IMG/VR virus record: IMGVR_UViG_3300010885_032307
Coordinates: 1-29,920 of that record
Length of the DNA stretch: 29,920 nt
Direction: 5' to 3' (one strand)
From: a virus
The notes under the pieces were generated by a model that had not been told where the DNA came from, searched no databases, and saw only the letters and a list, made by a program, of their open reading frames with translations. Both the position numbers and the translations under genes were made by a program. Shown here one piece after another: positions 1-29,920 of the stretch (the stretch's first letter is position 1; every line of letters starts with the position of its first letter).

Positions 1-77
1 CATACCAAGAAAGTAAGACAGGAGGAAGGCCTGACACCCCATTAGCAACTACACCTGAACCAAAAAAAATAAAATAA
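1..77 (+). CDS. 3' end of a small hypothetical phage protein (partial)
   Basis: This open frame enters from the left edge; its first complete codon is at 3 and its TAA is at 75-77. The visible 24 residues end in RPDTPLATTPEPKKIK. The next gene (79-384) ends in RPDTPLAETPEPKKID, so the two are tandem paralogues. Only the C-terminal tail is visible here, so the start, full length and function cannot be judged. The next ATG follows one base after the stop, which suggests translational coupling. Confidence 0.7.
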   Translation, partial: YQESKTGGRPDTPLATTPEPKKIK

Positions 78-78
78 T

Positions 79-384
79 ATGGAAGACGATAAAAAAAGAA
101 AAAGTCTAAAGCAAAGAATGGAGGAGAATAAAAATCCTACATTTGATTTTAAGAAAAAATTTGGGAATAAAGGAAAAGAAAATCTTTATCAAACTGATAC
201 AACAGGATTAGCATCAGGGAAGAAAAATTTCGTTTACAGTAGGACGCTTGTGGATTCTGAAAATAAAAAACTAGAACGCATATATTCTCCTGTTAGTGCT
301 AAACACGTAAAACAAGCAATAGCTAAATACGCTAGACCTGATACACCATTAGCAGAAACTCCTGAACCTAAAAAAATTGACTAA
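79..384 (+). CDS. Small basic hypothetical protein, tandem paralogue of the upstream gene
   Basis: A 101-residue, strongly charged protein of unknown function. The first 35 residues are Lys/Glu-rich and probably helical or disordered. A middle part has NFVYSRTLVDSENKKLERIYSP, and the C-terminal tail RPDTPLAETPEPKKID matches the tail of the partial gene before it. The start ATG lies one base after the upstream stop and is the first ATG in the frame. There is no signal peptide, membrane segment or known catalytic motif. It sits in a block of small basic genes ahead of the lysis cassette, so a minor virion or DNA-associated role is possible but is only inference. Confidence 0.7.
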   Translation: MEDDKKRKSLKQRMEENKNPTFDFKKKFGNKGKENLYQTDTTGLASGKKNFVYSRTLVDSENKKLERIYSPVSAKHVKQAIAKYARPDTPLAETPEPKKID

Positions 385-385
385 G

Positions 386-631
386 ATGCCTAAGGATAAA
401 AACGTTAAAGATAAAGATAAGGAAGAGAAGAGGAAGAGTATTGCTGATACGTTAAATGAAATTACATTTAATAATAGGCAAGCTAAAGATGTAAGTGATC
501 TTCAGGCTGAGAATACTAAATTAAAGGATATGATTATTGCACAAAGGAAATCAAAGAGAGGTCCAAGTGCATCAGGTCGTATACAAGGATTACAAACATT
601 AAACCCTGCATTAGGGCAACAATTTTCATAA
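386..631 (+). CDS. Small charged coiled-coil-like hypothetical protein
   Basis: An 81-residue protein read from the ATG at 386, just after the upstream TAA (382-384). The frame also extends to a TTG at 377, but the ATG fits the spacing used elsewhere in this block. Residues 1-20 are almost all Lys, Asp and Glu. Residues 20-55 (ADTLNEITFNN, DLQAENTKLKDMI) have the heptad spacing of a short coiled coil. The tail SKRGPSASGRIQGLQ is basic and flexible. No family is recognised. It is probably a small oligomeric phage protein; function unknown. Confidence 0.65.
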   Translation: MPKDKNVKDKDKEEKRKSIADTLNEITFNNRQAKDVSDLQAENTKLKDMIIAQRKSKRGPSASGRIQGLQTLNPALGQQFS

Positions 632-650
632 ACAATTAAAAACAAAAACA

Positions 651-830
651 ATGGCGAAAGCAAAATCAACCCCAAGTTTACCAATGTCATCAAGAATGCA
701 AATGCCTGCTGCAGCTAATAAGCCTGCAATGAAAGGTGCGATGAAAGGTGCTGTTAAAGGTGCTGTTAAAGGTTCAATGAAAGGTGCTGCAAAAGTTGCG
801 GCAAAAACAATGATTAAGAAAAAATACTAA
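651..830 (+). CDS. 59-residue Lys/Ala/Gly repeat protein (small basic)
   Basis: A short gene with ATG at 651 and TAA at 828-830, preceded by an A-rich leader. The protein begins MAKAKSTPSLPMSSRMQMPA and continues with five tetrapeptide units of the MKGA/VKGA type (about residues 27-46), then a basic tail ending MIKKKY. It is very basic, with almost no acidic residues. The SSRMQMPA block recurs in the next gene (842-1054), so the pair are paralogues. Such Lys-Ala-Gly tails resemble histone H1-like or other DNA-condensing tails in composition only. A DNA-binding or packaged virion role is inference. Confidence 0.65.
   Translation: MAKAKSTPSLPMSSRMQMPAAANKPAMKGAMKGAVKGAVKGSMKGAAKVAAKTMIKKKY
729..788 (+). 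repeat. Five tandem 12-bp units encoding (M/V)KG(A/S)
   Basis: Units begin at 729, 741, 753, 765 and 777. Each is a variant of ATGAAAGGTGCT or GTTAAAGGTGCT, and each encodes one MKGA, VKGA or MKGS tetrapeptide. The array is in frame within the 651-830 gene, so changes in copy number would keep the reading frame. Confidence 0.8.
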
Positions 831-841
831 AACTTAAAAAC

Positions 842-1054
842 ATGGCAAGCGTTAAAGCAATTCCAAATTTACCTGCTTCTTCAAGAATGCAGATGCCTGC
901 AGGATCTGACAATACTTCAAGTATTATTAGAGAAATGGGTGGTATGAAAAAAGGCAAAGCAACTGATTCTATAAAAGGCGGAGGTGTTGCATCTAAAATT
1001 ACAGGTACTGCTAAAGGCAAAACCGGAATGAAAGGTAGCAATCCTTATTGTTAA
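842..1054 (+). CDS. Small basic Gly/Lys-rich protein, paralogue of 651-830
   Basis: A 70-residue protein. Its N-terminus, with LPASSRMQMPAG near residues 10-21, aligns with LPMSSRMQMPAA of the gene just upstream. The rest is Gly/Lys/Ser-rich (MGGMKKGKATDSIKGGG, TGTAKGKTGMKG) and probably disordered. It ends in NPYC. There is no hydrophobic segment. The shared N-terminal block with diverged basic tails suggests duplication followed by tail change, and the conserved block may be a docking element. Function unknown; possibly a minor virion component. Confidence 0.65.
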   Translation: MASVKAIPNLPASSRMQMPAGSDNTSSIIREMGGMKKGKATDSIKGGGVASKITGTAKGKTGMKGSNPYC

Positions 1055-1071
1055 TTAATAAAAAGTAAAAA

Positions 1072-1260
1072 ATGGCAACAAGTAAAAAAGCAACTGCTGT
1101 TGAACAAACTGTAGATACAACTGTTGAGATGACATTTGTAGAAGCTCCTGTTGAAGAAACAACTGTTGAGGTGAAAAATACTGATGATTTATTTACTGCT
1201 ACGGTAACTGAGCAGGTTAGTCAGCAAGGTTATCCAAGTAGAGATTTTCGTTCAAAATAA
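1072..1260 (+). CDS. Small acidic Thr/Val/Glu-rich hypothetical protein
   Basis: A 62-residue protein that contrasts with its basic neighbours. After a short Lys-containing N-terminus, residues 10-50 are Val/Thr/Glu-rich (VEQTVDTTVEMTFVEAPVEE), with alternating character that could be disordered or an extended strand. The tail QQGYPSRDFRSK turns basic. The ATG at 1072 has an A-rich upstream context (AAAAAATGG). No domain is recognised. It lies between the small basic genes and a conserved 96-residue gene; function unknown. Confidence 0.6.
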   Translation: MATSKKATAVEQTVDTTVEMTFVEAPVEETTVEVKNTDDLFTATVTEQVSQQGYPSRDFRSK

Positions 1261-1270
1261 AATTAGTCTT

Positions 1271-1561
1271 ATGGCTGATAAGTCAAAAATGAAATGCAAT
1301 CGTCCTATTCCCTCTGATAAGGCAGGGAAGAAGATGATGGTGAAAGCTTGTTCCAATGGTGAAGAGAAACTTCTTCACTTTGGAGCAAAAGGTTATGGCA
1401 ACAATTATTCTGCTGCGGCTCGTAAAAGTTTTCGTGCAAGACATGGCTGTGATGGTGCTACTGATAAGTTAACTCCTAAGCATTGGGCTTGCAGTTATCT
1501 TTGGGGTGGACCGGGCAAAGCAACAACAAGTAATCCAAAAGGTAGACAAGGTAAATATTAA
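1271..1561 (+). CDS. Conserved small basic phage protein with FRARH/HWACSYLW motifs
   Basis: A 96-residue basic protein. It carries RKSFRARHGCDG (residues 51-62) followed by TPKHWACSYLW (68-78), a pairing I recall from small proteins of many unrelated phages and of unknown function. LLHFGAKGYGNNYS (34-47), just upstream, also fits that family. H58, C60, H71 and C74 are spaced so that they could bind a metal such as zinc, but this is unproven. The tail is Gly/Lys-rich. The gene lies in the block of small virion-like genes. The family resemblance is fairly certain; the role is not known. Confidence 0.75.
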   Translation: MADKSKMKCNRPIPSDKAGKKMMVKACSNGEEKLLHFGAKGYGNNYSAAARKSFRARHGCDGATDKLTPKHWACSYLWGGPGKATTSNPKGRQGKY

Positions 1562-1564
1562 AAA

Positions 1565-1909
1565 ATGGCAGACTCATTAAAAGTAAAAAAGCTTACGCAA
1601 GAACAGCAAGATGAGCTTCGTCAAAAAGCGAAGAGATGGGATAATGTTAAGAATGAATATAGGCAAAATTCTGATGGTACAAGGTCTAGTCATAAAATGG
1701 CTTGGGGTACTACAGATAATGGAGCAATAGCATTCCCTACTGTCTATCCGAAAGAAAGAGCAGGCACTTCATCTCATGATCCTAAAGATTGGATTGAGTT
1801 GAAAGGTAGGGAAGCTCTTGATACTGCTAAGGCAAGAAGTGAAGTTTATCATTTTAAAAATCCAAAGAATGCTGCAAAGTGGTCTGAGGGAGAATACAAA
1901 AAAAACTAA
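1565..1909 (+). CDS. Conserved small phage protein (SHKMAWG ... EALDTAKARSEVYHF type)
   Basis: A 114-residue charged protein. Residues 41-60 (SSHKMAWGTTDNGAIAFPTV) and 82-108 (REALDTAKARSEVYHF, then AAKWSEGEY) form a module I recall in various phage proteins, sometimes fused to lysin or structural domains. There the gene context is late or virion-related but the function is unknown. No catalytic residues can be assigned. Its stop TAA (1907-1909) shares a base with the ATG of the next, 38-residue gene (TAATG), so the two are likely co-translated. Confidence 0.7.
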   Translation: MADSLKVKKLTQEQQDELRQKAKRWDNVKNEYRQNSDGTRSSHKMAWGTTDNGAIAFPTVYPKERAGTSSHDPKDWIELKGREALDTAKARSEVYHFKNPKNAAKWSEGEYKKN

Positions 1910-2025
1910 TGAAAGATTCCTGTTATAAAAAAGTAAAAGCTCAGTATGATGTGTTCCCTTCGGCAAGGGCATCACAAGCAGAGAAGTCAAAAATAGGTAT
2001 GGGAAAAAGAGTGTCAAAAATTTAA
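1909..2025 (+). CDS. 38-residue protein with C..KVK..Y.VFPSA.AS motif
   Basis: A very short gene: ATG at 1909-1911 in a TAATG overlap, TAA at 2023-2025. The protein contains CYKKVKAQYDVFPSARASQA, nearly its whole length. I recognise this as a widespread phage motif, usually found as a segment of larger virion or packaging-associated proteins and often followed by a Cys-containing KCRK. Here it stands alone, and the second Cys is replaced (EKSK). The overlap and the conserved motif support a real gene despite its length. Function unknown. Confidence 0.6.
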   Translation: MKDSCYKKVKAQYDVFPSARASQAEKSKIGMGKRVSKI

Positions 2026-2033
2026 TATCTTTA
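2026..2033 (+). promoter_or_regulatory. Weak Bacteroidota-type -7 box (TATCTTTA)
   Basis: TATCTTTA differs from the TAnnTTTG consensus only in the last base. It lies directly after the stop at 2025 and 5 bases before the ATG at 2038, the same layout as the better box before the acetyltransferase gene. No clear -33 TTG element is visible at suitable spacing, so this is only a candidate. Confidence 0.3.
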
Positions 2034-2037
2034 CAAA

Positions 2038-2163
2038 ATGAAAAAGAAGTTTCAATCAATCATAATTTCAATCACATTGTTATTTGATAAGTGGTCAAAG
2101 GCGTGGGATAGTTTAATTAAAAATTTAATCATTAATAAAGATGGAGACAAATTACAAAAGTAA
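2038..2163 (+). CDS. Possible 41-residue hypothetical protein
   Basis: ATG at 2038 and TAA at 2161-2163. The product starts MKKKFQSIIISITLLFDKWS, a basic N-terminus followed by a short hydrophobic stretch, then a Trp-containing amphipathic part and a Lys-rich end. It could associate with membrane, but the hydrophobic run (about 10 residues) is too short for a confident membrane segment. It overlaps the next gene by 23 bases. Support is moderate: it fills an otherwise empty gap and has the usual A-rich start context. Confidence 0.4.
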   Translation: MKKKFQSIIISITLLFDKWSKAWDSLIKNLIINKDGDKLQK

Positions 2164-2317
2164 AGGTCTTGGAGATACAATCGACAAGATAACAACAGTA
2201 ACAGGTATAAAGAAAGTTGCAGAGAAAGTAGCATCAGCAATGGGTAAAGAAGATTGCGGATGTAAGAAGAGAAGAGAAGCTTTAAACAAAATGGTTCCTT
2301 ATCAAAATAAAAAATAA
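2141..2317 (+). CDS. 58-residue conserved phage protein with DCGC motif
   Basis: ATG at 2141 and TAA at 2315-2317. The protein has GLGDTIDKITTVTGIKKVAE (residues 9-28), a helix-prone stretch, followed by EDCGCKKRREALNKMVPY (37-54). I recall small proteins with GLGD.I.KIT...GIKK...DCGC..R...LN..FPY from several Bacteroidota phages, so this is probably a conserved gene of this virus group. The two Cys in C-G-C could bind metal or form a disulfide. Function unknown; it is encoded among virion-like small genes. Confidence 0.65.
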   Translation: METNYKSKGLGDTIDKITTVTGIKKVAEKVASAMGKEDCGCKKRREALNKMVPYQNKK

Positions 2318-2322
2318 ATAGT

Positions 2323-2808
2323 ATGAGCGGATTTACATTAGTATATACAAGAGCATTAAGGGCACATCCTTCGGATAATGCAAATATTGCGTTTCCTGCT
2401 GTAACAACAACAGGAACAAACACAACAGCAACATCACTTAAATTAATTGATTCTGCTGCAACATTTATTACAAGCCATGTCTATCCCGGAGATGTTATTC
2501 ATAATGATACGGCATCAACAGCAGCAACTGTAGTTAGTGTGGATAGTGAAACTCAACTTACATTGAATGCCAATATCTTTACAACAACAGCACAGACTTA
2601 TACTATTTATGCTATGTCTCCACAAGCAGGATTAGGTAATACAGGTTGTTATCTTTATATAGGTGGGGCAGGTAACGTATCAGTTGTAACATTAGGTGGA
2701 GATACTATTACTTTTGCAGGTGTGCCTGCAGGAACAACGCTTCCTATTCAGGTTGTAAAACTTAGGTCAACAGGAACAACAGCAACAGCAATTAATGCGC
2801 TTTGGTAA
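2323..2808 (+). CDS. Beta-rich virion-type protein (decoration or fibre-like)
   Basis: A 161-residue Thr/Ala/Gly-rich protein with two parts. Residues about 39-97 (LIDSAATFITSHVYPGDVI through LTLNANIF and YTIYA) form a beta domain of a kind that also occurs in the connector-like protein at 17406 and, more loosely, in the capsid protein at 15077. Residues about 104-161 (YLYIGGAGNVSVVTLGGDTI through IQVVKL and INALW) resemble small phage proteins annotated as structural. There are no enzymatic motifs or membrane segments. A surface or decoration protein is the best inference; a short spike subunit is also possible. Confidence 0.65.
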   Translation: MSGFTLVYTRALRAHPSDNANIAFPAVTTTGTNTTATSLKLIDSAATFITSHVYPGDVIHNDTASTAATVVSVDSETQLTLNANIFTTTAQTYTIYAMSPQAGLGNTGCYLYIGGAGNVSVVTLGGDTITFAGVPAGTTLPIQVVKLRSTGTTATAINALW

Positions 2809-2818
2809 AATATATAAG

Positions 2819-3040
2819 ATGATGAATGTTCAGGTTGATGACATAAAGGTTGTTGGTGCTAATGTACTTTGCTTATTTATTCTTCAGGTACAAAGTATTA
2901 ATACAGAATTACAAAGCATTTTATTTTTGTGTACAATAGGTTATACTTTAGTAAGGACCGTAAATGAAATTAAAAAATTCATAAGTAATAAAAATGGCAA
3001 AGCAAACATCAGTCCTGCCGACAATAAGGAAGAAGTCTAA
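2819..3040 (+). CDS. Small membrane protein, holin-like candidate
   Basis: The product is 73 residues from the ATG at 2819; an ATG at 2822 is equally possible. An upstream in-frame ATG at 2795 lies inside the preceding gene and is less likely. After a short MNVQVDDIK start there are two hydrophobic stretches (VVGANVLCLFILQV and LQSILFLCTIGYTLV) separated by a polar SINTE turn, then a Lys/Asn-rich cytoplasmic-type tail. Its length and layout match small phage holins or spanin-like membrane proteins, and it is encoded just ahead of the lysin. The 3546-4007 gene is another holin candidate, so this could instead be an antiholin or an unrelated membrane protein. Confidence 0.6.
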   Translation: MMNVQVDDIKVVGANVLCLFILQVQSINTELQSILFLCTIGYTLVRTVNEIKKFISNKNGKANISPADNKEEV

Positions 3041-3128
3041 GACTAAAGGAGTTCAGGCAAAGACTAAAACCTCTAAAATAAAGAGTAGTAAATTATATAA
3101 GAAATCTTATAAAGGACAAGGACGATAA
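2994..3128 (+). CDS. 44-residue Lys-rich protein ending KKSYKGQGR
   Basis: ATG at 2994 in AAAAATGG context; TAA at 3126-3128, overlapping the endolysin ATG in TAATG. The protein is extremely basic (IRKKSKTKGVQAKTKTSKIK) and ends SKLYKKSYKGQGR, a tail I recall from small proteins of Bacteroidota phages (KLYKKPYRGQG-like). It overlaps the end of the upstream membrane-protein gene by 47 bases in another frame. It probably binds nucleic acid or another acidic surface by charge alone, which is inference. The conserved tail and the coupled stop/start argue that it is real. Confidence 0.6.
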   Translation: MAKQTSVLPTIRKKSKTKGVQAKTKTSKIKSSKLYKKSYKGQGR

Positions 3129-3544
3129 TGGTAACATCAGCACAAGCATTAAAAAAATACGGAGATCCCACGCTAGAGCATAGTATGGTAGTATGGGATG
3201 TGCCTACTAATTTAGAAGTAGGCGTAATACCTAAGAAGCTTTATTGTAATAAGGATATGGTTGCTCCTTTATCTCAAGCATTTAAAAATCTTATAGACAC
3301 AGGAAAGATAGCTGAGCTTAAAACATTTGATGGCTGCTTTAACATTAGAAATAAAAGAGGACTTAGTTCAATGAGTTTACACTCTTGGGGAATTGCGATA
3401 GATGTTAATGCTGCTTGGAATCAGTTGAATATGACTCCGGCATTATCTGCGGAGTTTGTGAAATGTTTTATAGATGCAGGATTTGAGTGGGGTGGTACTT
3501 GGCAAAGAAAAGATGGGATGCATTTTCAGTTAAAATCTATATAA
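3128..3544 (+). CDS. Endolysin, M15-family metallopeptidase (D-Ala-D-Ala / L-Ala-D-Glu type)
   Basis: A 138-residue single-domain enzyme expected to cut peptidoglycan cross-link peptides at the end of infection. The M15 signature is clear: SLHSWGIAIDVN supplies zinc ligands H85 and D92, and KDGMHFQ supplies the likely catalytic D129 and the third zinc ligand H132. The FEWGGTW segment before it is typical of the phage M15C/M15_4 subfamily. There is no signal peptide, so access to the wall would depend on the holin gene that follows directly (3546). The ATG overlaps the upstream stop (TAATG). The length is normal for this compact phage type. Confidence 0.92.
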   Translation: MVTSAQALKKYGDPTLEHSMVVWDVPTNLEVGVIPKKLYCNKDMVAPLSQAFKNLIDTGKIAELKTFDGCFNIRNKRGLSSMSLHSWGIAIDVNAAWNQLNMTPALSAEFVKCFIDAGFEWGGTWQRKDGMHFQLKSI

Positions 3545-3545
3545 A

Positions 3546-4007
3546 ATGGATGACAAAAAGAAGTTTAAGGATACTAAAGTAGGTAAATTTCTAAACGAAA
3601 AAGCTCCAAAAATATTAGATACCATTGGTGATGTACTCCCTGAAAGGGGAGTTTTAGGTATAGTAAAGAACCTAATCAGTAAAGATGAGGAGATGACTCC
3701 TGAATCTAAGGCTGAAGCATTAATTTATTTAAAAGAAATATCTGATTTAGAAGTACAAGATAGGGATTCTGCAAGGAATAGGGAAATTGAAGTAGCAAAA
3801 GTACACAAGGTTGATTTTCTTTTTTATTTAACAGGGTTTATAGGATTAGGACTTTTTTGTTTTATCGTATATGCAATCGTATATTTACAAATACCTGCGG
3901 ATAATAAAGAGATTTGGATGCAGTTGATTGGATTAGTAGAGGGAGTTGTATTGTCAATCTTTGGATATTACTTTGGAAGTTCAATAAAGAGAAATGTACA
4001 TCCATAA
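3546..4007 (+). CDS. Holin-like inner-membrane protein
   Basis: A 153-residue protein with a soluble, charged N-terminal half (1-88) that includes the motif QDRDSARNRE (71-80), which I recall in holins of Bacteroidota phages. Two membrane segments follow, about 90-114 (FLFYLTGFIGLGLFCFIVYA) and 124-144 (LIGLVEGVVLSIFGYYFG), with a short KRNVHP tail. It starts one base after the endolysin stop, the usual holin/lysin arrangement. It would be expected to form inner-membrane lesions that release or activate the endolysin. Confidence is good for a membrane lysis protein and moderate for the exact holin class. Confidence 0.78.
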   Translation: MDDKKKFKDTKVGKFLNEKAPKILDTIGDVLPERGVLGIVKNLISKDEEMTPESKAEALIYLKEISDLEVQDRDSARNREIEVAKVHKVDFLFYLTGFIGLGLFCFIVYAIVYLQIPADNKEIWMQLIGLVEGVVLSIFGYYFGSSIKRNVHP

Positions 4008-4013
4008 AAACAT

Positions 4014-4021
4014 TATCTTTG
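4014..4021 (+). promoter_or_regulatory. Bacteroidota-type promoter -7 box TATCTTTG
   Basis: TATCTTTG matches TAnnTTTG exactly and lies in the longest gap of this part of the window (4008-4048). The expected transcript start near 4028 leaves a leader of about 20 bases before the ATG at 4049. No obvious -33 TTG is visible at standard spacing. It would drive the fibre/terminase-side genes from 4049 onward. Confidence 0.6.
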
Positions 4022-4048
4022 TATTATAAACCTTAAAAATCAAATAAA

Positions 4049-4288
4049 ATGGACACAAAAAAACAATTGACAGAAGAAGAACTTAAGAAGATTCAAGAAA
4101 TGAGTGGAGAATTTAACAAGGCTAAGTTAGGTCTTGGAGATTTAGAATTGCAAAAGCAAGGATTGCTGAAGCACATAGAGTTGATTAGAGGAGATTTTTC
4201 TTCATACGAGATGATGTTGATAGAAAAATATGGTAAGGATTCAGTAATAAACATTCAAACAGGGGAAATAACAAATAAAATAGACTAA
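4049..4288 (+). CDS. Small coiled-coil phage protein
   Basis: A 79-residue protein, mostly helical: residues 6-45 (TEEELKKIQEMSGEFNKAK then LGDLELQKQGLLKHIELI) have continuous heptad-like hydrophobic spacing. The tail GKDSVINIQTGEITNKID includes VxINIxTGEIT, which I recall in a recurrent small coiled-coil protein of Bacteroidota phages. It is the first gene after the promoter at 4014 and lies one base ahead of the ferritin-like gene. It may act as an oligomeric adaptor; function unknown. Confidence 0.7.
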   Translation: MDTKKQLTEEELKKIQEMSGEFNKAKLGLGDLELQKQGLLKHIELIRGDFSSYEMMLIEKYGKDSVINIQTGEITNKID

Positions 4289-4289
4289 T

Positions 4290-4631
4290 ATGACACCGGG
4301 AAAATTCATTGGAACATTGTTCCATTCAAGAGACACAATGCACATTGCTCATCTTCAGACAACATCTTTTGCTGAGCATAAAGCTTTGAATGGATATTAT
4401 GATGGTATTCTTGATTTGACTGATACTTTTACTGAGGCTTACTTTGGTAGATTTAAAAGAGTTGAGATTATTATCCCTGAATCAAAAGTAATGGATGCAA
4501 CATCTCATTTAAAAGAGTTGCAATCAATTGTTGATACAGAAAGGATTAATTATCCATCTGAGATACAGAATATAATGGATGAGATTCTTGGATTGATAGA
4601 TAAGACCTTGTATCTTTTGACTTTAAACTAA
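4290..4631 (+). CDS. Dps/ferritin-like protein (DUF5856-type)
   Basis: A 113-residue helical protein that I associate with the phage family DUF5856 (from memory). H18, H30, D45 and E49 have the spacings 12, 15 and 4. These are exactly those of the E. coli Dps ferroxidase ligands H51, H63, D78 and E82. The stretch HKALNGYYDGILDLTDTFTE (30-49) also aligns well with Dps helix B, and IDKTLYLLTL at the C-terminus matches the end of Dps helix D. The Dps ligand D67 corresponds to N34. The protein lacks the Dps N-terminal tail and part of the middle. A four-helix ferritin-like fold is likely; iron oxidation or DNA protection is inference. Confidence 0.7.
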   Translation: MTPGKFIGTLFHSRDTMHIAHLQTTSFAEHKALNGYYDGILDLTDTFTEAYFGRFKRVEIIIPESKVMDATSHLKELQSIVDTERINYPSEIQNIMDEILGLIDKTLYLLTLN

Positions 4632-4638
4632 AAAATAA

Positions 4639-4902
4639 ATGGCTAAGATTAGCACATATACATATGCTGCTCCTCCTAATTTGGAGGACTATGTTATAGG
4701 AACGGACACAAGTGATTTTTTGGCTACAAAGAATTATATTATTTCAGATATTATAACTCTTGCTACAACAACAAATCAGTTTGTTACTCTTATTAATAAT
4801 GATCTTCCAACTTATGCAACCAATGCTGCTGCCATTTCAGGTGGACTTGCAGTTAACTCAATATACAAAACAGCAACAGGAGAAATCAGGATTGTTGTTT
4901 AA
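4639..4902 (+). CDS. Short fibre-anchor paralogue (87 residues)
   Basis: The N-terminus MAKISTYTYAAPPNLEDYVI through IGTDTSDFLATKNY matches the start of the 932-residue fibre that follows (MAKISTY..., LIGTEAV..., LATKNF). The C-terminus AISGGLAVNSIYKTATGEIR is a short ending seen in other phage fibre proteins, as I recall. The gene is therefore an anchor segment joined directly to a tip-like ending, with no shaft. It is intact, not a broken pseudogene. It may be a small tail appendage subunit or a competitor for the fibre attachment site. DNA identity to the long gene is low, so the duplication is old. Confidence 0.75.
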   Translation: MAKISTYTYAAPPNLEDYVIGTDTSDFLATKNYIISDIITLATTTNQFVTLINNDLPTYATNAAAISGGLAVNSIYKTATGEIRIVV

Positions 4903-4919
4903 TAATTAAAGATTATATA

Positions 4920-7718
4920 ATGGCAAAAATATCTACGTACGCTTTAGCAAATACTCCTTTATCATTAAGCGATAGGCTAATAGGTACGGAGGCCGTTAGA
5001 GTTCCTGCATCTAAGACACCTCTTGCTACGAAGAACTTTTCATTAGGAGAGCTTTTAACTTTGTTTTCTTCAGAATGGACAGGTAATAATCTTCAAGAAG
5101 TTCTTGATCAGGGTAATTCTGCTACGCAGAGTATGTATCTTACAGGTCAAATAACAACAACCTCAATTAAGGCTACCAATATTATTGATACTGTAAATAA
5201 TTTTGGCAATACAGGTCAAGTATTATCAAATTCAGGAGCAGGGATTAGTTGGGTATATTTACAATATACATTACAAGATATATTAGATCAAGGTAATACT
5301 GCTACGCAGAATATAAATCTTACGGGAACTATAACTGCAAGTACAATTAAACCTGTAAACATTACTGATACATTATCTTCTAATGGAAGTGTAGGTCAGG
5401 TATTAACTAAGGTGATAGGTGGAATACAATGGGCTGCTACTCCTGCAAGTACATTACAAGCTGTATTAACTGCAGGTAATTCTGCTACTAATAATATAAA
5501 TCTTACAGGCACTATAACTGCTGACAATATTCATTTAGGTAAAATAAGGGATTCTGCAAGTAGTTATGGTACGAGTGGTCAGATACTTAAGAGTCAAGGC
5601 TCAGCAAGTGGGATACTTTGGTTCACACCGGCTGCTGCTACATTACAAAGTGTTCTTGATGCAAATAATGCTGCTGTACAAGATATAACTCTTCAAGGAC
5701 TTATAACTACTACATTAATTAAACCTGCAAATATTCAGGATTTTGCTTCAAGCATAGGTTCTGTAGGACAGGTATTAACTCGTAATCCGGCAGGTATAGT
5801 ATGGGCTACTCCTACAGGTGGTGGTGGAAGTCAAACTTTAGACCAAGTATTAAATGTAGGAAGCGATACTAATCATGATGCTACTTTTAATAGTCTTGTA
5901 AATATAGATGAACTTAAAGCTTTGACTATTAGGGATTATTATAATAGCGCAGGAACTGCAGGCCAAGTATTAAGTAAGGAAGTTGGAGGATTTATAAAAT
6001 GGGCTACTCCTACTCCGGGAGGGGTTACTAAGATTACTGCAGGGACAAATGTGACAATATCTCCAATTGGAGGTACAGGTGACGTAACTATAAATGCTAC
6101 AGGTGGAGTTCAGAATTTACAAGAAGTAACTGATGAAGGTAGTATTACTACCAATGATATAAGTATTAATAGTTTAAATTTATATGATGGGGCTTATGGG
6201 GGATATCAAAATATATCTATTGGAGACCATAGCATTGGGTTCATTCCTTCTGTAGCAGCTTCTTCTTATCCTTTTACTATAAGTTGGGATTCTATAAATG
6301 CAAGTCGTCAATATGATTTGCCTAATGCGTCAGGATTTTTTGCATTATCAGTTAATGGAGCAACTGCAGATAATACCGGGAATATAGTAATATCAACAAG
6401 TGGGAATCTTCAGCAAGTAACTGATGCAGGAAGTGTAACGACTAATGATATAAGTGTAAATAGTGTTTATTTTTATGATGATGCTGCAGGTGAATATGGA
6501 AGAATAACTCTTTCTGATAGGCAATGGCTATTTCATGATGCAGATGATATTGTAAGATGTTCTTTTCAAGAAGGATCGTTAAGTTTATTTAATGGAACAG
6601 CAACATATACTTTTGTTGGAAATAATTTAACTGCAAGTAAGTTTCTTGAAGCTCCTAATTACTCAGGAACAGGAGCACGGACTTTGGCTATCTCTGTTAA
6701 TGGTGTAACGGCAGATACTGCAGGTGATATAACAATAGCAAGTGGAGCTTTGCCTTCATTTGAAGTTGATTTAGATGGGGTTACTCAATATGATATTACA
6801 GCATCAGGTATATATACATTTATAAATTCTTATGAGCCATATAATGTAATTGCACTTCCTAATCCAACTTTACATACAGGAGAAAGGATAATTATTAGAA
6901 ATCCAAATCCAATTAATTTATCTGTTGCTGCTACATATGAATTTATATATTCTGAAAGTGGAGGTTTAGTAGTAGATTTTATTCCTCAAAATAGTACTCT
7001 TGAGGTTATATCTACAGGAATTATTTGGACTACAATTTGTAGAACAGCAACAACTAGAAAAAATATAGATTTAACAAGTTCAGATTATACAATCAATGAT
7101 AAAGGAACATATGTTATTGATGTAGCCGGTACAGGTACTTTATTACTTCCTGCAGGCACTTCTTTTGTTGGAGAAAAAATAACAATAATAAATAAGGATA
7201 CTGTTAACCCTGCTATTCTTAATATTTTAACAACTGCATTTATTGGAGGCTCAAGCACTTATATTAAAAATATACCTCCAATGCAAACATTAGAAGTTCT
7301 TTCTGATGGTAATTGGAGAACGATTTCTGATTTAAGACCTTATAGAGTATATACAGCTCAATTAAGTCAAGAGGATGTGAATGATCCTATTGCTATTGTA
7401 CTTGAAAATACATTAGGATATGATTTAACTTGGGATTGTGGGGGAAATGATTGTGTTGAAGGGGATTTTAGATTTTATAATAGTACATATTTCCCTGATG
7501 AAAATTGGGATAAGTTCTATGTGTCTATAAGTATTGGAGGTTCTGCATCTGATCCTACACATTTTTATTACAATGCTCATGCTTGGTTTGATAAAACAAA
7601 TAAAATAGCAGGAGTTTTTGCAGCTATTTTTGATGGAACAACAGCAGGTTCAGGGCAAGCATTATCAGGAGATAATCCTTATACTCCTGCTTCTTTTGAA
7701 TTTAGAATATATAATTAA
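4920..7718 (+). CDS. Long repeat-containing tail fibre / appendage protein
   Basis: A 932-residue Thr/Ser/Asn/Gly-rich, beta-prone protein. Residues 1-50 are the MAKISTY anchor shared with the gene before it. Residues 58-363 hold five repeats of about 60 residues, each starting LQ.VLD.GN and ending GQVL....GI.W. Two related units begin near 399 and 503 (LQEVTDEGSITTNDIS, LQQVTDAGSVTTNDIS). The C-terminal domain from about 805 (VYTAQLSQEDVNDPIAIVLE through SFEFRIYN) is of a type I recall at the tips of Bacteroidota phage fibres and probably contacts the host surface. No endosialidase or chaperone autoprocessing motif is evident. Confidence 0.85.
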   Translation: MAKISTYALANTPLSLSDRLIGTEAVRVPASKTPLATKNFSLGELLTLFSSEWTGNNLQEVLDQGNSATQSMYLTGQITTTSIKATNIIDTVNNFGNTGQVLSNSGAGISWVYLQYTLQDILDQGNTATQNINLTGTITASTIKPVNITDTLSSNGSVGQVLTKVIGGIQWAATPASTLQAVLTAGNSATNNINLTGTITADNIHLGKIRDSASSYGTSGQILKSQGSASGILWFTPAAATLQSVLDANNAAVQDITLQGLITTTLIKPANIQDFASSIGSVGQVLTRNPAGIVWATPTGGGGSQTLDQVLNVGSDTNHDATFNSLVNIDELKALTIRDYYNSAGTAGQVLSKEVGGFIKWATPTPGGVTKITAGTNVTISPIGGTGDVTINATGGVQNLQEVTDEGSITTNDISINSLNLYDGAYGGYQNISIGDHSIGFIPSVAASSYPFTISWDSINASRQYDLPNASGFFALSVNGATADNTGNIVISTSGNLQQVTDAGSVTTNDISVNSVYFYDDAAGEYGRITLSDRQWLFHDADDIVRCSFQEGSLSLFNGTATYTFVGNNLTASKFLEAPNYSGTGARTLAISVNGVTADTAGDITIASGALPSFEVDLDGVTQYDITASGIYTFINSYEPYNVIALPNPTLHTGERIIIRNPNPINLSVAATYEFIYSESGGLVVDFIPQNSTLEVISTGIIWTTICRTATTRKNIDLTSSDYTINDKGTYVIDVAGTGTLLLPAGTSFVGEKITIINKDTVNPAILNILTTAFIGGSSTYIKNIPPMQTLEVLSDGNWRTISDLRPYRVYTAQLSQEDVNDPIAIVLENTLGYDLTWDCGGNDCVEGDFRFYNSTYFPDENWDKFYVSISIGGSASDPTHFYYNAHAWFDKTNKIAGVFAAIFDGTTAGSGQALSGDNPYTPASFEFRIYN
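5091..6008 (+). repeat. Five approx. 60-residue protein repeats in the fibre shaft
   Basis: The repeats start at about residues 58, 118, 179, 242 and 307 of the fibre. Each has an LQ.VL..GN head, an NI.LTG.IT middle with I.D, and a GQVL.....GI.W end. At the DNA level they have diverged (for example caggtattaac versus caagtattatc), so they are an old shaft repeat and not a recent tandem array. Confidence 0.8.
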
Positions 7719-7723
7719 ATAAA

Positions 7724-7951
7724 ATGGATATTAGAAAAATTTCTGTGGGACCTGACTATAAGAATGGTGCTATGCACTATATAGTTGGACAAAAAATATT
7801 TGGGGATACTAATGAAATACATCTAATAAAGTATAATCCCGACAATCAATCAATACTTGTTTATATAATAAATAAAAAGGAAGAGATAGTTCTTTGGAAA
7901 GAATTTACCTCAACGATTCCAATTTCAATTGAATTTAATATAGATTATTAA
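7724..7951 (+). CDS. Small conserved phage protein (MDIRKISVGPDYKNGAMHY type)
   Basis: A 75-residue protein opening with MDIRKISVGPDYKNGAMHYI. It then has strand-like segments (EIHLIKYN, SILVYIIN, EIVLWKEF) and ends with PISIEFNIDY. From memory this conserved small protein recurs in crAss-like and related Bacteroidota phages, usually near fibre or terminase genes; its function is unknown. It is probably a single small beta domain. Its TAA overlaps the ATG of the next gene (TAATG, 7949-7953), indicating coupled translation. Confidence 0.75.
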   Translation: MDIRKISVGPDYKNGAMHYIVGQKIFGDTNEIHLIKYNPDNQSILVYIINKKEEIVLWKEFTSTIPISIEFNIDY

Positions 7952-8514
7952 TGAAGTCACCATTCTATTTTATAGCTAAGCCTATAAATGGAAGAAGATA
8001 TGACAATACAAAAGACATAGAGGGTACTGAAGTTATAGTAAGTACTTCTGAAGAGGACCACAAGTTCTCAAACAGATATGCTGAGGTTGTCGAGCTTCCA
8101 TTAGGTTACAAAGGCCCAATTACTCCGGGCGATATACTACTTGTTCATCACAATGTTTTTAAGTATTATAATGATATGAAAGGCAAGCAGAAGAGCGGTA
8201 AGAGTTTTTTTAGAGATGACATATTCTTTATTGAGCCTGATCAGTTTTTTATGTATAAGAAAGGTTCCACGTGGAATGCATACGATAGGTATTGTTTCAT
8301 AAAACCTATATTGGCAACAGAGTCTTATATTAAAAAGCCATTCTCAGAAGAACCATTGATGGGTGTAATGAAATACTCAAATGAATATCTAATTAGTCAA
8401 GGCGTTAATGCAGGTGATATGGTTTGTTTCTCTCCTGATAACGAATATGAATTTACTGTTGATGGAGAAAAACTATATAGGATGTTTGACCATCAAATAA
8501 CAATTAAATTATGA
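7951..8514 (+). CDS. Putative GroES-like-fold protein
   Basis: A 187-residue protein with a pattern like the co-chaperonin barrel: EGTEVIVS (24-31), then AEVVELPLGYKGPITPGDIL (44-63) and LLVHHN, as in GroES, where a value strand and a K.GD.V.F turn occur. A second half, LMGVMKYSNEYLISQGVNAGD (136-156) then MVCFSPDNEYEF, looks like a repeat of the same layout. Phage T4 gp31 shows that phages can carry GroES substitutes for capsid folding, and this gene lies close upstream of head genes. The assignment is pattern-based; an unrelated beta-barrel virion protein is the main alternative. Confidence 0.5.
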   Translation: MKSPFYFIAKPINGRRYDNTKDIEGTEVIVSTSEEDHKFSNRYAEVVELPLGYKGPITPGDILLVHHNVFKYYNDMKGKQKSGKSFFRDDIFFIEPDQFFMYKKGSTWNAYDRYCFIKPILATESYIKKPFSEEPLMGVMKYSNEYLISQGVNAGDMVCFSPDNEYEFTVDGEKLYRMFDHQITIKL

Positions 8515-8990
8515 ATATAACTTCATTTGATAACGTATTATCAAGTCCTGAATTGTACGTACAAGATATCTATGAGAATGGATTTCAAGATGTATTTGAT
8601 GGAGAAAAAACATTTAAAAATATACAACCTCGTGAGAATGATGATGAGTTTGCTAAGTATGTATTATCTAAGTTTGATGGTTATAAAGTAAATTATAATT
8701 TTATAAGAAAGTCTCCACTTAATCAAGAAGAACCTAACTTTATACATAAGGATGATATGATGGGGGATATTACCTGTATATTATATCTTAATGAGAATAA
8801 ACCTGTTAGTGATGGTACTACTATTTACGATGAAAATAATAATCCAAAATGTGTATTATATTCTAAGTTCAATAGGATGATTTCATTTAATGCAACATTG
8901 TTGCATTCTCGGAATATATATGAGAACTTTGGAGAAGGAGAATACTCAAGATTAATTCAAGTAATATTTTTAGGAAAAAATGACAACTAA
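8511..8990 (+). CDS. 2OG-Fe(II) oxygenase-like protein
   Basis: A 159-residue protein with the core facial-triad pattern of the 2-oxoglutarate/Fe(II) dioxygenase superfamily. H79-K80-D81 (FIHKDDMMGDITCILYLNEN) gives the HxD pair on the expected strand, followed by the usual C-I-L-Y-L-N strand. H132 (NATLLHSRN) is the distal ligand, and R147 (YSRLIQVIFL) could bind the 2-oxoglutarate carboxylate. It resembles DUF6445-type members as I recall them. The substrate is unknown; protein or nucleotide hydroxylation are both possible. Its ATG overlaps the previous stop (ATGA), and its end overlaps the next gene by 11 bases. Confidence 0.75.
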   Translation: MNITSFDNVLSSPELYVQDIYENGFQDVFDGEKTFKNIQPRENDDEFAKYVLSKFDGYKVNYNFIRKSPLNQEEPNFIHKDDMMGDITCILYLNENKPVSDGTTIYDENNNPKCVLYSKFNRMISFNATLLHSRNIYENFGEGEYSRLIQVIFLGKNDN

Positions 8991-9264
8991 AGAAACAAAA
9001 CTAAAGATAATAGCTGCAGGGCATCGTGCAGTACAGGAGCTTATTAAAGTTGCTGAGGAGTCTATATTAAAACCTGACCAAGAAGGTGATGACTTGGCTG
9101 CTGACAAATTAAAGAATGCAGCAGCAACAAAAAAGTTAGCCATCTTTGATGCATTTGAGATATTAAATAGAATAGAATTAGAAAGAGAAAGTCTTGAGGC
9201 GATTGATAAAGGAGTAAGTAAAACAGATACAAAACAAGGATTTGCAGAAAGAAGGTCTAAATAA
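8980..9264 (+). CDS. Putative small terminase subunit or terminase-associated protein
   Basis: A 94-residue, mainly helical, charged protein directly upstream of and overlapping the large terminase gene. The central part, DDLAADKLKNAAATKKLAIF then DAFEILNRIELE (residues 37-68), is a conserved-looking pair of helices that I recall immediately before TerL in related phages. Small terminases are usually larger and have an N-terminal helix-turn-helix, which is not obvious here, so the assignment relies mostly on position. It ends at TAA 9262-9264, which overlaps an ATG in a frame that does not lead into TerL. Confidence 0.55.
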   Translation: MTTKETKLKIIAAGHRAVQELIKVAEESILKPDQEGDDLAADKLKNAAATKKLAIFDAFEILNRIELERESLEAIDKGVSKTDTKQGFAERRSK

Positions 9265-11491
9265 TGAATTATATAAGGTACTAACTGATTATGTACCTGC
9301 TACTACTTTATCTAAAAAGAATAAAGTAAGGTCTTGGATATATGGGTATAATGACGAGCATGATATGGTTATTATATCAAAGACAGGAGAGATAGGGCAG
9401 ATAATAAATATCTCAGGATTAGTTATAGCATTACCTGCTGTTCCTAAGGAATGTAATAAAAGAAGTGATATAAAATCTGAGCAGTATTGGGAAAGAATAA
9501 ACTTCCCTAAAGAGTTATCATCTATACAATCAATATTTCATTGGAATGAAAGGCCATCACAGTTTAAGGATAGATGGGTTGATTATATTGAAAAGCAATT
9601 TGATTATAGGGATGAGGGGTATTGGTTTATGAACGAGGGTGCTCCTTGTTATATTACAGGAGCTCATTGGATGTATTTGCAATGGGCAAGTATAGATGTG
9701 GGATATCCTGACTTTCGTGAAGCTAATAGAATCTATTGGATATTTTGGGAGGCTTGTCGTGCAGATATAAGATCATTTGGAATGGTTTATCTAAAAATAA
9801 GACGTTCAGGATTTTCTTTTATGTCATCATCAGAGTGCGTAAACATAGGTACGCTTGCACGAGATGCAAGGGTAGGTATTCTATCAAAAACAGGAGCTGA
9901 TGCTAAGAAGATGTTTACGGATAAGGTTGTGCCTATTAATAGTAGGTTGCCATTTTTCTTTAAGCCTATAATGGATGGTATGGATAAGCCTAAGACTGAA
10001 TTAGCATTTAGGATACCTGCATCAAAGATTACCAAAAAAAATATGTATGACGTAAGTCAAGATGAGATTGATGGGTTGGATACTACAATAGATTGGAAGA
10101 ATACAGAAGAGAACTCATATGATGGAGAGAAGTTATTATTCTTAGCTCATGACGAGAGTGGCAAATGGATTAAGCCAAATAATATATTAAACAATTGGAG
10201 GGTAACAAAGACTTGTTTGCGTTTAGGTAGTAAGATTATAGGTAAGTGTATGATGGGCTCAACATCAAATGCATTAAGCAAGGGTGGTGATAACTTTAAA
10301 AAACTATATGAAGATTCAAGAATAGGGTTAAGAAATGCTAATGGACAAACTAAAAGTGGACTATATGCTTTATTTATACCAATGGAGTGGAATATGGAAG
10401 GATTTATTGATATCTATGGTATGCCTGTGTTTAGAAAACCCGATACTCCAATTAAAGGGGTGGATGGTAACCTTATTAAAAATGGGGCATTGGATTATTG
10501 GGAAGCTGAGGTCGATTCTTTAAAGAATGATTCTGATGCCCTAAATGAATTCTATCGTCAGTTCCCAAGAACAGAATCGCATGCTTTCAGAGACGAGAGC
10601 AAACAGGCTTTATTTAATCTTACTAAGATATATCATCAGATTGATTATAACGATGGAATGATTAAAGAGCATTATATTACTCGTGGTTCTTTCTATTGGA
10701 AAGATGGGATAAAGGATACGCAGGTTATATGGACTCCTGAGAAGAATGGTAGGTTTTCAATTAGTTGGACTCCTCCAAAGCATGTACAGAATAATGTACA
10801 CGATAGATTAGGGACTAAATATCCCGGTAATGAGCATATAGGTTCTTTTGGATGTGACTCCTATGATATATCTGCAGTAGTTGGAGGCAGGGGTTCTAAT
10901 GGAGCACTACATGGAATGACAAAGTTCCATATGGATGAAGGGCCTGTAAATGAATTTTTCTTAGAATATATTGCTCGTCCTCAAACGGCAGAGATATTTT
11001 TTGAGGAAGTATTAATGGCTTGTGTGTTTTATGGTATGCCAATTTTAATAGAGAATAATAAGCCAAGATTGCTTTATCATTTTAAAAATAGGGGATATAG
11101 AGGATTCTGTTTAAATAGACCTGATAAGCAATATTCAAAACTTACAAAAACAGAACGTGAGCTTGGTGGTATACCAAACTCATCAGAGGACGTAAAGCAG
11201 GCTCATGCGTCAGCTATTGAATCTTACATAGAGAAACACATTGGATTAGACTTAGAAGGCAAGTATAGAGATCCTGAGGAGATGGGGACTATGCCATTTA
11301 TGAGAACATTAGAAGATTGGGCAAAGTTTGATATAAATGATAGGACAAAGTTTGATGCTTGTATTAGCTCAGGCTTAGCTATAATGGCTAATCAGAAACA
11401 TTTATATATGCCGGAAAAAAAAGATTCAAAAATTAGTATTAACTTCGCAAGGTACAAGAATGATGGAACAACAAGTCAATTGATTAAATGA
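9242..11491 (+). CDS. terL: Terminase large subunit
   Basis: A 749-residue motor/nuclease that pumps DNA into the prohead and cuts the concatemer. The ATPase half has LKIRRSGFSFMSSSE (184-198) in the Walker A position, LLFLAHDESGKW (298-309; D304, E305) as Walker B and MMGSTSN (337-343) as the coupling motif. The RNase H-like nuclease has SFGCDSYDIS (D539), PILIENNK (E604) and KFDACISSGLA (D705). Walker A is unusual in lacking GK[ST]. No in-frame ATG exists before codon 42, so the TTG at 9242 is given as start. Conserved-looking sequence (LYKVLTDYVP) begins well before codon 42. The stop overlaps the portal ATG (ATGA). Confidence 0.93.
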   Translation: MQKEGLNNELYKVLTDYVPATTLSKKNKVRSWIYGYNDEHDMVIISKTGEIGQIINISGLVIALPAVPKECNKRSDIKSEQYWERINFPKELSSIQSIFHWNERPSQFKDRWVDYIEKQFDYRDEGYWFMNEGAPCYITGAHWMYLQWASIDVGYPDFREANRIYWIFWEACRADIRSFGMVYLKIRRSGFSFMSSSECVNIGTLARDARVGILSKTGADAKKMFTDKVVPINSRLPFFFKPIMDGMDKPKTELAFRIPASKITKKNMYDVSQDEIDGLDTTIDWKNTEENSYDGEKLLFLAHDESGKWIKPNNILNNWRVTKTCLRLGSKIIGKCMMGSTSNALSKGGDNFKKLYEDSRIGLRNANGQTKSGLYALFIPMEWNMEGFIDIYGMPVFRKPDTPIKGVDGNLIKNGALDYWEAEVDSLKNDSDALNEFYRQFPRTESHAFRDESKQALFNLTKIYHQIDYNDGMIKEHYITRGSFYWKDGIKDTQVIWTPEKNGRFSISWTPPKHVQNNVHDRLGTKYPGNEHIGSFGCDSYDISAVVGGRGSNGALHGMTKFHMDEGPVNEFFLEYIARPQTAEIFFEEVLMACVFYGMPILIENNKPRLLYHFKNRGYRGFCLNRPDKQYSKLTKTERELGGIPNSSEDVKQAHASAIESYIEKHIGLDLEGKYRDPEEMGTMPFMRTLEDWAKFDINDRTKFDACISSGLAIMANQKHLYMPEKKDSKISINFARYKNDGTTSQLIK

Positions 11492-13923
11492 AAAATGTAG
11501 CAATCAATATAACATCTACAGTATTCCCAAGTCAGTTAGCGACTGATGCTGAAAAAGCCTCTGAGGCATTTGGGCTTCAGATTGGTCAAGCTATTCAATA
11601 TGAGTGGTTTAGGAAAGATGGTAATGCCTGTAGGTACTATAGTCAATGGAGGGAATTTCATAGACTTAGATTATATGCAAGAGGCGAACAGTCTGTTGCT
11701 AAATATAAAAATGAACTAGCTATTGATGGAGATTTGTCTTATCTAAATTTAGATTGGACTCCTGTTCCTATACTGCCTAAATTTGTAGATATAGTCGTTA
11801 ATGGTATGTCTGATAGGTTATTTAAGGTTAAGGCTTATGCACAAGATGCTATGTCTCAATCTAAAAGGAATAAGTATCAGGACATGGTTGAGGCTCAAAT
11901 GGCAGGCAAGGACGTACTTGAAAAGATACAAAGTGCTACAGGAGCAAATCCATTTATGATGGATCCTGACCAACTTCCTCAAACTGACGAGGAATTAAGT
12001 TTATATATGCAGCTTAATTATAAGCCTGCAATTGAAATAGCTGAAGAAGAAGCTATTAATACTATGTTTGATGAAAACAAGTATGACGATATTAGAAAAA
12101 GACTTGATTATGACAATACTGTAATAGGTATTGCTATTGCTAAGCACGAGTTCTTATTAGGTGAAGGAGTTAAGATTTCATACGTAGATCCTGCAAATGT
12201 GGTATATAGTTATACTGAAGATCCTTACTTTAAGGATTGTTTTTATTGGGGAGAGATTAAGACTATGGCTATGACCGAGTTATTAAAAATTGATCCTACA
12301 TTAACAAAAGAGCAGCTTCAAGAGATATCAATGTATAGTAAAGGTTGGTACGATTACTATAACGTATCCCAATTTTACAACAATAGTATGTTCTCTAATG
12401 ATACTTGCACATTAATGTACTTTAATTATAAGACTACTAAGAAGGTTGTATTTAAAAAGAAGTTGCTTGAAAATGGTGGTTCTCGTGTAATTGCAAAAGA
12501 TGATACGTTTAACCCTCCTACAGAAATGATGGATGAGGGTAATTTTGAAAAAATACAAAAGACTATTGATGTTTGGTATGAGGGGATAATGGTAATGGGT
12601 ACTAATATACTTTTAAAATGGGAGATGTCTCAGAATATGGTTAGACCTAAGTCTGCTTCTCAACATGCATTACCAAACTATGTGGCTTGTGCTCCTCGTA
12701 TGTATAAGGGGGTGATTGAGTCATTAGTTCGTAGAATGATACCATTTGCTGATTTGATACAAATAACTCACTTAAAGTTACAACAGGTAATCAATCGTGT
12801 TGTACCTGATGGTGTATTCATAGATGCTGATGGTCTTAATGAAGTTGATTTAGGAAATGGTAATGCTTATAATCCTGAGGATGCATTGCGTCTTTATTTC
12901 CAAACAGGTAGTGTTATTGGTAGGAGTTTTACAGGAGATGGAGACTTTAACAATGCTAAAGTTCCTATTACTCAATTAACGTCAAATTCAGGCGCAAGCA
13001 AGACTCAAATGCTTATAGCTAACTATAATCATTACATGGATATGATTAGGTCTGTAACAGGCTTAAATGAGGCCCGTGATGGTTCTACACCTGATCCTAA
13101 CTCATTGGTTGGATTGCAGAAGTTAGCTGCATTAAATTCAAATACAGCAACTCGACATATCCTTGAGAGTGGACTATATATGTATAGAGCATTAGCAGAA
13201 GCTATTACTTATAGAGTAGCAGATATATTAGAATACTCTGATTTCAAAGATGACTTTGTTAATAAGATAGGGAAGTATAATGTTTCTATACTAAATGACA
13301 TATCTGATTTATATATTTATGACTTTGGTATATTTATAGAAATAGCTCCTGATGAAGAACAAAAATCTCAGCTTGAAGCTAATATACAAATGGCATTATC
13401 TAAAGGTGATATTAATCTTGAGGATGCAATTGATATAAGAGAGATTAGAAATTTAAAACTTGCTAATCAGTTACTTAAGTCAAAGAGGATTAAGAAGCAA
13501 GAGCGTGAAGAAAAGATGGCTATGCAATCTCAATCTATAACTGCACAACAGCAGTTGAAATCTCAAGAATTAGCAGGACAAACTGCTATGCAAAAGATAC
13601 AAGCAGAAACTCAGGCTAAGATGCAGATTAAGCAAGCAGAGATAGCATTTGAAATACAAAAGATGCAGCAAGAGGCTCAACTTAAATCTCAATTAATGGC
13701 TGAGGAGTTCAACTATAAGTTAAAGATGGCTGAGATAGAAGGTGGTTCATTATCTGCTCGTGATCAATTAAAAGAAGATTCTAAAGCAAAACGTATTAGT
13801 CAACAAAATAGTGAGCAATCTAAGTTGATTAATCAGCGTAAAAATAATCTTCCTCCATTGAGTTTTGAATCAAATGAGGACAGCTTAGATGGGTTTGATT
13901 TATCAGAGTTTGAGCCTCGTTAA
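11488..13923 (+). CDS. Portal protein
   Basis: An 811-residue protein that would form the dodecameric DNA channel at the capsid vertex. Its length and N-terminal region (QYEWFRKDGNACRYYSQWRE, then LDWTPVPILPKFVDIVVNGM) match portal proteins of crAss-like and related phages as I recall them. The C-terminal third, from about residue 650, is a long Gln/Lys/Glu-rich coiled coil (SQSITAQQQLKSQELAGQTA and onward), probably the barrel/crown helices. It ends in an acidic tail (LDGFDLSEFEPR). Its position directly after TerL, with an ATGA overlap, and before scaffold and capsid genes is standard. No fused protease or MuF domain is visible. Confidence 0.9.
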   Translation: MKNVAINITSTVFPSQLATDAEKASEAFGLQIGQAIQYEWFRKDGNACRYYSQWREFHRLRLYARGEQSVAKYKNELAIDGDLSYLNLDWTPVPILPKFVDIVVNGMSDRLFKVKAYAQDAMSQSKRNKYQDMVEAQMAGKDVLEKIQSATGANPFMMDPDQLPQTDEELSLYMQLNYKPAIEIAEEEAINTMFDENKYDDIRKRLDYDNTVIGIAIAKHEFLLGEGVKISYVDPANVVYSYTEDPYFKDCFYWGEIKTMAMTELLKIDPTLTKEQLQEISMYSKGWYDYYNVSQFYNNSMFSNDTCTLMYFNYKTTKKVVFKKKLLENGGSRVIAKDDTFNPPTEMMDEGNFEKIQKTIDVWYEGIMVMGTNILLKWEMSQNMVRPKSASQHALPNYVACAPRMYKGVIESLVRRMIPFADLIQITHLKLQQVINRVVPDGVFIDADGLNEVDLGNGNAYNPEDALRLYFQTGSVIGRSFTGDGDFNNAKVPITQLTSNSGASKTQMLIANYNHYMDMIRSVTGLNEARDGSTPDPNSLVGLQKLAALNSNTATRHILESGLYMYRALAEAITYRVADILEYSDFKDDFVNKIGKYNVSILNDISDLYIYDFGIFIEIAPDEEQKSQLEANIQMALSKGDINLEDAIDIREIRNLKLANQLLKSKRIKKQEREEKMAMQSQSITAQQQLKSQELAGQTAMQKIQAETQAKMQIKQAEIAFEIQKMQQEAQLKSQLMAEEFNYKLKMAEIEGGSLSARDQLKEDSKAKRISQQNSEQSKLINQRKNNLPPLSFESNEDSLDGFDLSEFEPR

Positions 13924-13942
13924 AAATATTGAGAATTTTGTA

Positions 13943-13950
13943 TAATTTTG
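13943..13950 (+). promoter_or_regulatory. Bacteroidota-type promoter -7 box TAATTTTG
   Basis: TAATTTTG fits TAnnTTTG and sits in the 48-base gap between the portal and scaffold genes. The expected transcript start is near 13957, giving a leader of about 15 bases before the ATG at 13972. A second TTTTG lies at 13936-13940. It would boost the scaffold and capsid genes, which are followed by a terminator at 16516. Confidence 0.5.
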
Positions 13951-13971
13951 TAACAATTAAATTTAATAAAA

Positions 13972-15054
13972 ATGGAATTAAAAGTTAGACTCTTAGATGG
14001 AGCAGAAGAAAAAGGTGTAGCTCAAGTAGAACAAGAATTACTTGAAAAGCACGAACAAAGTTTAAATACAGAGCCACAAGAAACTATAGTTGTTGAACAG
14101 CCAATAGCAGAACAAGCTCCTGAGTTAAATGAAGAACAAGTTCTTTCATATATAGGCAAAAGGTATAATAAACAAATTAATTCTTTTGATGAATTGGTTG
14201 CTGAAAGGAAAGAGTCAGAACCTCTACCTGAAGATGTTGCTACTTATATGAAATATAAGAAAGAGACAGGAAGGGGATTTGAGGATTTTCTTGAATTAAA
14301 GAAAGATTATGATTCAATGAATCCTGACCAATTACTAAAAAGCTACCTTTCGTCTACGCAAGAAGGTCTTGATGCAGATGATATAGATTCATTAATGGAT
14401 GATTACAGATATGATGAGGATATTGATGATGAGTCAAAGATTAAGAGAGTTAAAATAGAAAAGAAAAAGATTGTTGCTGAAGCAAGAAAATTCTTCAATT
14501 CTCAAAAAGAAAAATATACGATACCACTTGAGTCAAGTTCGGTGCCTTTTTCTAATGACGAGAAAGAAGAGTTTGAATCGTACAAGCAATATACAAAACA
14601 AGCGAAGACTGTAGAAGAGGAGAACAATCGTAAGCGTCAATGGTTTGACCAAAAGACAGATGAAGTTTTTAATAAAGAATTCAAAGGTTTTGAGTTCAAT
14701 GTTAATGAAAAGAAAATTACGTTTGCTCCGGGAGATGCTTCTGAATTAAAGAAAAACCAAGCGACACCTGCTAACTTTATTAATAAGTTTTTAGATGAGA
14801 ATGGTTTGATGAAAGATGCGGCAGGATACCATAGGTCTTTAGCAATTGCAATGAATCCCGAAAGATTTGCTAAACACTTCTACGAACAAGGATTAGCAGA
14901 TGCAACTGAAGGAACAATGAAGGGCATAAAGAATATCAATATGTCTGAACAAAAAGCTCCCCAAGTTACAAAAATGACGGATGGAATGCAGATTAGGGAA
15001 GTGAACCCTAGTTCCGGGAGGAGTTTAAAAATCCGAAGTATTAAAAAGATTTAA
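13972..15054 (+). CDS. Scaffold-like head assembly protein
   Basis: A 360-residue acidic, mostly helical protein immediately before the capsid gene. Residues 10-55 are Glu/Gln-rich and disordered-looking. Residues 56-76 (LSYIGKRYNKQINSFDELVA) and 90-165 (MKYKKETGRGFEDFLELKK and the Asp-rich LDADDIDSLMDDYRYDEDID) look conserved. The C-terminus is basic (GRSLKIRSIKKI), typical of scaffolds that dock on the capsid shell through a short positive helix. No protease motif is present. Position, charge and length support a scaffold; the crAss-type gene between portal and capsid is the likely counterpart. Confidence 0.75.
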   Translation: MELKVRLLDGAEEKGVAQVEQELLEKHEQSLNTEPQETIVVEQPIAEQAPELNEEQVLSYIGKRYNKQINSFDELVAERKESEPLPEDVATYMKYKKETGRGFEDFLELKKDYDSMNPDQLLKSYLSSTQEGLDADDIDSLMDDYRYDEDIDDESKIKRVKIEKKKIVAEARKFFNSQKEKYTIPLESSSVPFSNDEKEEFESYKQYTKQAKTVEEENNRKRQWFDQKTDEVFNKEFKGFEFNVNEKKITFAPGDASELKKNQATPANFINKFLDENGLMKDAAGYHRSLAIAMNPERFAKHFYEQGLADATEGTMKGIKNINMSEQKAPQVTKMTDGMQIREVNPSSGRSLKIRSIKKI

Positions 15055-15076
15055 TAACAATTTAAAAATTTAAAAA

Positions 15077-16501
15077 ATGGCGATATTATCGACACCAACG
15101 TTTGCTTTACAACCGGCTCCGGAACAAGTAGCGTTACAAACAAACTATATTACTTCATTTGATTTCTTGAATCAGTATCTTCCTGATACTTATGAGAAAG
15201 AATTCGAGCGTTATGGTAATAGAACTGTATCTTCATTCTTAAGAATGGTAGGTGCTGAAATGCCTTCTAACTCTGACCAAATTAAATGGGCAGAACAAGG
15301 CCGTCTTCACATTAAGTATACAAGCTGTACTTCAACTCAAACATTAGCTGCAACTACTGCTACTTTTGTTGTTGGAGATTCAGGTGTTACTTATATAGCT
15401 GTTCGTGTAGGACAAACTTTGTTTATCCAAAACAACTCGACAGGAACTTTCAACAAGGCTATTGTTACTTCTGTAACAAATGCAACTACTTTCGTAGTAG
15501 CTTATTACGAAACAGGTGGAGCTGCTTCTGCAGGAAGTGGTCAAACTTATACCATCTTCATTTATGGTTCTGAATTTAAAAAAGGAACTAATGGAATGGT
15601 TGGATCTTTAGAAGCTGAAGATTCAATTTATTCTAACTCTCCAATTATCATTAAAGATAAATATGCTGTTAATGGTTCTGACATGGCTCAGATTGGATGG
15701 GTTGAAGTTACAACTGAGAATGGTGCTACAGGATATCTTTGGTATTTGAAATCTGAGCATGAGACTCGTCTTCGTTTTGAAGATTATCTTGAGACTTCAA
15801 TGATTGAAGCCGTGCCTGCTGCTGCTTCTTCAGGAGCATTAGCTGCAGGATACAAAGGTTCTGAGGGTGTATTCTATGTTGTAAACAATCGTGGTAACGT
15901 ATGGGGTGCAGGTACTCCAACTTCACTTTCTGATTGGGATTCAATTGTTGCTCGTTTAGATAAGCAAGGAGCGATTGAAGAGAACGTAGTGTTTGTAAAC
16001 CGTGCATTCGGATTTGACATAGATAATATGTTAGCAGGATTGAATGGTTTGCCATCAGCAGGTACAGGTGGAACGAATGGTGCTCAATCGGCTTCATTTG
16101 GTCTATTTGACAATGATGTAAACATGGCGTTAAATTTAGGTTTTTCAGGTTTCCGTAGAGGTTATGATTTCTACAAGACTGATTGGAAATACTTAAATGA
16201 TCCAACTATGAGAGGTGGTTTAGTAGCTGCAGGTGCAGGATCAATTACAGGACTTATGGTTCCTGCAGGTTCTACATCTGTTTACGACCAAATCATGGGT
16301 AAAAATGCTAAGCGTCCTTTCTTACACGTAAGATACAGAGCGTCTGAAGCAGAAGATAGAAAGTATAAAACTTGGATTACAGGTTCTGCCGGTGGTGCTG
16401 CTACAAGCGACTTAGATGCAATGGAGGTTAACTTCCTTTCTGAGCGTTGCGTATGTACACTTGGTGCAAATAACTTTGTATTGTTCCGTTACGGTGCATA
16501 G
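15077..16501 (+). CDS. Major capsid protein (HK97 fold)
   Basis: A 474-residue shell subunit. The N-terminal part (FLNQYLPDTYEKEFERYGNR, residues 30-49, then FLRMVGAEMPSNSDQIKWAE) matches capsid proteins of crAss-like phages and relatives as I recall them. Residues about 82-163 (TLAATTATFVV, IAVRVGQTLFIQ, AIVTSVTNATTFVV, YTIFIY) are a Thr-rich beta insertion, similar in layout to domains in two other virion proteins here. The C-terminal half has the features expected of the P and A domains, ending VCTLGANNFVLFRYGA. It lies between the scaffold and a strong terminator, as expected for the most abundant virion protein. Its stop is TAG. Confidence 0.92.
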   Translation: MAILSTPTFALQPAPEQVALQTNYITSFDFLNQYLPDTYEKEFERYGNRTVSSFLRMVGAEMPSNSDQIKWAEQGRLHIKYTSCTSTQTLAATTATFVVGDSGVTYIAVRVGQTLFIQNNSTGTFNKAIVTSVTNATTFVVAYYETGGAASAGSGQTYTIFIYGSEFKKGTNGMVGSLEAEDSIYSNSPIIIKDKYAVNGSDMAQIGWVEVTTENGATGYLWYLKSEHETRLRFEDYLETSMIEAVPAAASSGALAAGYKGSEGVFYVVNNRGNVWGAGTPTSLSDWDSIVARLDKQGAIEENVVFVNRAFGFDIDNMLAGLNGLPSAGTGGTNGAQSASFGLFDNDVNMALNLGFSGFRRGYDFYKTDWKYLNDPTMRGGLVAAGAGSITGLMVPAGSTSVYDQIMGKNAKRPFLHVRYRASEAEDRKYKTWITGSAGGAATSDLDAMEVNFLSERCVCTLGANNFVLFRYGA

Positions 16502-16515
16502 TTTTAACTAAATAG

Positions 16516-16546
16516 AGCAGGGGGCATTAAAATCCCCTGCTTTTTT
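16516..16546 (+). terminator. Intrinsic terminator after the capsid gene
   Basis: Inverted repeat AGCAGGGG (16516-16523) / CCCCTGCT (16534-16541) with a 10-base loop, followed by a T run to 16546. The 8-bp GC-rich stem plus T tract 15 bases after the capsid stop is a strong rho-independent terminator. It isolates the capsid transcript from the genes that follow. Confidence 0.9.
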
Positions 16547-16579
16547 AAATTATTTTTAAATTCAATTAAATTATATAAA

Positions 16580-17323
16580 ATGGCAAAAAGTATAACACCT
16601 ACAAATAAGACATATAGATTAATAAATGGTAGTCCATTATCATATGTCTTACCTTCAAGAAACCATCCACGTTATCCTTTAATGTGGTATGATGAAAAGA
16701 ATAATATCAATCGTGCACTTAGGTACGCAACAAATCAAAAGTCACCATTTGAAGATGAGCAAGATGGCAATGCTATTCTTGAACCAATTATTTTTGAAGA
16801 TGGCTTATTAGTTGTTGCAAAACAAAATCCTGCTTTACAAGAATTTCTTCATTATCATCCTCTTAATGGAACTTCATTTATAGAGGTTGATAAAGAAAAA
16901 GATGCTTCAAAAGAAGTAGAAGATTTGAATGTAGAGGTAGATGCATTAATAGAAGCTCGTCAGCTTACTATAGACCAAATAGAGATGGTATCTCGTGTTA
17001 TGTTTGGTAAAGATCCTTCTACAATATCTACTGCTGAATTAAAAAGAGACATATTGGTATTTGCCAAGAATTATCCTCAAGACTTCTTAGACATATTAAA
17101 TGATCCTGAATTGAAATTTCAAGCTAAGGTTCGTATGTTTTTTGAAAATAGTTTATTAACTTTGAGGAATAACGACAAGGAGATTTGGTTTAATACTGCA
17201 ACAAATAAGAAAAAAATGATGTCTATCCCATTTGGGGAAGAACCATATGACGCTGCAGCTTATTACTTACAAAGTGATGAAGGATTAGATTCACTTAAGA
17301 TGTTAGATACTAATTTTGGATAG
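16580..17323 (+). CDS. Head-associated virion protein (conserved, function unknown)
   Basis: A 247-residue protein directly after the capsid gene, flanked on both sides by terminators. The N-terminus contains LINGSPLSYVLPSRNHPRYP (15-34) and the stretch ILEPIIFEDGLLVVAKQNPA (65-84), which I recall from proteins next to the capsid gene in related Bacteroidota phages. The middle (VEDLNVEVDALIEARQLTID) is helical, and the C-terminal third is mixed. No catalytic motif is evident. A capsid-auxiliary or head-completion role is inferred from position. No promoter box matching TAnnTTTG is seen between 16547 and 16579, so it may depend on read-through. Confidence 0.75.
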   Translation: MAKSITPTNKTYRLINGSPLSYVLPSRNHPRYPLMWYDEKNNINRALRYATNQKSPFEDEQDGNAILEPIIFEDGLLVVAKQNPALQEFLHYHPLNGTSFIEVDKEKDASKEVEDLNVEVDALIEARQLTIDQIEMVSRVMFGKDPSTISTAELKRDILVFAKNYPQDFLDILNDPELKFQAKVRMFFENSLLTLRNNDKEIWFNTATNKKKMMSIPFGEEPYDAAAYYLQSDEGLDSLKMLDTNFG

Positions 17324-17350
17324 TAGTTTTATGTGTGATTAATAGTAGAA

Positions 17351-17382
17351 AAGGAGGGTACAATTTGTGCCCTCTTTTTTTT
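17351..17382 (+). terminator. Intrinsic terminator closing the head module
   Basis: Arms GAGGGTAC (17354-17361) and GTGCCCTC (17367-17374) pair over 8 bp with one U-G wobble and a 5-base AATTT loop. They can be extended by A-T pairs from the flanking A and T runs. Eight Ts (17375-17382) follow. It lies 30 bases after the 16580-17323 stop. Confidence 0.9.
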
Positions 17383-17383
17383 G

Positions 17384-17391
17384 TATATTTG
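17384..17391 (+). promoter_or_regulatory. Bacteroidota-type promoter TATATTTG
   Basis: TATATTTG fits TAnnTTTG exactly and starts two bases after the T run of the terminator. A TTTG at 17364-17367 could serve as the -33 element with 16 bases between, slightly short of the usual distance. It lies inside the terminator hairpin. The transcript should start near 17398, giving only about 8 bases of leader before the ATG at 17406. It would drive the neck and tail genes. Confidence 0.7.
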
Positions 17392-17405
17392 TAAAAAAGA
17401 AATAG

Positions 17406-18383
17406 ATGATAAACTCAGTAAGAAATACTGTATTGTCTGTGCTGAATAAGAATAACTATGGATATATCTCTCCATCAGACTTTAACTTATTTGCAAAACA
17501 GGCTCAGTTAGAAGTTTTTGAGGAATATTTCAGTAATTTCAACAAGACTGTAAATGCTGAAAATGCTCGTACATCAGGTACGGACTATTCAGATATCAAT
17601 AAAGCTATAACTGAAACTATTGAAAGTTTTTTAGTTAGTGATTATTTATTTAATAAACCTACAGGTTACGATAATCCTACAAATAGATTTTATATACCAT
17701 CATTGACAACAACAAACAATGAGGCATATATGATTAATAAAGTTATATGCAATACAAAAGTATTAGCTTCACATTGGACTTCAGATACTTTACCATTTCA
17801 ATTAATTGATTCTTCGGCTGATTTTATTGCAGATGGAGTTTCAGTTGGAGATATAGTAGTTAATTCATATACTTATAAAAATACTACAGTTTCATTTGTT
17901 GAAGATGAAACAACTCTTTATCTTGAAGATGATATATTTCAAGATGTAAACTTTTTTGAAGATTACATAATATATTCTCAGTATGATTTTGCTGAAGCAG
18001 ATAAGGTATCAAGTGGTAAAATAACATTACTTAATTCTTCAAACCTTACAACACCATCTTTAATATATCCTTCATATTCTATATTAGGTGATATAATGAA
18101 AGTATATCCTGTAACTATAAATACTTACGGTGCAGTTAATGCTACATACTTTAGGTATCCAAAAGAACCTAAATGGACTTACATTGCATTATCAGGAGGA
18201 GAACCTGTATTTGACCAATCACAACTTGATTATCAGGATTTTGAAATGCCTCAAGAGGATGAGTTTAAATTGGTAATGAAGATATTACAATACTGTGGTG
18301 TTTCTATACGTGAGAATGATGTTACATCATTTGCTATGGCTCAGGAACAACATGAACAACCAACATTTAGTCAACAACAATAA
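17406..18383 (+). CDS. Neck/connector-type virion protein
   Basis: A 325-residue protein. The N-terminal 80 residues (SVLNKNNYGYISPSDFNLFA, then KQAQLEVFEEYFSNFNK) are a helical region I recall in proteins between capsid and tail tubular genes of Bacteroidota phages. Residues 131-191 (FQLIDSSADFIADGVSVGDI through LYLEDDIF and YIIYS) are a beta domain closely similar to one in the 2323-2808 protein. The C-terminal region includes ATYFRYPKEPKWTYI and FKLVMKILQYCGVSI. Position between head and tail genes suggests a ring or head-to-tail joining protein. It is the first gene of the transcript started at 17384. Confidence 0.72.
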   Translation: MINSVRNTVLSVLNKNNYGYISPSDFNLFAKQAQLEVFEEYFSNFNKTVNAENARTSGTDYSDINKAITETIESFLVSDYLFNKPTGYDNPTNRFYIPSLTTTNNEAYMINKVICNTKVLASHWTSDTLPFQLIDSSADFIADGVSVGDIVVNSYTYKNTTVSFVEDETTLYLEDDIFQDVNFFEDYIIYSQYDFAEADKVSSGKITLLNSSNLTTPSLIYPSYSILGDIMKVYPVTINTYGAVNATYFRYPKEPKWTYIALSGGEPVFDQSQLDYQDFEMPQEDEFKLVMKILQYCGVSIRENDVTSFAMAQEQHEQPTFSQQQ

Positions 18384-18392
18384 TTTTAGTTT

Positions 18393-19316
18393 ATGGCATA
18401 TATGTCAGAATACCAATACTATGATAACTCAGGGGATAATCCTACCAATCAGAATTGGGGATCATATCAGTATGTAAGCCTTCAGGATATTGTCAATAAT
18501 TTTTTATTGATGTATTCAGGTAATCATTCATTGGTTAATAATGAAGAGAGATATAAAGTTATATTCCATGCTAAAAGGGCTATACAGGAATTAAACTATG
18601 ATGCATTTAAAGAAATAAAAATATTAGAATTAACAGTTGGAGATTCATTAAGATTTGTATTGCCTCCTGACTTTGTAAATTGGGTTAGAATATCTTTATA
18701 TAAAGATGGTTTCTTAAGACCTCTTACTGAGAACATTCAGGCAATATCATCTAATGCATATCTTCAAGATAATAATGCAAATGTTCTTTTTGATCAAGAT
18801 GGAAATATACTTAGACCTGAGTATTCTAATATAGATTATCAAAGATTAATGGGTACTAAGAAAGATATCTATCTAAATAGGGATAGTCAATTCTATGGTC
18901 AAGAAGGTTGGGTTGTTGATGGGATGTGGTATTTCAACTATACCATAGGGGATAGGATTGGTTTAAATACAGAGACTGCAAACTTTAATCCTACATTTAA
19001 AATAGATAAGAAAGCAGGGGTTATAAACTTTGACTCTAAGATGTCAGGAGAGCTTTGTATTCTTGAGTATGTTTCTGATGGTATGGAGAATGGAGATAAT
19101 TCATTAATTACTGTTAATAAATTATTTGAACAATATGTTTATGCGGCTATTAAATTTGAGATATTAAATTCTAAGTTTGGTGTTCAAGAGTATATAGTGA
19201 ATCGTGCAAGAAAAGAAAGACAAGCCTTACTTAGAAATGCTAAAATAAGAATTAGTAATATTCATCCGGGAAGACTTTTAATGAACTTAAGAGGAATGGA
19301 CAAGATAATAAAATAA
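18393..19316 (+). CDS. Tail tubular / head-to-tail adaptor protein (T7 gp11 / P22 gp4-like)
   Basis: A 307-residue protein. RYKVIFHAKRAIQELNYDAF (about 53-72), followed by LELTVGDSLRFVLPPDFVNW (78-97), is the typical start of tubular/adaptor proteins in short-tailed phages: a helix bundle, then a beta sandwich with a PPDFV turn. The C-terminus is helical (LFEQYVYAAIKFEIL, then NRARKERQALLRNAKIRI), as expected for the part that docks on the portal. An alternative ATG lies three codons in, at 18402. It comes directly before the tail stabilisation gene. The protein would form the ring below the portal that starts the tail. Confidence 0.8.
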   Translation: MAYMSEYQYYDNSGDNPTNQNWGSYQYVSLQDIVNNFLLMYSGNHSLVNNEERYKVIFHAKRAIQELNYDAFKEIKILELTVGDSLRFVLPPDFVNWVRISLYKDGFLRPLTENIQAISSNAYLQDNNANVLFDQDGNILRPEYSNIDYQRLMGTKKDIYLNRDSQFYGQEGWVVDGMWYFNYTIGDRIGLNTETANFNPTFKIDKKAGVINFDSKMSGELCILEYVSDGMENGDNSLITVNKLFEQYVYAAIKFEILNSKFGVQEYIVNRARKERQALLRNAKIRISNIHPGRLLMNLRGMDKIIK

Positions 19317-19317
19317 T

Positions 19318-22300
19318 ATGGCAAAAGATACAAGGACCTTTGTAGCAGGAAGGATGAATAAAGTTGTGGACCAACGTCTATTACCTGAAGGGGAATACGT
19401 TGATGCTATGAATGTGAGGATGGGAGATACAGAGAAATCTGAAGTAGGTGTTATTGAAAATACAAAAGGTAATATTCCATTATCTACATTAAGATATATT
19501 GATGGTACTCAATTAAGTCTTAATGCAAGATGTATTGGAGCTATTGAGGATAGTGCAAATGAGACTATATATTGGTTTGTGCACGACGATTCTTTCTTTG
19601 GACAAGATGATCAATTACATATCCTTGATATGATTGTGTCTCTTAATATAAATACAAATGCTTTGACGTATCATGTAATTAGTATTGGAGATATAAACAA
19701 TAGACCTATATTAAATTTTAATTCAGGATATCTTATTACAGGCGTTAATAAGATTGAGGACTTATTATTCTTTACAGATGATTATAATCCTCCAAGAGTT
19801 ATTAATGTAACAAGGAACTATCCAAATCCTATATCATATGTGGATCAAATTACAGCAGAATCAATTCTTGTAATAAAGAAGCCACCAATGGAGTCGCCTG
19901 TAATACAACTTATAAGGACTGCAGGATCTTCTAACTATATGGATACAAGATTCATTTGTTTTGCATATAGATACAAGTATGCAGATGGCGAATATTCTGC
20001 TACATCTCAATGGTCAGAACCTGCATTTTCTCCTAAGCAATTCAACTTTAGTATAAATAGTTTACTAAATGAGGGGATGGAGAACTTTTATAATGCTGCT
20101 ATAATTAATTATAATTCAGGAAGTGAATTAGTTGTTGCTGTTGAATTGTTGTTTAAGCAGTCTAATAATAATGTAATAAAAGTTATAGAGGTTATTGATA
20201 AAGCTGATTTAGGAGACGACCAAATATATCAATATACTTTTTCTAATAGTAAGATATTTACAATACTTCCTGATTCAGAATTATTAAGACTATATGATAA
20301 TGTGCCTCGTTTTGCAAAAGCGCAAACGATTATGGGAAATAGGTTAATGTATGGTAATTATGTTGAAGGATATAACTTGATCGATAAAAATGGTCAAGAT
20401 GTTTTGTTTGATTATTCTACAACACTTATATCTGAGCCTGTAGGAGAAGAATCATTATTATATATTCCGGGATCGGGTGATTATAATTTAGAAGGTAAAG
20501 CTGCTTCTGTACCTAATGCATCAGTTTATGTAGATTTATCAAATGTTGATTTAATAGCAGGTTCGTCATTAAATATATCATTTACATTTGTTCATTATAG
20601 TTTTGTAGGAACAAATGTCCCAACACAAACAACTGATACAACAAGGGTTTCGTTTACTTTCGTTTTACCTACTTCCTATAATTCTCCATACGAAATGGTT
20701 AATAGTACGGAGTTTATAAATGCTGTAGGTTATGGATCTTTATTTTTTGGAAATATAGAGCCAATGGCAACATCATGTGATGGTATTACATTTACAGATC
20801 AAATAAACTGCTTAACTCCTACTAATTTAACAAATGCTACAACAACATATACTAAACAATATAGTGGAGTTAATGTAAACTTTTTTACAAGAAATTATGG
20901 GTGTGCTATATTGTCGGATCCGGGAACTAATGTTATTGGATTGCAGGTAATAGGAACTTTATATAAAGATGATGCTAGTGCAAATACTGTTGCTGAATTT
21001 TACACAATAAATTTTGCTGAGATAACATATCAAAAAATAGCAAGTCCAAGTAGCTTGCATAGTAATCGTGGGTATGAAGTTGGTATTGTTTATATGGATG
21101 ATTTTAATAGAGCGTCTACAGCATTAGTTAGTAAGAATAATACTGAGCATATTCCTTGCGGATATTCTATATACCAAAATTCAATTCAGGTAAATATTCC
21201 TGTTTCTCAAAGAGCTCCTAATTGGGCTTCAAGATATAAGTTTGTAATAAAACCTGATGAAGCAGGATACGAAACAATATATAGCAATATATTCTTTATA
21301 GATAAAGACACAAATGATGCTTACTTTTTGCTTGAAGGAGAAAATGCAAGAAAAGTTGAAGATGGAGATAGGTTTATTGTAAAAAGAGATTCAGATGGTC
21401 CAACTTCCGCTTGTATATATGCTACTGTTCTTGAAAAAAAATCTCAACAATCAGCATTTATAACTACTGTATCAGGAGCTGTTCCTCCTACAGGAGTGTA
21501 TATGAAAATCAATCCAAGTTCATTTAGTGCTGTTCAAGATCCAAATTCTATAATAGCATATGGCAGACAAGGAGGATATGTAGATGCAGCAAGAACTTGT
21601 CCTGTGTTTTATTATCCAATGAGCTATCCTACTCCTGATGGAGGTGGAATGTATACAGATTATGATGTCCCTGCAGGTAGTAGGATTGTAATTAATATAC
21701 TATTTGATAGAGGAGGAAGAGGATGTTCTTGTGAAAAAAGAAGATATGAATTAAATAAAAGCCTTACTGCTTCTTCTAATTATGCTAATATGGAAGATTG
21801 GTTTCTTGGAGATAATGTTCAAGCAATATTAGGAGATGGTGATTGGCAAGGAAGTTGTGGAGCTGCTGCACCTGCTAATGTATTTCAAACAGGACATGGA
21901 GCTCCTTCTTGTGCATTAGATACCAATTATTATAGATTTAATAGAGATGCAAATAATAGGTTATATTTTCAAGGAAGTGGTACTTGGGCTTGTTCAGGAG
22001 CAGGAACTGCAGGAAGGCGTTCATTTGCTTATGCAACAATAACTGTTTATCGTGCAGATAGTCTTTTTATATTTGAAACAGAGCCTGCAGATGCACTACC
22101 TGATGTATTTTTTGAAAATGATTTATCATTTGCTATTGATGAGGATGGAAATCATATGGGTAATGTTCAAGACCAAGATATAAATATGGGAGTTCCTGCT
22201 ATAGTAAATACAGGATTCTATAATTGCTTTTCATTTGGCAATGGGGCAGAGAGTTATAAGATTCGTGATTCAATTGTTGGAAGGCAATTTGATTTAGGAC

Positions 22301-23724
22301 AAAGAGTTACATCGGTATCTGCTCAACAATACAAAGAAGCGAGTAGATTTTCTGATATAACATATAGTGGTATATACAATCCTGAATCTAATATAAATAA
22401 GTTAAATGAGTTTAACTTAGGCTTATTAGACTATAAGCATTTAGAGGCTTCTTTTGGAGATATATATTTAATGGATGGAAGAGAAACAGATGTGCTTGTT
22501 TTGCAAGAAGATAAAATATCTTATGTATTAGCAGGTAAGAATTTGCTTTCAGATGCTGCTGCAGGTAGTGCTATTACTTCAGTTCCTGAAGTATTGGGCA
22601 CGCAGATAGCTCGTACTGAAAAGTATGGCATTAGCTTTAATCCTGAGAGTTATGTTCAATGGGGATTTAATAGATTCTTTACTGACGCTAAACGTGGAGC
22701 TGTAATACAACTTATGGGAACGTCATATGCTAATGATGATTTGGGTGTTATATCAGATGCCAATATGAGGACATGGTTTAGAGATGAGTTCAATAATTCA
22801 TTTAATACTCAAAAACTTGGAGGATTTGATCCTTATATGAATGAGTATGTATTGTCTTCAAATACTATAAATATACCTGCTAAAGTACAATGTATTGCTT
22901 GTGGTGTTACTCAGAATTTAAAAGTATCAGGAAACACTCTTTTTGAATATTGCGTTAATTTAGGTAGTGCTGTTGGAGATAGTAATATTTCTTGGGTAGT
23001 AGAAGGAGAAGATTCAGTTTTTAGAATATTTGTAACATATGATGGTAATGAGTTTGAATCAGAACCACAAACAGGTTCAGGAAGTTTTAGTTTTTCAAAA
23101 AATTCAATAGCTGAGCAGACTGCAATAATAGGGATTAACAATAATCAAGGAGCTTCACTTGATATAAGTATTACCGTAGATTGCCCTGAGCCTGAAATTG
23201 TCAATGTAGTTCAAGTTGTTGTAACCAATGATTCAGATTCAGGAGATACTGTTCATGCAGAATATAGATATACAAGTGGCATATTTGTATCACCATTGCA
23301 ATCTAACTTAGTTACATTTGCAAGCGGTACAACCAATCCTTTGGTATCAAGGTATAATATAACCACAGGAGCTGCAGGTACAGGCGGATTTCCTATAGCA
23401 GGAAGTACATTAACGATTCAGTCAAACCAAATCCCACCTGATACGTTTGTATTTAATCCTGCACTTGATAAATTTAGATATTTACGTAGCAATACATTAT
23501 ACAATAATAATGCAATAGATATATCAACATTACTTGCTTCATCTACTTTAGTAACAGGAGTTATAGGAAGCGGAACACTTTACTCAGGAGATTTTACAGT
23601 TCCAAGTACAGGAAGTGGAAGTTATATTTATTTAATTTGGGATTTTAGAAAATCTTATCCTTTATCTTTATGTTATTCAGACGAATCAAATACAGACGCT
23701 TGTTGTAATTGTGATGTTTTTTAA
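19318..23724 (+). CDS. Large tail stabilisation / nozzle protein
   Basis: A 1468-residue protein, the largest complete gene in the window. The start, RTFVAGRMNKVVDQRLLPEG (6-25) followed by EYVDAMNVRMG, is the characteristic N-terminus of the tail stabilisation (nozzle-like) protein of crAss-like and other Bacteroidota podophages as I recall it. The body is beta-rich with several Cys-containing loops (RGCSCEKRRYELN, CIACGVTQNL). The last residues are Cys-rich (DACCNCDVF), a feature shared with the next gene. Such proteins form the distal tail tube or hub on the adaptor ring. No lysozyme or peptidase motif was seen. The gene is intact, with no frameshift. Confidence 0.85.
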   Translation: MAKDTRTFVAGRMNKVVDQRLLPEGEYVDAMNVRMGDTEKSEVGVIENTKGNIPLSTLRYIDGTQLSLNARCIGAIEDSANETIYWFVHDDSFFGQDDQLHILDMIVSLNINTNALTYHVISIGDINNRPILNFNSGYLITGVNKIEDLLFFTDDYNPPRVINVTRNYPNPISYVDQITAESILVIKKPPMESPVIQLIRTAGSSNYMDTRFICFAYRYKYADGEYSATSQWSEPAFSPKQFNFSINSLLNEGMENFYNAAIINYNSGSELVVAVELLFKQSNNNVIKVIEVIDKADLGDDQIYQYTFSNSKIFTILPDSELLRLYDNVPRFAKAQTIMGNRLMYGNYVEGYNLIDKNGQDVLFDYSTTLISEPVGEESLLYIPGSGDYNLEGKAASVPNASVYVDLSNVDLIAGSSLNISFTFVHYSFVGTNVPTQTTDTTRVSFTFVLPTSYNSPYEMVNSTEFINAVGYGSLFFGNIEPMATSCDGITFTDQINCLTPTNLTNATTTYTKQYSGVNVNFFTRNYGCAILSDPGTNVIGLQVIGTLYKDDASANTVAEFYTINFAEITYQKIASPSSLHSNRGYEVGIVYMDDFNRASTALVSKNNTEHIPCGYSIYQNSIQVNIPVSQRAPNWASRYKFVIKPDEAGYETIYSNIFFIDKDTNDAYFLLEGENARKVEDGDRFIVKRDSDGPTSACIYATVLEKKSQQSAFITTVSGAVPPTGVYMKINPSSFSAVQDPNSIIAYGRQGGYVDAARTCPVFYYPMSYPTPDGGGMYTDYDVPAGSRIVINILFDRGGRGCSCEKRRYELNKSLTASSNYANMEDWFLGDNVQAILGDGDWQGSCGAAAPANVFQTGHGAPSCALDTNYYRFNRDANNRLYFQGSGTWACSGAGTAGRRSFAYATITVYRADSLFIFETEPADALPDVFFENDLSFAIDEDGNHMGNVQDQDINMGVPAIVNTGFYNCFSFGNGAESYKIRDSIVGRQFDLGQRVTSVSAQQYKEASRFSDITYSGIYNPESNINKLNEFNLGLLDYKHLEASFGDIYLMDGRETDVLVLQEDKISYVLAGKNLLSDAAAGSAITSVPEVLGTQIARTEKYGISFNPESYVQWGFNRFFTDAKRGAVIQLMGTSYANDDLGVISDANMRTWFRDEFNNSFNTQKLGGFDPYMNEYVLSSNTINIPAKVQCIACGVTQNLKVSGNTLFEYCVNLGSAVGDSNISWVVEGEDSVFRIFVTYDGNEFESEPQTGSGSFSFSKNSIAEQTAIIGINNNQGASLDISITVDCPEPEIVNVVQVVVTNDSDSGDTVHAEYRYTSGIFVSPLQSNLVTFASGTTNPLVSRYNITTGAAGTGGFPIAGSTLTIQSNQIPPDTFVFNPALDKFRYLRSNTLYNNNAIDISTLLASSTLVTGVIGSGTLYSGDFTVPSTGSGSYIYLIWDFRKSYPLSLCYSDESNTDACCNCDVF

Positions 23725-23736
23725 AACAAAATTAAT

Positions 23737-24738
23737 ATGTCAGTATCAAGTTTATATTATTTAAATGGTTCAACCCTAAGCTCTTCAACGGCTGTGTTTA
23801 CAGATTCATCTATGGTAACATGCGCTCCTGATGGATGGTATTCAGATGGGAGTGTATCAAGACAACAAGTAGACTGTGTTTTACTTGCTCAACAGGTATG
23901 CAATTGCGAGTATGCGTGTCCGAGTTCAAAATCAAGACAAGCCCCCCCTGATAATCAAGCAAAAGGAATATTTGAATTTAGTTATAATTCAGGAAATGAT
24001 GATACATCAACAGGAGCTATAGCTATACTTATTGATATAAATCCCGGAAATATTATAGGAGTAAAAGCAGTATTAAACTCAGTTGTATATAGTTCTGTAG
24101 TTAGTGCTAATTGGGGATACTTATCAACTACTTCAGGAGATATTACATTCTTAGGAAACAATACCGAAAGCGTTTGTAGTGTAGTTTCGAGTGGTGGATG
24201 GTCCTATTCATTACATGAATTTTCATCAGATGCTCCGGGTTTCTTTTTTACAGACACAGGCCTTACTACAGATTTCAATTTAACATCAGCTCAAACAATG
24301 GCATTGGTTCCCGGTCCTATGGATACTGCTGTTATGATAATACCAAAAACCGCACCTACTCCAAATGACTTGAAAGTATATTTGTATGCATTATGTCCTA
24401 ATAATAGTGAGCCTCCACAGCAACCATATAGATTTGGTATAGAAGCACATTGTCCTACAGGCTTACCTACATTTAGTAGTACTATAAGATTTGAGCCGGG
24501 AGAAGGATCTATTGGTCCTATTTGTGCTGCATCATTAACTCAAACATATTATTTCTTTCAAATACATTCTTCAGTTAATCCAAGTGAAGTAGGACTATAT
24601 GACTATGTATTTTCAGATATAAATGGAGCAAATCCATTACCCAATGGTTGGTATAGAACTCCTGCTACTACTACATCTTTTGATATAATAGAAGTTGAAA
24701 ATGGGATTGTGATTGGTATGTTAGCTTATTGCTTTTAA
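23737..24738 (+). CDS. Cys-containing tail protein with two related terminal domains
   Basis: A 333-residue protein. The N-terminal module (YYLNGSTLSSSTAVFTDSSM, then CAPDGWYSDGSVSRQQVDCV) and the C-terminal module (VGLYDYVFSDINGANPLPNG, then WYRTPATTTSFDIIEVENGI and AYC) share one layout: a VF.D strand, a P.GWY turn, a basic/polar loop, a V..G. strand and a final Cys. They look like two copies of a small beta domain bracketing a longer beta region. CNCEYACPSS (56-65) continues the Cys-rich style of the preceding gene's end. It is likely a tail or appendage structural protein; no enzyme motif is visible. Confidence 0.65.
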   Translation: MSVSSLYYLNGSTLSSSTAVFTDSSMVTCAPDGWYSDGSVSRQQVDCVLLAQQVCNCEYACPSSKSRQAPPDNQAKGIFEFSYNSGNDDTSTGAIAILIDINPGNIIGVKAVLNSVVYSSVVSANWGYLSTTSGDITFLGNNTESVCSVVSSGGWSYSLHEFSSDAPGFFFTDTGLTTDFNLTSAQTMALVPGPMDTAVMIIPKTAPTPNDLKVYLYALCPNNSEPPQQPYRFGIEAHCPTGLPTFSSTIRFEPGEGSIGPICAASLTQTYYFFQIHSSVNPSEVGLYDYVFSDINGANPLPNGWYRTPATTTSFDIIEVENGIVIGMLAYCF

Positions 24739-24754
24739 TATAAAATAAATAATT

Positions 24755-25555
24755 ATGTCGAATTATACATTATCATATAGCGAAGCCTCTAAAGGATGGG
24801 TTTCTTTTTATTCCTACTATCCTGATTGGATGATTGGAATGAATAATTACTTTTATACATTTAAGGGTGGTAATATATATAGACATAATTCAACTGAAAC
24901 AAGGAATACATTTTATTATGATTGGTGGGAGAGGCAAGGTCATCCTGAATATGCATTTACTCCAACTACACTACAAAGTGTATTTAATTCTGCAGTATAT
25001 GAGAATAAACTATTTAAAACAATATCTCTTCAGGGAGATAGTACGTGGGATGGAACATTTCAAACAGATTTGCAAAACTCAGGATTTGTATATTCAAATT
25101 ATTATGAAAGAAAAGAAGCTACTTATTTTGCGTTTATTCGTAATAATACAAGCGGTCAGTTTTCACTTAGGAGTGTGAATGGTATAGGAAATAGCTTTGA
25201 TGTAGTTTCAGGCCCTAAAGTAAAGTTTAGCATAGATCCATTAATATCAATAGGTGGTATTATTAGCATTGGAGATTATATTTATTTTGATGCAACAGCA
25301 ATGAATTGGGCAGGTATAGTTTCAAAAATAAATGTAGATTATCCTGCAGGAATAAATAATATTGAAATAGATGCAACTCCTCCGGGAACTGTTGCTATAC
25401 CGGGAGATGTTAATTATTTCTTCTATGTCAAGAACTCAGTAGCTGAATCTCATGGGGTATTAGGTCATTATTGTGTGTTTGATATAGTCAATGGTTCTTC
25501 AGGCAAAATAGAATTATTTGCAGTTCAGTCAGAAGTTATGAAAAGTTTTCCTTAA
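24755..25555 (+). CDS. Tail-associated structural protein (SKGWVSFYSYYPDWMIGMNN type)
   Basis: A 266-residue aromatic-rich protein. Residues 12-41 (SKGWVSFYSYYPDWMIGMNN, then YFYTFKGGNIYRHN) carry a motif I recall at or near the C-terminus of tail stabilisation proteins of crAss-like phages and in separate proteins in relatives (WVSF....PD.M....N.FYTFK.G.LY.HN). Here it is on its own gene, two genes after the stabilisation protein. The rest alternates polar and aromatic strands. The gene is probably part of the distal tail. It ends just before the promoter box at 25562. Confidence 0.7.
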   Translation: MSNYTLSYSEASKGWVSFYSYYPDWMIGMNNYFYTFKGGNIYRHNSTETRNTFYYDWWERQGHPEYAFTPTTLQSVFNSAVYENKLFKTISLQGDSTWDGTFQTDLQNSGFVYSNYYERKEATYFAFIRNNTSGQFSLRSVNGIGNSFDVVSGPKVKFSIDPLISIGGIISIGDYIYFDATAMNWAGIVSKINVDYPAGINNIEIDATPPGTVAIPGDVNYFFYVKNSVAESHGVLGHYCVFDIVNGSSGKIELFAVQSEVMKSFP

Positions 25556-25561
25556 ATTCAA

Positions 25562-25569
25562 TATCTTTG
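25562..25569 (+). promoter_or_regulatory. Bacteroidota-type promoter TATCTTTG, leaderless layout
   Basis: TATCTTTG matches TAnnTTTG exactly and is followed after six bases by the ATG at 25576. With the usual distance of about 7 bases to the transcript start, the mRNA would begin at or within a base or two of the ATG. No clear -33 TTG element is visible. The same TATCTTTG octamer is used at 4014. Confidence 0.6.
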
Positions 25570-25575
25570 TATCAT

Positions 25576-25986
25576 ATGAGTCTAACTATACGAGCATTAA
25601 ATGAAAATGACTATGATAATATCCTTGTAGGATGGTGGAAAGATTGGAAATGGGAGGCTCCATTAAGGGATTTTTTACCTGATAATGGCAAGGGTGGCCT
25701 AATGGTTATGGATGGGGACACCCCTATTTGTGCAGGATTTATGTATATAAGAAATTCAAAGGCTTCTTGGATAGATTGGATTATATCTAATAAGCAGTAT
25801 AGGGTTAAACCAAATAGGAAAGAGGCTATTAAACTATTAGTTGCTTCGCTTACGGTTATAGCTGAGGATTCAGGAGGCAAATATGGATACGCATTAATTA
25901 AAAATAAAAGCTTAATAGAGGTGTATGAATCACTTGGATATGTTAAGGGAGACTCATATACATCTGAAATGATTAAAATATTATAA
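25576..25986 (+). CDS. GNAT-family N-acetyltransferase
   Basis: A 136-residue protein read from the ATG at 25576. The frame can be extended to a TTG at 25567, but that lies inside the promoter box and is unlikely. The GNAT pattern includes an N-terminal MSLTIRALNENDYDNIL strand-helix, a central sheet strand ending in WIDWIISNKQYR, a helix (KEAIKLLVASLTVIAEDSGG) and the motif B region NKSLIEVYESLGYVKGD with the N.S....Y...GY signature. The acetyl-CoA-binding Q/R-x-x-G-x-G/A loop is degenerate. Similar small acetyltransferases recur among structural genes of Bacteroidota phages, as I recall. The substrate is unknown. Confidence 0.8.
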   Translation: MSLTIRALNENDYDNILVGWWKDWKWEAPLRDFLPDNGKGGLMVMDGDTPICAGFMYIRNSKASWIDWIISNKQYRVKPNRKEAIKLLVASLTVIAEDSGGKYGYALIKNKSLIEVYESLGYVKGDSYTSEMIKIL

Positions 25987-25987
25987 T

Positions 25988-26767
25988 ATGGCAATAGCAA
26001 CATCGGCAGCAATAGGATTAGGGATATCAGCAGTATCAGCAGGTATGTCCTTTGCTCAAGCAAGTAAACAAAAAAAAATACAAAATCAAGCACAGGCTGA
26101 TGCTCAAAAAGCAATGGATGAAGCTCGTAAAAGACTTGAGCCAAATTATTATGCAGCATTATCAGTTCAAAAAGAACCTCATGAATTAGCAAGAGAAGCA
26201 TTAAATGTTCAAGGAGCTCAAGCTATTCAAGCAGGTGCTGAAAGTGAAAGAGGAGCAGCAGCTACTGCAGGTAGAGTTCAAGCACAAATGAATACAGCAC
26301 AGCAAGAAGAAAGAAATGATTATGGTAAAGAGCTTACTGATCTTGCAAAATTAACAGCAGGAGAAGATAGTCGTCTTCGTGATGTTAATGTGCAGTTAGA
26401 TTTAGAAGAGGTTGCAGGACAACAGCAAATGGCATCAGATGCACAGCAAGCAGCAGCAGCAGCTACTGCAGCAGGCATGGCAAGTGCAACAAGTGCAATT
26501 CAGCAAGGTATAGCAGGAGCAGACTTATATTCTAAAAATAAAAGTATAAATCCATTGGCACAACCTAATGCAGGTAAAGTTTCGGTAGGTGCTGCAGGTA
26601 CTCCGGGAGGACCAAGCAACTATGTTATGCAAGATCAACAGAATAAAGCAGTAAATCCATCTCAATGGTTTACTCCTAACGCTCTTACCACTTCTACTCC
26701 ATATAATCCATATGCCGCTGCTAACCCATTTTTATTTTATCAAAATCCGGGAATAGGAGGACAATAA
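25988..26767 (+). CDS. Putative internal virion / ejection protein (short)
   Basis: A 259-residue protein. The N-terminus (ATSAAIGLGISAVSAGMSFA, residues 4-23) is hydrophobic and Ala/Gly-rich, followed by a long Gln/Ala/Lys/Glu helical region (about 25-160). The low-complexity C-terminus is rich in Pro, Asn and Ala (WFTPNALTTSTPYNPYAAAN). This layout of one hydrophobic helix, a coiled coil and a disordered end matches short ejection proteins of podophages such as T7 gp14 or P22 gp7 in style, not in sequence. It is followed by two larger helical virion-type genes. A role in DNA delivery across the envelope is inference. Confidence 0.65.
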   Translation: MAIATSAAIGLGISAVSAGMSFAQASKQKKIQNQAQADAQKAMDEARKRLEPNYYAALSVQKEPHELAREALNVQGAQAIQAGAESERGAAATAGRVQAQMNTAQQEERNDYGKELTDLAKLTAGEDSRLRDVNVQLDLEEVAGQQQMASDAQQAAAAATAAGMASATSAIQQGIAGADLYSKNKSINPLAQPNAGKVSVGAAGTPGGPSNYVMQDQQNKAVNPSQWFTPNALTTSTPYNPYAAANPFLFYQNPGIGGQ

Positions 26768-26788
26768 CAATACTAAAACAAAACGAAT

Positions 26789-28393
26789 ATGCCATTAGGA
26801 TATAAATATGTTGAAAGAGATGCCACAAATTATGTGGATTGGGGTGCTATAGGTAAGAACATGACCGACATGTTGCAAACTGAGTATAAAATTCGTGAGG
26901 ATAAAAAGAAAGCTATTGACGATGCTTCTATTGAGTTAGGTAAAACTCTTGATGCTGCACCACAGGGTGACCATAAAGGTATGAACCAATGGGCATTGGA
27001 ATTTGCATCAGATGGTCAGCAAGCAAGATTGCTTCAAGATAGATTATTAAAATCAGGCCATTTAAAATTAAAAGATTATACAGTACAAAGGCAGAACTTA
27101 AATGATGGTACTGATCAAGCGTTTAACTTAACTAAAGAATACCAAGATGAGTACAAGACCACTATGGATGGTTATCAAAAAGGTGAATTACAAGATTTGA
27201 ATACTTTCTTAATGGCTTCAGTAGAAGGGTTTAATAATTTCTCTCAAACAAAATTAGTTATAAATCCTAAAGATGGTTCTGTTAGTGTTGGCAAGATGAA
27301 AAAAAATACTACTACAGGAGCAATGGAAATGAGTAGCGATCCAAATGACTTTGCTACAGTAAATAGTTTAAGAAATAGGATGAAGCAAAAGTATGCTAAG
27401 TTTAATGTTGAAGATAATGTAAAAGGATATGTAGATGGATTAGGGATAGAACTTAATAGTATTGCTCGGCTTGGAGGAATACATAATTTTGGAACAACAT
27501 CTGAAATACTTGATATTACAAAGCGTAAGAATTTACCTAAAAATGAGCAGGGTATCATCATGAAGTTTGAAGAGGCTGAAACAAAAGCTTTAAAGGCTCG
27601 TCTTGCTACTCCATATGATGTATCATCTGTGCTTACAAATAATATTAAGATTGCTCCAAATGGAGAGCCATATACATATACTTGGGATGAAAAAGAATCT
27701 AAGTCAAATGACAATCTTATACTATTAAAGACAGATCCTGATTCAGGCAATCCTACTCCGCAATTTTCAGAAAAACAATCAACTGCAGCGTTAGAGCATT
27801 TGCGTTTGCAAGCAAGGCTTATGTATGATAAGAAGCAAACAATAAAACAAGAAGATCAACTTGCTAGAAACGATGTTCCTCAAGCTGTTAGAGACGCAAA
27901 CGATGCTGAAAAGAAAGCTGACAATGCAGCAAAAGCAATTGGCACATTGTGGGGTGGTAAGAGTGGAGCTGATGTTGCACGAGCTACTTCTACATTTAGA
28001 GATATGAATCCTAATGTTAAAAAAGTTACAAGAACTCCTACAGGAGTTACTGTTGAATTAGTGCTTGATAATGGTAAAAGGGAAAGTAGGAATTTACCAT
28101 TCTATGGTTCTGATGGAAAGTTAATGGATCAAAAACAATTTATTCAATCAGCGGCTCCATTATTAGGTGGAGGTGTAGATGTGAATTCTGCTGTTCAAAA
28201 AGGTGGCTACATAAAAAATGCTACATTTAATGAAATGGCAAATGAAACTTCTGAAGCAACGGATATTACACCTACTCGTTCAAAAGCAGCAGCAGGTGGA
28301 AAGGTTCCATTTACTCCATTTCAAATAGGTTCTAATCCAAATAATATTCCTAACTTGCCTCAACAAGGTGGGTTAGATTATAGTAATAAATAA
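26789..28393 (+). CDS. Putative internal virion protein (medium)
   Basis: A 534-residue, mostly helical, charged protein. The start (MPLGYKYVERDATNYVDWGA, then IGKNMTDMLQTEYKIRED) and the region AAPQGDHKGMNQWALEFASD resemble internal virion proteins I recall from Bacteroidota podophages. The middle (170-370) is Lys/Asn-rich helix. A small beta part around 400-440 (VTRTPTGVTVELVLDNGKRE) follows a Gly-containing linker, and the tail is Pro/Asn/Gln-rich. No enzyme motif or membrane segment is visible. Its position between the two other ejection-type genes supports the same role. Confidence 0.6.
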   Translation: MPLGYKYVERDATNYVDWGAIGKNMTDMLQTEYKIREDKKKAIDDASIELGKTLDAAPQGDHKGMNQWALEFASDGQQARLLQDRLLKSGHLKLKDYTVQRQNLNDGTDQAFNLTKEYQDEYKTTMDGYQKGELQDLNTFLMASVEGFNNFSQTKLVINPKDGSVSVGKMKKNTTTGAMEMSSDPNDFATVNSLRNRMKQKYAKFNVEDNVKGYVDGLGIELNSIARLGGIHNFGTTSEILDITKRKNLPKNEQGIIMKFEEAETKALKARLATPYDVSSVLTNNIKIAPNGEPYTYTWDEKESKSNDNLILLKTDPDSGNPTPQFSEKQSTAALEHLRLQARLMYDKKQTIKQEDQLARNDVPQAVRDANDAEKKADNAAKAIGTLWGGKSGADVARATSTFRDMNPNVKKVTRTPTGVTVELVLDNGKRESRNLPFYGSDGKLMDQKQFIQSAAPLLGGGVDVNSAVQKGGYIKNATFNEMANETSEATDITPTRSKAAAGGKVPFTPFQIGSNPNNIPNLPQQGGLDYSNK

Positions 28394-28412
28394 AAATTAA
28401 AATATACATAAA

Positions 28413-29920
28413 ATGGATGAACAAGTAATTGATGACTTATATAATAAAGCACTACGTAATGGTTATATTAAAAGTAAGGAAGATTTTATTCAATTACTTC
28501 ATACTGATGATGAGGTCTTAAATGATATGTATTCTTATGTACAACAAAAGGGGTATGCAAAAGATATAAATTCATTTTCTAATCTTGTTGGAAAGACGGG
28601 TGCTGCTCCTGAAGAAGTAAAAAAAAAAGAACAGCCCGTTTCTACGGCATCACCTTCGGAAGATACTTCTTCGGTTTCGCCTGTAGAACCGTTTAAAGGA
28701 TTTACAAATAAAATTCCTGCTTCCCAAGATTTACCAATGGGACAAGGTCAACCATTTGAAGGGATTGACCTGACTAAGCCTGCAAAGAAGATTGTAGAAA
28801 GACCTAAAACAGTTCTTGAAAAAGTAATGGATATACCAACAGCACTTGCAGCAGAACCATTGAAAACTATATGGAGCTTTGCAGATAATGCTATTGTCGC
28901 ATCTAAAAAAGCATTAGGAGAAACAGGATTTTTTGATGATAATATTCCTAATACTAATACTCCTATATCTGATGCCCTTAAAAAACAACTTGAAGACTCT
29001 CGTGTTCAAGGAGGTTCTCCATTAGATATAACTTCTTCTTTAGGAACTATTATTAAAAAGATAATAAATTCTACATTATCTCAAGAAAAAAAGAATGAAG
29101 TAATAAAAAGTTTAGACGTTGCTTCTAATGCAGTAAAGGGTGGTCTTAAAGGTCTTGAAGGCTATCAAGAAGGAAAACTTCCTGACAATATACCTATTAA
29201 TGTTGCTAAGGGCATATTTGGTATGGCTCCTGATTTATTATTAGCTGCGGCTATGAAAAATCCTGAAGTTGTTGAATCAAGATTAGCTGCTATAGCAGAA
29301 AGGGCTACTCTAAAAGCAAGTCCTTTACTTAAAAAAGTTGTACCAAAAGCTGCTAAGCTTGCAGAAGAAGCTGCGTTTGCTCCATTTACAAAAATAATGG
29401 CTGTAAAGGAAGGCGTGAAGTCTATGGCTGAAACGGAAGAAGGTGATAATGTATTATGGAATGGTGTAAAGGGTTCACTTAAAGGAGCTTTAGAAGGTAT
29501 GTATATGCATGGTCTTGGAGAGGCTGCAGGGAAAGCATCTGCTCCTATTGCTAAACAAATCTCAAAATTAGGACTTAATAGCGCAGTAGCTACTGCTATA
29601 GCAACACCACTTGCAAATGCAGGCGTATTTACTACTGCAAAAATGTTAAGGAAAGGTATTACTGAAGGTAAAATGATAACTGCAGAAGAAGCTGCTATGG
29701 AAGCAGGAACAGGTATAGGATTTAGTTTGCTACATCTTGGTAGTCAATATAAAAATCAGAATGAAGCAAATCATTTTTATGATAATGCATTAGATGATAC
29801 CAAAGCCTATGCAGTTGGTAGGGTTTTAAATGAAGCAAAGGTCAATTTAGATTTAGCGTATGATCCAAATCTTACTCCTGAGTATGTTGAAAAACTAAAA
29901 GAAGCAAGAGATGAATTAAA
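28413..29920 (+). CDS. Large internal virion / ejection protein (5' part, runs off the window)
   Basis: The frame is open from the ATG at 28413 to the right edge (502 whole codons plus two bases). The N-terminus has two units of a 30-residue repeat (residues 9-28 and 39-58) with L/M-Y, GY, F and L at equal positions (Y10/Y40, GY17/GY47, F25/F55, L28/L58). I recall this type at the start of large virion proteins in Bacteroidota phages. A Ser/Pro/Lys-rich linker (60-120) and an Ala/Leu/Lys helical region follow, with moderately hydrophobic helices (IFGMAPDLLLAAAMKN, SAVATAIATPLANAGVFTTA). It is likely the longest ejection protein; any catalytic domain would be beyond the window. Confidence 0.7.
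   Translation, partial: MDEQVIDDLYNKALRNGYIKSKEDFIQLLHTDDEVLNDMYSYVQQKGYAKDINSFSNLVGKTGAAPEEVKKKEQPVSTASPSEDTSSVSPVEPFKGFTNKIPASQDLPMGQGQPFEGIDLTKPAKKIVERPKTVLEKVMDIPTALAAEPLKTIWSFADNAIVASKKALGETGFFDDNIPNTNTPISDALKKQLEDSRVQGGSPLDITSSLGTIIKKIINSTLSQEKKNEVIKSLDVASNAVKGGLKGLEGYQEGKLPDNIPINVAKGIFGMAPDLLLAAAMKNPEVVESRLAAIAERATLKASPLLKKVVPKAAKLAEEAAFAPFTKIMAVKEGVKSMAETEEGDNVLWNGVKGSLKGALEGMYMHGLGEAAGKASAPIAKQISKLGLNSAVATAIATPLANAGVFTTAKMLRKGITEGKMITAEEAAMEAGTGIGFSLLHLGSQYKNQNEANHFYDNALDDTKAYAVGRVLNEAKVNLDLAYDPNLTPEYVEKLKEARDEL

Follow-up and report, generated by a model that had tools for sequence, protein, structure and literature searches.

The gene at positions 4290–4631 of the window, by which we mean the whole 29,920-nucleotide stretch of viral DNA analysed, belongs to the phage family DUF5856, and its 113-residue product is probably best explained as a minimal Dps-type ferritin-like protein with a predicted intersubunit Fe(II)-oxidising site. 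An earlier note, made by reading the DNA, had proposed a shortened Dps here, and the coordinates, strand and length that it gave for the ORF were exact. The family and its Dps/ferritin label are known already, and the window gene joins this known phage family rather than forming a new system; what is new here is the corrected site, the invariance of that site and the link to RI.-1 of phage T4. The gene and the three that precede it are as follows.

Positions 3128–3544, plus strand: M15 peptidase, probable endolysin (Pfam Peptidase_M15_4, 1.7e-15; PHROG endolysins).
Positions 3546–4007, plus strand: membrane protein, possibly a holin (weak PHROG 199 holin match, 0.0025; hydrophobic stretch near the C-terminus).
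Positions 4049–4288, plus strand: hypothetical coiled-coil-like gene of 79 residues, directly upstream of the DUF5856 gene and likely co-transcribed with it (at −1 in 76 related loci).
Positions 4290–4631, plus strand: DUF5856 gene, 113-residue Dps-related ferritin-like protein (Pfam PF19174, PHROG 858, AlphaFold, hhalign to Dps).

The window protein scored 78.6 bits against Pfam DUF5856 (PF19174; cut-off 34.6), covering positions 1–94 of the 94 in the profile, and matched PHROG 858 at 3e-25, the text of which, ‘starvation-inducible transcriptional regulator’, is a Dps-style name. NCBIfam gave no match for the protein, nor did the Pfam ferritin family (PF00210) at E-values up to 10, and PF00210 was also missing from the 25 families that 80 relatives matched most often at E-values up to 1. 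By tblastn, the DUF5856 family was found in 1,396 of 50,697 phage records, mostly T4-like phages and Ackermannviridae, and 225 IMG/VR loci were close to the window protein. The T4 gene rI.-1 is a homologue (DUF5856/PHROG 858) in which all four of the predicted ligands described below are present, and the members of DUF5856/PHROG 858, RI.-1 included, share sequence, length and all invariant residues with the window protein. The T4-like members differ in having a short extra N-terminus and in lying beside rI, whereas the window gene lies beside the M15 endolysin and the membrane protein. The name DUF5856 was not found in any paper of the literature searched. In the records OM386655 and MW233709, DUF5856 genes are annotated ‘tail fibers protein’ and ‘endoribonuclease’, apparently in error, and a match in phage Dru_SM5 (28%, E = 0.6) was rejected as a segment of an unrelated 444-residue protein.

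The AlphaFold model of the protein (pLDDT 96.2, pTM 0.88) has helices at residues 3–23, 27–54, 70–85 and 90–111, and structure prediction, set against ferritin and Dps structures, gave the four-helix bundle with Dps topology that the earlier note had anticipated; the model of a second homologue (L218) was likewise a bundle of this kind. VIA-align superimposed all 113 residues on MsDps2 (Z = 14.3, 2.0 Å) and 113 residues on E. coli Dps (Z = 13.3, 2.2 Å), a Z near 13 being indecisive on its own where bundles are helical, and nearly all of the top 50 VIA rows were ferritin-like proteins. A single-sequence search of the PDB with the protein gave nothing usable. When a profile of 16 diverse members was compared with PDB sequences, H. 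pylori NAP, which is a Dps, was the best match (1.6e-4); it again came first with an 80-member profile (5.5e-5), and when the 80-member alignment was compared with nine Dps sequences by hhalign, the E-value was 6.2e-7 and the probability 92 over residues 4–111. The same comparison pairs LIDKTLYLLT with DLDKFLWFIE of E. coli Dps, and the C-terminal match to Dps claimed earlier is thus real. Because the Foldseek E-values are weak by themselves (best 0.15), the case for homology to Dps is built on the combination of profile, ligands and structure, which does support it; AlphaFold, VIA-align and hhalign agree on a Dps-related four-helix bundle shorter than Dps itself. We do not claim strict membership of Dps, because the short BC helix (residues 55–69 of the model are given no helix by DSSP), the residue at D67 and recognition by PF00210 are all absent. 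The model also matches, in BFVD, a Pithovirus LCPAC404 protein of 115 residues (E = 3.6e-4) and a Fadolivirus protein of 129 residues (E = 3.7e-3), and, given these two predicted proteins, giant viruses may also carry this fold.

The earlier note had assigned H18, H30, D45 and E49 to H51, H63, D78 and E82 of E. coli Dps from their spacing of 12, 15 and 4. The spacing is as it stated, and a conserved Dps-type ligand set does exist, but its first member is H21. The codons concerned are listed below, with conservation counted over 298 relatives, of which 297 cover H21 and H30 and many are only 30–40% identical.

Positions 4341–4343, plus strand: codon of H18, an additional and highly conserved His that lies one helical turn ahead of H21 (His in 288, Lys in 8 and a gap in 2 of 298).
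Positions 4350–4352, plus strand: codon of H21, equivalent of E. coli Dps H51, predicted iron ligand (invariant, 297/297; hhalign).
Positions 4377–4379, plus strand: codon of H30, equivalent of Dps H63 (invariant, 297/297; hhalign).
Positions 4422–4424, plus strand: codon of D45, equivalent of Dps D78 (invariant, 298/298; hhalign).
Positions 4434–4436, plus strand: codon of E49, equivalent of Dps E82 (invariant, 298/298; hhalign).

In the hhalign alignment, given here with E. coli Dps numbering, a gap of three residues in the A–B loop brings H21 opposite H51; the further pairs are H30 with H63, N34 with D67, D45 with D78, E49 with E82 and Y108 with W160. In the structural register, residues 1–113 of the model pair with 31–166 of E. 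coli Dps and, provided that helix A contains no gap, H21 lies on H51. The RB49-type homologues have three extra loop residues (GPG), and in these H31-x11-H43-x14-D58-x3-E62 reproduces the exact Dps spacing of 12, 15 and 4; the model of one of them, L218 (pLDDT 90.8), aligned at zero offset with L. innocua Dps 2bjy, an H31G-H43G mutant entry, such that H31 and H43 of L218 fall on the mutated pair. The match of the 80-member profile to HP-NAP was aligned without a loop gap, which favours the H18 register, but we consider this single match to be outweighed by the other evidence. H18 was accordingly rejected as a ligand in favour of H21, to which profile alignment, structural register and invariance all point. 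The alignment of homologues bears out the earlier expectation that the four residues are not freely substituted, but the strictly invariant first His is H21, not H18. The note was also correct in placing an Asn, N34, at the position of D67. Most members have Gly or Asn there, and D67 is replaced in two of the nine Dps sequences aligned, so that it is not a strict Dps criterion; the equivalent of Dps W52 is Leu in the window protein.

The pattern H-x11-H-x14-D-x3-E appeared in 0.069% of composition-preserving shuffles of the protein and in one of 2,297 neighbouring phage ORFs from related loci, and shuffling yields the corrected pattern, H21-x8-H30-x14-D45-x3-E49, just as seldom (0.071%). It seems very improbable that the helical-bundle fold alone has been retained, with the resemblance to Dps coincidental or vestigial. 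Such a reading draws on the shortness of the sequence, on the commonness of four-helix bundles and on the lack of conservation at D67 and W52, but it does not sit easily with four ligands that are invariant in 297 of 297 relatives, though many of these share just 30–40% identity, or with an hhalign comparison (E = 6e-7) that puts the ligands in register.

The likeness to the Dps proteins of E. coli and L. innocua and to H. pylori NAP therefore comprises the four-helix bundle, the H-H/D-E ligand set, identical H63–D78 and D78–E82 spacings and a conserved C-terminal helix in which Y108 takes the place of W160. In contrast, the window protein has 113 residues, compared with about 145–167 for Dps, and an A–B loop shorter by three residues; it has no N-terminal basic tail and, in the model, no helix in the B–C loop, D67 and W52 have no conserved equivalents, and there is no Pfam ferritin match.

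An intra-subunit diiron site of the ferritin type was rejected, H30 and D45 being separated by about 22 Å along a single unbroken helix of the model. Because these two residues are 15 positions apart on the same helix, the four ligands can come together in one site only if two subunits contribute. In the mechanism we propose, two antiparallel subunits would be arranged head to tail, as they are in Dps, with H21 and H30 of one subunit facing D45 and E49 of the partner, and the site between them would bind Fe(II) and oxidise it with peroxide or oxygen, an activity that would reduce the amounts of free Fe(II) and peroxide in the course of infection. In the window phage, the protein probably acts late in infection. 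The Gly or Asn that most members have at the D67 position may weaken the second iron site.

A basic tail is a feature of E. coli-type Dps and is missing in several Dps proteins. In the model of the window protein, only two residues precede the first helix (from residue 3) and two follow the last (to residue 111), so that a basic DNA-binding tail is absent, and the pI is 5.2, with a range of 4.5–6.9 in the sampled family and no member above 6.9. Dps-like wrapping of DNA is unlikely because the protein is acidic and has no terminal tail; the DUF5856 protein probably does not coat DNA, and the same observations speak against protection by wrapping as a form of the DNA protection suggested in the earlier note.

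A different reading is that DUF5856 proteins are accessories in lysis timing which modulate holin/antiholin-dependent lysis and in which the metal site is structural or redox-sensing. We regard this as unlikely. The T4 homologue RI.-1 has all four ligands, rI.-1 directly follows the antiholin gene rI in T4-like phages and, in the part of PMC6832632 that describes Golec et al. (2010), over-expression of rI.-1 from a plasmid slightly prolonged lysis inhibition. Lysis genes adjoin DUF5856 both in the window lineage and in the lineage of L234, L246, L248 and L282, and a recognised lysis gene lies within three genes at 103 of the 211 sampled loci, a figure based on an automatic label that undercounts, having missed rI in RB49-type loci as well as lysozyme-type endolysins. 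On the tree, however, the lysis label changes only twice and is thus concentrated in few clades, and in several lineages the genes beside it are portal, HNH or primase instead. Moreover, RaK2 carries a homologue without T, RI, RI.1 or RIII (PMC3622015), and the effects of rI.-1 over-expression are slight. A general link to lysis cassettes was rejected, as it holds in some lineages and not in others. A variant that joins the two roles seems to us quite unlikely: the DUF5856 family, T4 RI.-1 included, would consist of mini-Dps proteins that oxidise iron, and their iron or redox state would feed into lysis timing. If true, the decision to lyse would have a chemical input, both in T4 and in phages unrelated to it.

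A second freshwater lineage has spanins and endolysins of the M15 or lysozyme type next to the gene, and at L248, L282, L074 and L001 unrelated endolysin types (M15 peptidase, lysozyme-like) swap beside DUF5856. The 79-residue gene directly upstream in the window gave no significant family in Pfam or PHROG, and a search for Bacteroidetes-type promoters returned two matches, equal to the chance expectation.

The earlier note had also allowed that the protein might be a virion part. The relevant homologue is gp217 of Sajous1, a Kuttervirus of the Ackermannviridae, which has all four ligands, is 36% identical to the window protein over 102 residues and is encoded beside DNA primase and virion-detected proteins. 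It was called ferritin by Phyre2 and was represented by 10 spectra in CsCl-purified virions, although the authors caution that low-count virion proteins may be debris (PMC10892097); tonB and feoB (iron-uptake) mutants were infected normally. Several kuttervirus records label the DUF5856 homologue structural, and portal adjoins the DUF5856 gene in some IMG/VR lineages, but the T4 gene sits among small accessory genes by rI, and we found no virion role of RI.-1. The suggestion thus gains some support from the Sajous1 virions, qualified by the caution over debris, and a role in the particle, such as in its tail, as a component bearing iron or a ferritin-like fold appears improbable.

Other phage-encoded Dps-like proteins are those of Lactobacillus and Streptomyces phages, of which the Streptomyces proteins are short too (132–133 residues); unlike the window protein, they are directly recognisable by sequence, with an HW motif and AER, and they do not belong to DUF5856. 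In Stanwilliamsviridae Streptomyces phages (L309:118-516 and L310:106-507), these Dps-like proteins of 132–133 residues keep HW, H, D and ER, are without tails and are mostly annotated hypothetical.

Elsewhere in the window, positions 4639–7718 hold two consecutive ORFs with a near-identical N-terminus (MAKISTYTYA and MAKISTYALA), and the 932-residue ORF of this region has repeated TLQxVLDxGN-type modules, which suggests a tail-fibre-like protein with a duplicated head. The region 7951–8990 contains a GroES-like co-chaperonin match (PHROG 13932, 1.5e-20), and after it, at 8511–8990, comes a 2OG-Fe(II) oxygenase-like protein, a short distance ahead of the terminase gene; annotated groEL and groES are also present in the relative MW202828.

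Some 1,400 phage records, T4 included, carry a family named just DUF5856 or, misleadingly, ‘starvation-inducible transcriptional regulator’, and the invariant four-residue site makes T4 rI.-1 directly testable. Should the window protein, with its 113 residues, prove to be a ferroxidase, it would be unusually small for a protein of the Dps type and would help in asking how little an intersubunit iron site needs.
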